Shown here one piece after another: positions 1 through 64,000 of a stretch of 64,000 nt of DNA; within the stretch, counting starts at the first letter, position 1; each line of letters opens with the position of its first letter. The translations under genes were made by a program, and so were the position numbers. The notes below the pieces were generated by a model. That model was not told where the DNA came from. It saw only the letters and a program-made list of their open reading frames with translations, and did no database searches. The DNA lies in contig CALFBH010000095.1 of NCBI GenBank assembly GCA_937951615.1, forward strand, positions 1 through 64,000, written 5' to 3'. Origin of the DNA: an uncultured Saprospiraceae bacterium (GTDB lineage Bacteria > Bacteroidota > Bacteroidia > Chitinophagales > Saprospiraceae).

Positions 1-124
1 TGATTGGTGATTGGTGATTGGTGATTGGTGATTGGTGATTGGTGATTGGTGATTGGTGATTGGTGATTGGTGATTGGTGATTGGTGATTGGTGATTGGTG
101 ATTGGTGATTGGTGATTGGTGATT
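1..124. repeat. Period-7 tandem array (TGATTGG)n
   Basis: About 17-18 nearly perfect copies of TGATTGG run from the window edge to about position 124, so the array may continue to the left. It ends directly at a palindromic core (125-139). No spacers are present, so it is not a CRISPR array. It lies just downstream of the minus-strand TPR gene. Its purity suggests recent expansion and likely copy-number variation between strains. Confidence 0.95.
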
Positions 125-139
125 TTTTGCATAGCAAAA
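125..139. repeat. Palindromic core TTTTGC-ATA-GCAAAA
   Basis: First of eight copies of TTTTGC-N3-GCAAAA in the window. It abuts the tandem array on its left, as the other copies do with their own arrays. It could form a short hairpin in the 3' region of the minus-strand TPR gene that ends at 178. Confidence 0.8.
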
Positions 140-177
140 AATTATGTTTAAACTTAATCTTGAACTTAGACTTAAAC

Positions 178-1668
178 TTAAGACGACACGCCTCTTCTTC
201 TTCGTTTTTCCTCCCACTTGAAACGCAGCCATTCATCAAAGCGGATGACCTCGTAGCTGACTGGATCCCAGAACAATTCCTCTTTTCCTTCCGAAAGGGC
301 GTCGATTTCTTTTTTAGCGAGCTTAAAAGTTTCTTCAAAATTGCCACGCGCTTTCATAAACAGGCGGATGACTTTGGAAATAACCTTGGCGCGTTGTATA
401 TTTTCTGTCTTTTTCCGGGAGAGCAGGCTATTGAAATTTTTAATTTGATAATCAATCAAAAACAGGTCATTTTCTTCAATATGAATCATCATTTGCAGCA
501 GCTTATAGCCCAGATACCAACCTGACTTATCTTTGGCAATATGTTCATTGGTACTTAATGATTTGGCTGCTCTGCCAAAGTCGCCTTCCAGGTATTCCAG
601 ATTGGCCCGAAAGAAGAGCCAACGGGCTTTTGTGAGTCGGTTGCCACTATTGATTTGTCGATGCACGAGTCCTTTTTCTACAATGCTCATGGCAGCAATG
701 TAATCCTTATTGCGCAGATGCGCAAAGAATAGATATTCTAATGAACGCAGCTCATTCACCATTCCTCCGCTAAAATTATCGACTGAAAGTTGGGCATGCT
801 CAATTGCTTTTTCATGGTTTCCAATATTCATATATGCAGAAGCAAGGTCTTTGTGAATTGTGGCAATACTAGGTTTGGAAAACATAATAGAACCGGAATT
901 TAAAATCTCCAGCAACTCATGTCCATAATCTCGCGAAGATTCAAAATCGTGAATAATATTATGGTAATAAATCCTTGCAATATAGTACCAAAACGTGAAG
1001 CGGTCACTGGTGTTATTGCGACTCATTTCTTCCAACTCCTTCATCATTTGCGCACCTCGCTCCTTATATTCTACCTTCTTATTGGCATAAAATTCATTGG
1101 GTAGAGCAATCTCGTAGGAGTATTGCCGCACTTTGAGCCACTTGTCCAGTTCTTCTACATAAAAGCTCATGTTATTGCTGTATTCCATGTAAGCGTCTGC
1201 GCCTTTTCGGTAGCCAACGGTGGTGCGCAACAGGTTTTTTACGTTTACAATATCCGTGTACAACTCGAATTGTTCAGCTAGTTGAAGGGCTTTTTTGAGC
1301 AGTTTCTCTCCTTCTTCATAAATGCCGCGCTGAATCAGTAATTTTCCCTGCAAACTCATTTTGGCGCAGGAAACTTCTGCCTGTATTCGTTTGGCAACAT
1401 CTCGCTGGGAAGTGTCCTGAAAGAGGATAAAATTGAGTATATCTTTTTTCAGGCGTCTTTTGACATGCGAGTAAGCTGAATTGGGCGAACCACCTTCATA
1501 TAATATCTTGGCCGCATCTTCATCTGTTTTTACTTTTTTATCCAAAATCAACGTAAAAAGCTGAAGCTTTTTCTTTTCTTCTCCATTCGACTGGATAGAA
1601 AAAAACTTCTTTAGCAAACGTTTTTCTTTGCCATTTAAGGAGTTGATAATAGGAATAAGGCTCTTCAT
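178..1668 (-). CDS. TPR-like helical repeat protein, function unknown
   Basis: A 496-residue soluble protein with no signal peptide or membrane segment. Residues about 100-430 read as degenerate TPR-type helical hairpins, with alternating Ala/Leu/Tyr positions such as EKAIEHAQLSVDNF. The first 100 residues are Lys-rich and helical, and the C-terminus is very basic (EEKRRRRGVSS). It starts 6 bases after the stop of the upstream zinc-protease-family gene, so the two are probably co-transcribed. Such proteins are common in Bacteroidota and usually annotated as hypothetical. I infer a scaffold or protein-binding role and cannot name a partner. Confidence 0.85.
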   Translation of the reverse strand: MKSLIPIINSLNGKEKRLLKKFFSIQSNGEEKKKLQLFTLILDKKVKTDEDAAKILYEGGSPNSAYSHVKRRLKKDILNFILFQDTSQRDVAKRIQAEVSCAKMSLQGKLLIQRGIYEEGEKLLKKALQLAEQFELYTDIVNVKNLLRTTVGYRKGADAYMEYSNNMSFYVEELDKWLKVRQYSYEIALPNEFYANKKVEYKERGAQMMKELEEMSRNNTSDRFTFWYYIARIYYHNIIHDFESSRDYGHELLEILNSGSIMFSKPSIATIHKDLASAYMNIGNHEKAIEHAQLSVDNFSGGMVNELRSLEYLFFAHLRNKDYIAAMSIVEKGLVHRQINSGNRLTKARWLFFRANLEYLEGDFGRAAKSLSTNEHIAKDKSGWYLGYKLLQMMIHIEENDLFLIDYQIKNFNSLLSRKKTENIQRAKVISKVIRLFMKARGNFEETFKLAKKEIDALSEGKEELFWDPVSYEVIRFDEWLRFKWEEKRRRRGVSS

Positions 1669-1674
1669 ATCTTT

Positions 1675-2223
1675 TTATTCAAAAGGCAGTCTAATCTGGT
1701 TGGATTTGCGCGGCTTTTGTCGGAGCAGATTACTGACTTTTAGTCGATAAAGTATCTGATATTTTTTCTGGCGTTTATTTTTCAAATCAAAAGATGTATT
1801 CACCCTTGATACATCTACCACAAATTTATTCAACAAAAGCTTGCGCCCAATCAGAATCGGATATTTCATGTCCTTTCTATCCGAGAGCGTAAGCGAAATC
1901 GAATACGTTTTGTCAAATAAAATAATTTTAGTTTTTATAACAAAACGATCTTCCGTGTGTCCTGTTGAGCTTTTCACCGTCGTCTTATCGTATTTTTTGA
2001 GCCGTATTTCTTTTTCATTATATTCGGGATGCGAAGGGTCCAATAAGTTGAAACACAGATAAGTCCCATTTGCCGTTTTTTTCTCCCGAATATTGTGGCA
2101 ATGAATCGCAGATGTATAAGCTCCTGTATCTATCTTGACCTCTATGTTTTCTAAGTCTAGTTTGGGAAAGTCGGCTTTATCCAGCCGCCCAATGATTAAT
2201 ATTTTTTTTCTTTTTTTAAACAT
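1675..2223 (-). CDS. RimK-type ATP-dependent zinc protease family protein (retropepsin-like fold)
   Basis: A 182-residue protein matching the Zn_protease/RimB family. It has an early IIGRLD strand, the signature KIDTGAYTSAIH at about residues 30-41 (DTGA, the retropepsin-like Asp motif), and the late block MKYPILIGRKLL. Family members are usually encoded beside the RimK glutamate ligase and act on glutamylated proteins or peptides. No rimK is present here; the partner is the TPR protein that starts 6 bases downstream. The last 40 residues are unusually Lys/Arg-rich. The family is clear; the substrate is unknown. Confidence 0.85.
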   Translation of the reverse strand: MFKKRKKILIIGRLDKADFPKLDLENIEVKIDTGAYTSAIHCHNIREKKTANGTYLCFNLLDPSHPEYNEKEIRLKKYDKTTVKSSTGHTEDRFVIKTKIILFDKTYSISLTLSDRKDMKYPILIGRKLLLNKFVVDVSRVNTSFDLKNKRQKKYQILYRLKVSNLLRQKPRKSNQIRLPFE

Positions 2224-2329
2224 TTTTTCAAATTCTTCCGATAATTATCGGAACAAAAAACAAATGCAAATACAAAAAGAATTGGCAACGCAAATTTAAT
2301 TTTGAATTTGAATTTAGTTGAGTCACTCT

Positions 2330-3295
2330 TTATACGGAATCTTGCAGGCTTGTGTTCCCTACTCTTTCTTCAATCAGATAATGGTTTCGATTAGGTGCAT
2401 TTCTGGAGATAAGTTCAGCCAGAAAGCCAGCCAAAAAAAGTTGAGTTCCCAAAATAATGGTCATAATCCCAAATAACATCAGCGGTAAAGAACGGGTATA
2501 AAAATCATCGTAAATATAAACCCGAACGGTCAATATCACCAGTACGATAAAACCAATAATAAAAAACAGTGTCCCCAGTAGCCCAAACAAATGCATAGGT
2601 TTTTTGCCAAATCTACCGACAAATGTAATGGACAACAAATCAAGAAAGCCATTGATAAAACGACTCATCCCAAATTTTGTATTCCCATATTTGCGTGCCT
2701 GATGTTGCACAACCTTCTCCCCTATTTTGCCAAAGCCTGCCCATTTTGCAATGACAGGAATAAAACGATGCATCTCCCCATACACTTCAATGTTCTTCAC
2801 CACATCGTTTTTGTAAGCCTTCAAGCCACAATTAAAGTCATGCAAATTGCGAATACCACTCATCCTGCGCGTAACGGCATTAAAAAGCTTCGACGGCAGA
2901 TTTTTCGTAAATACAGGGTCGTGCCGTTTCTTTTTCCAGCCGGAAACCAAATCGTAATTTTTCGCTGTTATCATTTCGTACAAACCAGGAATTTCATCCG
3001 GACTGTCCTGTAGATCTGCATCCATTGTGATAATTACTTCTCCCTGAGTTGCTTTAAATCCCTCATTGAGCGCAGCAGATTTCCCGTAATTTCTACGAAA
3101 TTTTATACCTTTTATCTGAGAATTTTTTTCTGCTAAATTTCCAATAATTTCCCAGGATTTGTCCGTACTGCCATCATCTACAAAGATAATTTCATACGAA
3201 AACTGATGCGTTTCCATCACCCGTTTAATCCAGTCTGCCAACTCCGGCAGCGACTCTTCTTCATTCAATAATGGAACGACTACAGAAATATTCAT
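2330..3295 (-). CDS. Glycosyltransferase family 2, DPM1/ArnC type, membrane-anchored
   Basis: A 321-residue protein. The N-terminal GT-A domain shows VVPLLNEEESLPEL, VDDGSTDKSW, and DADLQDSPDEIP, the metal/nucleotide-sugar-binding DxD region. Two hydrophobic helices at about residues 235-260 and 270-305 anchor it in the inner membrane. This arrangement is typical of polyprenyl-phosphate sugar transferases and of undecaprenyl-phosphate glycosyltransferases for lipid or O-antigen modification. Start ATG at 3295. The gene stands alone, with a palindrome-rich region upstream. The sugar donor cannot be told from the sequence. Confidence 0.93.
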   Translation of the reverse strand: MNISVVVPLLNEEESLPELADWIKRVMETHQFSYEIIFVDDGSTDKSWEIIGNLAEKNSQIKGIKFRRNYGKSAALNEGFKATQGEVIITMDADLQDSPDEIPGLYEMITAKNYDLVSGWKKKRHDPVFTKNLPSKLFNAVTRRMSGIRNLHDFNCGLKAYKNDVVKNIEVYGEMHRFIPVIAKWAGFGKIGEKVVQHQARKYGNTKFGMSRFINGFLDLLSITFVGRFGKKPMHLFGLLGTLFFIIGFIVLVILTVRVYIYDDFYTRSLPLMLFGIMTIILGTQLFLAGFLAELISRNAPNRNHYLIEERVGNTSLQDSV

Positions 3296-3327
3296 GTTTC
3301 TTTAAAATTATAAATTCTTCACAACTA

Positions 3328-3548
3328 AGACCTGCCAGGTCTATGGCAATCGCATAAAAGTAAATTAGTCTTATACGTGTTCATTTTCTAACCACTAAGC
3401 GCACTAAGAAACACTAAAACTAACCAGATAAAAAGAACACAAAGGAAAATTCATTCGTGTTCTTTACGCTATACAAGCCGATAGCTATACGGCTTCATGT
3501 CCTTTAGTGTCCTTAGTGGTTTAAAAAATATTTTTATGCGATTGCCAT
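3328..3548. repeat. Nested palindromic intergenic element
   Basis: The divergent gap between the GT2 gene and secA (3296-3765) holds layered inverted repeats. AGACCTG-C-CAGGTCT lies at 3328-3342. A perfect 17-bp pair, ATGGCAATCGCATAAAA at 3343-3359 and its complement at 3532-3548, encloses the rest. Inside are AACCACTAAG near 3390 with CTTAGTGGTT near 3511-3522, and AAAGAACAC near 3433 with GTGTTCTTT near 3456. The whole could fold into one long hairpin. From 3549 to 3700 the DNA is simple-sequence-like, repeating words such as AACTCGCAACTC. Confidence 0.85.
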
Positions 3549-3701
3549 ATTGAGTGACTGGGTTGATTGTGTAATCTGGAGTATTTGGTATATTGGGGTA
3601 AGTAGGATTAAAAACAATCCATTACCCATTAACTCACGACTCGAAAACCCGCAACCCAAAAACTCGCAACTCAACAACAAGCAACAAGCCAAAAAAACCA
3701 G

Positions 3702-3709
3702 TATATTTG
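3702..3709 (+). promoter_or_regulatory. Probable -7 box of the secA promoter
   Basis: TATATTTG fits the Bacteroidota -7 consensus TAnnTTTG and lies 57 bases before the secA ATG. I do not see a convincing TTTG -33 box at the usual spacing, so confidence is moderate. Confidence 0.45.
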
Positions 3710-3765
3710 CAAACTGAAATTTCTAAGCCCGAATGTTTCCCCCACATTCACCACAATAAAGATTC

Positions 3766-6700
3766 ATGTTAAAATTTCTTACCGATAAGGTACAAAAAAT
3801 GTTCGGTACCAAGTATGACAGAGATGTCAAGGATATTACGCCGTATGTTAATCGTACTTTAGAAGAATATGCCAAACTCGAACACATCAGCAATGATGAG
3901 TTGCGGAATAAAACGCAGGATTTTAGAGCGCGTATCAAAGAACATCTTGCAGGCGTGGATGCCGATATTGAGCATCTCACTAAAGAAGCCAACGCAGAAG
4001 AAGACTTTGACCAGAAGGAAAAATTATTCGAGCAAATTGACGAAATCACCAAAGAGCGCGATAAGCACTTAGAAGATATTCTGGAAACTATTTTACCGGA
4101 AGCCTTTGCGGTCGTCAAGGAAACTGCACGTCGCTTTATGCATAATGAAAGTCTGGAAGTGACCGCTACAGATCACGACCGCGACTTGTCTATCCATCGT
4201 TCTAATGTGACTATATCGGGAGATAAGGCGCATTGGGCGAATAAATGGACGGCTGCTGGCGTAGAAATCACCTGGAATATGCTGCATTATGATGTGCAGT
4301 TGATTGGAGGTGTTGTATTGCATCAGGGTAAGATTGCGGAGATGGCAACGGGGGAAGGTAAAACACTGGTGGCTACGCTGCCAGCTTACCTCAACGGGCT
4401 TTCAGGACAAGGCGTACACGTTATTACGGTGAATGATTATCTGGCGCGTCGTGACTGCGAATGGATGACACCGATATTTGAATTCTTGCTATTGACCGTC
4501 GATTGTATTGACAAATATAAACCCCACTCGGCTGGCCGTGTGGAGGCTTATAAATGCGATATTATTTATGGTACAAATAATGAATTTGGTTTCGATTATC
4601 TGCGGGACAATATGGTGCGCAATCCAGACGAACTGGTGCAGCGCAAACACCATTTTGCCATGATTGATGAGATTGATTCGGTTTTGATTGATGATGCACG
4701 GACGCCTCTGATTATTTCTGGGCCAGTTGCAAAAGGAGAAGATCAGGAATACATCTCACTCAAGCCAAAAATCGAATCGCTTGTTGCACAACAAAGAAAA
4801 CTAGTCAATGAATATCTGGCAGATGCCAAAAAACTGATTGCCGAAGGCAGTACAGGACATGACGAAGGAGAAGGCGGATTGGCTTTATTCCGAGCATTTC
4901 GGGGTATGCCAAAGAACCGGGCATTGACCAAATACCTGAGTGAGCCGGGCATAAAAGTACTGCTGCAAAAAACGGAGTCCTTTTATATGCAGGAGCAATC
5001 CAAACACATGGATATTGCTGACGACCCGCTTTATTTTAAAATAGAAGAAAAAACCAATTCCGTCGATTTGACTGAAAAAGGAGCTGATTTTCTGGCAAAA
5101 CTACAATCCGATGATGGTTTCTTTGTGATGCCTGATATTGGTTCGGTCATTATTGACATTGATGAAGCTGAAGACCTCAGCGAAGAAGAAAAAGCAACAG
5201 AGAAGAGCAAAATGATGCAGGACTTCTCGCTAAAATCCAAGCGTCTCCACTCTATCAATCAATTGCTGAAAGCTTATACGATGTTCCACCTGGACGACCA
5301 GTACATCATCGTCGATGGCAAGGTAAAAATTGTGGATGAGCAAACAGGACGTGTGATGGAAGGACGTCGCTGGTCAGATGGATTGCACCAGGCAGTAGAG
5401 GCAAAAGAAGGCATGGAAATCGAAGCTGCTACACAAACTTATGCAACAGTAACGCTACAAAATTATTTCCGTATGTACCACAAACTGTCAGGTATGACAG
5501 GTACAGCAGAAACGGAAGCGGGTGAGTTTTGGGATATTTACAAACTGGATGTAGTCGTTATTCCGACCAATCGCCCGATTGCACGGGATGACCGCGAGGA
5601 TTTAGTGTATAAAACGGTTCGTGAAAAATATAATGCGGTTGTAGATGAAGTAGTCGCATTGAGTAATGCCGGGCGTCCGGTTCTGGTCGGTACGACTTCC
5701 GTCGAAATTTCGGAATTGCTGAGTCGCTTTTTGACCCGAAAAGGTGTCAAACATAATGTACTGAATGCCAAGCAGCATCAGCGTGAGGCAGAGATCGTAG
5801 CAGGCGCAGGTAAAGCAGGCGCAGTCACCATCGCCACCAATATGGCTGGTCGAGGAACAGATATTAAACTGGGTGAAGGTGTAAAAGAAGCTGGCGGTTT
5901 GGCGATTGTCGGTACAGAACGACATGAGTCGCGCCGCGTGGACAGGCAGTTGCGCGGACGTGCAGGACGTCAGGGAGATCCGGGTTCTTCTCAGTTCTTT
6001 GTATCGCTGGAAGATAACCTGATGCGATTGTTCGGCTCTGAGCGTATTGCCAAGTTGATGGACAAAATGGGCTATGAAGATGGCGAGGTTTTGCAACATA
6101 AAATGATTACCAATTCCATTGAACGAGCGCAGAAAAAAGTGGAGGAAAACCACTTTGGGACACGTAAGCGTTTGTTGGAGTACGATGATGTCATGAATAT
6201 TCAGCGGGAAGCGATTTATAAAAAACGTCACCACGCTTTGCACGGAAGACGTTTGTCGCTGGACTTGTATAATATGTTCTCTGAATTATCGGAAGAACTA
6301 TTGGACATACACCGACAAGAAGGCAGTCATGAGTCTTTACGTATGGACTCGCTGCGCTTTTTTGGTGTCGAACCCAATATCACTGATCTTGAATTGACAG
6401 ATGGCAATTTTGAAGACATTGCAGAACGTTATAAAACCCATGTGGTAGAAAAGTACCATACTAAGATGGGACTGATTGTCGAAAAAGTCATGCCCGTCAT
6501 TCGTGATGTGCATAAAAACGAAGGTCATCAATATAGAAATATTGCGATTCCTTTTACCGATGGTACAAAGACACTTCAGTTGGTGGCTAATCTGGAAAAT
6601 GCTGTCGATTCCAATGGGAAATCCATTATCACAGAAATAGAAAAATCCAATACACTGGCTTTGCTGGATAATTTGTGGAAAGATCACCTGCGTACTATGG

Positions 6701-7074
6701 ATGAGTTGAAAGACTCGGTACAAGGAGCTTCTTTTGAGCAAAAAGATCCACTGGTCATTTATAAAATTGAAGCCTTCGACCAATTTGAATTGCTGGTCGG
6801 CGAACTCAACCGAACAGTGATTTCATTCCTTTCACGCGGTACGATTCCGATTGCCGAGCAAAAAGATGTGCGAGAAGGCAGAAGACAAAAAACGGATATG
6901 AGTCGCACCAGTGCCGGACGTGAGGAAGCTGCTGCTGCCAGAGCCGCCGCTGCATCCGTCGGACAAAGAGCGAAGCCGGAAACGGTGAGACGGGAAGAGC
7001 AAAAAGTGGGACGTAATGCGCCCTGCCCTTGTGGTAGTGGGAAGAAGTATAAGCGTTGTCATGGGAAAGGCTAG
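3766..7074 (+). CDS. secA: Protein translocase subunit SecA
   Basis: A 1,102-residue preprotein translocase ATPase that drives Sec export at SecYEG. Walker A lies in [14 protein letters not shown] near residue 193 and Walker B in [14 protein letters not shown] near residue 300. Further SecA signatures include [41 protein letters not shown] and [19 protein letters not shown]. The C-terminus carries the zinc/SecB-binding motif [14 protein letters not shown]. The length fits Bacteroidota SecA, which is about 200 residues longer than that of E. coli, with acidic insertions such as [19 protein letters not shown] around residue 460-480. Start ATG 3766 follows the -7 box and gives the usual N-terminus. 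Confidence 0.99.
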
Positions 7075-7100
7075 TACCTTTCGGCACTAAATAAATTTGA

Positions 7101-7161
7101 ATATCGAACAGAAGAATATTGAACATCGAATGTCGAAGTATTATACGTTACACATACTTCG
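7101..7161. repeat. Dispersed post-stop repeat with hairpin
   Basis: A 23-bp word (7101-7123, beginning ATATCGAACAGAAGAATATT) recurs exactly at 26701-26723. In both places it lies just after the stop of a plus-strand gene, and both copies are followed by TGTCGAAGTA. Here CGAAGTAT (7134-7141) pairs with ATACTTCG (7154-7161), giving an 8-bp stem that could help end secA transcription. The second copy lacks the stem. Confidence 0.75.
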
Positions 7162-7179
7162 TGATTCGATAAAAGAAAA

Positions 7180-8088
7180 GTGAGCAATAAAATCATAGCA
7201 CTCAAGTCCGACTTTGTAGATGCACATAGCAAATATGGCGCATTGACGCCGCCCGCCTCGATCAAGTATGTGCGTTTCTTTTTTCGTACTGTGGGCAAAT
7301 GGTTTCCTGCACTCGGCGCACGGGTAGCATATAGGCTTTTCACAACCCCCATGAACAAAGCGAAACACCGTAGACCTGACGAGTTGATTAACAGTGCAGC
7401 GCGTTTTGACTTTGATTGTGAGGGCATGACTTTGCAGGGCTATTCGTGGGGCAAAGGCGAAAAAACAGTTTTGATGCTGCATGGCTGGCGGTCGCGGGGA
7501 ACAGCTTTGCGTGGCTTTGTGCCGGGCTTGCTGGCGCGTGGATTTCGGGTGGTGACTTTTGATGCACCTGCGCATGGCGACTCGCCAGGCAAGCGCACAG
7601 ATATTTCAAAATATGCGCGGGCTATTGTGAAAATGATGCAGCAGTTGGGCAATGTAGAAGGCATTATTGGACATTCGTTTGGCAGTAGCGCGTCGGCTTA
7701 CGCGCTGGCAAAAGTCGCTCCTGATGTGCAAGTCAAGCGACTAGTCATGATTGGTTCCTGGTCGAAAGCTGAAGGAACGTTTAATCGTTTTGCAGCCATG
7801 CTGGGCGTACCGGACAATGTGATTACCCACTTTCGTAAACTGATGGAAGATTGTTATCAAATGACCGCAGAAGACGTGGACATCACCCGTTTTGAATCGG
7901 AAATGATTTTTGAAAAAGCCATGTTGGTACATGATAAGCAGGATGACGTTGTACCATACAGCGACGCCTTAGAAATTCTGGAAGGCTGGGAAAAAGCTGT
8001 TTTACTCTCAGCAGATGGGTATGGTCATTATCGCATCATCAAAAACCCAGACGTAGTGGAGCAGATCGTTGATTTTATAGCGTCGTGA
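7180..8088 (+). CDS. Alpha/beta-hydrolase family protein
   Basis: A 302-residue cytoplasmic alpha/beta hydrolase. It has the oxyanion-hole segment LHGWRSRGTALRGF, a following VVTFDAPAHGDSPG, the nucleophile elbow GHSFGSS (catalytic Ser), an acid candidate in HDKQDDVVP, and a late His in DGYGHYRI, so the triad appears complete. Start is GTG at 7180; no in-frame ATG gives the same N-terminus. A short first segment rich in aromatic residues precedes the fold. The substrate is unknown; a serine esterase or lipase-like role is the family default. Confidence 0.9.
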   Translation: MSNKIIALKSDFVDAHSKYGALTPPASIKYVRFFFRTVGKWFPALGARVAYRLFTTPMNKAKHRRPDELINSAARFDFDCEGMTLQGYSWGKGEKTVLMLHGWRSRGTALRGFVPGLLARGFRVVTFDAPAHGDSPGKRTDISKYARAIVKMMQQLGNVEGIIGHSFGSSASAYALAKVAPDVQVKRLVMIGSWSKAEGTFNRFAAMLGVPDNVITHFRKLMEDCYQMTAEDVDITRFESEMIFEKAMLVHDKQDDVVPYSDALEILEGWEKAVLLSADGYGHYRIIKNPDVVEQIVDFIAS

Positions 8089-8089
8089 T

Positions 8090-8136
8090 AATGATGAACT
8101 ATAAATATCCAGATTCATCATTCATAGTTCATCATT
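8090..8136. terminator. Bidirectional hairpin between convergent genes
   Basis: A perfect 13-bp inverted repeat, AATGATGAACTAT at 8090-8102 and ATAGTTCATCATT at 8124-8136, lies between the convergent hydrolase and lipoprotein genes and overlaps the lipoprotein stop codon. It lacks a strong U-tract but is well placed to end both transcripts. Confidence 0.7.
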
Positions 8137-8506
8137 ACCTCGCCGCTTTCAAGGTCATCACCATTGGTATTGCACCAGGATTGAGATTGACGACCAGTTG
8201 ACTTCCATTTACTTCTTCAACTTCCATCGATATTTTATCTTTTCCTTCTCGTTTCAGGTATAGCATATTAGCCATCGTAGAATAATTTCCTGTCTGTGTA
8301 GAACCTGTAATATCAGTAAAACTATAGGTTTTATCTTCTTTCAATTCCAGTCGTACATTGGGTACTTTATTGGTTTGATCGCCAAATGTCACTTCTACAC
8401 CCTGCCAGTTATTGACCAATAGATTTTTATCAACATCATTTGTACAAGCTGTGAAAAATAGGGTATTTATAAAAAGGATTAGAACATAAGAAGGTAGCTG
8501 TTGCAT
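8135..8506 (-). CDS. Small lipoprotein, lipocalin-like
   Basis: A 123-residue protein with an N-terminal hydrophobic stretch ending in a lipobox (LFFTAC), so it should be lipidated at Cys 21. The mature part begins with NNWQGVEVTFGD and continues with alternating beta strands (LELKEDKTYSFTDITGS, GNYSTMANMLYLKRE), as in the small lipocalin-like lipoproteins of Bacteroidota. Function unknown. The stop lies in the convergent hairpin. Confidence 0.75.
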   Translation of the reverse strand: MQQLPSYVLILFINTLFFTACTNDVDKNLLVNNWQGVEVTFGDQTNKVPNVRLELKEDKTYSFTDITGSTQTGNYSTMANMLYLKREGKDKISMEVEEVNGSQLVVNLNPGAIPMVMTLKAAR

Positions 8507-8740
8507 GGTTGGTATTTGTGTCTATTATGATAAAAATTTTGTAAATATACAATTATCCATTCTGTTTGTTTGTTTCATAAAGCCAAATTTTAACATAAAA
8601 AGTATGGCACTATAGGCAATATTATTCTCTATATGAGTGTTTTTTTATTAAGTTTGTATCGAATTATCATAAACAAGGTATTTATTTAAAGGCAAAATAG
8701 CCCTCCATCTCCCTCACCATAAGCGTAAAAATTAGGACTG
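8507..8740. other. AT-rich intergenic DNA
   Basis: An AT-rich spacer upstream of the lipoprotein gene. I see no ORF, RNA gene or clear repeat before the dispersed element that begins at 8741. Confidence 0.5.
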
Positions 8741-8850
8741 AGTAAGTGCTTGGACTCAACTAAACGCCACTTTCAATTTACATAATTGGCTTATTGTCAA
8801 TACTTTTTTGAATTTTAATTTGACGTTTGGATTTGTATTTCCACTTACTA
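8741..8850. mobile_element. 110-bp dispersed element with short terminal inverted repeats, copy A
   Basis: About 110 bp bounded by AGTAAGTG on the left and CACTTACT on the right. A reverse-complement copy with roughly ten differences lies at 18473-18590. Shared words include GACAATAAGCCAATTA and ACAAATCCAAACGTCAAAT, read on the strand of copy B. It carries no ORF, so it looks like a tiny non-autonomous element. Copy A lies directly upstream of the secreted-protein gene at 8892. Confidence 0.8.
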
Positions 8851-8891
8851 ATTTAGGAAACATCATTTTAAAACCTTAAACCTAATCAATT

Positions 8892-9551
8892 ATGAAAGTC
8901 TCACTTTCAATTATTGCATTCTGTGCATGCTTATTTGTGCATGACACACAAGCTCAAAACTTTGAAGGCATAATCACTTACAATTTCACTTACAAAGACA
9001 AAACAGGCTATTTTTCTCCAAAAGAGATAAAAAGGCTGTTCGGCGACCGACAAATTTACTACTATAAGCTTGGCAAATATCGAAGTCGGCTGAATGGTAA
9101 ATGGGAAAAATCCAGCTTTTATCTCGGCGGCAACAAAGTCTCTAATACAAAAAAAGACATCCGTGCTATTATGTGGGTGGATGCTGAGGCGCAGCCTGGA
9201 GAAGTGCTTTCTTATAAAATCACCCGCCATGCTAAAAAGATAAAACGCTGGAATTGTGATCTACTCGAAGTTAAAACCAAAGAAGGTACGCTCTACTATT
9301 ATTACCATCCTAGACTTAGCGTTGAGCCAGATATGTATGCCATGCATCATTATCGCTTTTTGTCTTATTGCATCAGCAAAACTGGAGCACTTCCCATCAA
9401 ATTCATTTACGAAAGTGATCTTGAATATCTGGAAATTGTAGCCCAAGATGTCAATGAAAAACCAATCGAAGAGAATGTTTTTAAATTGCCTTCTGGTTTA
9501 CCCGAAATCAAAGATCCAGACTGGGCAAAGATTAATAAAGGCAGAGATTAA
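8892..9551 (+). CDS. Secreted protein of unknown function
   Basis: A 219-residue protein with a signal peptide (about residues 1-21, ending HDTQAQ). The mature part begins NFEGIITYNFTYKDK, continues with beta-rich stretches and an aromatic cluster (TLYYYYHPR), and ends with KLPSGLPEIKDPDWAKI. The pattern resembles DUF4412/GLPGLI-type periplasmic proteins of Bacteroidota, which also start with a NFEGxIxY strand, but I cannot assign it firmly. It is convergent with the next gene. Confidence 0.75.
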   Translation: MKVSLSIIAFCACLFVHDTQAQNFEGIITYNFTYKDKTGYFSPKEIKRLFGDRQIYYYKLGKYRSRLNGKWEKSSFYLGGNKVSNTKKDIRAIMWVDAEAQPGEVLSYKITRHAKKIKRWNCDLLEVKTKEGTLYYYYHPRLSVEPDMYAMHHYRFLSYCISKTGALPIKFIYESDLEYLEIVAQDVNEKPIEENVFKLPSGLPEIKDPDWAKINKGRD

Positions 9552-9564
9552 GGGTGTTCAAAAA

Positions 9565-9616
9565 ATGAGTGAATGAATGAATTTCCTCATTTATTCTATC
9601 ATTCATCCACTCATTA
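9565..9616. terminator. Inverted repeat between convergent genes
   Basis: AATGAGTGAATGAATGAA near 9565 is mirrored by TTCATCCACTCATT ending near 9616. The words belong to the same GAATGAGTGGATG family as the arms near 56140-56227. The site lies between two convergent genes and could act as a terminator on both strands. Confidence 0.55.
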
Positions 9617-9634
9617 CGGTAGTGGCTTGTCCTC

Positions 9635-10921
9635 TTAATTATTCCACACTGGCAATATGGCTTCGCAGGCTCCACAGGCTGTCGAAGCATCGTCTAAGCG
9701 ATCAAAAGCAGTCGTATAAGCACCTGCTGGCGGTTCAGCAATTGTGGAAGCTGTACCAGTACAGTCTACAATATCCGTTTCTGTATAAAATTCTACGGTA
9801 TAATTGCCCGCAGTGGGCGCAAGTGCCAGTAAGTCAACACCAAGGCTCTGGCTCTGCCAACGTTGATCTAGTGCGCAGCCTTGATTCATACAGGAGCCGC
9901 CCATTGGAAAAGCTGTTCCTCCTTGATATCCTGGCGGACAATCATCCATATAGGGAATATTAACACAGGTAACCCCCGGAGCAACGGTACCTGTCTCATA
10001 AACCTGATAACAGAGTCTATTGCCAGTTATATCCGCATTGCCACAGCTTATATTCTTCATCGTATTTACTTCTGCCCCATCAAGTGTCAGGACATCGCTG
10101 CCACAAAAACCAGCAGTCGGAAAAGTAGCTGCACCAACACAGCCAGGATCATATAAGGCTTGCAAATCATTCAGTGAACTGGGTAGAGCTGGATTGCCAG
10201 GTTGAAATTTCCCCATATCCATAAACAAACCATTTATGACCACCATAGAGCGATAAGCATCGGCATCGCCTACTGTGAAGTACTCCAATTGCGGACTTAC
10301 ACAACCTCCACAAATATCATCACTTTCGCGCCAGCCGCCTGTGCCATCTCCATTGACTGAAAACTCCTCCAACCCAGCTTCTGCTCCACAAGCTCCTGCT
10401 GTACCGCCATAATAATAAGAAGGTGACTCAGGTGCTGCATAATCCCATGTCGTTGCGGCCGTTGCACCACCTGTAGCATTATCATAATCTCCAGCCTGAC
10501 AATCGCAATGGATTTCTACAGAATACCGACCAGGTTGAAGTCCGCATATATTGAGATTGGCAAAATAAATATCGTTATTGCCATTTTCGCCATTATAGTT
10601 ACCAGGTACTTCACAAACCACATCAGAAGCAATAACAGAACTTCCATCAGCAGCAAGCGTAATGCCTCTGATGACTGCTTTACAATCACTGCCTTGTCCT
10701 CCTCCGGCACTTCCTGTCCCACATAATCCAGCATCTACAAAAACATCCCAATCGAGGAACATATTGCTGTTTCCGTCAGCAAAACAATTGCCAAATAATC
10801 CATTGCCTGCCCCATCATTGCCCGTAAAGGGACTGATATAATTGACTTGGGCAGAAGCAGATGTCAATCCAAATCCTAGTAGCAAAGGGAGGACGCTAAG
10901 GTAAGTCGTAATTCTTTTCAT
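9635..10921 (-). CDS. Secreted cysteine-rich protein, unknown function
   Basis: A 428-residue protein with a clear signal peptide (residues 1-25, ending TSASAQ). The mature protein is rich in Cys, Gly and Asn, with many CxxG-like spacings (FGNCFADGN, DAGLCGTGSAGG, HCDCQAGDYDN, CGGCVSPQLEYF, STACGACEAIL). Disulfides are likely in an extracellular protein. An opening FTGNDGAGNGLFGNCFADG and a segment QPGRYSVEIHCDCQ suggest a beta-sandwich. No T9SS sorting domain is visible at its C-terminus. I do not recognise the family. Confidence 0.8.
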   Translation of the reverse strand: MKRITTYLSVLPLLLGFGLTSASAQVNYISPFTGNDGAGNGLFGNCFADGNSNMFLDWDVFVDAGLCGTGSAGGGQGSDCKAVIRGITLAADGSSVIASDVVCEVPGNYNGENGNNDIYFANLNICGLQPGRYSVEIHCDCQAGDYDNATGGATAATTWDYAAPESPSYYYGGTAGACGAEAGLEEFSVNGDGTGGWRESDDICGGCVSPQLEYFTVGDADAYRSMVVINGLFMDMGKFQPGNPALPSSLNDLQALYDPGCVGAATFPTAGFCGSDVLTLDGAEVNTMKNISCGNADITGNRLCYQVYETGTVAPGVTCVNIPYMDDCPPGYQGGTAFPMGGSCMNQGCALDQRWQSQSLGVDLLALAPTAGNYTVEFYTETDIVDCTGTASTIAEPPAGAYTTAFDRLDDASTACGACEAILPVWNN

Positions 10922-11191
10922 AGCTTTAGTTTTTAAAAATTGACTTTAAATTTATCACGTTTTTCTCAAATATTCAGCATGTCAATCCATTTTTTAAGAA
11001 AATTAATTTTGCAACACATTGACAACCAGACACAAAAATATTTTGCTGCGCCAATTGATGAAAATTTTACCTAGCCAAAACTCCCTTCTCCAAAGCCGAG
11101 GTAAAATTTAAGTCTTACATATTCAACAGGAGTTAAATCTTCCATCTTGCCAAAAATGTCCCTATATTCGCACAAATCATTAAGCGCAGAT

Positions 11192-12094
11192 ATGGATTCT
11201 ACAGATAAAGAAATAATTATCGGAACAAGAGGCAGCAAACTGGCTCTTTGGCAGGCAAATTATGTACAAGCCGAACTCGCCAAACAGGGTGTCACAGCTA
11301 CACTGAAAATCATAAAAACCAAAGGCGATAATATTCAGCATTTGAGTTTTGATAAGATTGAAGGTAAGGGCTTTTTTACACGAGAAATCGAGGACGCACT
11401 GCTGCGAGGCGACGTGGATGTGGCGGTACATTCCATGAAAGATTTGCCGACCGAATCTCCAGAAGGGCTGTGTATTACTGCAGTTTCGTATCGTGCCGAC
11501 CCTGCCGACTGGTTGATTATTCGTCAGGCTTCATTTGACGACAGTCAGTTATTAAAATTTAAAAAAGAAGCCATTATTGGCACTTCTTCAGCCCGCCGCA
11601 AAGCGCAAATGTTGGATTTTCGCCCCGATATACAACTCGAAGATATTCGTGGCAATGTACCCACCCGACTAAAAAAATTGGCGGATGGTAATTTTGATGC
11701 TATTCTCCTGGCTGCTGCTGGTCTGACCCGTCTGGAACTTGATTTATCTGGTTTTCAGGTCGTGCGACTGAATCCAAAGGAATTTGTTCCGGCTCCTGCT
11801 CAGGGTGTTTTGGCTTTTCAAACGCGAATAGAAAATAAAGCAACTCGCCGTATTTTCAAACATTTACATAATGAGAAAGTGGCTGGTTCGACCAATGTAG
11901 AACGAAAAATTCTGCAACTCACACAAGGCGGTTGTCATACACCGCTCGGCGCGTATTGCGAGCAGGATTCATCTGGCAATTTTCATGTATGGGCTTCTAG
12001 GGCGGAGACTTGGGATGGCGCAGTGCGGTATGCTCATTTGTCTTCGAGTACGCATCATGGAATGGCGGAACGTATTATTGGGGACTTGGGGTGA
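11192..12094 (+). CDS. hemC: Hydroxymethylbilane synthase (porphobilinogen deaminase)
   Basis: Joins four porphobilinogen molecules into hydroxymethylbilane in tetrapyrrole synthesis. Signatures: GTRGSKLALWQAN, KIEGKGFFTREIEDALL, DVAVHSMKDLPTE, IGTSSARRKAQM, IRGNVPTRLKKL, PAPAQGVLAF, and LTQGGCHTPLGAYC, whose Cys carries the dipyrromethane cofactor. The frame opens at a TTG at 11147, but I choose ATG 11192 (MDSTDKEIIIGTRG): the normal family N-terminus starts there, and a possible -7 box TATATTCG at 11163-11170 would lie inside the longer version. hemD follows after a 300-bp spacer holding a decayed gene. Confidence 0.97.
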   Translation: MDSTDKEIIIGTRGSKLALWQANYVQAELAKQGVTATLKIIKTKGDNIQHLSFDKIEGKGFFTREIEDALLRGDVDVAVHSMKDLPTESPEGLCITAVSYRADPADWLIIRQASFDDSQLLKFKKEAIIGTSSARRKAQMLDFRPDIQLEDIRGNVPTRLKKLADGNFDAILLAAAGLTRLELDLSGFQVVRLNPKEFVPAPAQGVLAFQTRIENKATRRIFKHLHNEKVAGSTNVERKILQLTQGGCHTPLGAYCEQDSSGNFHVWASRAETWDGAVRYAHLSSSTHHGMAERIIGDLG

Positions 12095-12394
12095 TTTGGG
12101 GTATTGGGGGTATTTGGGTATTGGTAATTAAAACAGAAATTAGATATGTCAAAGCCTAATCATTTTGAGGAATTGAAGATATACCAACGAGCAGTGGAGC
12201 TAATGAGTTGAAAGAAGAAATAGAAATTTTGATAAAGATGACGAATAACTACATAAAATATTTGAAAAAAAAGCAACAAAAAAAAGCAGCCTAAGTTCCA
12301 AATACTCCCAAGCCCCCAATACCCAAATACACCAACCACCAACACCTATTACCCCAATACACCAATACCCTATTACCCCAACACACCAACAAAC
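12089..12394. repeat. Inverted simple-sequence arms between hemC and hemD
   Basis: The spacer has a left arm (about 12089-12128) made of words such as GGGGTATTGGGGGTATTTGG. A right arm (about 12300-12394) reads the complement (CCCCCAATACCCAAATACACC) and then repeats ACCCCAATACACCAATACCC. The arms enclose a decayed four-helix-bundle gene. They separate two genes that are often adjacent. Confidence 0.75.
12146..12294 (+). pseudogene. Remnant of an S23-type four-helix-bundle protein gene
   Basis: An ATG at 12146 opens MSKPNHFEELKIYQRAVELM, which resembles the start of S23/four-helix-bundle proteins (F..LK.Y..A..L). It stops after 21 codons. A second frame starting near 12205 and ending at 12294 reads ELKEEIEILIKMTNNYIKYL and then a Lys-rich tail, resembling the end of the family. 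Roughly 80 middle residues are missing, so this is an internally deleted copy. Intact members are about 115-130 residues and often lie in 23S rRNA insertions or intergenic sites. Confidence 0.6.
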
Positions 12395-13063
12395 ATGAAA
12401 AAAACCGCCTTCATCACTCGCGATCTTCATCCGGAGAGCATTTTCCTGCATCGTCTTTCGGCGGCGGGTTGGCAGGTGGCGGGGGAATCTTTGCTTTCTT
12501 TTTCACCCCTAAACTTTGGTCAGCTTCCTGTGGTGGATTGGGTATTTTTTTATAGTAAAAAAGGTATTCAGTATTTCTTCCAACAAGAAAAAATAAATGC
12601 CAATCTTCGCTATGCTGTGATGGGACAGGCAAGTGGAGCAGCTTTGCAGCAACAGGGTATAAATCCTAATTTTGTAGGAACTGGCGAGCCAGAAAGCACT
12701 GCGCAGGCATTCCAAGCATTGGCAAAAGGACAACGAATACTGTTTCCTTGTGCAACAAATTCCCGCCATTCTATCCGTGACTTGCTGGGCGATAATATCG
12801 AGGCTTATGAAGTCATTGTTTATCATAATGAAAAAAGAAAAGACATTGCGATAAGAACAGAACAAGTCTTAGTATTTACCAGTCCAATGAATGTTGAAGC
12901 TTATTTTGATCTACATGACCTGGCAAGTGGACAGCAATTGCTCGCAATAGGTGAAACGACTGCGAGTAAGCTACGCGCCTTGGGATTTGACGACATAAAA
13001 GTTGCGAACCAAGCAGATGAAATGGCTTTGGCGGAGGCTGTTGGAGACTTGTCTGGTATTTAG
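12395..13063 (+). CDS. hemD: Uroporphyrinogen-III synthase
   Basis: A 222-residue HemD-type protein that cyclises hydroxymethylbilane with inversion of ring D. The family is poorly conserved. Typical features are the opening TAFITRDL, the segment VVDWVFFYSKKGIQYFF (the usual 'D.iifTS..gv..f' block), then RYAVMGQASGAAL, FPCATNSRHSIRDLL, VIVYHN, LVFTSPMNVEAYF and AIGETTASKLRALGF. All appear in the expected order across two Rossmann-like halves. It lies downstream of hemC on the same strand, which supports the call. Start ATG 12395 follows the simple-sequence arm directly. Confidence 0.9.
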   Translation: MKKTAFITRDLHPESIFLHRLSAAGWQVAGESLLSFSPLNFGQLPVVDWVFFYSKKGIQYFFQQEKINANLRYAVMGQASGAALQQQGINPNFVGTGEPESTAQAFQALAKGQRILFPCATNSRHSIRDLLGDNIEAYEVIVYHNEKRKDIAIRTEQVLVFTSPMNVEAYFDLHDLASGQQLLAIGETTASKLRALGFDDIKVANQADEMALAEAVGDLSGI

Positions 13064-13089
13064 TACCGTGTAAGTCACTCATTTTAAAT

Positions 13090-13881
13090 CTACCTTTCCA
13101 ATTGTGGCTGATGCTGTACCGTAATTCCACGCTCTTCAAATGGCTCAATATCTTTTGCCGATAAAGCATTTCTTTGTAATAACAACACTTCTAAATTTGC
13201 CAGCATAGTGAGTTCATCTGGCAAGTTCGTCAGCTTATTATCATTGAGCATAAATCGGCGTAAGCGGTTGAGTTTGCCTAATTCTGCTGGCAACTCCTTC
13301 AGTTCATTATCGTAAATAAACAACTCTTCCAGGTAGCTGAGGTTGCCCAGTTCGGGTGGTAATTCGCTGAGTAAATTGGCTTGTATGGCTAGTGTTTTCA
13401 GGTAAGGCAGATTGCCAATTTCTGGCGGTAGTGTTTTGAGTGAATTGTGTGCGATGGACAAGGTTTGCAAATATTTTAATTCGCCGATCTCCTTTGGAAC
13501 AGTCAGCAATAAATTTTTAGAGACATTCAGTACCCGTAATTTTTTCAGTTTTTTCAGCTCCGGTGGAAGGGAAGTGATAGAATTATAAGTCAGGGTCAGC
13601 TTTTCCAGATTGACCAAAAACCAGATGTAAGATGGAATGCCGCCTTTGAAATTGCGCTCGCTCAAATCCAGTTCAACAATCCGTTTGCCCGCATTGCAGA
13701 CCACGCCTTCCCAACTGCAATAATCATCGCCCGACCAACCTAGTTTGGGATAGTCTTTGGCTAATTTGTCCAATGCATATTTTTCGGAGATGGCTTGCGC
13801 TTGTGTAGTATTCACATACACAAAACAACAAAAAACGAATAGGCATAGCAATTTTAGATAAGTAGGTGTTTGAATCCTCAT
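13090..13881 (-). CDS. Secreted leucine-rich-repeat protein with plant-like N-cap
   Basis: A 263-residue protein with a signal peptide (residues 1-29, ending TTQAQA). Then comes a capping segment, LGWSGDDYCSWEGVVCN, that closely resembles the LRRNT_2 cap of plant extracellular LRR proteins, followed by LDLSERNFKGGIPSYIW. About eight repeats of 23 residues follow, of the type LP.ElgnL..L..L.i..N.L. No T9SS domain or membrane anchor is visible. The protein is probably extracellular or surface-bound and binds protein or glycan ligands, but the ligand is unknown. It is convergent with hemD, 26 bases away. Confidence 0.88.
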   Translation of the reverse strand: MRIQTPTYLKLLCLFVFCCFVYVNTTQAQAISEKYALDKLAKDYPKLGWSGDDYCSWEGVVCNAGKRIVELDLSERNFKGGIPSYIWFLVNLEKLTLTYNSITSLPPELKKLKKLRVLNVSKNLLLTVPKEIGELKYLQTLSIAHNSLKTLPPEIGNLPYLKTLAIQANLLSELPPELGNLSYLEELFIYDNELKELPAELGKLNRLRRFMLNDNKLTNLPDELTMLANLEVLLLQRNALSAKDIEPFEERGITVQHQPQLER

Positions 13882-14240
13882 ATTCTAATTGTTCGATTTT
13901 TTAAATAATACGTACGCTTATTCTTAAATGGATTGGACAACGAAGTAAGGCGATTTTTATGACAATTGCAAGTTGTTTGCCATCAGCAAGCCCTAATATT
14001 TGTTTTTTTAACATTTTTCCAGTCCGCTTTAGCATCTAAAACATAAGTCGTTCTTATGCCCACTACTATGCAAGTTTGATTCCACTTTTTAGAGATTGCT
14101 CATTTCTGACTTATCCAACGGGAAAAAAGGGAGCTGAAGCGGGAAAAAGGGAGGGTGGAATTTTGGTTTGGGTATAGTACAATTAGTTGTCTTTGTATAT
14201 TTTTTTGTGTAAATTAGCAGCATTAAATGAACCGTAAATC
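13882..14240. other. Intergenic region upstream of two divergent genes
   Basis: A 359-bp divergent spacer. It holds a short direct repeat, GGGAAAAAAGGGAG near 14120 and GGGAAAAAGGGAGG near 14141, and an AT-rich stretch from 14180. I see no RNA gene or ORF. Promoters for the LRR gene and the HipA-like gene should lie here, but I cannot place them confidently. Confidence 0.5.
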
Positions 14241-15035
14241 TTGAAAGAAAGCATAACCACAATAGAAAAAGTTTTCCCTACTAATGGCAGTCACCCTGTG
14301 TTGGTATATTGTAACGATTTGTGCTATTATGTGGTTAAATACAAGAGAAGTAAAATCGCAACTAACTTATTTAATGAATACATTGGTTCGTCCTTCTTAC
14401 AATTATGGGAATTAGGAACGCCGGATTTTGAGTTTATTGATGTAAAAAAAGAACATGTCCCTATTGGTTTACATGAAAATATAAGTCCTGAGTATTTTGA
14501 TGCTATGTGCTTTGGCACTAAATTTTCCAGAAATTATTCAGACGTGACAGATTTTTTGACTAAAAGCTCCGTATCTTGGAAAAAACAATTTATTCATAAA
14601 GAAGAAATTTTGCTAATCGCTCTGTTTGATATGTGGATAGGAAATGAAGACAGGAATATAAACAACCCTAATTTGATGTATGATTTGGCATCGGGTAATA
14701 GATTTGTACCAATTGACCACCAACACATATTCAATTCTTCTTCATTAGAAGGAAAATTATCGCAGCTTACGGAGAATGATAGTATTTTAAGTCACTCTAT
14801 CATAAAGTCGTTGTTCAAAAGAAACGAACTTAAAGACCAGGAATTAGTTGCCGACATCCAACGTAAGTACTATCTTTACATTGAAAGATGCCAGCAAAAC
14901 TTACATAACATTATAAGTAAAATACCTGCGGATTGGAACATAAAAACTGAAAAATACGTTCAATTGATTGAAGGAAAAATTTTTAGTGAGAGGTGGATTA
15001 GGAATACTTGGATTAACTTTGTAACGCTTTTATGA
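14241..15035 (+). CDS. HipA-like kinase (HipA_2 type)
   Basis: A 264-residue protein with features of the short HipA-like kinase family. They are a nucleotide-site Lys in YYVVKYKRS, a catalytic loop LFDMWIGNEDRNINNPNLM (Asp, then Asn, as in the HipA D..xxN loop), and a metal-binding Asp in FVPIDHQHIF. The start is probably TTG 14241; the upstream ATG at 14227 is out of frame and stops at once. The next gene, 18 bases downstream, is DUF3037-like, a known companion of this kinase family. No HipB-type DNA-binding antitoxin is present. The region is visibly more AT-rich than its neighbours, which suggests transfer. Confidence 0.7.
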   Translation: MKESITTIEKVFPTNGSHPVLVYCNDLCYYVVKYKRSKIATNLFNEYIGSSFLQLWELGTPDFEFIDVKKEHVPIGLHENISPEYFDAMCFGTKFSRNYSDVTDFLTKSSVSWKKQFIHKEEILLIALFDMWIGNEDRNINNPNLMYDLASGNRFVPIDHQHIFNSSSLEGKLSQLTENDSILSHSIIKSLFKRNELKDQELVADIQRKYYLYIERCQQNLHNIISKIPADWNIKTEKYVQLIEGKIFSERWIRNTWINFVTLL

Positions 15036-15053
15036 TATTTTTAAGAATAAGCC

Positions 15054-15890
15054 ATGAATACTTATTACACTATTATATCGGCAAATATTCGTCCTGAAAT
15101 CGGGGAGAGAATTTCTTTAGGGCTTCTCGTAGTATCGGAAGAAAACATATTTCTTTCTATATCTAAAACGAAATTATCAATAGCAAAAGATTTGCTCCCT
15201 GAACATTTGTATCACGGGGTAAAGAACGAAATTATAGGCATTCAGGAAACATACAACCAATTTATCCAAAAAGATAATTCTTCTTTATTTCAAAATGATT
15301 TTCCTAAACCATTTACAGAATCCTATATTCGTTATTTGAGTAATTATAAAAACAATGTCGTCAGTTTTTCTACTCCTCAAAAAATTTCAATAGAAATCAA
15401 TAATAATATTTTTGAAAAATTGTATTTACAATTTATTGACGATGAGTTGTTCTCTGTCAAGATTGAAGATGACACTAAATCAATTGAAAAATTCAGGCAA
15501 GATTTTATTCCAAAATTATCCAATTACTACAATCTCAACTATACTGTAGATAATACTATTTTAAAAGGTGCTATCATTCCGCTTAAATTTGACCTTGTAG
15601 GGAAAAATGAAGTGGAAGTTTTTGCCAAATCAATTGATCTTGAACGGCGTAAATATAATGTAGAGCATGATATAAATGCCTTTTATCCAATAAAAGACTT
15701 GAGTCGAGATTCGAAGAAATTTATAATCTCAACAGAACCAGATAAAAAATACACTTCGCAACATCAAATCTGGAAAAACTTACGAAGCTCCGACTGGCTA
15801 GAATATATAGATGTTTCCGAGGCAGAAAAATTACAAATTTACGCCGAAGAACATAATGTCTTACCATTAGCTCCCCAAGAAACAAACTAA
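15054..15890 (+). CDS. DUF3037-like protein, partner of the HipA-like kinase
   Basis: A 278-residue protein. Its N-terminus (YYTIISANIRPEIGERISLG, then LLVVSEENIF) resembles the start of DUF3037, a family found directly beside HipA_2 kinases. The rest (residues about 110-278) is longer than typical DUF3037 and unassigned: helical, charged, ending in LRSSDWLEYIDVSEAEKLQ. It may be an antitoxin-like partner or a substrate of the kinase; neither is shown by the sequence. It shares the AT-rich composition of the upstream gene. Confidence 0.6.
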   Translation: MNTYYTIISANIRPEIGERISLGLLVVSEENIFLSISKTKLSIAKDLLPEHLYHGVKNEIIGIQETYNQFIQKDNSSLFQNDFPKPFTESYIRYLSNYKNNVVSFSTPQKISIEINNNIFEKLYLQFIDDELFSVKIEDDTKSIEKFRQDFIPKLSNYYNLNYTVDNTILKGAIIPLKFDLVGKNEVEVFAKSIDLERRKYNVEHDINAFYPIKDLSRDSKKFIISTEPDKKYTSQHQIWKNLRSSDWLEYIDVSEAEKLQIYAEEHNVLPLAPQETN

Positions 15891-15917
15891 TCCAAGGTAC
15901 ACCTAATTCCCTTGTTT

Positions 15918-17573
15918 TTATTCTTTCACAAAACGTCCCACCTGTTTTTCAGAAGAGGTGTTCAAGACAAAAAAATATGCCCCCGTAGGTAGCCGCTCTA
16001 TATTTATTTGCGTCTTGCCATCTGAGTCGGAAATCCTAAGAGATTGCACCAACCTTCCTTGAAGGTCAAAAATTTCCATTATCGCTGCTTCTTTGAGATG
16101 GATATAAAAATGAGTTTCCACGGGATTTGGATAAATGTTTATCTGTTGGTAGAATGATGTATTAAAAACAGAAAGTGGAAAATCAGCGATAGCAACAAGA
16201 TAAGCATCATAACCGCCAGAGGAGCTCAGGCTGAGGTTGTCGAATATTGTATTATTATCAAAATTTCCGCCTGCGATCAGTCCTGTGTTGGGTTGTATAG
16301 TCAGGCATTCTAGCAGGTCAAATTCTGTATTACCAGCCTGCCGTATCCACTGAAAATTGCCTGCGGTGTCTAGTTCGCTGATAAAGACATCAAAGCGAAT
16401 GGCATCGGCAGTAAGTGTACTGTTGTCAAAATTATTTTCGCCTCTGAAATGCCCGCCCAGAAATAATTGTGTGCCGCTTAATGCCAGACTTTGTCCATAA
16501 GCATCACCTTCCCCACCGACTGATTTTGCCCAGATTAAATTGCCATTGGCATCATGTTTTGCCAAGACAAGATTATCATCAAAACCCTGCGCTACTAATT
16601 CCACCAATCCCCAACGTAACACGCCTGAAAAGTAGCCCGTGAGGTAGGTGTTCCCGTCTTTATCGGCTATAATGGCATTACAAACATCTTCAAAAACACC
16701 GCCGCCTTCCTTTATCCATTGCTCATTGCCATTGGTATCATATTTCAATAAAAAAATGTCATTGTCCAGCCCGTTTCCGGGAATAAACTCTCCGGCAAAA
16801 CTGATGTCGCCTTGAAAACGTCCGCCTACATATACGTTGCCTGCTGCGTCTGTATCTAGACTGCTGCCGCGTATATCGCCAGAGTCACCTGTTTGTTTTG
16901 CCCAAAGCAAATCGCCGTTTTCATTATATTTTAATAAGAAAAAATTGGTGTTTCCATTAGCTGACAGATTAGGTGTGCTGGTAAATAATGTGCCGCCAAA
17001 ATAGCCCGTCAGGTAAATATTGCCCTCATCATCGACCTGTATGTCTTCTACTTTTTTGATGCCGCTGCCGTCTATACTTTTTGCCCAGATGGCATTGCCA
17101 TTGCTGTCATATCTTGCTAGGTATAATGCGCTATTGGAGCCTTGTGTTCGGCTGATGCTCAGGTTGCCAAAATCAGCGGTATCCCAATAACTTCCTGCGA
17201 TGTAGAGCGCGTCATTATACATCGCCAAACCAGCATTTTCATCATCTTCTGTACTCCCTGCACGAACTGCCCAAATCGCTTGTCCTAAGTCGTCGAGCTG
17301 TGCGAGATAGAGGTCTTGCTGCCCGATGGAAGTCAGCGTATTTGCACCTAAATTGATACTATTTTCATAAGTGCCGCTGATGTAGAGCTTACTGTTTGTA
17401 TCGCTGACGAGTCCGTTTAGGCTTTCGCCGCCTGTACCGCCGTAGGCATTTGCCCATTGGAAGGTTTGGGCATGGAGGCTTGTGGAGAGGAGGCATAGAA
17501 TAATGGTGAGATTGTGGAATGGTGTGATTGTAGATGTCGCACGAGCCATTCTATCATTCCACCATTTTATCAT
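15918..17573 (-). CDS. Secreted beta-propeller (SBBP-like) protein with T9SS type A sorting domain
   Basis: About 551 residues from my chosen start. After the signal segment (ending LSTSLHA) come about nine repeats of the SBBP type, such as DDEGNIYLTGYFGGT and DAAGNVYVGGRFQGD, each ending in a WAK(S/Q) turn. The last 80 residues are a type A C-terminal sorting domain: INIYPNPVETHFYIHL, IFDLQGRLVQSL, LPTGAYFFVL. The protein is therefore exported by Sec and then by T9SS. The open frame extends to 17636 but would overlap the upstream gene, so ATG 17573 or 17549 is likelier. The signal-peptide codons fall inside a palindromic simple-sequence element. Confidence 0.9.
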   Translation of the reverse strand: MIKWWNDRMARATSTITPFHNLTIILCLLSTSLHAQTFQWANAYGGTGGESLNGLVSDTNSKLYISGTYENSINLGANTLTSIGQQDLYLAQLDDLGQAIWAVRAGSTEDDENAGLAMYNDALYIAGSYWDTADFGNLSISRTQGSNSALYLARYDSNGNAIWAKSIDGSGIKKVEDIQVDDEGNIYLTGYFGGTLFTSTPNLSANGNTNFFLLKYNENGDLLWAKQTGDSGDIRGSSLDTDAAGNVYVGGRFQGDISFAGEFIPGNGLDNDIFLLKYDTNGNEQWIKEGGGVFEDVCNAIIADKDGNTYLTGYFSGVLRWGLVELVAQGFDDNLVLAKHDANGNLIWAKSVGGEGDAYGQSLALSGTQLFLGGHFRGENNFDNSTLTADAIRFDVFISELDTAGNFQWIRQAGNTEFDLLECLTIQPNTGLIAGGNFDNNTIFDNLSLSSSGGYDAYLVAIADFPLSVFNTSFYQQINIYPNPVETHFYIHLKEAAIMEIFDLQGRLVQSLRISDSDGKTQINIERLPTGAYFFVLNTSSEKQVGRFVKE

Positions 17574-17576
17574 GCT
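17500..17576. repeat. Inverted simple-sequence arms overlapping a signal peptide
   Basis: Left arm words (ATGGTGAGATTGTGGAATGG) and right arm words (CCATTCTATCATTCCACC) are complementary around a centre near 17540 (GATGTCGCACGAGCC). The element covers the first codons and signal peptide of the T9SS cargo gene, so part of a coding sequence appears to derive from an intergenic-type palindrome. Confidence 0.65.
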
Positions 17577-17589
17577 ACATTTTTTTACA

Positions 17590-18384
17590 TTATCCTCCAC
17601 ATTCAGGCTGTGCAAGGTTATTATTCCATTCGCCATTCAGGTCAAGGGTTTGATTGGGAGGTAGTATTTTAAAATCATTCCCATAGGTATTTACGACTTC
17701 TCCGTAGGTGCTGAGTTCCCATTTATTTTGGTCGTATAATTCGAGACTTTGTCCTTTCAAGTCGCCTGACACGCTTTTGTTGATGAGCGGCCACCACAGG
17801 CTTTCAGTATTTCTGTCCCAGAGTACAAAACCATCTTTTCCTTCCCAGATTCCCTCTTGATAATGGGTGTAACCCGATAAGGCAAAGGTAAGTGCCGTGT
17901 TGCAATAATTACGCGAATAAACCGCGATCAAACCTGCGAGCGGACAATAAGTAACCATAACCTCATCACCATTTATGGTTTCATTGATGACTTCGTGAAT
18001 GCTCAATTGACCTAAGGTATAAACTTTTGTCTCGTCTTCTCCTTTTAAGACCACGACGCCTGCATCAGCAGCAATAGTATAAGGATAAGAAGATGGGACG
18101 ACCAATTCAGGATTGACCAGTGCTTTAAAAAATTCTCTGCCTAAACCAGATTTTAAATGACTTCCACTTAATCCTGAGTTGGTAATTTTGAAATCCATCT
18201 CCTGATCCTGTCCGCCCCATAGCCATTTTTCTCCATCCTGATAGTAGATATAATCTCCTCCATGTATTGGGTTATCACAACGGCAGGGTTCTTCCACAGG
18301 CTGGCTAACAGGAGGCCTAGGAATTTCTGTTTCGCTGCAAGCGATCAGCATAATAACAGTAAATAGAAGCAATAAATTTTTCAT
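17590..18384 (-). CDS. DUF3179-like lipoprotein
   Basis: About 264 residues starting at ATG 18384. It has a lipoprotein signal (MLIACSE). The body matches DUF3179: a Pro/Tyr-rich segment (PYTIAADAGVVVLKG), VMVTYCPLAGLIAVYSR, LTFALSGY, and VLWDRNTESLWWPL. The usual family CPLC motif reads CPLAG here, so the second Cys is missing. The frame opens four codons earlier at TTG 18396, which I reject. A strong hairpin lies 15 bases upstream of the ATG. Function of the family is unknown. Confidence 0.8.
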   Translation of the reverse strand: MKNLLLLFTVIMLIACSETEIPRPPVSQPVEEPCRCDNPIHGGDYIYYQDGEKWLWGGQDQEMDFKITNSGLSGSHLKSGLGREFFKALVNPELVVPSSYPYTIAADAGVVVLKGEDETKVYTLGQLSIHEVINETINGDEVMVTYCPLAGLIAVYSRNYCNTALTFALSGYTHYQEGIWEGKDGFVLWDRNTESLWWPLINKSVSGDLKGQSLELYDQNKWELSTYGEVVNTYGNDFKILPPNQTLDLNGEWNNNLAQPECGG

Positions 18385-18398
18385 AAGTTTGTACAAGA

Positions 18399-18428
18399 TA
18401 AAAAAAAACCGACTCAGAAGCGAGTCGG
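18399..18428 (-). terminator. Rho-independent terminator after the outer-membrane gene
   Basis: Read on the minus strand, the stem CCGACTC/GAGTCGG with a 6-base loop (18409-18428) is followed by about nine T residues (18400-18408). It ends transcripts of the gene at 18579-19835. It also lies only 15 bases before the ATG of the next gene, so that gene needs readthrough or its own start close by; an attenuator is possible. Confidence 0.85.
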
Positions 18429-18472
18429 CAATATAATTTATCTTGTTGATGTCTGTAGGAAGACGTATTCAA

Positions 18473-18590
18473 TAAGTAAGTGAAAATACAAATCCAAACG
18501 TCAAATACAAATTCAAAAAACTATTGACAATAAGCCAATTAGTCAAATTGAAAGTGACGTTTAGTTGAGCCTAGGCACTTACTTACTTTT
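18473..18590. mobile_element. 110-bp dispersed element, copy B (inverted relative to copy A)
   Basis: Reverse-complement relative of 8741-8850. It is bounded by AAGTAAGTG and CACTTACTTACT and shares most internal sequence. Its right end includes the stop codon of the outer-membrane gene (TAA at 18579-18581), so insertion may have set the end of that protein. Confidence 0.8.
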
Positions 18591-19835
18591 TGTGTTGAAC
18601 AAATCGTAGGAAAACATCAAGAATACAGCTTTCGTATATGACGTAGAATAAATATAAGGGCTAATTTGTTTGCCATACTCAAACCTAAATGCTGCATTCA
18701 GTCCTTTATTGGTAAAGCCAAATCCTGCAATACCTGAATACTCGGCTTTTTTGACTTCTTCAAAAACCTTTCTCGAATCGTAGGTAATTGGTCCATAAAA
18801 TTTTCGTTCAAATTCGACAGCATTATAGTCAGAGAGTAGATAGGCATAGCCTGCTCCACCTTCTAGGTAAAACGTTGTTTTACCTCTGCTCGGAAAATAA
18901 ACCCTGGGCAATAAATTAGCCTGAATATATCCCAGTCTAAAGGCTACATCACTAATGGTGTAGTATTCATCAGATGTCCTGGCTTCGTGGTGCGATTTTG
19001 CAGACAGGGTTCTGTATAGGATTTCAGTGCGAAGTGCAAATTGGTTGAGGGGAGTGGCAAAGTTACCGTACAAACCAATAGCAAAATCGGGCTGTAGTGT
19101 AAAGTTCATGTCGTCTAAATTCAGGGACGATGTTCCACTAAATTTTAGAAAACTGCCCCCTACTCCTCCTGTCAGGCCAAAAGCTGTGCTGCCTTTTGGT
19201 GGTTCCTCTCCCCCCATACATTCGTTATAGGCTGTAAATAATTTTTCAAAATCATAATCGGTATAACCGCCTTCATCAATTTGCTTTTGAACAGCCGGAC
19301 AATCGGAGAGGTATTTTTTCAACTGGTTTCTGTATTCTTCTTTTCGGGCCATCTTTCGTTCATCATCTTCCGACGTAAAAAAGCGAGTATAAATCAATTC
19401 TGTAGCCGGCAAGCCTTCTTTTTCTATAAAGAAATGCCTTTTCCTTTTTTCGTCATTGAGTACGTATAATTTTGCTTTTCCGTCAATCACAAGTTTCAGG
19501 AAAACCGTTCTTTTTTCAAAAATCGGATCAGGCGATTCCGTCATTTCATTCACTTCAATCGGCGCAACATTAACGGCTACTGTTTTGCTGAAATAAAGGT
19601 CTATTCCTTTTATACCAAAACTCTGTATGTCGCCAGGTTTCAGGATTTCAGTTGTCGCTCCTCCCCGTTTTCTATACCGTACTTCTGTCGGGTTGATCTC
19701 CCAATCTCTGAAATCAATCAGTGCCGCAACTTTTTTTCCGTTTTTATCTATATAATGCCCTGCATTGAGATTTTGGGCGAAAGCCTGCTGGCAGCAGAAC
19801 AGCAAGGTGATGAGTATAAGGCTACGTAGTTTCAT
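18579..19835 (-). CDS. Outer-membrane beta-barrel-like protein
   Basis: About 418 residues starting at ATG 19835 (MKLRSLILITLLFC), with a signal peptide ending QQAFAQ. The first half (residues about 20-190) is soluble and Lys-rich, with GHYIDKNGKKVAALIDFRDW. The second half (from GSTAFGLTGGVGGSFLKF) has alternating amphipathic strands of an outer-membrane barrel (DFAIGLYGNFA, TFYLEGGAGYAYL, NAAFRFEYGKQIS), ending in a strand with aromatic residues (VFLMFSYDLF). Such two-part proteins are common hypothetical genes in this phylum. A TAA in the dispersed repeat ends it. Confidence 0.78.
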   Translation of the reverse strand: MKLRSLILITLLFCCQQAFAQNLNAGHYIDKNGKKVAALIDFRDWEINPTEVRYRKRGGATTEILKPGDIQSFGIKGIDLYFSKTVAVNVAPIEVNEMTESPDPIFEKRTVFLKLVIDGKAKLYVLNDEKRKRHFFIEKEGLPATELIYTRFFTSEDDERKMARKEEYRNQLKKYLSDCPAVQKQIDEGGYTDYDFEKLFTAYNECMGGEEPPKGSTAFGLTGGVGGSFLKFSGTSSLNLDDMNFTLQPDFAIGLYGNFATPLNQFALRTEILYRTLSAKSHHEARTSDEYYTISDVAFRLGYIQANLLPRVYFPSRGKTTFYLEGGAGYAYLLSDYNAVEFERKFYGPITYDSRKVFEEVKKAEYSGIAGFGFTNKGLNAAFRFEYGKQISPYIYSTSYTKAVFLMFSYDLFNTKSK

Positions 19836-19916
19836 TATAATTGTTTTTTGGATGAATACCATGTCTTTATATCAAAGTTAATGAAAATTTGTTACCTATT
19901 TCGCATATAAACATAT

Positions 19917-20195
19917 CGAGTAGGGTAAAGTAAAAGGAAAATTCCTTTCACTTTATCCCTCTCACAGAACCGTGCGTACGGGCCTCGTAAACGATTCATA
20001 AATCGCTCTGCTTTTGCCACCGCTCTTGCGGCTGAACGTCCAGGACGATAACCATAACTTGAAGGATGGAAGTCAGGGTCGAAAATCGGTTGTAGTACAT
20101 TCAGTAGTGCCTGTTGCACTACTCGGTCACGAACTGTTGGGATGCCAAGCGGACGAGGACTCCCGTCCGGTTTGTACAAATAAACCCATCGGGAG
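19917..20195 (-). pseudogene. Internally deleted group II intron (reverse-transcriptase fragment plus domain V/VI remnant)
   Basis: Read on the minus strand, the 5' part encodes about 60 residues of a group II intron reverse transcriptase: [33 protein letters not shown], and [14 protein letters not shown], which are RT blocks 0-2. The catalytic YADD block and maturase are gone. It then joins at about 20000 to a 3' ribozyme end: CGTACGCACGGTTC resembles the 3' half of domain V, and 19923-19959 forms a domain-VI-like stem (GGGATAAAGTGAAAGGAA with its complement). The coding part is not functional. Confidence 0.8.
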
Positions 20196-20214
20196 TTTGC
20201 CCATGCTGGGCAAA
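20196..20214. repeat. Perfect 19-bp palindrome TTTGCCCA-TGC-TGGGCAAA
   Basis: An 8-bp stem with a 3-base centre, directly between the intron fragment and the terminator. It has the same plan as the TTTTGC-N3-GCAAAA cores (stem, 3-base centre, stem) but a different stem sequence. Confidence 0.7.
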
Positions 20215-20253
20215 CAAAAAGCGATTTGTGGTTTACCCACAAATCGCTTTTTG
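20215..20253. terminator. Strong hairpin terminator after the 1,326-residue gene
   Basis: A perfect 17-bp stem: CAAAAAGCGATTTGTGG at 20215-20231 and its complement CCACAAATCGCTTTTTG at 20237-20253, with a 5-base loop. T-tracts exist on both strands, so it can act in both directions. It should end the minus-strand gene whose stop is at 20275. Confidence 0.9.
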
Positions 20254-20274
20254 TTTTTCATTTCTTCAACAGGG

Positions 20275-23200
20275 CTATTTTTCAGCCGCCTCGTCAATCA
20301 TCAATATATGCATCAGGTAAGTAAATACTGGTGCAGCTAATATAGAACCGATAATATCGGTCAGCGTGATTTCTCCATAGAATACGATAGAGCAAATCGC
20401 TGCTACACAAGCGATCACTCCTGTCCAAAGCAATGCTTTGATATAGAGGTGACGCTCAAAAGGCATACGAACACCATCGCCAACTGGCAGATTAAATCCA
20501 TTTGTAGTTGCCATGCTAGTTTGGGTCTGGCGGATATACACCACACCAAGACTCAATAACAATAAGGCAAGAACAATCAAGCCCCACTCAGATGCTGTGG
20601 GTATAGCTGTCTGCTCACATACTGTACATGGACCGCCTTCAATAGTTGCAGACTGACCAGCTTGATCTCCAATGCTCAGTGTATAAGTAGAAACACCATC
20701 AGCAGGGACATAAGCTGTAATGTCAAATGCTGCACCTGTACCAGGATCAGCCGCAGCAATCAAGGCATCTACTGCTGTACTTGCAAGAGGTGTACCTAGC
20801 GCATTAACAAGACCAGTTGCAACAGTCGTATAAGGAGGAGTACCAGGCGTAATTGTAATCGTTTCCTGTGCAAGATCATTCACAAAATCACCATCTAAAT
20901 CAATACCAAGAAGACAGTTACAAGGATCCGCAAGGTCAAGCCCTACAGGATTTGCACAATCTTCACGCATTACCGCAATTGGCGCAGTACTCAGAGCAAA
21001 ACATTCATCACTGGTAATACCGCTTATATTTGAACCCTGATCTGCTCCAGTTAAAGTACCATTCCACGAAATTACATAAATGTTGCAGGTGCCAACTGGT
21101 GCGCCTTCCAAGTCGGGCGAGAAAGTAGCAGAACCTGGTGCAGCAACTCCCGGAGATAAAATATTACCCGTTGCAGCATCTGTTATTAGCCATCCAAAAT
21201 TATCGCCCATCTGGTCGCCGCCAGCTACTGCATCAATGACATCAGGATTGCCATCTAAGGCACAAACTGTCGTTGCAGAAGTAGTAGAAAGTGTACCGCC
21301 ATCAACTGTACAAGTACAATCTTCACGCATGACCGCAATTGGCGCAGCACTCAGAGCAAAACATTCATCACTCGTAATACCGCTTATATTTGAGCCTTGA
21401 TCTGCTCCGGTCAATGTGCCATTCCACGAAATCACATATATATTGCAGGTGCCAATTGGCGCACCTTCAAGGTCTGGTGAGAAAGTTGCTGAACCTGAAG
21501 CCATGACACCCATAGATAAAATATTGCCAGTTGCCCCATCTGTAATCAGCCAGCCAAAATTATCGCCCACCTGGTCACCGCCAGCTACTGCATCAATGAC
21601 ATCAGGATTGCCATCTAAGGCACAAACTGCTATCTCTGTATAAGAATAGGTAACTAGACCAAAAGGATTATTACCAACCGTTAGTGAAGTCACTAAAGTA
21701 GGCGTTGGTGATAAGGTGTAGATACTTACTTTGTCATTAGTAGCACCACTATGGGTTAAAAATAACTGGGAATCACCTCCAGTTACCGAATAGTTGTGTG
21801 GTGCAGCAAAAGGAGCACTTACCGGACTACCAACCAACGTATTGGTTGCCAAATCAACGGTATAAGTTTCACCACCAGAAATATTTCCAACATAAAGGAA
21901 TGTTCCTGCCTGATTCATTCCTAAACCATGTGCATTTGGAATGTTAAGAATGGTTACTACTGATAAGTCACTTCTGTTTAGAACAGCTAACTCGCCAGAA
22001 CCCTGACTTGCTACATATAATTTATCATTTGCGGGAGTTAGCGAAACGTGTGGATCGTCTCCAACAAAAGCTCTAGCTGTTTCTGTAAAAGTCGTTGTGC
22101 TATATTTTATAACATAACCTCCAGCTCCTCCAAGCATGGTGACGAAAGCCGCACTATTATCAGGTGAAACAATAACATCATGTGGCTTATAGCTTATGGC
22201 CAAAAGATCTGATGGAATAGGGAATGTTGTAATTGTCGCCAAGGTATTCGGGTTGATAACTGAAATAGTGTTATCCAATTCATTATTTACCCAGAGTTGT
22301 TGATTGTCAGGACTTAGCCACATGTGGAATACTCCATTACCTGCTGTGGCACTGCCTGCGGGTGCAAAAGTTGTACCATCAAAAGCAGCTACACTACCAT
22401 TATAATCACCAACTAAAACAGTATTATTCGATGAATTATAAACGACATACATAGGTTGTCCACCACTAGGCATAGGATAGGTTCCTTCTATCGTATTGTC
22501 ATCGCTATTGATAACTGAAATTGTACCAGAAGCTCTATTTGCAATAACTGCACGATTATAGGTTGTAACTGTACCACCTGATGCACTAACTTCACCAGCA
22601 TCAACTACACAACTACAGTCTTCACGCATGACCGCAATTGGCGCAGCACTCAGAGCAAAACATTCATCACTCGTAATACCGCTTATATTTGAGCCTTGAT
22701 CTGCTCCGGTCAATGTGCCATTCCACGAAATCACATATATATTGCAGGTACCGATTGGTGCGCCTTCAAGGTCTGGTGAGAAAGTTGCTGAACCTGAAGC
22801 CATGACACCCATAGATAAAATATTGCCAGTTGCCCCATCTGTAATCAGCCATCCAAAATTATCGCCTATCTGGTCACCGCCAGCTACTGCATCAATGACA
22901 TCAGGATTGCCATCTAAGGCACAAACTGTCGTTGCAGAAGTGGTAGAAAGTGTGCCACCGTTTGTGACACAACCAGCGCAAGCAGCATCAGCAGCATCCA
23001 GAAAATTAACACTTAATACAGCCGTAGAATCACATCTGTTTCCACTTGCATCTGTAACATAACCAGTGACCAACCACGTCCCTGCAAATACAGGAAGCAC
23101 ATTGCCACTAAGTACACCATTCAAGTCTTCATCAAAAGTATATGGAGGTGTAACGCCTGTCAAGGTAAGTCCACCAACTAATCCACCTGTTCCTCCTGCA

Positions 23201-24255
23201 CTATCATCAAAGCCAATTTCAAAAGCACCACTAGTCGGAATAATCGTACCAGTAGGCCCGAAGTCAATAACATCCCCTGGACAAGCATCTACAGGTCCAG
23301 GTGTATTTAAAGTTCCAGCAATACAATCTGTTACGATATTACAAACGTTTCCTGTATTAGGATCAGCGGGATCTAAGAAATTCACGACCATTCCTGCAGT
23401 GGTTGGTGTACAAGTACTGCCATTAGCATCTACAGCTATGCCAGTCAATTCCCATGTACCTACCAGATCAGCCAAGCCATTTGCAGCTAATATACCATTG
23501 ACACCAGCATCCAGATTAAAAGGAAGGGCGATATTTCCAATGGTAAAACCACCAGCTAATCCACCTGTTCCTCCCAGCGCATCACTAAATCCCACAGTAT
23601 AACTACCGCCTGTAGGAATAATTTCGCCCGTCACTGCAAAATCAAATGTTTCGCCTGGACATACATCAAGAGGTCCGGCATTTACAAGCGTACCACCTTC
23701 ACATGGGTCTGGTGGTACAGTCGATCCATCATCTGGCAGATCCGTCTGTGTTGTTGGGTCGCCAGCATTTACACCAGGAGATGCTGCACCTAAATTACCA
23801 TATCCGTCACCTGCATAAGTCCAAGTAAAAGGAATGGCGTCACCATCACCGGGTACAAAACAAGTACCTGTTGAAAAAGCTGCATCAGGCGTCATAATAA
23901 ACGTGAAGTTATCTGGACTGCCTCCCATAGGTCCAAGGTCAGAATCTCCAGCCGGACAGGATCCTGCATTACCAAATGCTGCCACATTAGTCCCTGCCAC
24001 ACTCAGGTCGGCACCTCCGCTGGTCAAAGAACTACTTACATACATCCATCCTGCAGGAAAAGTAAAAGAGACACAATCCAACCATTCCTGTGTTGTAGAA
24101 GTATAAGTTACCTCTACATTAACCGTTACATTTCCGTCTCCATCACAGGTATAAGTTCCTGCAGCGGCTGGGCCAACGATATCCGCATACACGTTTTGTA
24201 CACTAAAGCAACAAAAGATAGCTGCTATTAATAAATTTAGAAGATTATTTTTCAT
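20275..24255 (-). CDS. Large secreted repeat protein with YVTN-like propeller and IPTL-CTERM-like motif
   Basis: 1,326 residues with a signal peptide (ending SVQNVYA). Regions in order: an N-terminal beta-sandwich; two related blocks (LNTPGPVDACPGDVIDFGPT type); three near-identical modules of about 103 residues starting VCALDGNPDVIDAVAGGDQ; and, between modules 1 and 2, a YVTN-type propeller (VIANRASGTISVINSDDNT). Near the end IPTASEWGLIVLALLLLSLG resembles the IPTL-CTERM sorting signal. It is followed by about 80 more residues with two further membrane helices (LLWTGVIACVAAICSIVFYG and IIGSILAAPVFTYLMHILM), unlike the usual terminal position. Anchoring or exposure at the cell envelope is inferred. 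Confidence 0.85.
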   Translation of the reverse strand: MKNNLLNLLIAAIFCCFSVQNVYADIVGPAAAGTYTCDGDGNVTVNVEVTYTSTTQEWLDCVSFTFPAGWMYVSSSLTSGGADLSVAGTNVAAFGNAGSCPAGDSDLGPMGGSPDNFTFIMTPDAAFSTGTCFVPGDGDAIPFTWTYAGDGYGNLGAASPGVNAGDPTTQTDLPDDGSTVPPDPCEGGTLVNAGPLDVCPGETFDFAVTGEIIPTGGSYTVGFSDALGGTGGLAGGFTIGNIALPFNLDAGVNGILAANGLADLVGTWELTGIAVDANGSTCTPTTAGMVVNFLDPADPNTGNVCNIVTDCIAGTLNTPGPVDACPGDVIDFGPTGTIIPTSGAFEIGFDDSAGGTGGLVGGLTLTGVTPPYTFDEDLNGVLSGNVLPVFAGTWLVTGYVTDASGNRCDSTAVLSVNFLDAADAACAGCVTNGGTLSTTSATTVCALDGNPDVIDAVAGGDQIGDNFGWLITDGATGNILSMGVMASGSATFSPDLEGAPIGTCNIYVISWNGTLTGADQGSNISGITSDECFALSAAPIAVMREDCSCVVDAGEVSASGGTVTTYNRAVIANRASGTISVINSDDNTIEGTYPMPSGGQPMYVVYNSSNNTVLVGDYNGSVAAFDGTTFAPAGSATAGNGVFHMWLSPDNQQLWVNNELDNTISVINPNTLATITTFPIPSDLLAISYKPHDVIVSPDNSAAFVTMLGGAGGYVIKYSTTTFTETARAFVGDDPHVSLTPANDKLYVASQGSGELAVLNRSDLSVVTILNIPNAHGLGMNQAGTFLYVGNISGGETYTVDLATNTLVGSPVSAPFAAPHNYSVTGGDSQLFLTHSGATNDKVSIYTLSPTPTLVTSLTVGNNPFGLVTYSYTEIAVCALDGNPDVIDAVAGGDQVGDNFGWLITDGATGNILSMGVMASGSATFSPDLEGAPIGTCNIYVISWNGTLTGADQGSNISGITSDECFALSAAPIAVMREDCTCTVDGGTLSTTSATTVCALDGNPDVIDAVAGGDQMGDNFGWLITDAATGNILSPGVAAPGSATFSPDLEGAPVGTCNIYVISWNGTLTGADQGSNISGITSDECFALSTAPIAVMREDCANPVGLDLADPCNCLLGIDLDGDFVNDLAQETITITPGTPPYTTVATGLVNALGTPLASTAVDALIAAADPGTGAAFDITAYVPADGVSTYTLSIGDQAGQSATIEGGPCTVCEQTAIPTASEWGLIVLALLLLSLGVVYIRQTQTSMATTNGFNLPVGDGVRMPFERHLYIKALLWTGVIACVAAICSIVFYGEITLTDIIGSILAAPVFTYLMHILMIDEAAEK
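20957..21630 (-). repeat. Modules 2 and 3 of the near-identical triplicated domain
   Basis: Two copies of the roughly 310-bp module lie at 21319-21630 and 20957-21268, separated by about 50 bp. DNA identity is very high (for example GCACAAACTG..GTCATTGATGC blocks recur base for base), showing recent duplication or gene conversion. The first copy lies at 22618-22930. Confidence 0.85.
22618..22930 (-). repeat. Module 1 of the near-identical triplicated domain
   Basis: First copy of the 103-residue module (from VCALDGNPDVID to PIAVMREDC). Part of its DNA matches copy 2 almost perfectly across 300 bases. It lies on the other side of the YVTN-like propeller (21640-22600), so the propeller is inserted between otherwise tandem modules. 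Confidence 0.85.
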
Positions 24256-24278
24256 GACTAATTATTTTTTGGATTTCT

Positions 24279-24710
24279 TTACTGTAGTGAGTTTAATCGT
24301 TTTTGTAATTTAGCTTTATAAGCGGGGTTTGTTTCTTGTTGGATGTCATTTTTAAGCTTGATAATTTCTTTGACTTTCCAGGTCTCATTATTCAAAGCAG
24401 GCTTTGACTTACTTTGTGGAGTTTTATTAATTCCTGGTATAAACTTTACATTGGAATTATTATTCGAAGCTGCTTTAGCTACAGGACTGACACCTTTCTG
24501 TAATTCTTTTATTTTAGGTGTGTTCCCTGAAGGCTGGTTTTTTTTGGTTTTCTCCGGATCAGTCTTAGTAGGCTTTTCCGTTTTGGGTTGCTTGCCATTA
24601 TTCGCCAAAGATGTGTCGTTTTGTGTATTTGTCTGTCTTAACAACAGGGTTACACCAACAATCAATACTGCAAGGGCAAGTAAAGTGAGTAGAAGTTTAC
24701 GGTTTTTCAT
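24279..24710 (-). CDS. Small membrane-anchored Lys/Thr-rich protein, unknown
   Basis: About 143 residues from ATG 24710 (a start at 24725 adds five residues). One N-terminal membrane helix (LLLTLLALAVLIVGVTLLL) is followed by a low-complexity linker rich in Lys, Thr, Asn and Pro, and a short helical C-terminus (VKEIIKLKNDIQQE). It lies 23 bases upstream of the large secreted repeat gene on the same strand, so an operon is likely. It could be a periplasmic-facing accessory protein; no family recognised. Confidence 0.7.
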   Translation of the reverse strand: MKNRKLLLTLLALAVLIVGVTLLLRQTNTQNDTSLANNGKQPKTEKPTKTDPEKTKKNQPSGNTPKIKELQKGVSPVAKAASNNNSNVKFIPGINKTPQSKSKPALNNETWKVKEIIKLKNDIQQETNPAYKAKLQKRLNSLQ

Positions 24711-24725
24711 AGATAGAATTTTCAT

Positions 24726-25106
24726 ACATGCTTTAACATCCTGTAAAAAGAACAGCTAAAACACAGCGTTAGCAAATTAGACTTTATATCTTTGTAATAT
24801 TATTCCTAAATAAACATAGCAATACAAAGTGAACACCGAACTAATTTCGGTTGTATTTAGATTAGGAAAATAAAGTGTGGGTGTAAGATTAGAAGTACAG
24901 TAATAGTCACGTTTTAGTCTAAATACATATTCCGCTGGCTAAAGTTATATAAAAAACATTATTTATTTCATTTTTAATTATGAATTATTTTCGTTTTACC
25001 TGAAAACATTCAATATCCGGTTAGAAAACTGTACTTTAACGGTATTTACATGTCAATATATAGTACACAAGTGTTCAACATTAAATAGAAGAAAAACACA
25101 ATAATT
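24726..25106. other. AT-rich divergent intergenic region
   Basis: A 381-bp spacer between divergent genes. It holds a short inverted repeat (ACCGAACTAATTTCGGT near 24836-24852). No ORF, RNA gene or larger repeat is visible. Promoters for the minus-strand R/Q operon and the plus-strand ATPase gene should lie here. Confidence 0.5.
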
Positions 25107-26684
25107 ATGTCACAAAAAGAGCAATTTATACAATCTATAAACGAAGGCTACAACTTCGAAGGCAAGTCCATTATACTTGGTGGAGCGATGTTGGATGGCG
25201 AGTGCCAGACCAATACACTGGTCAAAATTCCTTTAAAAACTATCAATAGACACGGGCTTATTGCAGGTGCTACAGGTTCTGGAAAAACAAAAACACTGCA
25301 AATATTAGCCGAGCAATTATCTGAAAATGGCGTTCCTGTTCTTATGATGGATGTCAAGGGTGACTTGAGTGGTATTGCTGCACCTAGCCCCGGACATAAA
25401 AAAATTGATGAACGCCATGAAAAGATCGGTATTCCGTTTAAAGCGTCTACAAGCCCTGTAGAGTTTTTGAGCTTATCGGATGAACCGGGTGTTCGTTTGC
25501 GGGCAACCGTTACGGAGTTTGGTCCAGTTCTGTTTTCAAAAATACTGGAACTCAGCGATACGCAAAGCGGTATTGTATCTGTGGTCTTCAAATATTGCGA
25601 CGATAATAATATTCCACTGGTCGATTTGAAAGATTTCAAAAAGACGGTACAATATATGACTGGTGAAGGCAAAGAGGAAATAGAAGGTGAATATGGTCGC
25701 ATGTCCTCCGCTTCTACTGGAACGATTATTCGTAAAATCATTGAAATCGAGCAACAGGGAGCTGATCGCTTTTTTGGTGAAGTCTCTTTTGAAGTAGAAG
25801 ATTTGCTGCGTGTCGATGAAGAAGGTAAGGGAATGGTTTCTGTGGTTCGCCTGACGGATTTGCAGGATCGTCCTAAATTATTTTCGACTTTTATGTTGCA
25901 AATGATGGCAGAGATATACGCCACTTTCCCCGAGCAGGGCGATGCAGAAAAACCAAAACTGGTTATTTTTATTGATGAAGCACACTTAGTGTTCAATGAA
26001 GCCAGCGATGCTTTGCAGGATCAAATTGAAGCGATTGTAAAATTGATTCGTTCTAAGGGCGTCGGCTTATTTTTTGTTACACAAAACCCAACGGATATTC
26101 CAGATGCCGTTCTGGGGCAACTGGGTATGAAGATTCAACACGCTTTACGTGCGTTTACCGCAAAGGATAGAAAAGCCATCAAGCTGGCAGCACAAAATTA
26201 TCCGATTACTGAATTTTATGATACAGATGAATTGCTGACCAAATTGGGTATCGGTGAAGCACTGGTGACTGCCTTAAGTGAGAAAGGGATTCCTTCTCCA
26301 CTAGCGCATACATTGTTACGCGCACCACAATCCCGCATGGATATACTGACGGATAGCGAAATCAAGCACATCATCAGCCAGTCGGAGGTGATTAAGAAAT
26401 ATAATATCGAAGTAGATCGAGAAAGTGCTTATGAAATTCTTGGTGAAAAAATTGAATTAGCCAAAGAAGCAGAGCATCAGGAAGAAGTGAAAAAGCAAAA
26501 CGAAAAAGCAGCTAAAACAACTTCGCGTAAATCTACAAAAACAGAAAAAAGTGCGATTGAAAAAGCGATGAACAGCACAGCGACCAAGCAAGTCGGACGC
26601 ACGATAGCACGTGAGTTGACGAGAGGGCTTTTGGGTGCTTTGGGTGTGAAAACGACTCGACGTAGAAGACGAAGCCTTTGGTAA
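25107..26684 (+). CDS. HerA-like ATPase of the DUF853 (YjgR) family
   Basis: A 525-residue P-loop ATPase. Walker A is GATGSGKTKTL near residue 55, and MMDVKGDLSGIAAPSPGH follows as in YjgR. Walker B is LVIFIDEAHLVF near residue 290. The sensor segment FFVTQNPTDIPDAVLGQLG and the family block TAKDRKAIKLAAQNYP are clear. The C-terminus is a Lys-rich tail (EVKKQNEKAAKTT, ending TRRRRRSLW) that could bind nucleic acid. HerA relatives form hexameric rings and pump DNA, but the YjgR cellular role is unsettled. A dispersed repeat and a good terminator follow the stop. Confidence 0.95.
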   Translation: MSQKEQFIQSINEGYNFEGKSIILGGAMLDGECQTNTLVKIPLKTINRHGLIAGATGSGKTKTLQILAEQLSENGVPVLMMDVKGDLSGIAAPSPGHKKIDERHEKIGIPFKASTSPVEFLSLSDEPGVRLRATVTEFGPVLFSKILELSDTQSGIVSVVFKYCDDNNIPLVDLKDFKKTVQYMTGEGKEEIEGEYGRMSSASTGTIIRKIIEIEQQGADRFFGEVSFEVEDLLRVDEEGKGMVSVVRLTDLQDRPKLFSTFMLQMMAEIYATFPEQGDAEKPKLVIFIDEAHLVFNEASDALQDQIEAIVKLIRSKGVGLFFVTQNPTDIPDAVLGQLGMKIQHALRAFTAKDRKAIKLAAQNYPITEFYDTDELLTKLGIGEALVTALSEKGIPSPLAHTLLRAPQSRMDILTDSEIKHIISQSEVIKKYNIEVDRESAYEILGEKIELAKEAEHQEEVKKQNEKAAKTTSRKSTKTEKSAIEKAMNSTATKQVGRTIARELTRGLLGALGVKTTRRRRRSLW

Positions 26685-26700
26685 GCCGAGGGAATATCGA

Positions 26701-26733
26701 ATATCGAACAGAAGAATATTGAATGTCGAAGTA
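26701..26733. repeat. Second copy of the post-stop dispersed repeat
   Basis: Identical over 23 bp to 7101-7123, then TGTCGAAGTA, as downstream of secA but without the intervening seven bases. It lies 16 bases past the DUF853 stop codon. Confidence 0.75.
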
Positions 26734-26768
26734 GCCATTCAGTGTTGCTAATTTAGGATAAAATTTAT

Positions 26769-26800
26769 AGCGGGTGTCTTTTGGGCATCCGCTTTTTTTT
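26769..26800 (+). terminator. Rho-independent terminator of the DUF853 gene
   Basis: Stem AGCGGGTG/CATCCGCT (one G-T pair) at 26769-26776 and 26786-26793, followed by a run of eight T. It is oriented for the plus-strand ATPase gene. Confidence 0.88.
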
Positions 26801-26946
26801 GTGTGCAAATAGTCAAAAAATAGACACAGAAGAATTAATCTAAATCATCAAGAATAAGTGGGTTTTCTAATGATTTTGTTTTTGACTAAATTCGTAATAC
26901 TATTTTATCCATTTGTGATTTACCCAATATTCCGATTCCCAATACA

Positions 26947-28908
26947 CTAATCACCATCCATCCCAGTCAGCCCATTCAAAACCAGCCATTGAGAAGTGTG
27001 CAACATCGCCTCCGTATATTGCTTCATTTCTCCTCCCAGTTCTTCCTGTTCTTTCAGATAATTTTTGGTATCTCGGTTTTGATATTGATATAAAGACGGC
27101 TCGCCTTCCTGCCTGACAATTAGAAAATAATCATCATTCAGACAGCCATACTTGTCATCTGCGCTGAAGTAGGCGAATGGGCGTTCTGTATCCAGCAAGT
27201 TTACACCAAAAGTATTGTTTACAAAAGGACGATTCAAGATGCCCATAATGGTGGGAAATACATCCATTTGCAAAGCAAAATTATCTTGTGTTTTTGCCTC
27301 TGGCAATAAGGTGGGCGAATAGAAAATCAGCGGTGAATGATGATAATTGAGCGCAATATCGTAAGTGCTGTTGATGGGTCTTCCATGATCGGCAAGAAAA
27401 ACAAACAGCGTATTATCAAACCAGCTTTCGGCTCGACATAAATCCAAAAAATGCTCTATCGACCAGTCCACATATTCCACAATTGCTAGGTCTTTCGCGC
27501 CCTGTTTGGGCTTGAATGGAATATCATCGGGAATGATGTAAGGAATGTGGTCACTTGTCGTCATATAACTGGCAAAAAAAGGCTGTCCACTTTCGTGTAA
27601 TGTATTTAAAACCGGCACAGAAAATTCGTACATAATATGATCTGGAACACCCAATGTGCTTTTGACCTGCTCCTGCGGATAATCATCTTCTGACACGACT
27701 CTTTCATAGCCATTTGTACTAAAAAAACCACCTACATTATCAAACTGATCATCGTGGGTCATAAAATGAATCGTGCGATAATTTTGCGCTTTAAGCGTAG
27801 CTGCAATACCAGCATATTGCGGAATATTCACCACACTCATACTATGCTTCTTCATCAATGCTGGATGACCAAATAAGGTTGAGAATAAGCCATTATGTGT
27901 ATGTGTGCCTGCGGTGTAGAAGCGGTCAAAAGCCAGTCCTTGTTTAGCTAGACTATCAAGATGGGGTGTCAGTTGGTGCGGGCTGCCATAGCGTCCCATT
28001 TTTGCGGCTGACATGGATTCTAATATGACTATAATAACATTGGCATTTGAAACTTCACCTGTTGGCTCAAAAGCTCGGGCAATGGGTGACTGAAAACCTG
28101 TACTATCAGGAACATTGAGGTATTGACGGGTGAGTTGAAGGGCTTTATCGTCCTCCATGAATCGTAGGGTTTTATTTTCAGCTTTCTGGTCATTCAACAT
28201 ACTTTTCATCATGGTGAATACTGGATTCAGACCAAGGTGATTGGGTAGGGCGTGATTGCTAAATGCGGCTGTACCGACTCGTATTGGCGATTTCTCATCC
28301 AGACGTCCTCTAATCCCGATAAAAGTCAAACCGATAAAAATAAGTGTGGTCAGCACTAGCAACCATTGCTTTATTTCGCCTGCGCTTTGGATATCTAAAT
28401 ATTTCCTTTTTAATCGGAAGATAATTTTAAAAAATAAAAAACAAATCAGCAGCAAAACAGCAAAATAGACATAATGAATGGACTCTTCTCCGATCATTTT
28501 TATACTAAAATCTAAGCCATGCGATGCCCACTGAAAAACCATAGAATTGAGTCGGCTATAGAAGTTGTCGTAATGCGGAATATCCACCGCACACATCAAA
28601 AAAGCAAGCGTATAAACAAGACCAATAAACCAAGTGATAAGTTGATGAAAACGATTATTATAATAACGAAAAAAAGCTGCCACAGACAACACCAAAACAG
28701 GCAAAGCCAGCAGGTAGCCAGAAATGCAGGTATCAAATCGCCAGCCCATAAAAAAGGCTTTCGCAATCAGGCTCACGCGATCATCGGGTAATTGGGTATA
28801 AGCTGTCCACTGACTCAAAAATAAGCCGACCCGAAATAGGGTAAAAAACAAGATACCCCAGCCGTAAACTGTGAAAAGGAAGCGTAGGTGTTTGGGTATG
28901 AAGTTCAT
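26947..28908 (-). CDS. LTA-synthase-family sulfatase-type membrane protein
   Basis: A 653-residue protein. Five membrane helices fill residues about 1-200. The alkaline-phosphatase/sulfatase fold follows: NVIIVILESMSAAKMGRYGS (metal-binding Glu), AGTHTHNGLFSTLFG with the Thr nucleophile region, IHFMTHDDQFDNVGGFF, and VFLADHGRPINS (metal-binding Asp-His). This is the architecture of LtaS and of phosphoglycerol/phosphoethanolamine transferases. In a Gram-negative Bacteroidota cell it probably modifies a periplasmic glycan or lipid head group. Start ATG 28908. The minus-strand defence-like cassette lies upstream, 22 bases away. Confidence 0.93.
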   Translation of the reverse strand: MNFIPKHLRFLFTVYGWGILFFTLFRVGLFLSQWTAYTQLPDDRVSLIAKAFFMGWRFDTCISGYLLALPVLVLSVAAFFRYYNNRFHQLITWFIGLVYTLAFLMCAVDIPHYDNFYSRLNSMVFQWASHGLDFSIKMIGEESIHYVYFAVLLLICFLFFKIIFRLKRKYLDIQSAGEIKQWLLVLTTLIFIGLTFIGIRGRLDEKSPIRVGTAAFSNHALPNHLGLNPVFTMMKSMLNDQKAENKTLRFMEDDKALQLTRQYLNVPDSTGFQSPIARAFEPTGEVSNANVIIVILESMSAAKMGRYGSPHQLTPHLDSLAKQGLAFDRFYTAGTHTHNGLFSTLFGHPALMKKHSMSVVNIPQYAGIAATLKAQNYRTIHFMTHDDQFDNVGGFFSTNGYERVVSEDDYPQEQVKSTLGVPDHIMYEFSVPVLNTLHESGQPFFASYMTTSDHIPYIIPDDIPFKPKQGAKDLAIVEYVDWSIEHFLDLCRAESWFDNTLFVFLADHGRPINSTYDIALNYHHSPLIFYSPTLLPEAKTQDNFALQMDVFPTIMGILNRPFVNNTFGVNLLDTERPFAYFSADDKYGCLNDDYFLIVRQEGEPSLYQYQNRDTKNYLKEQEELGGEMKQYTEAMLHTSQWLVLNGLTGMDGD

Positions 28909-28930
28909 GACAAATCAAAGCAAACCTAGC

Positions 28931-29821
28931 TCAGATTTGCTCATTGATATTTTCAAGTATTTCTCTGTAGTAAATTAAATTCTTTCTTATTTCGGCACAC
29001 CTTTCTTCATTAAAAATCTCTTCTTTACCTGTTAAATGGCTTATAAGAACTTTTTCACCATTTTTTTCTGACTCGATTACGTGAGCAAAAAGATTCCTAG
29101 TTGAAATCACTTTTGTATCATATTGATGTGCAAATTTTTCGACACCAATTTTTTTTATTTTATAAAGTTTATTTATTGTTTTCGCTTTTTTCAGAGAGTT
29201 AAAATAACCGCTATGCTTAACTTTCGATCCAATATCCTTTAATTCGTATTTCGCTAGATTATCACTAATGCCAGAAAGCAATTGATTGATATAAGTCTCT
29301 ATTTGCTCAGATATATCAGAATTAAGTAGCTTAAGAATTATATCTGTCATGAGTTCATCCAGATCACTTGTTTCAGCCATAATTAACCCACGCATAGAAT
29401 TAACCTCTTGCACTTTCTTAATGGTACTATCAATTACTCTCTCTGCTTTATCGGTAAAATCAACTCTTGGACTTGTATAAACTCCTTCAAAACCATTTTC
29501 TTTTAAGCTTGTTCTTACCGACTCTATATCGGTTGAGTAAAAAATCACATCTGTAAGAATCGGGGCATCAACTTCTTCTCTGATAAACTTTATTATTGTA
29601 TCTCCATTCGGAGAACCAGCAAGACTAAAGTCGACTAACAATAAGTCATATTCTTTTAGTTGATTTCTTCCAAATTCTTCTTTTACTTCATCAAATGACT
29701 TACAAAGTTTTGACTTCAGAAGAAATCCTAAATCATTTAAATAATCTTCCAATAAGCCTTTTGAGTCATCATACCAATTTTTCTGGTCTTCAACCCAAAG
29801 TATTCTATATTCTATTCTCAT
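28931..29821 (-). CDS. Receiver-domain protein with C-terminal HEPN-like (R-x4-H) domain
   Basis: A 296-residue protein, last of three coupled genes. Residues 1-130 are a receiver domain: acidic pair Glu11-Asp12 after RILWV, phospho-acceptor Asp64 in LLLVDFSL, and Ser96/Thr97 in IFYSTD; the usual conserved Lys is not obvious. Residues about 140-296 are helical and carry RNLFAH (Arg242-His247), the R-x4-H motif of HEPN ribonucleases, with an Asn after the Arg as is typical. No DNA-binding output is visible. I infer that phosphorylation controls an RNase effector. Its ATG overlaps the kinase stop by four bases (ATGA). The HEPN call rests on the motif and the helices, not on a search. Confidence 0.75.
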   Translation of the reverse strand: MRIEYRILWVEDQKNWYDDSKGLLEDYLNDLGFLLKSKLCKSFDEVKEEFGRNQLKEYDLLLVDFSLAGSPNGDTIIKFIREEVDAPILTDVIFYSTDIESVRTSLKENGFEGVYTSPRVDFTDKAERVIDSTIKKVQEVNSMRGLIMAETSDLDELMTDIILKLLNSDISEQIETYINQLLSGISDNLAKYELKDIGSKVKHSGYFNSLKKAKTINKLYKIKKIGVEKFAHQYDTKVISTRNLFAHVIESEKNGEKVLISHLTGKEEIFNEERCAEIRKNLIYYREILENINEQI

Positions 29822-32394
29822 TTTTTTAGTGTTAAATTTAATTCAAACCCTTTTAAATACTTAGGATTATGTTTAATTGTTCCTTTTAATTCTTCTTCAA
29901 TAATTCTCCTGACATGACTTAACCCTAAACCAGAACCTCTTGTTGTCGTTATCCCTTCTTCAAAAATCAATTCGCTATCTAACTCATCTGAAAGTTTAGA
30001 GCCTAAATCTCTAATGTTTATTGTTAAGGTATTTCCCAATGAAACAAATTCAAAAATGACTTTATCTGCGTTTTTTTTTCGAGAATTACTCAAAATATTA
30101 TCTATAACTACTGTTAATTCTATTGGTTTAAATGTCTTTTCAAACTTAACTTCGGAATTAACAAACTCTATATTTATTTTATAAAGAATCTTATAAGTTT
30201 TTTGAATGTAATTACATATAAATTTTACAATATCTTCGGTTGTTACTAAAGATGCTGTTAAATAATTAGCTTTAGTTGTAAACCTAGTAATTGCAGCGAT
30301 TTTCTCATTTGCCATATTTATACCACTAATAAATTGTAAAAGCTCTTTTTTATTAATGGGTTTGCCTTTATCAAGATTTCTTTTAAATCGAAGAATTTTT
30401 TTGGAAATCGTATCGGAGTATACTCCGATAATATGATTTGAATCTCTTAAGTCTTTATATTCTATCGTCTCACCAGACTTATACTGTGTCAATTGTTCCT
30501 TTCTTCTACTGGCTTTATCCTCTGCTTTTTTTCTTGCAATTTCTGCTTTTTTGCGTTTTTCTTCTTCTTCTTTAGCTTTTAACTGTGCCTTGACTTTTGC
30601 TAATTCGGCTTGAACTCTTTCTTTTTCTTTTTTCGCAGTTTGTAACTCTGCAATTCTTCTTTTTTCTTCTTCTTCTTTTCTTTTCTCTTCTTCTTCTTTT
30701 CTTTTCTCTTCCTCTTCTTTTCTTCTTTTCTCTTCTTCTTGAGCTTTTTTTTCAGCCTCTTCTTTTTCTTTTTCTAATCTTTCAAATACTTTTTTTATGT
30801 CGTTTACTTTTTCTAAAAGTTTTGGATCTTTTGTTTTGTCAGCAATGTCTTTTAAATCAGAAACAAACTTAATCTGCGTGTCGTTAATTTTTTCATTTAC
30901 TAAATCGACAAAATCCCTATTAAAACTAACAATCTCAACATCTTTATTTGATGACAAAGACTTAATAATTTGAATAAAATCAAGCTTACTGCCAAGGTTA
31001 GACTTAGCTATTTCAAGGTTTTCAGCATCTTTATCATTTGATAGATGGTTTTTGTATAAATCGGCAATTTCATTTGCTTTATTTCCTACTCCAAAATATT
31101 TTCTTCGTTTAAATCCTTCGCCCCATAGAACACCAACAACATATCTTTCTAGCCTTCTATGGGCTAATTCAAATGCAGCTTTTAATTCCAAATACCCTTG
31201 TGTTTCAATTAATCCCCCCTCCCGATTTGAAACTTCCTTAAATTGTTCGGTATTGTTAGTCTTAATAGAAACTCTTCCAAATAAATCTCTCGTTCCTAAA
31301 AACCTATTATATCCTTGTTGAGACCTAAAATCTATGCCCCAACTATCGTCACCTTTTTCTCCAAATGGTTGCACTCTAAAACCATTTTTAAATAAAAATA
31401 TTGACCCAAAATGAACAGGTTGCAATCCCATTTTTAAAGAGAAATTATGCTTTGCGGAACGATTTAAGAAAAATAAGTCAATTTGTATATCTTCTATGAT
31501 TTGAAACTCTTTAGCAGATTCTTTAATGTGATATATTAATTCTCCTCTGTCTATTATTTTCGTTTCAATTTCATTTTTTTTTATCGTAAAAATAATTTGA
31601 GACGTCTTTAATTCTAAAATGTCTAGGATAGCATTTTTTATTGGTCCATTTACTTTATCTCTTTCTAAATATATTTTTCCTTTATTTTTTCCTTTTTTGT
31701 ATTTTCCTTTTTTGTCTTCGTTTAACTCTTTTTTACAAATAATTTCAATATTAAAGTTGTTGTTGGTAGAAAAGGGATTAATTAATTTTTCCAGCGAATG
31801 TTTTAATGCTAGAATTCTTGTTCTATTCCAAGAATTATGAAGATTTGAAATCTCAAGTAATGTTCCTGACTTTGAATTATTAGGAAAGGTAACTTTATTT
31901 ACAGGAATTTCATTATGAACAACTTTTACTGTTTCAAATGTTTCTTTTTGGTTTTTTTCAAATTTTGACCAATTTATTTTTAACTCTTCAATTTTGGAAT
32001 TTGCTTTTTGCTTAGTCTTAATTGTTAATAATTGACCTAATCTATCACTTGAAAACCTACCAATACCTTTTGCGCCAGCATAATGTTTTCTTTCTTGAAT
32101 TATATCACGGTACGATTCATTTTTCGAATCATTTACTTTATCCTCTGAATTGTCTTTCTTTGCAGAATAAGCAACAAACAGCCATTTGTTTTTTAAATCA
32201 TCAAAGGACATTCCTTTTCCATCATCTGCAATAATTATCTTATTATTTTCAATCGTAATTAGTACGTTTTTAGCAAAGGCATCAAAGGAATTTTTTACCA
32301 ACTCAAAAACAGCAATGAACTCATCAGTAATTAGATCTTTTCCTATTATATCTTTAAGACCAGTACTTATTTTAAATTCTAATTGTTCACTCAT
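29818..32394 (-). CDS. Dual GHKL protein: MORC/Hsp90-like ATPase, coiled coil, histidine-kinase core
   Basis: 858 residues. The N-terminal GHKL ATPase (about 1-120 and onward) has N-box ELVKNSFDAF, G1 DDGKGMS and G2 GAKGIGRF, in the style of MORC, MutL and Hsp90. A middle part resembles the transducer region (about 130-500). A long Glu/Lys coiled coil fills about 520-640. The C-terminus is a histidine-kinase core: candidate phospho-His near 654 (DSNHIIGVYSD), a second helix near 682-712, N-box IDNILSNSRKKNAD, G1 IRDLGSKLSD, and G2 TTRGSGLGLSHVRR. No membrane segment, so sensing is cytoplasmic. Its ATG overlaps the methyltransferase stop by one base. Confidence 0.88.
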   Translation of the reverse strand: MSEQLEFKISTGLKDIIGKDLITDEFIAVFELVKNSFDAFAKNVLITIENNKIIIADDGKGMSFDDLKNKWLFVAYSAKKDNSEDKVNDSKNESYRDIIQERKHYAGAKGIGRFSSDRLGQLLTIKTKQKANSKIEELKINWSKFEKNQKETFETVKVVHNEIPVNKVTFPNNSKSGTLLEISNLHNSWNRTRILALKHSLEKLINPFSTNNNFNIEIICKKELNEDKKGKYKKGKNKGKIYLERDKVNGPIKNAILDILELKTSQIIFTIKKNEIETKIIDRGELIYHIKESAKEFQIIEDIQIDLFFLNRSAKHNFSLKMGLQPVHFGSIFLFKNGFRVQPFGEKGDDSWGIDFRSQQGYNRFLGTRDLFGRVSIKTNNTEQFKEVSNREGGLIETQGYLELKAAFELAHRRLERYVVGVLWGEGFKRRKYFGVGNKANEIADLYKNHLSNDKDAENLEIAKSNLGSKLDFIQIIKSLSSNKDVEIVSFNRDFVDLVNEKINDTQIKFVSDLKDIADKTKDPKLLEKVNDIKKVFERLEKEKEEAEKKAQEEEKRRKEEEEKRKEEEEKRKEEEEKRRIAELQTAKKEKERVQAELAKVKAQLKAKEEEEKRKKAEIARKKAEDKASRRKEQLTQYKSGETIEYKDLRDSNHIIGVYSDTISKKILRFKRNLDKGKPINKKELLQFISGINMANEKIAAITRFTTKANYLTASLVTTEDIVKFICNYIQKTYKILYKINIEFVNSEVKFEKTFKPIELTVVIDNILSNSRKKNADKVIFEFVSLGNTLTINIRDLGSKLSDELDSELIFEEGITTTRGSGLGLSHVRRIIEEELKGTIKHNPKYLKGFELNLTLKK

Positions 32395-33599
32395 TATTGC
32401 ATTAAACTTTTAAGCACTAACCCAGCCTGTTCTCCAAACAAAGGCGGAATAGCATTTCCTATTTGAGAATATCTTGGAACTTCTTTAGTTCTTCTTTTTC
32501 CTCCTGTAGTATACTTGCCTTTAAAGTGGAAGTTATCTGGGAATGACTGAATACGAGCGTATTCACGAACGGTCATTATTCGAGGTTCACAATAATGTAT
32601 ATAATCATCGGGTAATGTAGTAATTGTTGGAGTTGGCTTGTCTTTTTCGAGGATTTTAGTACTGCTCTTCTTTAACTTAAAGCGTTCTCTGTATTCCGAG
32701 CTACTTAGTTTTTCATTTAGAGCTATTTGAAACCTAGTACTTATTGATGTTGTGTGTTTTACAAACCGGTGGCTATCTACACGGCTATTTTGCCTAATAT
32801 GCTTTCTAACATATTTTTGGTAATTAGAAGATATTTGTCCATAAACACCTGCTTTAAAATTAGGTGTTTCTGATTCTACTTCTCCATTAGACTGCAATAA
32901 GTCTGATATTGCATTTTCTAAGGTTGGATTAATCCTTAACTTCTTATTGATTAAGAATTCTTCTTTACTTTCTTTTATCTTCTGAAAAAATGTTTCCTTA
33001 TCTACATTCTGTTTTTCTTCAACAAAATCTTTTCTAAGTCCCACAAGTATAAATCGTGTTCTTTTTTGAGGAATCCCATATTCAGAAAAATTAATCAACT
33101 CCCCTCTAACCGTATATCCAAGTGCTTCTAATTCTTCCAATACATACTTTGAGTACGCTTTCCCTTTTTCCTCATTCTTCTTAAATCCAAGCGTAAACCC
33201 TTTAACATTTTCAAAGAAAATTAACTTTGGTCTAACTAAGTCAATAAATTTAATGTATGAATTAATTAAATCATTTCTTGAATCGTTTTCTTCTCTTCTT
33301 CCTGCCATTGAAAACCCCTGACAAGGTGGACCACCTGCCACTAAATCAATTTTATGTCTTAATTCTTTTAAATTTTCAGCATAATTCTCAATAACCTTAT
33401 TAACATCATGATGTTTTTGCTCTAACCAATCCGGCCAATCAAAATGCTTTTTCTTTTTTATTAGATTGTGTTTCAAAGTTTCAAAAGCATCTTCACTTTT
33501 TTCGATAGCAAAAACACCTTTCCATCCTGCGTTGTGCAGCCCTAGAGAAAGTCCCCCACAACCAGAAAATAAATCAATATAAGTATTTGAGCTTTTCAT
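32394..33599 (-). CDS. DNA (cytosine-5-)-methyltransferase
   Basis: A 401-residue C5 methyltransferase with motifs in the standard order: I DLFSGCGGLSLGL (SAM binding, residue 9 onward), IV GGPPCQGFSMAGRR (nucleophile Cys93), VI FFENVKGF (Glu130), VIII QKRTRFILVG, IX ARIQSFPDNF and X YSQIGNAIPP. The target-recognition region lies between VIII and IX. It is the first gene of a coupled cassette with a dual-ATPase kinase and a receiver-HEPN protein. No restriction endonuclease gene is adjacent. The three genes are visibly AT-rich, so horizontal acquisition is likely. The recognition sequence cannot be read from the protein. Confidence 0.97.
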   Translation of the reverse strand: MKSSNTYIDLFSGCGGLSLGLHNAGWKGVFAIEKSEDAFETLKHNLIKKKKHFDWPDWLEQKHHDVNKVIENYAENLKELRHKIDLVAGGPPCQGFSMAGRREENDSRNDLINSYIKFIDLVRPKLIFFENVKGFTLGFKKNEEKGKAYSKYVLEELEALGYTVRGELINFSEYGIPQKRTRFILVGLRKDFVEEKQNVDKETFFQKIKESKEEFLINKKLRINPTLENAISDLLQSNGEVESETPNFKAGVYGQISSNYQKYVRKHIRQNSRVDSHRFVKHTTSISTRFQIALNEKLSSSEYRERFKLKKSSTKILEKDKPTPTITTLPDDYIHYCEPRIMTVREYARIQSFPDNFHFKGKYTTGGKRRTKEVPRYSQIGNAIPPLFGEQAGLVLKSLMQ

Positions 33600-33696
33600 T
33601 TTAGAGTTTCATCTATTTAATGCAAATATATCAAGTTCATACGAAAAAACCTTGTCTTTTTGTAACTTTTTTGCTAAAAAAGCAAACGCATTACAA

Positions 33697-34791
33697 TTAC
33701 AAAGTCTTCAACAAATCTTCGTACAAGTCCATCAATTGATGCGTCAAGCGGGCAGGATGGAAAGTTGTGTTGGCATATTCGAAACCTTGTTCAATCATAT
33801 TTTTGCGATAAGCATCGTCGCTCAATATTTTTTCAATACCTGCGGCAATGGCTTCGGGAGATTGGGCTTCGACATAATGTGTAGCTGGCCCACCAGCTTC
33901 CGGCAGGGAAGATATGGCAGTCGTGATGACAGGCGTTTTGCTCAATAATGCCTCCACAACAGGAATACCAAAGCCCTCGTAAATCGACGGGTAAATGAGC
34001 ATCTTTGCCCGATGATATAAATCGCGCAATTCCTCCTGCGTATTGGCTTCTATCCAGTGAATTTTCTCGGAGAGTCTTGCGTCCTCAATGATCCGTTCTA
34101 CTCGTTTTTTATAGGCTTTTCCCTGACCTACGATGTACAAAGGCAGTTGAAAATTTTTGGGTAGAAATTTATAAGATTGTATAATGGACAACAAATCTTT
34201 CCGCTCTATAACAGAACCGACATACAATAAAAAGTCTTCTGTGGGAGCAGCTTCGTTTTCTTTTTTATCCTCATAAAAAACAGCATCGCAAGCCTGATAA
34301 ATGACGTTTATCTTACTCGCTTCGATCTTGTAATAATGAATGATGTCCTGCTTTGTATTTTCGCTGACTGCAATGATTTTATCTGCTTTTTCGCAAGCAG
34401 ATTTAAACTTAAAATCATAAATTTTTCGATCTACTGGCGGGTAGGTGTGCGGCAGGCGTCTGAAAATCAAATCATGTATCGTAACCACACTTTTGACGCC
34501 TGCTTTTTGTAACTTAAAAGGCAGTTCATTGCTCAGTCCATGATAGATTTGTATGCTATCTTTTTTCAGTAATTCAGGAATGGTAAAAGTACGCCACCAA
34601 GCATCGGGTGTATGTTGCGCTTCGCGAATATGGGCTTTCGCAAAACGGGCATCTTCTTTGGCTTTGGGTGTATATAAAAAATAATCCACTTCAGGATGCT
34701 GCTTCATTAGATTGCTCACCAAGGTGCGACTGTAGTTGCCTAAGCCGGTTTTATTGTGGAATAATCGTTTTGCATCGAATCCGAGGAGCAT
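33697..34791 (-). CDS. Glycosyltransferase family 4 (GT-B)
   Basis: A 364-residue GT-B enzyme. The N-terminal domain begins GFDAKRLFHNKTGLGNYSRT and carries a VVTIHDLIFRRLPHTYP loop. The C-terminal nucleotide-sugar domain shows FLLYVGSVIERKDL, LYIVGQGKAYKKRV, and the E-x7-E block IYPSIYEGFGIPVVEALL. It is probably cytoplasmic and adds a hexose in surface glycan synthesis. The ATG at 34791 directly abuts an 8-bp tandem array, so no normal leader is visible. Confidence 0.94.
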   Translation of the reverse strand: MLLGFDAKRLFHNKTGLGNYSRTLVSNLMKQHPEVDYFLYTPKAKEDARFAKAHIREAQHTPDAWWRTFTIPELLKKDSIQIYHGLSNELPFKLQKAGVKSVVTIHDLIFRRLPHTYPPVDRKIYDFKFKSACEKADKIIAVSENTKQDIIHYYKIEASKINVIYQACDAVFYEDKKENEAAPTEDFLLYVGSVIERKDLLSIIQSYKFLPKNFQLPLYIVGQGKAYKKRVERIIEDARLSEKIHWIEANTQEELRDLYHRAKMLIYPSIYEGFGIPVVEALLSKTPVITTAISSLPEAGGPATHYVEAQSPEAIAAGIEKILSDDAYRKNMIEQGFEYANTTFHPARLTHQLMDLYEDLLKTL

Positions 34792-34875
34792 TGTGTTGAT
34801 TGTGTGATTGTGTGATTGTGTGATTGTGTGATTGTGTGATTGTGTGATTGTGTGATTGTGTTTTGCTTCGCAAAA
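34792..34875. repeat. Period-8 array (GATTGTGT)n with palindromic core
   Basis: About eight copies of GATTGTGT at 34792-34860 run straight into TTTTGC-TTC-GCAAAA (34861-34875). The array begins at the start codon of the minus-strand GT4 gene, so it makes up the gene's whole leader. Copy number could affect translation or promoter spacing. Confidence 0.9.
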
Positions 34876-34894
34876 CCTATTCCTCTAATTTTTT

Positions 34895-34995
34895 CTATCA
34901 AAACGGTCTCGCTTCTCGCAGCGAAGCGGTCTCGCAACAAAGTGGTCTCGCCTCTCTCAGCGAAGCGGTCTCTCTTCTCCTAGCGCAGCGGTCTC
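34895..34995. repeat. Spaced AGCGAAGCGGTCTC repeats
   Basis: Four to five spaced copies of (C)AGCGAAGCGGTCTC with small variants (GCAACAAAGTGGTCTCGC, TAGCGCAGCGGTCTCC). They encode the C-terminal residues of the downstream-neighbour membrane protein (ending GEERPLR). A related pair of words recurs near 44347-44380 (AGACCGCTGCGCTGCGGG). Confidence 0.75.
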
Positions 34996-35391
34996 CCCTC
35001 TTTTCTTCCACTTCCTAGCTTTCTTACGACTCCGATAAGCAATCACCAAAAAGCTGAGTGGGGCAGTGATGATGATTGGCAAACTGCTGTAAAATGGTCG
35101 GGGTGTTCCTTTGAAATGGTGTAGAATAAGCACCGCAGTAATCGCAATAATACTCGCCATAGCTGCTCCACGAAAAATACCGTCCCATTGCTTGATGCTT
35201 TTCAAGGCTTGTGTTTCGCACAATTTCACAATAGCACCGCCAAAAAACAAAGTATATACACCCTGCTTCAAACCTGCTACACTTGCCTTTTCCCAGCCAA
35301 AGTCCAGGTTAATCCAATAGACTAACCCTCCTAGAAAAACTGCACCTAGAAAACCTGTTTTCAGGTTGATGTATTTGGTAATATAGTTCAT
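34957..35391 (-). CDS. Small multi-spanning membrane protein, unknown
   Basis: About 144 residues from ATG 35391. Four hydrophobic helices are visible: GFLGAVFLGGLVYWINL, VYTLFFGGAIVKL, AAMASIIAITAVLILHHF, and SLPIIITAPLSFLVIAY. A basic C-terminus (RSRKKARKWKKRG) follows. The frame extends to 35475, but those codons lie in a dispersed palindromic repeat. The last codons also lie in repeat DNA. I do not recognise a family. Confidence 0.7.
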   Translation of the reverse strand: MNYITKYINLKTGFLGAVFLGGLVYWINLDFGWEKASVAGLKQGVYTLFFGGAIVKLCETQALKSIKQWDGIFRGAAMASIIAITAVLILHHFKGTPRPFYSSLPIIITAPLSFLVIAYRSRKKARKWKKRGETAALGEERPLR

Positions 35392-35399
35392 AGTAAAAT

Positions 35400-35625
35400 T
35401 CCCAGAATGTCGATAGACGATAGTCCATAGTCGATGGTTGTCATCCAAATTATGCTCCGTTTTTCCGTTTTTCATGCATTTTGCAACGCAAAATATGAAC
35501 TAGAATAATGATTCGGGGAATCATTATTCTGGTGAACCGCTTGCGGACGGGCTGGTAGATTTAAAGCTAAAATACAACCATCGACCATCGACTGCTCCAC
35601 GATAACTATCGGGAATCGACCTCTT
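35400..35625. repeat. Composite palindromic element with complementary arms
   Basis: Left arm (about 35408-35445) has words such as GTCGATAGACGATAGTCC. The core TTTTGC-AAC-GCAAAA lies at 35479-35493. An extra perfect hairpin, GAATAATGATTC with GAATCATTATTC, lies near 35502-35530. The right arm (about 35576-35622) reads ACCATCGACCATCGACTG and CGATAACTATCGGGAATCG. The arms are complementary. The right arm's words recur near 46117-46147 in the opposite direction. Confidence 0.85.
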
Positions 35626-35704
35626 ATAATTTCTGTTTTTCTAAAATTCGGGATGACTCGTGTTTACATTTTTGGTACTTTTTACACCTCTGGTGCTTTA
35701 TTTC

Positions 35705-38700
35705 TTATGCAAAATCATATTCATCAAAATCATCTGGTCGTGTATCTATTGGGCTTTTGTCTTCTTCCCAGGTTTGTGGGCCAATACCCAGCACACGCTG
35801 AATATTACGAGAGAAAATAAAGAACAACCAATACATCACCGGCACAACAACCAGTGTGAGGAAAGTCGCGAAGACCAAACCATAAATAACCGTCCAAGCC
35901 ATTGGACCCCAAAATATTGCATTATCACCACCAATAAATATTTGTGGATCTAAATCTGAGACAAAAGTGAAGAAATTGAAATTAAAACCAATCGCCAGTG
36001 GAATCAAACCGAGTACAGTGGTGATCGCGGTCAGCAATACCGGGCGCAAACGCACCTTCCCTGCATGTACGATACATTGTCTGACAATATCTGCGGGCAA
36101 TTCTTCTTCTTCGCCCAAACCCAATTCGCCACGCCTCCGCTTTCTGGTCAGCTCGATATAATCTATCAGTACAATCGCATTATTCACCACAATTCCCGCA
36201 AGGGAAATAACACCTACCCCCGTCATAATGATAATCAAATCCATGCCTGTAAGAATATAGCCCAGCAAGACGCCAATGATACTGAATACAACAGAAAGTA
36301 TGATGATAAATGGTGAAGTAACAGAGTTGAACTGTGTAACTAGTATAATGAAAATCAAAAACAGTACAATCAAAAATGCCGTGGATAAGAAAGCCATCTC
36401 CTCGTCTTGCGCTTCTTGTTGCCCAGTAAATACATAGGTAAACCCTTCAGGCATTTCATATTCTGCCATCTCGTCTTTGAGTTCATCAACCACTTCATTT
36501 CCATTATAATCTTTTAAGACATTGGAATAAATAGAAATCGCTCTATCCATGTCTTTCCGCTTGACGGAACTGTAAGTGGAGGAATAGCGCACATCGGCTA
36601 TCGCTGAAATCGGCACCTGATGTACCGAGCCAGTAGCCTGACTCATAAAAGTTACTTTTTGTCCGAGCAGGGCGTTGATGTCGTTTCTGTATTTTTTATC
36701 TAAACGGAGTTGAATTGGATACTCGTCTTCGCCCATTTTAAATTTGGAGACTTCACGTCCAAAAACGGATGTCCGAATCGCTCCGGCTACTGCCTGCGTG
36801 GAGACTTCATATCGCCGCGCTGCATCCCGATTGACATTGATGATGAGTTCGGGTTTGCCCAATACCACATCCGCTTTGAGTTCTTCTACGCCTTCTACAT
36901 CTGCTTCATTGAGGTAACGCAAAACATCATTGGACAAGCGGGACAGTTCGGTCATATCTTCTCCTACAATTTCCAGATTAATGGCTTTCCCTGTCGGCGG
37001 TCCGTCCTGGTTTTGGTCTACGACAACGGATACGCCTGCATAGCCCTGTAAGTTTTCCCGCAGGTCTGCCATGGCATCAATGGTGGACAACTCACCTCTA
37101 TTCTGCGCAGGTACAAAAGACACCGTAATCCGCGATTTGTGTGGAGAAGCACCAGGCTCTGGCGGTGCATTGGGATCGGAAGTTCCTTCCCCGATTTGTG
37201 TCAGGACGGCTTCTATTATTCCATCGTAAGGCTCAACGATTTCAGTTACTTTCTTTTCTATTTCTTTCACAACATCATTGGTCGTCTCAATATCTGAACC
37301 AATGGGTGTTTCCACAAATACATTGACATATAGCGGGTCGGCAATGGGGAATAATTCCGACTTCGGCATAAAAATTTGCATCAGCATAAACACGCCCATC
37401 AACATTCCTATCGTGGCAGCAAACGTAAAATGCGGCACATATTTGTGCAAAGCTATTCTTATAAACTTGTCATATCCTCTTTCTAAAAGTGGAAGTACTT
37501 TATTTTGAAAAAAGAAACTCGCTGGACGAAGAAAAAAGACATTGAGTAGGGTAACAATTGCAATAATTGCTAATAAATTTCTCAGCCACATAATCTCTGA
37601 AAAATGAGCTGCAACAGCTCCTGCCCCAAGAAGCAGGCTCAGAATCAAGGCATTGACAAGTTTGCGTCTGCGCACAACTTTATCTTCCGCTCTTGCATCC
37701 ACTTTCATAAATACCGCTGTGAGTACGGGATTGATGACCAAAGCCACAAACAAAGATGAACTCAAGACAATGATGAGCGTAATGGGCAGGTATTTCATAA
37801 AAGCTCCCATGATACCCGGCCAAAATGCCAAGGGTAAAAACGCTGCCAGCGTCGTTGCTGTAGAAGCGATAATTGGCCAAGCTACCTCTCCTGTTGCTTT
37901 CTTGGCTGCGTCTTTGCTCGAATAGCCTTCCTGCATATACCGGTACACATTTTCCACCACCACAATCGCATTATCCACCAGCATACCTAATGCCAGAATC
38001 AAGGAAAAAAGCACCACCATATTCAGGGTATAGCCCAATACATTGATAATCAAAATCCCCATCAGCATAGACAGCGGGATAGCGACTCCAACAAATAAAG
38101 AGTTGCGAATGCCGAGGAAAAACAACAAGACCAGCACCACCAGAATAATTCCAGAAATGATACTGTTTTGCAAATTATCGACTAGGTCGCGGGTTTGTAC
38201 AGAGAGGTCATTGAAGATGCTGACATTCAGTTCTTCAGGGAATTTATCTTCTTTCGCTTTCGCTACAATGGCTTTAATTTTGTCGGAAGCAGCCAGCAAG
38301 TTTTCGCCTGATCGCTTGACTACATCCAGCGAAACAACCGGCAAGCCATCAGAACGGGCATAACTGGTTCGGCTTTCAAAACCCATTTGTACCTTAGCTA
38401 CATCGCGGAGATAAATCGGCTGGCGGCGTTCACTTTTTATAATAATATTTTCAATTTCCTTGACGTTTTTAAATTCGCCGACAATCCGTAAAGCCCGATT
38501 CAAATCACCTGTTTTCAGCTCGCCACCAGACATGGTGATATTTTCCTGCTGAATGGCTTGTTCGATGTCATAAAAACTTAGCTTTAAAGCCTGCATTTTC
38601 GGCAAATCCACATCTATCTGCACTTCGCGATCCAATGCACCTTTGATTTCTGCTTCGGATATTTCGCTCAGTTGTTCTATTTCATCCTGCAAATATTCAG

Positions 38701-39193
38701 CATAGTTTCTCAATTCATCCATTGTCATATCACCAGAAATATTGACCGACATAATTGGAAATTCGGAAAAATTGATGTCGGATACATCCGGATCATTGGG
38801 CAGGTCGTTGGGTAGTTCGGCTTTATCTACGGCGTCTTTGACTTCCTGTAAGGCTTCGCTTATTTCTACATCGGTATCAAATTCTACAATGATGTTAGCG
38901 AAATCCTGCTGAGAAGTAGAGGTCAGGTTTTTGATGCCTGTGATGGATTTTATTTCTTTCTCCATTGGACGGGCAACCAGGTTTTCCATGTCCACAGCGG
39001 AGTTACCCGGATAGACGGTGAAGACCGAAATGGTTGGAATCACGATTTCCGGGTAGGCTTCTTTCGGCATACTGTTGTAAGACCGAAAACCAAAGAAAAG
39101 GATCATAAAGGTCAGCAGAAAGATGCTTGTCGCATTGTCTACTGCCAGCGAAGTCAGGCTAAATTCGCGGTATATTTTTTTCACTTGCTCCAT
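35705..39193 (-). CDS. RND-family efflux transporter (inner-membrane pump)
   Basis: 1,162 residues, AcrB/HAE1-like, with two sets of six membrane helices and two large periplasmic loops. Signatures include IPTISVFTVYPGNSAVDMEN near the start, TSTSQQDFANIIVEF, LDREVQIDVDLPKMQAL, LALGMLVDNAIVVVENVYRY in helix 4 (Asp-Asn where E. coli AcrB has Asp-Asp), and VGVISLAGIVVNNAIVLIDY in helix 10. It is the last gene of a tetR-tolC-hlyD-RND operon and should export drugs, solvents or lipids. The 5' leader consists of palindromic tandem arrays. Confidence 0.96.
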   Translation of the reverse strand: MEQVKKIYREFSLTSLAVDNATSIFLLTFMILFFGFRSYNSMPKEAYPEIVIPTISVFTVYPGNSAVDMENLVARPMEKEIKSITGIKNLTSTSQQDFANIIVEFDTDVEISEALQEVKDAVDKAELPNDLPNDPDVSDINFSEFPIMSVNISGDMTMDELRNYAEYLQDEIEQLSEISEAEIKGALDREVQIDVDLPKMQALKLSFYDIEQAIQQENITMSGGELKTGDLNRALRIVGEFKNVKEIENIIIKSERRQPIYLRDVAKVQMGFESRTSYARSDGLPVVSLDVVKRSGENLLAASDKIKAIVAKAKEDKFPEELNVSIFNDLSVQTRDLVDNLQNSIISGIILVVLVLLFFLGIRNSLFVGVAIPLSMLMGILIINVLGYTLNMVVLFSLILALGMLVDNAIVVVENVYRYMQEGYSSKDAAKKATGEVAWPIIASTATTLAAFLPLAFWPGIMGAFMKYLPITLIIVLSSSLFVALVINPVLTAVFMKVDARAEDKVVRRRKLVNALILSLLLGAGAVAAHFSEIMWLRNLLAIIAIVTLLNVFFLRPASFFFQNKVLPLLERGYDKFIRIALHKYVPHFTFAATIGMLMGVFMLMQIFMPKSELFPIADPLYVNVFVETPIGSDIETTNDVVKEIEKKVTEIVEPYDGIIEAVLTQIGEGTSDPNAPPEPGASPHKSRITVSFVPAQNRGELSTIDAMADLRENLQGYAGVSVVVDQNQDGPPTGKAINLEIVGEDMTELSRLSNDVLRYLNEADVEGVEELKADVVLGKPELIINVNRDAARRYEVSTQAVAGAIRTSVFGREVSKFKMGEDEYPIQLRLDKKYRNDINALLGQKVTFMSQATGSVHQVPISAIADVRYSSTYSSVKRKDMDRAISIYSNVLKDYNGNEVVDELKDEMAEYEMPEGFTYVFTGQQEAQDEEMAFLSTAFLIVLFLIFIILVTQFNSVTSPFIIILSVVFSIIGVLLGYILTGMDLIIIMTGVGVISLAGIVVNNAIVLIDYIELTRKRRRGELGLGEEEELPADIVRQCIVHAGKVRLRPVLLTAITTVLGLIPLAIGFNFNFFTFVSDLDPQIFIGGDNAIFWGPMAWTVIYGLVFATFLTLVVVPVMYWLFFIFSRNIQRVLGIGPQTWEEDKSPIDTRPDDFDEYDFA

Positions 39194-39210
39194 TTTTTTC
39201 TTTTTGTAGT

Positions 39211-39330
39211 TTGTGTTGGGGTGTTGATGTGTTGGGGTGTTGTCGTGTCATGGTGTTGTCTTATTATAGTTTATTTTGCGAAGCAAAACACAGCAACACA
39301 TCAACACATCAACACATCAACACAAAAACA
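39211..39330. repeat. Composite palindromic element between the adaptor and RND genes
   Basis: Left arm GTTGGGGTGTTGATGTGTTG and on to 39270; core TTTTGC-GAA-GCAAAA at 39274-39288; right arm CAGCAACACATCAACACATC to 39330. The arms are complementary, so the transcript can fold into a long hairpin with the core at its tip, about 20 bases before the RND start codon. Confidence 0.9.
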
Positions 39331-39342
39331 CTATAACACGAA

Positions 39343-40554
39343 TCAGGTGCCAGGTTGGCGGGGTTTTGCTTCGCTTTTTTCTGTTGTTGGTTCTGCGTTG
39401 AGTACTTTGATCAGTTCTTTGTCGGCAACTGTTCTTGCCCCGTCCATGATAATCAGTTCTGTACCATTGAGTCCTGCGACGATTTGGGTTTCTGTTTCGT
39501 AATTTTCACCTGTTTCTATCAGCACTTTTTTGGCGCATAAGCCTTCCTTGCACTCGCCTTGAATGAATACGAAATCTTTCCCACTAACATCCTGCTGAAT
39601 AACTTCGGTGGGCAGTACGACTGCATTTTTTGCTTCAAATTCCTTAACGAGCATCAGTGCCATGAGATTGGGCTTAAGTAAGCCGTTCGGATTGCTCAAC
39701 ATGACTTCCGCCTGAAAGGTTCGGTTGTTGGCATTGATGGTTCTGCCGATGCTGGATATCTTTGCTTTTCGCTCTGTATCCAAGGCAGGAAACTGAATCG
39801 TGACCCAATCGCCAGCTTTTACAGAACGTAAATAAACTTCTGGCAAATCAGCCACCACTTTTACCCGTCCCGTACTGAGGATGCGGATGATCGGTGTACC
39901 AGGTCCAGCCATCTCTCCCTGATTGACCATCACCATATCCACGATACCTGTCATAGGCGCGTAGACGTTGATTTTACTCAATTGCGACTGAACAGTAATG
40001 ATGGATTTTTCTAAGCGTTCTTTTTCGTTCTTAGCCGCCAAGTATTCTATTTCTGCACCAATGCCTTGCTTCCAAAGTCGATCGCGTTTTTCATAGATTT
40101 GCGTAGCGAGTTCAAGTGCTTTTTTTATCTCGTCTATGTTCCGATTAATGACTTCAGCGTCGGTGACTGCGATGAGTTGTCCCTGCGTTACATAATCTCC
40201 TTCATCTACGGTCAATTGTGTGAGGCGTCCACCTGTTTCACTGCTGGCCGTTCCGGTTTTGTCTATCTGCACGCCACCTTGTATTTCTACAAAGCGTTTA
40301 AAGTCTTTCATTTCTATCGGACTTGTCGTGACCAGGCGGCGTTTTTTCTCTTTTCTTTTCGCGCTTGAGGGGTCAAGTTTCAGGAGTTTTGCTTCGAGCG
40401 AATCAATTTCTGCCTGAATTGTTTTTTGTGTTTTACGAAGTTCTTGTTTCTTCGCAATGATGCCTTTTTTCAGGCTTTCCGGCGTATCTTCTCCTTCTTT
40501 GCAGGCACTGATGAGTACGAATAAAAGGAGTAAGGGGAGTAATATCTTTTTCAT
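39343..40554 (-). CDS. HlyD-type periplasmic adaptor of the RND pump
   Basis: A 403-residue membrane-fusion protein with a lipoprotein-like signal (LLFVLISACKEG). A helical hairpin (GIIAKKQELRKTQKTIQAEIDSL) precedes the first lipoyl half, GGRLTQLTVDEGDYVTQGQL. The long coiled-coil hairpin is DEIKKALELATQIYEKRDRL. The second lipoyl half, YAPMTGIVDMVMVNQGEM, and the beta-barrel segment FQAEVMLSNPNGLLKPNLM follow. It links the RND pump to the TolC-like channel. Confidence 0.94.
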   Translation of the reverse strand: MKKILLPLLLLFVLISACKEGEDTPESLKKGIIAKKQELRKTQKTIQAEIDSLEAKLLKLDPSSAKRKEKKRRLVTTSPIEMKDFKRFVEIQGGVQIDKTGTASSETGGRLTQLTVDEGDYVTQGQLIAVTDAEVINRNIDEIKKALELATQIYEKRDRLWKQGIGAEIEYLAAKNEKERLEKSIITVQSQLSKINVYAPMTGIVDMVMVNQGEMAGPGTPIIRILSTGRVKVVADLPEVYLRSVKAGDWVTIQFPALDTERKAKISSIGRTINANNRTFQAEVMLSNPNGLLKPNLMALMLVKEFEAKNAVVLPTEVIQQDVSGKDFVFIQGECKEGLCAKKVLIETGENYETETQIVAGLNGTELIIMDGARTVADKELIKVLNAEPTTEKSEAKPRQPGT

Positions 40555-40559
40555 TATTG

Positions 40560-42096
<1,537 letters not shown>

Positions 42097-42106
42097 TTTC
42101 TTTCGT

Positions 42107-42875
<769 letters not shown>

Positions 42876-42954
42876 ACAAAGTTGTCAAATGTTTGGATTG
42901 CAAATGTATGTACTATAAACATCGGAAACAAATTTTGGTTTAAAAGTTTCCGTA

Positions 42955-43112
42955 GTTTTTCATTAAAGAATGTCTTGAAACAAAGATACTGGCTATCTTT
43001 GATGCACGATACGGATTATCTCGATAAAAGGTCTTTTGAAAGCCTTCATCACGATGCAGATGAAATTGGAAAGATTCTTTTTGCCATCCTGAAAAAAACA
43101 CGAATTAAGTGA
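42955..43112 (+). pseudogene. C-terminal remnant of an S23-type four-helix-bundle gene
   Basis: One frame reads IKECLETK, and the next frame (+1) continues RYWLSLMHDTDYLDKRSFES then LHHDADEIGKILFAILKKT. Joined across the frameshift, this matches the family's third and fourth helices (KEC.ET.YWL.LL...Y, ..EL.KIL..I.K). The N-terminal half is absent. It is followed by an inverted simple-sequence pair (43121-43242). Confidence 0.6.
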
Positions 43113-43120
43113 CTCGTTTT

Positions 43121-43242
43121 CATTGAACATTGATCAGGGAACATTTATCATTAAAAAAACATGTGTTCCTTTCGTTCAATACGTTTACATCGTGTATGCG
43201 ATAAATGTTCAATGTTCAATGATAAATGTTCAATGGTCAATG
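43121..43242. repeat. Inverted simple-sequence arms upstream of anmK
   Basis: Left arm ATTGAACATTGATCAGGG and AACATTTATCATT (43121-43152); right arm GATAAATGTTCAATG, repeated (43200-43242). The arms are complementary. The right arm ends in the anmK start codon (ATG 43240), leaving no separate leader. Confidence 0.8.
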
Positions 43243-44340
43243 AAAAAATATAAAATTCTTGGGCTCATGTCTGGTAGTTCTCTGGACGGGCTCGATTTGG
43301 CGTATTGCGAACTTCGGCTAACGAAGGGGCGGGCAGAACCAGCGGTCGAGTGGCAATTGCTGGCCGCAGAGACTTTGAAATATCCTGAAAAGTGGGTAGC
43401 TCGGCTGGCACATTTGCCTGTACAAGATGGCAATACGCTGGCAAAAACGCACGTTTATTTTGGTCGGTACATGGCGGAACTGGTCAATACTTTTATACAA
43501 AAACATGATATTCAGCCTGACCTGATTGCTTCGCATGGGCATACTGTTTTTCATGAGCCAGAGCGGATGATGACCCTGCAAATCGGAGATGGCGCGGCAC
43601 TGGCTGCACTGACAGGTATTCCAGTTGCCTGCGATTTTCGGACGCATGATATTGCACTGGGTGGTGAGGGTACGCCTATCGCGCCAGCGGCTGACCGCTA
43701 TTTGTTTCCCGGCTATGATTTTTATCTGAATATTGGCGGTATTGCGAATGTCACCTGTAATGCGGATGGTAAATTTATTGCTTTTGATACGTCTCCTGCC
43801 AATCAGGTGCTCAATCTGCTTGCCCAACAAATCGGCTTGCCTTATGATGCTGATGGACAAATTGCCCGAAAGGGTACACTAAATGAATCGCTGTTCTCGA
43901 CCTTGAATACTATGGAGTATTGTCAGGCAGATTATCCGAAATCGCTGGATAATAATTGGATACGCGAACAGGTTTTTCCGCTTTTTCTGCCGAGCGATAT
44001 TCCTATTCCTGACCTACTACACACGGCTACTCAATTTATTGCAAAACAAATTGGCGGCAGCCTCCAAAAGGTGATTCAAAAAGAACAATTACATCAAGAA
44101 AATTATCGTATGCTGGTCACGGGCGGTGGCGGACTGAATACTTATCTGATGGATTGCATTCGCCAAGCTTGTGAACCTATTCAAACTGAAATTATATTGC
44201 CCGAAAGGGACATCATTGATTATAAAGAAGCGATTCTGATGGCTTTGATGGGCTTGTTGCGACTGGAGCGTATTCCAAATTGTTTTAGTTCGGTGACGGG
44301 TGCGGAGCGGGATACGATTGGTGGGGCTATTTATTTTTAG
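43240..44340 (+). CDS. anmK: Anhydro-N-acetylmuramic acid kinase
   Basis: About 366 residues. AnmK opens the anhydro ring of anhydroMurNAc and phosphorylates it to MurNAc-6-P during peptidoglycan recycling. Signatures: LGLMSGSSLDGLDLAYC at the start, IASHGHTVFHEP, LQIGDGAALAALTGIPVACDF, NIGGIANVT, FDTSPANQVLNLL, and VTGGGGLNTYLMDCI. I choose ATG 43240 (MKKYKILGLMSG). The longer frame to 43123 encodes only the palindromic repeat. Confidence 0.96.
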   Translation: MKKYKILGLMSGSSLDGLDLAYCELRLTKGRAEPAVEWQLLAAETLKYPEKWVARLAHLPVQDGNTLAKTHVYFGRYMAELVNTFIQKHDIQPDLIASHGHTVFHEPERMMTLQIGDGAALAALTGIPVACDFRTHDIALGGEGTPIAPAADRYLFPGYDFYLNIGGIANVTCNADGKFIAFDTSPANQVLNLLAQQIGLPYDADGQIARKGTLNESLFSTLNTMEYCQADYPKSLDNNWIREQVFPLFLPSDIPIPDLLHTATQFIAKQIGGSLQKVIQKEQLHQENYRMLVTGGGGLNTYLMDCIRQACEPIQTEIILPERDIIDYKEAILMALMGLLRLERIPNCFSSVTGAERDTIGGAIYF

Positions 44341-44495
44341 AGGATAGACCGCTGCGCTGCGGGAAGAGAGACCGCCTTCGGCTGTGAGAATATTCCTAAC
44401 TTTACATGCATTTTGCAAAGCAAAATGGACAACAAAATGACCTAAATACTTAAAGACAGCCATCGACTATGGACTATCGACCATCGACTACTTAT
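44341..44495. repeat. Composite element with palindromic core
   Basis: AGACCGCTGCGCTGCGGG near 44347 and GAGACCGCC near 44370 resemble words at 34895-34995. The core TTTTGC-AAA-GCAAAA lies at 44411-44425. The right side (44458-44492) repeats CATCGACTATGGACTATCG, as in the arms at 35400 and 46250. No ORF is present. Confidence 0.8.
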
Positions 44496-44544
44496 TGCCG
44501 CAATATTAATCTCTGAAAGATTTAGATAGTTCAGCCTAGTATTG

Positions 44545-44552
44545 TATTTTTG
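44545..44552 (+). promoter_or_regulatory. Probable -7 box of the nhaB promoter
   Basis: TATTTTTG fits TAnnTTTG and lies 49 bases before ATG 44601. It overlaps the start of the longer open frame (TTG 44550), which supports the later ATG as the real start. Confidence 0.5.
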
Positions 44553-44600
44553 CGCTCCCCATTTTTCTTTGACGATTACAATCAGAATATAATACAGTTT

Positions 44601-46076
44601 ATGGAAGCGTTTAACTCATTTTTAGGAAATTCGCCAACTTGGTATAAGAAAACTATTTTAGCCTTTTTAGTCTTGAATCCTATTTTATTATTCACTATTG
44701 GCCCAGAGGCTACAGGGTGGATCATTATTGGGGAATTCATATTGACCTTGGCAATGGCTTTAAAGTGTTATCCACTCCAATCGGGTGGATTGATTGCCTT
44801 TGAAGTGGTGCTGATGAACCTGACCACTCCCGATACGGTTTTCCATGAAATAGAAGCTAATTTGGAGGTTATCCTGCTATTGGTATTTATGGTGGCGGGC
44901 ATCTATTTTATGAAGCCTCTTTTGATGTTTATTTTTGGTAAAATATTTATTAAAGTACGCTCGAAAATAGTCTTATCTCTACTCTTTTGCTTCATTGCTG
45001 CCTTTCTAAGTGCCTTTTTGGATGCTTTGACAGTAACCGCAGTTTTGATTGGTGTATTTGTCGGCTTTTATCAGGTGTATCATAAAGTACATTCGAGCAA
45101 TACCGATTTTGACCACAGTGGCGTTGCGGATAGGAAAGAACTAGGCGGAGATACCTTAGAGCAGTTTAGAAGTTTTCTGAGAAGTTTGGTGATGCACGGA
45201 GCGGTTGGAACGGCTTTAGGTGGAGTTTGCACCATCGTAGGAGAACCACAAAACCTATTGATTGGCGACAAGTTGGGCTGGGATTTCATGGAATTCTTTT
45301 ATGCCATGGCACCGATTACTATGCCGGTTTTGGCAGCAGGTTTAGTGACTTGTGTCCTGCTCGAAGTGACTAAGAAATTTAGTTTTGGCACAGAACTACC
45401 TGAACAGGCCAGAAATATTATCCAAGGCTTTCTCGAAGAGGAGGATAAGAACAGAACAAATGCTCAAAAATATGCTTTAATTATACAAGCTCTTTCCGCG
45501 ATATTTTTAATTCTTGCTTTAGCTCTCCATTTAGCACCAGTTGGTTTGATTGGTTTAGCTATTATTGTATTACAAACTGCCTTCACCGGAATAACTGACG
45601 AACACAGTATCGGTAAAGCTTTTGAAGAGGCACTACCTTTTACGGCTTTGCTGGCTGTCTTTTTTGTCATTGTAGGCATGATTCACGACTTGCATTTATT
45701 CAAGCCGGTCATTCAGTATGTTTTGGAACAAGATAAAGCTTTACAACCTGCTTTGTTCTACGCTGCCAATGGAGTTTTATCCATGATTAGTGATAATGTA
45801 TTTGTGGCAACAGTGTATATCAACGAAGTGAAAGCAGCCTTCGATGCTGGAACAATTGACCGACAACAGTTGGAAACGTTGGCGATTGCCATCAATACAG
45901 GCACGAATCTTCCTAGTGTAGCAACGCCTAATGGACAAGCAGCATTCCTGTTTTTATTAACGTCTGCTTTAGCTCCGGCAATTCGCTTATCTTATCTTAA
46001 AATGATTTGGATGGCTTTGCCTTATACGATTGTGCTGGGTGGGGTTGGTTTGCTTGGGATTATTTATTTCTTGTAA
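44601..46076 (+). CDS. nhaB: Na+/H+ antiporter NhaB
   Basis: About 491 residues, with many membrane helices. The match to E. coli NhaB is strong in [75 protein letters not shown], and [20 protein letters not shown]. It exchanges Na+ for H+ across the inner membrane. Start ATG 44601 ([17 protein letters not shown]) matches the family N-terminus; the open frame from TTG 44550 is too long. NhaB is best known from Gammaproteobacteria, so transfer is conceivable. Confidence 0.95.
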
Positions 46077-46109
46077 ACATCAGTCTCTCAAATTTTAGGA
46101 AAAAAATGG

Positions 46110-46285
46110 TGGAAGGTCGATTCCCGATAGCTATCGTGGAGCAGTCCATGGTCGATAGCTATATTTTTAGTTTTAAAGCTATCTAGTTTTTTTCATTTTG
46201 CTCTGCAAAATGTGTAAGAAATTTAAACCTAGAGGATTATTGAACTTCAGCTATCGACCATGGACCATCGACTATCGACATTTTG
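46110..46285. repeat. Composite palindromic element upstream of the Uma2 gene
   Basis: Left arm GGTCGATTCCCGATAGCTAT and TGGTCGATAGCTAT (46117-46160); core TTTTGC-TCT-GCAAAA at 46196-46210; right arm AGCTATCGACCATGGACCAT, then CGACTATCGACA (46247-46280). The arms are complementary. The left arm's words match the right arm of 35400-35625 in reverse orientation. Confidence 0.88.
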
Positions 46286-46359
46286 TTATTTTAAAAATTC
46301 GGGAGAACTGATATTCCCTCTGACTTGAATTTCTTCTCGAACATTTGTATATTTAAGTC

Positions 46360-46956
46360 ATGCTGGTTTTAGAAAACAAATATACCATTCGAAATTATAC
46401 CGACAATATGTCGGATGAAGAGTTCTATGAATTCTGCCTGCTCAATAAAGACCTGCGAATCGAAAGAGATAAAAATCGAAATACTTTAGTTATGTCTCCA
46501 GTAAACAATAAGTCAGGATATTATGAAAGGCAGATAATTATCGAAATAGCTTTGTGGGAAAGAAAACACCAAAAAGGAATATCTTTTAGTTCTTCTACAG
46601 GTTTTACTTTACCTAATGGAGCAACACGTTCCCCCGATGCCTGCTGGATAAGCTCTGAACGTTGGGCAACAGTAGAAGATGAAGATAAAGAACGATTTGC
46701 GTCAATTGTTCCCGACTTCATCGTAGAAATTCGCTCAAAAACAGATCGCCTGAAAACCTTACAGGACAAAATGGAAGAATGGCAGGAAAATGGCGTGCGA
46801 CTCGGCTGGCTAATAGACCCAAAAACAGAACAAACGTATATTTATCGAGTAGGCACTACACCTACGATTACCGAAGGCTTCGACAAAGTACTGGATGGGG
46901 AAGAAATTATGCCAGGCTTTGAATTTGATTTACAATTATTGCAACTGCCCGAATAA
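46360..46956 (+). CDS. Uma2-family (DUF820) restriction-like endonuclease fold protein
   Basis: A 198-residue Uma2 protein with a PD-(D/E)xK-like core: FSSSTGFTLPNGATRSPDAC (the invariant Asp after SP), then VPDFIVEIRSKTDRLKTLQ and GVRLGWLIDPKTEQTYIY. The Glu of IVEIRS and later Lys residues would complete the site. Uma2 genes are numerous in cyanobacteria and occur in Bacteroidota; some resemble endonucleases, but cellular roles are poorly known. Start ATG 46360, with a TATATTTA stretch just upstream near 46345. Confidence 0.88.
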   Translation: MLVLENKYTIRNYTDNMSDEEFYEFCLLNKDLRIERDKNRNTLVMSPVNNKSGYYERQIIIEIALWERKHQKGISFSSSTGFTLPNGATRSPDACWISSERWATVEDEDKERFASIVPDFIVEIRSKTDRLKTLQDKMEEWQENGVRLGWLIDPKTEQTYIYRVGTTPTITEGFDKVLDGEEIMPGFEFDLQLLQLPE

Positions 46957-47104
46957 AGCGACCTAAACAGCCGACAAGCAACATCGTCATATAAATTTAA
47001 CACCACAAATTCCACCACATCACAGGATATTCTGTATTTTTAGGCGAACAATCCTTCGCGCCCGACAAATACGTGCTTTGGCACAATTAGACTCTGCTTT
47101 AAAT

Positions 47105-47165
47105 TCGGACAACTATTGTGTTTGAATTTGACGTTTGAATTTGCATTTGAACTTACGATTCTGTT
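47105..47165. repeat. Partial copy of a dispersed AT-rich repeat
   Basis: TTGAATTTGACGTTTGAATT and neighbouring bases at 47120-47150 share words with the dispersed elements at 8741, 18473 and 50519. It ends a few bases before the start codon at 47166. Confidence 0.55.
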
Positions 47166-50100
47166 ATGAAAAAAATTACTGCTCTTGCCATAGCTATTGT
47201 GCTGTCTTTCTCTGCCTTTGGGCAAACCTTTACCGAAAATTTTAATGATGGCTCATTTACCGATGGACCAGTCTGGGGCGGCAATCCTGGCATTTACATC
47301 GTCAATGCTGCTAGTGAACTGCAATTGATGGATATTGCAGGCGGGACTTCTTATCTGTCCACTCCAGTCAGTACAGCCGATGCAACGACTTGGGAATTTT
47401 ATTTCCGTATGGAGTTCGCGCCTTCTACTTCTAATCAATTGCGTGTCTACTTGAATGCCGATCAGCCTGATTTGAGCGGGGCATTGAATGCTTATTTTTT
47501 ACAAATTGGTGCAAGTGGGAGTACAGATGCGCTAGAGTTTCGCAGACAAGATGGGACAAGTTCAGCCCTTTTGTTGAGTGGCACAACAGGCAGTGTAGCC
47601 AGCGACCCTGCCGAAGCGCGCGTGCGCATCATTCGTGATAATGCAGGCAACTGGGAATTACTGGCAGATTATACAGGCGGGACAAATTTTGTTTCAGAAG
47701 GCACAACAACGGATGCGACTTATACGACTGGTGAGCATTTTGGTTTTCATTGCGAATATACCGCTACACGCAAAGACTTATTTTATTTTGATGATGTCTC
47801 CATTGATCCGATTTTTGTGGACATGACCCCACCTGAAATTACAGAAGTCATCATTGTGAATAGCACTGCGCTAGATGTACGCTTTGACGAAGCAGTCACT
47901 TCAGCTACGGCTAATCTTCCTGGAAATTATTCGCTCACAGGCATTGGAAATCCTGGTGCTGCCAATCTGGATGGTGCAGACCCGACATTGGTTCACCTGA
48001 CTGGCTTTCCTAGCGCAATGCAGAATGGACAATCCTATACCTTGTCCGCAATAAATGTGGAAGACATCAATGGCAATCCAGCCAATGACAGTTATACTTT
48101 TGATTATATCCTTGCGGAAACAGCCGAACCTTTTGACCTATTAATTAATGAATTTCTGGCAGACGAGACGCCAGTCATTGGGCTTCCTGAAACGGAATAT
48201 ATTGAATTATACAATCCAAGTAATAAATTCATTCAACTGGCTTCTTTGGAATTTTCTGATGATTCTGGGAGTAGTTATGTTACATTGCCTACTTACATCA
48301 TAGAGCCGGGAGCCTACCTCATACTTACAGATGATGCTGCTAATTTTCCAAGTATTCCTGCTTTGAGTCAGAGCATCAGCCTGACCAATGGCGGTGATGG
48401 CATCCTCCTGAGACGGGCTTCAGATTTAATTGAAATTCATTCAAAGATATACGATGCTTCTGAAATAGCAGGTGGCATCTCGCTGGAATTAGTGAATCCT
48501 ACACTCACTTGTGCTGGTGCATCCAATTGGATACTTTCTACCAATCCAAGTGGCGGAACGCCTGGCGCACAAAATTCGGAGTTTGATGATACACCGGATA
48601 CTGATGCGCCACAACTGACCGACGCAACTGTGCTTAACGCAACTGAAGTCCTATTGACTTTTGATGAAATCATTGATATTAATAATGCTGTATTTACAGG
48701 AGTCAGCGGGATTAGCAATCCTCAATTGCAGGCGGATGGCAGGAGTGTTATCCTAACTGTCTCAACACTTTCTACTGGTTTGACTTACACCATTACGGCT
48801 ACTGGTGCAGAAGATTGTTATGGCAATGCGGGTAGCAGTAGTGCAGAATTCACTTATTTTTTGGTCGAAATTGCAGAGCCGTATGATGTATTGATTAATG
48901 AATTTATGGCAGATGGTGATCCAGCACTTGGCAATATCCCTACTCCAGATTATATCGAATTATGGAACAACAGTTCAAAAAACATAGACCTGGCTTCTCT
49001 TCAAATTTCTGATGATAGTGGAGGAGGTTTTGACGCCCTGCCTGTTTTTACTTTAAGTCCTAATGCCTATATCTTGGTTGTGGGAAGTGGAAATTCTGGG
49101 CTGTTTGCTGGTTTTGGCGATGTAGTGGAATTGCCTGCGTCCTTATCGCTCAATTCATCGACTCCTGATGGAATTGTCTTGCGACGAATTCTTGATAGTC
49201 GTCAAATACATGCTAAATTATACAGCGGTGCAGAAGTCGAAGAAAGTAAATCGCTCGAACTGGTCAATCCCAATCAACCTTGTGCAGCAATATGGATGGT
49301 CTCAGAAGATGCAAGCGGCGGAACGCCCGGACGAGAAAATTCCAACCTCGACCTGACAGCAGATGAGGCTTTGCCCGATTTGATTTGTGCCAATTTTATT
49401 CCACCAAGTAGTGTTCAACTGATTTTTAATAAAGCATTAGAAGCTGCTACTGCAAATGATATTGCAAACTATACCGTTGAGAGTATCGGAATGCCGAGTC
49501 TGGCAACATTGGAAGCTCCTGGCAATAATACCGTATTGCTTGATTTTAATGCAACATTTAATGCCGACCAGATTTATCAGCTTACGGTCGATAATGTTTA
49601 TGACTGTACAGGAGACAATCAGATTGGCATGATGAATACCACAACATTTGCGAATAGCGAAATAGAAATAGGCGATATTATTATCAATGAAATTCTATTT
49701 GCACCAGATGCTGATGGCTTTGATTTTGTAGAACTTTATAATCATTCCAACAAAATTTTGAATCTCAACGGGCTGTTTATACAGGAAAAAGATGAAGATG
49801 GTATCACAGATGAAGGTATAATTGAAGCGCAATGTCCTTTATTGCCGAATCAGTATTTAGCCCTTACGGAAAATCCTCAAAACATTATTCAAAATTATCC
49901 TGCTACGCCTAATCCTGCGGGTATAGTAGCCATGGATTTGCCCAATTTCCTGTCAGATGGAGGCATTGTTTCGCTTACAAAAACAGGGAGCTTTGGCAGT
50001 GAAGATATTGATGAATTTACTTTTTCCGATGATTTTCACAATCCTTTATTGGATAATACAAAAGGCTTTTCCTTAGAACGTATTGATTTTGATTCGCCTA

Positions 50101-50516
50101 CTGAAGACCCCAACAACTGGGAATCGGCAGCGCAAGATGTTCGGGCTACTCCTGGCTATGTCAATTCACAAACCAATCCACTGGTCACTGAAGACGGCAG
50201 CATTACGATAGAAGATGAAGTGTTTTCGCCAGATGGCGATGGTTATGAAGACTTCCTACAAATCGGCTATGAACTGGACGAAATCGGCTATGTCGCCAAT
50301 GTCCGTATTTATGATGCCCGTGGTCGGCAAATCAAAAGTCTGGCTAATAATCAGCTGCTTTCCCCGCGCGGCTTCTTCCGCTGGAATGGTGATTTGGATA
50401 ATGGAGAGAAAGCCAGAGTTGGTCTTTATGTGGTTTGGGTGGAATTGTTTGACACGAATGGCAAGGTGAATTATTATAAGAAAACTTGTGTGGTAGCTGG
50501 GAATTTGGGTGGGTAA
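47166..50516 (+). CDS. Surface protein with lamin-tail domains, Ig-like domains and a C-terminal sorting-type domain
   Basis: 1,116 residues with signal peptide MKKITALAIAIVLSFSAFGQ. An N-terminal lectin-like sandwich (about 20-215) is followed by alternating SbsA-type Ig domains (DMTPPEITEVIIVNSTALDV) and three lamin-tail (LTD) domains opened by LLINEFLADE, VLINEFMADG and IIINEILFAPD. The last 100 residues form a FlgD/CHU_C-like domain (EVFSPDGDGYEDFLQIGYEL, VRIYDARGRQIKS, GLYVVWVELFD), which suggests T9SS export. The protein is probably on the cell surface. LTD proteins of this form are frequent in Bacteroidota and may bind extracellular polymers. Confidence 0.9.
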   Translation: MKKITALAIAIVLSFSAFGQTFTENFNDGSFTDGPVWGGNPGIYIVNAASELQLMDIAGGTSYLSTPVSTADATTWEFYFRMEFAPSTSNQLRVYLNADQPDLSGALNAYFLQIGASGSTDALEFRRQDGTSSALLLSGTTGSVASDPAEARVRIIRDNAGNWELLADYTGGTNFVSEGTTTDATYTTGEHFGFHCEYTATRKDLFYFDDVSIDPIFVDMTPPEITEVIIVNSTALDVRFDEAVTSATANLPGNYSLTGIGNPGAANLDGADPTLVHLTGFPSAMQNGQSYTLSAINVEDINGNPANDSYTFDYILAETAEPFDLLINEFLADETPVIGLPETEYIELYNPSNKFIQLASLEFSDDSGSSYVTLPTYIIEPGAYLILTDDAANFPSIPALSQSISLTNGGDGILLRRASDLIEIHSKIYDASEIAGGISLELVNPTLTCAGASNWILSTNPSGGTPGAQNSEFDDTPDTDAPQLTDATVLNATEVLLTFDEIIDINNAVFTGVSGISNPQLQADGRSVILTVSTLSTGLTYTITATGAEDCYGNAGSSSAEFTYFLVEIAEPYDVLINEFMADGDPALGNIPTPDYIELWNNSSKNIDLASLQISDDSGGGFDALPVFTLSPNAYILVVGSGNSGLFAGFGDVVELPASLSLNSSTPDGIVLRRILDSRQIHAKLYSGAEVEESKSLELVNPNQPCAAIWMVSEDASGGTPGRENSNLDLTADEALPDLICANFIPPSSVQLIFNKALEAATANDIANYTVESIGMPSLATLEAPGNNTVLLDFNATFNADQIYQLTVDNVYDCTGDNQIGMMNTTTFANSEIEIGDIIINEILFAPDADGFDFVELYNHSNKILNLNGLFIQEKDEDGITDEGIIEAQCPLLPNQYLALTENPQNIIQNYPATPNPAGIVAMDLPNFLSDGGIVSLTKTGSFGSEDIDEFTFSDDFHNPLLDNTKGFSLERIDFDSPTEDPNNWESAAQDVRATPGYVNSQTNPLVTEDGSITIEDEVFSPDGDGYEDFLQIGYELDEIGYVANVRIYDARGRQIKSLANNQLLSPRGFFRWNGDLDNGEKARVGLYVVWVELFDTNGKVNYYKKTCVVAGNLGG

Positions 50517-50562
50517 ATTCAAATGTCAAATGCAAATTCAAAAGCTATTGATGTTTCACCGT

Positions 50563-52443
50563 TTATTCCCGCCTGCTAATTGTCACTCCCGAAGCATTAT
50601 CTCCTATTGACCATGTTTTGACTAAGCTTTTAGATTGGTCTATGCTTCTTGTGAATTCATCAACAAATAAATTTGGCATTTCTAAAATTATTGTAGCTGG
50701 ACTTGTACGTGCTAAGTAATTTAAGTCCTTCAGTAGCTCTTTTTGATGAGACATTATTTTCATTTCTACTCTTTTAAGATTAGGCTTATTCCTTAAAGCC
50801 TTGATGTTCTTTAGTCTCGTTAACCCTAGTTGAAATCGTAGCCCCCAACTTTATATTTTCACAGCCAGTAGTTTATGAAGTTTGATAGTTTGTATAGCAA
50901 ATTGTACAATTTTGCCGTTCGATTCGCCTACGGTTGAAACCGTAGGCTACCAGATAGGTCGTGTCTATGACACTTTGTAAAGCTGTCATTTTAATGGGCT
51001 GTTCAAGTCGCATAGCGACGAATGGTTTGGTAGCCAATGGTTTTAACCATGGGCGAGAGAGGAAGTGCAATTAGAAGTTGGGGGCTACATATTCAACTTG
51101 GGTTAAGGTATCTAATTGTACTTCTTCCAAAGTTTCGCCCATTTCAGGTAGAGTAGTCCAATTTATCTTTCCCGATTCGTACATGCCAATGATTCTAATG
51201 TTATTTAGAGAGGCAGGAATATTGAAGGATTGTAATTTAGGCGTAATATCAATGTAAAGTTCTTGTAGTTTTTTACAATTTTTCTTGGAAAGACTAATTT
51301 TTTTTAAATTCTCCAATTCACTCAGGCTAAAATATTCTAAGCCATCTGTTTTTCTAGTTGAAATTGATTTTATTTTAGGACTATTGCTTATGTCAATAGT
51401 TTTTAAAACAGGAAAATTTTTACTTTTGCAGGACAGATTATCATAAGGATAATCTTCGATATAGAATTCATCTAAAGCACGTAGTCTGCTGAAACGTATT
51501 GGAGGAATATGACCTTTCTCAATATCGGGATAGTCAATGGATAGACTCTTTAGTTTGGGTAGCTGTTTTAATCTTACCTGAAGCGATTTATCTGTAAAAT
51601 CCTCAACTTTAATAACTAAATTTTGAAGATTTGCACCTTTAATTATTGACGGGAAATCAGCAACCTTATTTGCACTTATAACCACCGACTGAATACTCCC
51701 CAATTCAAATAGTTCTGCTGGTATCTGCTTTAAATAATAGGTAATGACTTCAAAAGTATGCAGTTTATTAAGTCCAATAATAGTTTTAGGAATAAAATAA
51801 AAGTTCGGACTTTGAATTTCTATATGTTGTAATTCCTTATTTTTATGTATATTTTCTGGCAAATAGCATGTGCTAAGTTTGGCATATTTAAGCTCTCTTA
51901 AGCCTGCTAATACTTCTAATCCCTCACAATAAGGTGCTTTATATTTTTTCAGGGTATCTTGTAAGTCTGAAAAGGAATATTTTGAATATTATTACTTGAT
52001 GCTTTGTTTAATTCATAAAGTACACCTAAAGAATTATCCCTCATTATCAAAGTATCCAAATAAGACCACCCAGATAAGGAAGTTGGAAATCTATTTTGAC
52101 GATTGCTAACAAGATAAAGTACCTCAATACCAGGATTAGATATTTCTTCCATAAAATGTGTAGAAGAATTGGCTTCATATAAATTGCTCAAAAATAGTAC
52201 ACGTAATGTCTGTAAATCGTTAATATCTTTCGCACAAAGGCTGCTGTTTCCTCTATTAAGAATTCCAACAGATAAACTTTCAGCCCCACTATTTTTATAC
52301 TTTTTCAGGCACTCCTTCCATTTTTGGTCGTCTCCATTATATGAACAAGTGTGTTCAGTACGATGATACTGTCCAAAAATATTTTCTAAAGGTGTACTTA
52401 ATAATAAAAATATTATAATGTAGATTTTATATAGTTGCTTCAT
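50563..52443 (-). pseudogene. Secreted LRR protein gene, broken by a frameshift and an inserted element
   Basis: Three frames make one gene on the minus strand. Residues 1-164 (52443-51949) hold a signal peptide (ending ENIFGQ) and the first repeats (LQTLRVLFLSNLYEA). A one-base shift near 51960 (at CCTTTTCAGAC) moves the reading to a second frame that reads SDLQDTLKKYKAPYCEGLEV, then continues to 51071 with more LRRs (LKKISLSKKNCKKLQELYID). The element at 50824-51102 interrupts it after LDT. The last frame (to 50563) carries on in phase: LTRLKNIKALRNKPNLKRVE. Both breaks look like decay; the original protein would be about 530 residues. Confidence 0.8.
50824..51102. mobile_element. MITE-like element with TTAA target duplication
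   Basis: A 279-bp element flanked by TTAA on both sides (50820-50823 and 51103-51106). Terminal inverted repeats of 28 bp begin CCC(T/A)AGTTGAA and end GTAGCCCCCAACTT, with four mismatches. It encodes no transposase. Removing the element and one TTAA restores the LRR reading frame exactly (D-T-L-T-R-L-K). TTAA targets and CC ends suggest mobilisation by an IS1380/piggyBac-like transposase, which is inference. Inner inverted words (CGTAGGCTACC and GGTAGCC) add further structure. Confidence 0.85.
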
Positions 52444-52572
52444 GTCATTATGGTATTTGTAATATTAATTCACGATTTATAACAAAAGCCACGAATACAC
52501 GAATCATATTCGTGCATTCGTGGCTAAATTATTTTTCTATCGTCCATGGACTATCGACCATCGACCAAAAAT

Positions 52573-55074
52573 TTATTCCTCTCTCGATCCCGGCTTAGGA
52601 TCAACCCGCACAGGGTCATTTTCAATATATCGTATATTGACATTTCCACCAGTTTCCAAAACTCTAAACTCTGTACGGCGGTTACGTTGATGCTCAAATT
52701 CAGAACAGGGTATCTCATTGGCACATTGATTCCGAAGTTGTGTTTCACCATATCCTCTGGCTTCCAGGCGACTGGACTCGATTCCTTTTCCGACTAAGTA
52801 TTTGACTGCGGCATTGGCTCTTCTTTGCGAAAGCACCACATTATATTCATCAGAAGCACGAGAATCCGTGTGCGAACTTATTTCAACACGCATAGCTGGG
52901 TATCTTCTCAGAATATCTGCCAACTCATTCAGATCTCTTGCTGCTTCATCGCGTATATATGATTTGTCAAAATCGTAATAAATATGCTCAAACTCAATGA
53001 CATCACCCACTGTAGGGCTGTAAGTACTGACCGCCGGAACAGAAGTATAAGTAGGTGTGCTGTAAGTAGGCACAGTCGTATAAACAGGCGTACTTATTAC
53101 GCCGGGCGCAGCAGTTGTAGGTGTACCCCCACCGATCAATAAACGTGCAGCTACCGGCTGATCACAATTTACATTAATGGTGGATGCTGTTTTTGTAGCT
53201 GATCCCACGCCTACTTTTTCTCCTTTTAAAATATAATCACATCCACAATCAAGCGGAAAGCTGAATGAACCATCTGCACCAGTCAGCGCAGCAGCAGTTT
53301 CTCCTGTGCATTTGTTGGTCAAGTAAACAGTCGCATTTGGAACAGCATTATTATACAGCTGATTCAATACCGTTCCTGTCATCATCATCTGGTCATCTTT
53401 ATCCAATGGAATGCCAATTTCCAAAGCCGTTGCATCACAATCTCCTGTGAAGAAGCGTTGTTCTTTTGCCATATAGCCATCTTTGACCACATAAAAACAG
53501 TATTCCTTATTACATTGCAGGTCATACTGTACTTCTCCGCTGGCATTGGTCGCTTTTCCATCTTTAGAAAAAGCTGCCCCACCTTCTACGATGCGAAGTG
53601 TGTATTCGCCCTGAAGCCCAGGAACAGGCACCAACTGCGCATCAAAACCACCCGTTCCGGCAGCAGCATCACAAGGAGCAACCCGAACAATAGCACCAGA
53701 TATATTGGTATTTGTTTCTTTATCGTAAACGAATATTTTCGAAGTCATCAGACGGCTTACTGCTGGTCCGCTATTTGGTAATTGACCATTGAAGCAGTAA
53801 ATATCATCGCCACCTTTGCCTCCATCACGACTGGAAGACAGGTAGCCAGTTGTCTTTGTTACATCAGTAATAAAACCAAAATCATCTTTTAAAGAATTGA
53901 AAGGCGCACCCAAATTGGAAGCTGATGCCCAGATGGTCGTGTCGCCAGTAGAAATCGGTGTAGCTGTGAAAATATCCAATCCGCCTACACCAGGCAATCC
54001 ATTGGAAGAAAAGTATAAAGTACCATCATCATGGATGAAAGGGAATAATTCATTTCCTGCTGAATTGACACCAGGTCCCAGATTTTTTGGTTTGCTCCAT
54101 CTTCCATCTTTATAGCTTGAGACATACAAGTCATGCCCACCAAAACCGCCTGGGCGATCAGAAGACAAGTATAACTTTTGCCCATCAGCCGAAAGTGTTG
54201 GATGGCAGTGGTTCTGACTTTTATTATTGAAAGCCAATTCTTGTACATTTGTCCAGCCTTGTCCATCCCAATCTGAGGAGTAAATTTTCAGCTTGGTTAC
54301 TTTTTTGGCATTATAGCCACGTTTTCCTTTATTAAAATCATTACGGGTAAAGTAAATAGTACTGCCCGATTTATCGAAAGTTACTGGTCCTTCGTGGAAT
54401 TTGGAATTGATTTCAAAAGGCAGGGCTTCTGCTTCGCCAAAAGAACAATTATTGTCTCCGCTTTCTGCTTTAAACAAGTCCATGAAATTATCGCCTGTCC
54501 AGCAATCTTCATTTTTTGATGCCCGACTGACACCTCTTGAAGAAACGAAGACCAAACCATCTTTATAATAGGTCGGGCTAAAATCCAAGCTCTCCGTATT
54601 CAAATCAGAAACATTGGTCAAAGTAATGCCCGTGTCCTCGGCAAACTGTGTATCACAGGCTCTTGCTAGTGTTTCTCCCCGCTTATCATAATTCCCATCA
54701 TTGTCAATGGGTTCATTACCGACTAGCGCATCGTATTCCAAAAAGTATTTTTTAGCCGCTTCGCATTTACCGTTGCTTTGTAATGCTTGCGCATAGTATA
54801 AGCGGTACAAAGGTTTATTACTTCCTTCTACGATTTGCGAATAATATTTTTCTGCATTCTGATAGTCTCCGATCAGGCGATAACTATTTGCCAAACGAAT
54901 CATCGACTTTCTATCCAGTTTCCCGTCGTCTCCTACCGCTCCCTTGAAGGCAGGAATGGCAATACCATAGCCCAGTTGATCGTATAATTTATCTCCTTTT
55001 GTTTCCTGTGCATGAAGCTCAACTACTATCAGTGCCGTTAGTAAAATCAGGCTCGCTATTTTAATGCTTCTCAT
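52573..55074 (-). CDS. PorE-like protein: TPR, PD40 propeller, carboxypeptidase-regulatory domain, OmpA
   Basis: 833 residues with signal peptide (ending VVELHAQ). TPR repeats (about 25-150) are followed by a PD40/WD40-like propeller (about 165-430; STIYFTRNDFNKGKRGYN, QKLYLSSDRPGGFGGHDLYV), two CarboxypepD_reg-like domains (about 450-650), a Pro/Thr/Tyr linker, and an OmpA peptidoglycan-binding domain (about 690-815; VEISSHTDSRASDEYNVVLS, QRRANAAVKYLV). This order equals that of PorE of the type IX secretion system. It lies directly downstream of the PorP/SprF gene in the same direction. Confidence 0.9.
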   Translation of the reverse strand: MRSIKIASLILLTALIVVELHAQETKGDKLYDQLGYGIAIPAFKGAVGDDGKLDRKSMIRLANSYRLIGDYQNAEKYYSQIVEGSNKPLYRLYYAQALQSNGKCEAAKKYFLEYDALVGNEPIDNDGNYDKRGETLARACDTQFAEDTGITLTNVSDLNTESLDFSPTYYKDGLVFVSSRGVSRASKNEDCWTGDNFMDLFKAESGDNNCSFGEAEALPFEINSKFHEGPVTFDKSGSTIYFTRNDFNKGKRGYNAKKVTKLKIYSSDWDGQGWTNVQELAFNNKSQNHCHPTLSADGQKLYLSSDRPGGFGGHDLYVSSYKDGRWSKPKNLGPGVNSAGNELFPFIHDDGTLYFSSNGLPGVGGLDIFTATPISTGDTTIWASASNLGAPFNSLKDDFGFITDVTKTTGYLSSSRDGGKGGDDIYCFNGQLPNSGPAVSRLMTSKIFVYDKETNTNISGAIVRVAPCDAAAGTGGFDAQLVPVPGLQGEYTLRIVEGGAAFSKDGKATNASGEVQYDLQCNKEYCFYVVKDGYMAKEQRFFTGDCDATALEIGIPLDKDDQMMMTGTVLNQLYNNAVPNATVYLTNKCTGETAAALTGADGSFSFPLDCGCDYILKGEKVGVGSATKTASTINVNCDQPVAARLLIGGGTPTTAAPGVISTPVYTTVPTYSTPTYTSVPAVSTYSPTVGDVIEFEHIYYDFDKSYIRDEAARDLNELADILRRYPAMRVEISSHTDSRASDEYNVVLSQRRANAAVKYLVGKGIESSRLEARGYGETQLRNQCANEIPCSEFEHQRNRRTEFRVLETGGNVNIRYIENDPVRVDPKPGSREE

Positions 55075-55163
55075 TGTGAATGGCTTTTATGGAATAAAAT
55101 TCCTATGGTTTCATTATATACAATCACCCAAATCTATATAGAATCAGGTAATTCAACCCAATA

Positions 55164-56123
55164 TCAAAAGAAAAATCTTGGATTCAATAATTTTTTGGTT
55201 CTGTTTCTTAGACAATATTCAGCCATGATTTCGATAGAACCATTGCTGTAATCCTGCAATTCATTTAAAGACAAGTCATAACCAACGCCAAGTTTAAATT
55301 GCTGTCCAGCCTGATATAATGCCAGAAAATCTACAGAATCTCCCAGTCGGTAGGTTGCGCCCAGTCCAAATACTTTGGAAAACAAAAACATCGCATTAAT
55401 GTCTGCATCAAATGGTGCTGCAATTCCTCCGTTCATCAGGTTTTCATCGTTTCCTCCAATATATTTCACTAGGAAGGCTGGCTTGAATTGTACTTTTTCA
55501 CTCAAATCAAACAAAGCTCCTGCCATCAGATACAGGTGACGACGTTCGGTATAAGTCGTTGTTGTCACCCCTGTTGAAGAATAGTCTAATGTATTTTTCA
55601 GCAAAGTTGGTACAGAAACACCTAAATAAAACTTATCTGTATTATAATAAACACCTGTTCCGAAATTTGGAACGTATCTATTATTATTTAAATAAGAAAC
55701 AATCGGATCATTTGGATTCGTCGTGACTGCTTCACTGCCTTTATATTCATGTGAAATGATAGATCCCATGATTCCTATTCCAAGGTTTCCTTTGCCAATT
55801 TTCGGACGATAAGCATAAGCAATATTGCCTCTCCATTGATTCGTCAACCCCAATGCATCATGGACAATGCCCAGTCCCAATCCAACACGCTGACTAAACA
55901 AAGGTGTATGAAAACTGACGGTCTGTGTTGTCGGCGCACCTTCACCCCAACCAAGCCACTGACTACGGTGCAAGGCATTGAAACAAGCAACATCCTTGCT
56001 TCCTGCATAACCTGGATTCAATGGCAGCTTATTGAACATGAAGTTTGTGTAGTGAGGTTCCTGCTGCGCAAAAAGCATTACACCTACAAAAGCAAAAATA
56101 AGCGTTATAAATATTTTTCTCAT
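55164..56123 (-). CDS. PorP/SprF family type IX secretion outer-membrane protein
   Basis: About 319 residues starting at ATG 56123 (MRKIFITLIFAFVGVMLF, signal peptide). The family signature is QEPHYTNFMFNKLPLNPGYA, GSKDVACFNALHRSQWLGW, and the following barrel strands (GLGLGIVHDALGLTNQW, LGIGIMGSIISHEYKG). Members are barrel proteins that accompany T9SS type B cargo. It lies between the giant type B protein upstream and the PorE-like protein downstream, a standard Bacteroidota order. The frame extends to 56198, but that part is repeat DNA. Confidence 0.93.
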   Translation of the reverse strand: MRKIFITLIFAFVGVMLFAQQEPHYTNFMFNKLPLNPGYAGSKDVACFNALHRSQWLGWGEGAPTTQTVSFHTPLFSQRVGLGLGIVHDALGLTNQWRGNIAYAYRPKIGKGNLGIGIMGSIISHEYKGSEAVTTNPNDPIVSYLNNNRYVPNFGTGVYYNTDKFYLGVSVPTLLKNTLDYSSTGVTTTTYTERRHLYLMAGALFDLSEKVQFKPAFLVKYIGGNDENLMNGGIAAPFDADINAMFLFSKVFGLGATYRLGDSVDFLALYQAGQQFKLGVGYDLSLNELQDYSNGSIEIMAEYCLRNRTKKLLNPRFFF

Positions 56124-56139
56124 AATAAATGAATTTTTC

Positions 56140-56227
56140 TTGATCAATGAGTGAATGATAGAATGAGTGGATGTGAAAAATGGTGGAATTCCATTCACTC
56201 ATTCTCTCATCCATTCATTCTCTCATT
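56140..56227. repeat. Inverted simple-sequence arms after the giant surface gene
   Basis: Left arm words ATGAGTGAATGATAGAATGA (56148 onward), centre near 56180 (GTGGAATTCCAT), right arm CATTCACTCATTCTCTCATC and on to 56227. The arms are complementary. The word family recurs at 9565-9616. It may end or attenuate the giant gene's transcript before PorP/SprF. Confidence 0.75.
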
Positions 56228-56231
56228 AGTT

Positions 56232-59200
56232 TTATCGTTGAATCATTACAAATCCCTGCATTGGCGTACTTCCGTCACCAAGGTCGAGGATGTAAAAATA
56301 GGTGCCTTCTGGTAAATCTTTACCATTGAATGTACCATACCAATCGTTCTGATAACCTTGTGCTTCGTACACTTTATCTCCCCAACGGTTGAATACCATC
56401 AAGCTGTTATTTGCGTATTCTGTATTATCCAGACATGGAATTTCAAAACTATCATTCATACCGTCCATGTTTGGTGTAAACAGGTTCGGTACAGTACAAA
56501 CTCTTGGTGCTTCAACTGTAAAGGTAACTAATGCCTGACTACATAGGCTTTCACAGCTTTCGCTACAAATCTCATAAGTGAACTTAACAGTTCCGTAGAA
56601 ACCTGCGCCTGGTAAATAGTCAAATGTACCATCACCGTTATTTACAATCGTCCCCATGCCATCTGCACTACTGGTTGGTTCGCCGATAATTTCGACTGTG
56701 AAGCCACCGCCATACAGACCGCCAAGGTCATCGTTTTCTGTAACATCATAAGTCATTGTGACTGGATCTTCTGTTCTATCCAATACATAGAGATCGTCTT
56801 CTGCTGTCGTTCCTGTTTGTACAGTAACTACAACTGCATCAGAGCTATAACCTTCTCCGTCAGGACCAGAACACGCGCCATTATACAATGACCAGACAAA
56901 TGTATTCAGTCCATCTTGTAAGCCTATTGCCACTGAAACTCCAGAAGGATCAGTAACGATTTGTACTCCAGCACTTTCTTGATCTTCAGATTGTGTCCAG
57001 ACACCTTCTCCTACAGTTGGCAATACCCCTTCTAAAGTAGCTGTATGATCTCCACAATTAATCAGGTCTTCGCCAGCATAGGCATTATCAGCAGGCTGAG
57101 CGTAGTTCGTTACAGTGACTTCAGCCGTAGCAAAGTCGCCACACACCCCATTACTCAATGTCCAGGTGAAGGTATAAGTTTCACTTGGCGCACCAAATGG
57201 CAATCCACTAATCGAAGTATTCGGATCATTCGGATCATCAATCACGACACCCATAGTGGCTTGCGACGGATCTTGTGTCCATGTACCTACAACTCCTGCT
57301 GTAACTGGAGGCTCTGCATCTAAGAAGACCATGCTTGATTCGCACAGCTCCTGATTGATACCTGCAAAGGCTACATCTACAGCGATTTCGCTGACCGTGA
57401 TAAACATCGTATCCGTAGTTAAGCCTGCACAAGCTCCATTGGAAATTGTCCATACAAAGACATTTTCACCTTCCTGTAAATTGGATACATCTGTAATTGC
57501 CTGGTTAGGATTCGCAATCGTTGCTCCTGTTGGGCTTGTCCATGTACCTGTTCCTTCGCTTGGCTCGACTGCTCCGACCTCTGTGGAAGATGCTCCACAA
57601 AGCTCTATGTCATCACCAGCGTCTGGTGGATTATTCACTACGTCATCTATTTCAACTGTCGTCGTAGATACTGCTGCACCTACTTCAGAGCTACAACCGT
57701 TGAGCGTAGCAACTACGTAGTAATCACCAGCATCAGCCATCGTGACGTTGAACAGTGTTAGTGTCTCCCCCATGCCTACTACGGCATTGGTTGTTGCGTT
57801 ATACCAAGTATATACAGCACCCGGTGTTGTTGTCGTTACAATCAAATCAACATCTTCCCCAACACAAGCAGGACTTGTATTGATGGCTGTCGGTGCAGCA
57901 GGGATTCCATTCACCACTACTACAGCAGGAACAGACAAGGCTGAAGAACAACCGTCGATTGTGATATACACAATGTATTCACCTCCATTAGAAGCATCGG
58001 CAACTGGTATAAATGGATTAGACAAATTGGATGTAAATCCTGCTGGTCCGACCCACTCGTAAGTTGCTCCTGGTATAAAGTCTGTATTCAATTGTATTGG
58101 CTCACCTTCACAAACTGGCGAGTTCGTTGTGACCGTCGGAGTTGCTGGAGTTGCTGTCACAGTAACAGTCGTTGGTGCAGATGGTGCAGACTGACATCCG
58201 TCAATCGTTGCAATCACTACATAAATACCATTATCTGCCGGACTTGCTGGATCAATCACTGGATTGGCATCCGTAACTGGATTACCATTTACAATCCAAG
58301 GCTGACCATTGACATACCATTCGTAAGTAATATTTGCTCCAATTGGTCCTGCATCTGTAAAGAACTCAACCACATCTCCTTCACAAACCTGATTCATCAC
58401 TGTTGTATTGGTTACAATCGGTGCATCTAGTACCTCAATCGTTATCTCTGCTGTAGCTGACTCTGCTGTACAACCGCTGGCATCTTCACAGATCACATAC
58501 CATGTACCAGCTTCATAAGCATCATCCGTTGATGGAATAGTTGTGCTGCCTGTTGAAGTGACCAGTAATGGATTCGATAGTGTTGCACTGCTGCTTCCAC
58601 CTGGACCAATCCAGTAGTAAGTATCACAAGTTGCACTGGTAGATAGTTCAATTGCTGCTCCATCACAGATTGGCGAACTCGTTGCTATCACTGGCGTAGC
58701 GGGTGCTGGATTCACAATTAAGTTCACAGCAACTCTGCCTGCACTTGGGCAAGCTGATGGATCACCACATTCAGCCCAATACGTGTAAGTGCCTGGTGCA
58801 AAGTTTTCTGTTCCAGCAGGTGCATAAGGTGCATCTATTGCGAGTAGGTTACCACCTGTAGAAGCATCCCACCAGCTTACGGTACCTAGTATACTGGTGC
58901 CTTCTGTTGCAGTGTATCTCAAGATACCATAACGCAGTGAGTACTCTGTTCCTGGAGGCGCATTTGTTCCTACAGGATTCGGTGCTGTGTTTTGGTCATC
59001 GTTGTCTTTAAACTCGACTGTCCAATCACCTGCACCTACAGCAGAAGCCGGGAAGGTCAAGTTCACCATATAATCATTTCCAGCAGCTCCGTTACACGCA
59101 GGTCCGAGTGAACCGATGTATTCAGTTACCATACCTGCTGGATTGGTGACTCTGAAATCAATATCCCGCTCACAAGAAGTGCCTTCCACTCTGAACACCA

Positions 59201-62200
59201 TTTCCAAAGTAACATCAGAAATTGTAGCCGTTGGACTAACACCTGCGTCCGTCAATGTCAATGTGCCATTTGTAGCATAATCATTTCCATCTACAAAAAT
59301 GTCGTCGTCGAATACCAGTGTTACTGTATCAATAGAAGTAATTCCTTCTGATACAATACATTCAGCATATAAACCTTCGCCAGCCGGAATAACTTCTCCT
59401 TCACAGATTTCATAATCGACTGTATTGGTAGCCAATTCTGGCGAACTTACATTAACAGTCGTTGTTGCGATTGGGTCAGAGACACAGCCATTGGCAGTCA
59501 CTGTCACTTCGTAAGTTGTTGTTCCAAGTACATTGAATATAATTGGATTCTGTGCAGTAGAGATAACTGTTCCGTTGCCCCCTGCAATTGTCCATTCATA
59601 AGTTGCGCCCGGCACTGGTCCTGCAAACAACTGAACATCATCGCCTGAGCAAATCGGTCCGTTATTGGTTGCGCTGGCTGTTGGCAATTCATTCACCACC
59701 ACACTAACTGTTTGTGATACTTCAGAATCACAATCACCCAATGTTACAATAACAGAAAATGGTTGAACAGCATCATAAGCAATTGCTATGGAAGCCTGCG
59801 TAGCTGTTGCATCACCGTTTACATCTGTCGCGATGGTCGCGCCAGTTCCATCCAACCAAGTGTAAGTAGCACCTAGCGGATATTGTTGTGGAACCGTCAG
59901 TATGATATTATCTACTACTTCGCATATCGGGCCGTTCGTAGCAATGGTTGGTGTTGTTGGCGTGAGCATGATATTATTCACATTCACAGAAGCCGTTATG
60001 CTACAGCCGCTCAATGAAGTTACCTCTACCGTATAAGTACCGTTATTGGCTACTGTTGCATTTGCGATTGTTGGATTTTCTGCATTGGATGTAAATCCAT
60101 TCGGTCCTGTCCAGAAATAAACCGCAGTTGCTGGGTCGATATTAGCTGCATTTGCGAAAAGCGATAAAGTACTGCCTTCACAATCATCAGGCGTAGAAGC
60201 AGTCGGTACTGCCGTTGGTTGATCGTAGACATCAAGACTATAAGAATCAGAAGTCAATTCACAACCGTCTAACATGACAGTTATAAAGTATTCACCTTCA
60301 TGCAATACTTCTACTGGACTAATCACCAATTGGTTGGAGTTTTCACCCGTTACATTTGGTAATGTACCTGCATCTATCGTGTCTATGCCATTTGTATAAG
60401 ACCATTCGTAGTTCACATTAGAACCAGTGTATGCACCTACTGTCAGTACAACAATACCACCTGCACAGGTTGGTCCTGAGCTAGTGATGACTGGTTGTGG
60501 GACTGGATCGTTAATGTCCACGACCACATTTGTAGTGGCTACTGTGAAGCACCCGTGTGCATCCGTTACCGTTACGCTGTACTGACCATTAGAAGCCGAT
60601 GTCGCGTTTGGTATAATTGGATTCTCCGCTACAGAGCCAAATCCGTTTGGTCCTGACCAGTCGTAGCTCAATGGTGGCATATCACTTGTCGCATTTGCTG
60701 TCAAGGTCAATTCAGACAATGAGCAATCTGGATTCAATGTATAATTCGCTACAGGATTCACAACTGGTGGGTTGCTGAATATAATGCTTGTCGTATCTGT
60801 TGTACTACAGCCATCCAGCGTTACCGTCAATTCGTAAATTGTGGTTTCCCAAATATTCGTAATGACTGGATTTTGATCGGTCGAAATAATTGTGCTTTCG
60901 CCAAATACTGTCCAGGTATAAACTGCATCTGCATCCGTTGGTGCGCCATATAGTTCACCGACATCACCTGGGCAGATTGCACCACCATTGGTTGCAATTA
61001 CGCCAGGTATCGCATTGATTTCCACTTCAACTGGTGCGCTGATGTCAGAATCACAAGCTGTTCCGTCTGCATTATATACTGTGTAGTAACCTGTCCATTC
61101 TCCTGCTTCTGTTACATAGATGCACTGATCTGTCGTATTTGTCGTAGACAATACGCTAGTCGAACCAGATGGAGAAATATAGGTGTAATCAATACTTGTT
61201 GCATCAGGATAATCCAGTAAGGAGAAGCTGATACATAATTGTACCGAGTCGCCTTCACAAACAGGTCCGTTTTGTGAGATAGCTGGTGTAGCTGGTTGTG
61301 GATTCACCGTCAAGGTAACTGGTACTCTGTCTGCCGGACAAACATCACCACATTGTACCCAGTACGTGTAAGTACCTGCGCCTAGTGTTTCAGCGTCAGC
61401 AGGAGCGTAAGTTCCGCCTTGTCCAATCATTGTTCCACCAACTTCTGCATCCCACCAGCTTACGTTACCCAATGTATTTGTCGTCGTTATTGTTTCAACA
61501 TCGTAAGTCAGCAATCCATATCTCGCCCAGAATTCATCTGCTCCAGCGTTTTGGTCGTTGCTGTCTAAGAAATCAACCGTCCAGTCACCTGTACTTCCTG
61601 TGGAAGTTGAGTTGGCTGTAAAGTTGATAACTGCTGTATAGTTATTATTTGCAAGACCATTACATGTTACAAATGGTGTAAATGGTCCAAATACTGCCCC
61701 TGTTGGATCTGTAACTTGTACTACAATATCACTTTCGCAAGACGCACCAAATGTGGTCAGAATAATTTCTAACTGAACATCTGTAATTGTGCTGCCCGCT
61801 GGTACACCCGGATCAACATAAGGCATTATGCCATCGCCGTAAGCCTGAGAGTCACTAAAGCCAATCGGTACATCAAGATCAGATATTAGCGATACTGTAT
61901 TCACTGTTGTTGTACCTGGACCAACACTTTCTACACATTCTGCATATACGCCAGCTCCTGCTGGAATGGCTTCGCCTTCGCACATAGCGTAATTCTGTGT
62001 ATTCGTTGCTTCGTCTGCGATACCTTCCACATAAACTGTGATGAAGTTGGACACCAGTGAATTACAAGGCGTACCTGCATCAGAGGCGATATTGGTTATA
62101 ATAACGGTGTATTCACCTGCGTCGGCTAATGTTGCACTATTCGTTACCTGTACATTTGGTGTAGAGCTTGTTGCGAATGGCGTACCCATACCAGCCAGAT

Positions 62201-64000
62201 TATCGAACCATTGGTAAATAATGTCTCCACCAGCTACCGGATTTGTTACTGACAGTTCTAGTACATCGCCTTCACACAATTCAACATCATTTGCGACAAG
62301 CTCCGGTGTATCTGGTGCTGCCTCTACTGAGACATTCACTGATACTGGCGTACTGCTACAGCCGTTAGGACTCGTTAGCGTAAGCGTATAAACGCCTGCC
62401 TGATTCAATGCTACATTCGGAATGAATGCATACGGTGTGCTTCCACCAAGTCCGTTATAAGTAAATCCATTTGGTCCTGTCCATTCGTAGGTCATACCTG
62501 CGAAGATCGCATCAGCAGTCAGCATGACATCTGCGCCTTCACAGTATGTGCCTTCTCCGCTGATATTCGTCACGACAGGAGCCGGATTAATATCTAAGTT
62601 ATACATATCAGAAGTTGCCTGACAACCATCCACAGTTACCGTGATGCTGTATCCACCATCGTGGATAGCTGCATCAGTTGGGTCAATGGTTATAGCATTG
62701 GTATTCAAGCCTGATATATTCGTCGTTATACCATTTGGTGTTGTCCAGACATAATCAACTGAAACGCCGATGTATTGAGGAACACTCAAGGTAATGGCTC
62801 CACCGTCGCAGCCTGCGCCTGTTGCCTGAATGACTGGTTCAAACACTTCCGTACCATCAATCGTTACAGGCGCACTTATTGCTGAAGAGCAAGCTGTTCC
62901 ATCAGGATAATAAACAGTATAATAAGCTGTCCAGTCACCTTCCTCAGTTACACTGACACACTGACCAGATAAAGTAGAACTTGGGCTACCTGAACCAGAT
63001 GGTGGTATGTAAGTATAAGTAAGACTATCTGCTCCAGGGAAGTCGGCTATTGTATAACTGATACACAATTGAGCTGCTTCACCATCACAAATTGGCAGTG
63101 TAGAAATGCCTGGTGTTGGAGGTGCTGGATTGACTGTGAGCGTAACTGGTACTCTGTTTGCTGGGCAAACATCACCACATTGCGCCCAGTACGTATAAGT
63201 ACCTGCACCTAGTGTTGCTGCGTCAGCAGGAGCATAAGTTTGTCCCTGTCCAATCATTATACCACCAACTTCTACATTCCACCAGCTTACATTACCTAGT
63301 GTACTTGTCGTCGTTATTGTTTCAACATCATAAGTCAGCAATCCATATCTTGCCCAGAATTCATCTGCACCAGCGTTTTGGTCGTTGCTATCTAAGAAAT
63401 CAACTGTCCAGTCACCTGTACTTCCTGTGGAAGTTGAGTTGGCTGTAAAGTTGATTGTAGCTGTATAATTATTGCCCATCATGCCATCACAAGTTGTGAA
63501 TGGTGTAAATGGTCCGAATACTGCACCTGTTGGATCAGTCACCTGTACAGTAATATCGCTTTCGCAAGATGCACCAAATGTGGTCAGGATAATTTCCAAT
63601 TCAACATCTGTAATCGTGCTGCCTACCGGTACACCTGGATCAGCATAAGGCATTGTGCCATCACCGTAAGCTTCAGAATCGCTGAAGCCAATCGGTACAT
63701 CAAGGTCAGATATTAGTGATACTGTATTCACAGTCGTTGTACTGCCGGAAGTGATAACACATTCTGCATATACACCTTCTCCTGCTGTAATACTCTCTCC
63801 TTCACACATCACGTAATCTTGCGTATTGCTTGCTTCATCAGCAATTGGTTCTACGCTTACTGTGATAAAGTTGGAGATTAGTGAATTACAGGCTGCTGCA
63901 TCTGTATCTATATTTGTTATAATAACGGTGTATTCACCTGCGTCTGCTAATGTTGCGCTATTTGTTACCAGTACATTTGGCGTAGTGGTCGTTGCAAATG
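56232..64000 (-). CDS. Giant surface protein, Ig-like and P-domain-like repeats, T9SS type B sorting domain (5' end outside window)
   Basis: At least 2,589 residues; the frame is open to the window edge, so the N-terminus is missing. Many Ig-like modules of about 80 residues alternate (VYVVIATIDGCQSAPSAP type). Three P-domain-like blocks occur, marked by STGDWTVDFLDSNDQNAGAD and a Cys pair; blocks 1 and 2 are nearly identical and block 3 is divergent. The C-terminal domain is gliding-motility type B: VCTVPNLFTPNMDGMNDSFE, LMVFNRWGDKVYEAQGYQND, and LPEGTYFYILDLGDG. The protein is exported by T9SS and probably acts in adhesion. It lies upstream of PorP/SprF and PorE-like genes. Confidence 0.92.
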   Translation of the reverse strand, partial: FATTTTPNVLVTNSATLADAGEYTVIITNIDTDAAACNSLISNFITVSVEPIADEASNTQDYVMCEGESITAGEGVYAECVITSGSTTTVNTVSLISDLDVPIGFSDSEAYGDGTMPYADPGVPVGSTITDVELEIILTTFGASCESDITVQVTDPTGAVFGPFTPFTTCDGMMGNNYTATINFTANSTSTGSTGDWTVDFLDSNDQNAGADEFWARYGLLTYDVETITTTSTLGNVSWWNVEVGGIMIGQGQTYAPADAATLGAGTYTYWAQCGDVCPANRVPVTLTVNPAPPTPGISTLPICDGEAAQLCISYTIADFPGADSLTYTYIPPSGSGSPSSTLSGQCVSVTEEGDWTAYYTVYYPDGTACSSAISAPVTIDGTEVFEPVIQATGAGCDGGAITLSVPQYIGVSVDYVWTTPNGITTNISGLNTNAITIDPTDAAIHDGGYSITVTVDGCQATSDMYNLDINPAPVVTNISGEGTYCEGADVMLTADAIFAGMTYEWTGPNGFTYNGLGGSTPYAFIPNVALNQAGVYTLTLTSPNGCSSTPVSVNVSVEAAPDTPELVANDVELCEGDVLELSVTNPVAGGDIIYQWFDNLAGMGTPFATSSTPNVQVTNSATLADAGEYTVIITNIASDAGTPCNSLVSNFITVYVEGIADEATNTQNYAMCEGEAIPAGAGVYAECVESVGPGTTTVNTVSLISDLDVPIGFSDSQAYGDGIMPYVDPGVPAGSTITDVQLEIILTTFGASCESDIVVQVTDPTGAVFGPFTPFVTCNGLANNNYTAVINFTANSTSTGSTGDWTVDFLDSNDQNAGADEFWARYGLLTYDVETITTTNTLGNVSWWDAEVGGTMIGQGGTYAPADAETLGAGTYTYWVQCGDVCPADRVPVTLTVNPQPATPAISQNGPVCEGDSVQLCISFSLLDYPDATSIDYTYISPSGSTSVLSTTNTTDQCIYVTEAGEWTGYYTVYNADGTACDSDISAPVEVEINAIPGVIATNGGAICPGDVGELYGAPTDADAVYTWTVFGESTIISTDQNPVITNIWETTIYELTVTLDGCSTTDTTSIIFSNPPVVNPVANYTLNPDCSLSELTLTANATSDMPPLSYDWSGPNGFGSVAENPIIPNATSASNGQYSVTVTDAHGCFTVATTNVVVDINDPVPQPVITSSGPTCAGGIVVLTVGAYTGSNVNYEWSYTNGIDTIDAGTLPNVTGENSNQLVISPVEVLHEGEYFITVMLDGCELTSDSYSLDVYDQPTAVPTASTPDDCEGSTLSLFANAANIDPATAVYFWTGPNGFTSNAENPTIANATVANNGTYTVEVTSLSGCSITASVNVNNIMLTPTTPTIATNGPICEVVDNIILTVPQQYPLGATYTWLDGTGATIATDVNGDATATQASIAIAYDAVQPFSVIVTLGDCDSEVSQTVSVVVNELPTASATNNGPICSGDDVQLFAGPVPGATYEWTIAGGNGTVISTAQNPIIFNVLGTTTYEVTVTANGCVSDPIATTTVNVSSPELATNTVDYEICEGEVIPAGEGLYAECIVSEGITSIDTVTLVFDDDIFVDGNDYATNGTLTLTDAGVSPTATISDVTLEMVFRVEGTSCERDIDFRVTNPAGMVTEYIGSLGPACNGAAGNDYMVNLTFPASAVGAGDWTVEFKDNDDQNTAPNPVGTNAPPGTEYSLRYGILRYTATEGTSILGTVSWWDASTGGNLLAIDAPYAPAGTENFAPGTYTYWAECGDPSACPSAGRVAVNLIVNPAPATPVIATSSPICDGAAIELSTSATCDTYYWIGPGGSSSATLSNPLLVTSTGSTTIPSTDDAYEAGTWYVICEDASGCTAESATAEITIEVLDAPIVTNTTVMNQVCEGDVVEFFTDAGPIGANITYEWYVNGQPWIVNGNPVTDANPVIDPASPADNGIYVVIATIDGCQSAPSAPTTVTVTATPATPTVTTNSPVCEGEPIQLNTDFIPGATYEWVGPAGFTSNLSNPFIPVADASNGGEYIVYITIDGCSSALSVPAVVVVNGIPAAPTAINTSPACVGEDVDLIVTTTTPGAVYTWYNATTNAVVGMGETLTLFNVTMADAGDYYVVATLNGCSSEVGAAVSTTTVEIDDVVNNPPDAGDDIELCGASSTEVGAVEPSEGTGTWTSPTGATIANPNQAITDVSNLQEGENVFVWTISNGACAGLTTDTMFITVSEIAVDVAFAGINQELCESSMVFLDAEPPVTAGVVGTWTQDPSQATMGVVIDDPNDPNTSISGLPFGAPSETYTFTWTLSNGVCGDFATAEVTVTNYAQPADNAYAGEDLINCGDHTATLEGVLPTVGEGVWTQSEDQESAGVQIVTDPSGVSVAIGLQDGLNTFVWSLYNGACSGPDGEGYSSDAVVVTVQTGTTAEDDLYVLDRTEDPVTMTYDVTENDDLGGLYGGGFTVEIIGEPTSSADGMGTIVNNGDGTFDYLPGAGFYGTVKFTYEICSESCESLCSQALVTFTVEAPRVCTVPNLFTPNMDGMNDSFEIPCLDNTEYANNSLMVFNRWGDKVYEAQGYQNDWYGTFNGKDLPEGTYFYILDLGDGSTPMQGFVMIQR
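58690..63812 (-). repeat. Three P-domain-like blocks in the giant gene
   Basis: Blocks lie at about 63062-63812, 61290-61990 and 58690-59420 (5' to 3' on the minus strand). Blocks 1 and 2 share long runs of identical codons, and the Ig-like modules around them are also similar, so one unit of about 1.8 kb appears to have been duplicated in tandem. Block 3 is clearly older. The blocks are spaced by five to nine Ig-like modules. Confidence 0.75.

Follow-up and report, generated by a model that had tools for sequence, protein, structure and literature searches.

The window analysed here, a stretch of 64,000 nucleotides from an uncultured Saprospiraceae bacterium (hereafter the host), carries a gene of the LRR type that is interrupted by a 279-bp element between two copies of TTAA (Table 1). 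A preliminary description of the locus had reported the TTAA pair, 28-bp imperfect terminal repeats and the length of 279 bp, and all of them were indeed present at 50820-51106. The ends of the element, CCCTAGTTGAAATCGTAGCCCCCAAC and CCCAAGTTGAATATGTAGCCCCCAAC, form an imperfect inverted pair of 28 bp, while a repeat search of the element returned an inverted pair of 41 nt, including flanking bases, with 80% complementarity. At the right terminal inverted repeat (TIR), the 30 bases comprising TTAA and the end are the same as in other copies of the genome. As for the coding content, the list of open reading frames contained a 65-aa chance ORF alone and no transposase gene, in agreement with the previous statement that the element lacks a long ORF, and an Rfam search of the element gave nothing at the gathering cut-off. 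The element is a short, multi-copy TIR element with a 4-bp target duplication and a partner with matching ends in a congener, as is characteristic of MITEs. The initial MITE-like reading with insertion at TTAA was therefore upheld, but it was incomplete, since the element is a composite in which a second MITE (MITE-B) is nested inside the first (MITE-A).

The central part of the interrupted gene matched several LRR models, with the best score at 34.6 bits and each score below the curated cut-off of its model. When 283 bp, consisting of the element and one TTAA, were removed (283 mod 3 = 1), the sequence ...EEVQLDTL was joined to TRLKNIKALRNKPNLKRV, and the joined frame remained open for 86 codons up to the stop, with the other two frames stopping after 0 and 11 codons. 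A second lesion, a frameshift located approximately at 51950-51990, lies close to a T run in the gene and may reflect either genuine pseudogene decay or an artefact of the assembly. Because this frameshift is independent of the insertion, excision of the element alone would not restore the whole gene. Thus, the proposal that excision restores the frame would hold for the local 86 codons but not beyond the second frameshift; similarly, the region 50563-52443 is an LRR-type gene hit by the element, but it is not otherwise one intact frame. When an ortholog with an empty site was sought in the relatives, just LRR-level matches of 21-36% were obtained, and since the gene has no ortholog among them, its own empty site is not directly demonstrable. 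Just beyond the start of the gene, at 52487-52525 of the window, we also observed an almost perfect inverted repeat of 18 bp, AGCCACGAATACACGAAT cat ATTCGTGCATTCGTGGCT. Its full pattern is unique in the genome, and it may thus be a terminator-like hairpin.

Table 1. Positions of the inserted element, the parts of the interrupted gene and further MITE-B examples (positions in the window unless a locus is named)
Feature	Position	Strand	Remark
LRR-type gene, 3' part up to the stop codon	50563..50823	-	in frame with the upstream part after removal of the element and one TTAA
Left TTAA of the 4-bp target duplication	50820..50823	no strand	sequence reading and TSD statistics
MITE-A copy, complete, 279 bp	50824..51102	no strand	
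Left TIR, diverged B-type end CCCTAGTTGAAATCGTAGCCCCCAACTT	50824..50851	+	
Surviving MITE-A arm	50852..50887	no strand	opposite arm deleted
MITE-B, nested second element	50888..51072	no strand	TIR GTGTGTATAACAAATTGCAC with 3 mismatches; far end lost
Right TIR, A-type end CCCAAGTTGAATATGTAGCCCCCAACTT	51075..51102	-	
Right TTAA of the 4-bp target duplication	51103..51106	no strand	
LRR-type gene, segment 5' of the insertion	51107..51990	-	upper limit approximate, set by the frameshift
Start of the LRR-type gene, 164-aa ORF, signal-like N terminus	51949..52443	-	cut off from the rest by the independent frameshift
MITE-B family examples in the host	L011 1504-1703; L012 1501-1700; L165 197-379; L166 174-330		

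Target duplication and distribution of the MITE-A family

The TTAA pair had been regarded as direct sequence evidence of insertion. However, since TTAA is self-complementary, so that its direct and inverted repeats are indistinguishable, TTAA on both sides is by itself no proof of a duplication, and the four bases might instead be the outermost bases of the inverted repeat itself, leaving the insertion without direct evidence. In the host and its congeners, we thus compared the flanks of 50 paired elements. As a result, identical flanking 4-mers were found in 29 of them, while identity over 5 bases was found in 0. Ten of the identical pairs were other than TTAA (CTAA twice, TTAG three times, and TAAA, TTAT, TTCA, TTGA and CAAA once each). 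Shuffling of the right flanks gave on average 15.2 identical and 1.8 non-TTAA identical pairs, and 0 of 20,000 shuffles reached 29 or 10. In favour of TTAA as a part of the repeat, two elements carried inverted non-palindromic flanks, but their number hardly departs from the shuffled mean of 1.7, and the non-TTAA 4-mers are direct in 10 cases versus inverted in 2, which makes this alternative highly improbable. The ten identical non-TTAA pairs indicate a target duplication of 4 bp, with TTAA as a preferred target that lies outside the inverted repeat; the wider target preference is C-TTAA-G. The direct evidence of insertion is thus provided by the 4-bp duplication and the ten non-TTAA direct pairs, whereas the TTAA pair alone was insufficient. 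A matching 4-mer was absent in 21 of the 50 paired elements, which could be mutated or recombined copies.

A search for the 28-bp terminus in the genome and its relatives revealed a multi-copy family throughout the genus. The 30-base pattern of TTAA and TIR occurred at 38 sites in the host genome when up to 3 mismatches were allowed, versus 0 for the reversed control. Among the 61 genomes searched, the ends were present in all six genomes of the genus including the host (16 + 24 in the host, 46 + 45, that is 91, in G005, 13 + 16 in G002, and 1 + 1, 1 + 1 and 2 + 1 in the other three congeners), with one weak match outside the genus. The host contains two end types, in which CCCAAGTTGA is followed by either TATGTAG or AATAGTAG, and the interiors of the MITEs differ between species. 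The 191-bp MITE-A copies are closely alike (188/191 identical), suggesting that some of the movement was recent. In addition, the ends of the host contigs C8, C33, C56, C64, C90, C105, C113 and C115 fall inside MITE copies, and assembly breaks thus hide a part of the family, possibly including nested inserts.

Nested MITE-B and the history of the composite

The TIR of MITE-B, GTGTGTATAACAAATTGCAC, was detected at 30 + 32 sites in the host, versus 0 in the control, and its copies are accompanied by duplications of 8-9 bp (CTCAAATC, GATACGTAG, AAATTAAAT and ATTGAGTGA). MITE-B also stands alone elsewhere in the host with clean borders, and a search via single ends found no autonomous partner for it. 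MITE-B is located at the same place within MITE-A in several copies, and in the copy on contig C82, GTTTGATA is repeated on both sides of it, which points to one or a few entries of MITE-B into MITE-A. The composite A[B] then spread as a unit. The window copy shares the deletion junction CCAACTTCTAATTGCAC with the copy on contig C68, 253 of 275 aligned bases being identical, and both thus probably derive from one shortened composite. The whole window element can fold into a single long hairpin (z -9.9 and -11.0) with MITE-B as its core; such a long hairpin is expected for nested inverted repeats and does not imply a function.

Deeper nesting was observed in the copy on contig C4 (L051 2525-4277, corresponding to C4:33524-35276), in which a transposase gene of the IS110 family, an RNA-guided type, lies in the palindromic core of MITE-B, which in turn lies in MITE-A. 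This 1,745-bp copy was examined as a candidate autonomous element and rejected, as its gene encodes the nested IS110 transposase and its MITE-A arms are ordinary. Furthermore, MITE-A on the host contig C3 (L062 2242-2579) contains GTGTTCGACTAAAGTATG... with GTCAGACGAATTCG as a third kind of palindromic insert, and the MITE core in G005 and G002 is a TTGTCAGACGAAT/ATTCGTCTGACAA hairpin that resembles it.

A partner insertion sequence and the probable mobilisation of MITE-A

The mobilising transposase had been described as unknown, but a likely one was found when full-length elements were sought. The congener G001, a Saprospiraceae metagenome-assembled genome (JAHDFX010000015.1), contains an insertion sequence (IS) of 1,934 bp with TTAA on both sides and ends that are the same as those of the MITEs, and a single ORF of 616 aa fills this element. 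The 616-aa transposase scored 219.5 bits against the NCBIfam IS1634 equivalog NF033559 (cut-off 100) and contains a DDE_Tnp_1 domain above the cut-off, while it gave 16.3 bits with the IS1380 model (cut-off 180); apart from IS1634 and this weak IS1380 match, no other NCBIfam models were matched. The IS breaks an ORF in G001, and joining of its flanks gives 264 codons; a homolog of this gene in another genus (G022), which itself contains stops, aligns across the point of insertion. IS701, which was suspected early from the 4-bp YTAR-like flanks, was dropped, since the partner transposase is of the IS1634 family. The G001-type transposase was absent from the 100%-complete host genome and from four other congeners, and G005 gave one remote match (25%). 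The MITE copies of the host thus look stranded, and with no autonomous copy in the host or the four other congeners, the link between the IS and the MITEs is drawn from the ends and the target alone.

Taken together, these results make it very probable that the window element is a non-autonomous MITE-A that transposed into a TTAA site of an LRR-type gene, with a DDE transposase of the IS1634 family mobilising it in trans. From the directly observed ends, flanks, 4-bp duplications and nesting, and from the full-length IS that a congener carries together with its transposase, we infer that such an enzyme acts in trans on these ends by cut-and-paste chemistry. The transposase would recognise the 25-28-bp ends CCCAAGTTGAAnnnGTAGCCCCCAA and make a 4-bp staggered cut, preferably at TTAA, to generate the 4-bp duplication. 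The interior of MITE-A is foreign, with only the ends in common with the full-length IS, and in this lineage MITE-B had entered it with an 8-bp duplication before the composite spread as one unit. The transposase would have been lost from the host, in which the copies are probably stranded.

The preliminary lead that a piggyBac-like or IS1380-family transposase moves the element was based on the TTAA target and the CCC ends, which do resemble those of piggyBac. However, the host genome contains no match to PF13701 (IS1380), the transposase found between the same ends in G001 belongs to IS1634 by the above scores, and the target duplications include CTAA, TTAG, TAAA, TTCA, TTGA and CAAA, unlike a strict TTAA, so that we consider this origin very unlikely. 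The strong interior hairpin (z -10 to -11) and the Y1 transposase genes in the genome could also point to REP/BIME-type palindromes spread by a REP-associated Y1 transposase, with the TTAA ends being incidental, but this is hardly credible, as a zone of about 1.5 kb around every Y1 gene is free of copies of the repeat, TIRs and 8-9 bp duplications of its own mark the interior repeat as a separate element, and the outer ends coincide exactly with those of the IS1634 element. This identity of the ends would also be compatible with the MITE as an internal-deletion copy of the G001 IS, instead of a chimera with a foreign interior. Such a deletion origin appears unlikely, however, because the likeness does not extend beyond the 25-33-bp TIR at either end and the interiors vary between species. 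The insertion of a chimeric MITE-A mobilised by an IS1634-family transposase is thus the reading that we adopt.

Comparison with known systems

The window element itself is real and represents an ordinary gene-breaking miniature transposon of a known kind, with the 4-bp TTAA preference and the nesting as its distinctive features. The MITE family now has a likely mobiliser and an order of nesting, and a part of the IS1634 family has 4-bp TTAA duplications instead of the recorded 5-6 bp. Remote IS1634 elements, with about 29-36% identity, were found in other genera, other families and a Segatella copri plasmid; their ends, such as CCCACATTGCA, CCCAACTTGCGCA or CCCAACTTGGC, read CCCA(A/C)(A/C)TTG, and their flanks are mostly TTAA or TTAG. 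In single copies inspected by eye, CAAG flanks a Sphingobium element, which also has the terminal sequence CCCAAGTTGAACA, on either side, and TCAAA likewise flanks a Mesorhizobium element whose ends are similar. These observations point to the short duplication as a trait of an IS1634 subgroup that includes distant Bacteroidota elements. None of the papers in the collection searched mentioned IS1634 and TTAA together in connection with insertion sequences. We tentatively entertain, as a possibility short of an even chance, that TTAA targeting of the piggyBac type, with a stagger of exactly 4 bp and possibly seamless excision, arose independently in a Bacteroidota clade of IS1634 transposases, and that the ends serve as shells for unrelated repeats, so that each species has had a nested hairpin element of its own swept through its genome. 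Clean excision at TTAA by the transposase, if it occurs, would make this enzyme a compact bacterial equivalent of piggyBac and a useful case for studying the evolution of target preference among DDE transposases.

PiggyBac elements target TTAA and have ends starting with CC; the present system differs from them in its bacterial IS1634 transposase and in TTAA being preferred but not obligatory. IS110-family elements of the IS621 type insert in repeated palindromes, and the IS110 transposase gene of the C4 copy likewise lies inside a nested palindromic repeat.

According to De Palmenaer et al. (2008, PMC2266710), the elements of the IS1634 family are 1,500-2,000 bp in length, have ends C-----YT and are flanked by AT-rich direct repeats of 5-6 bp, with duplications of 8-514 bp given for IS1549/IS1634. 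The partner IS agrees with this family in its length of 1,934 bp, in its ends CCCAAGTT, which fit C-----YT, and in its transposase above the cut-off with DDE_Tnp_1, whereas the duplication here is exactly 4 bp, with TTAA preferred, in contrast to the published 5-6 bp. Since the transposase agrees but the duplication length deviates, the partner is assigned to IS1634 by its transposase only. A 4-bp duplication is the family value of IS701 (PMC2266710) and matches ours, but the partner transposase does not belong to that family. Prokaryotic MITEs commonly have just their terminal repeats in common with the partner IS (Kamoun et al. 2013, PMC3852290), and known cases include an ISL3-type MITE in Microcystis (PMC11448079) and an IS982-derived MITE in Cardinium (PMC9769881). 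The present elements differ from these in that the partner is of the IS1634 family and a second MITE, nested in the first, makes up the interior, but they resemble all of them in being short, non-coding and multi-copy with IS-like ends, and the Microcystis MITE also in the matching duplication length and the insertion in genes.
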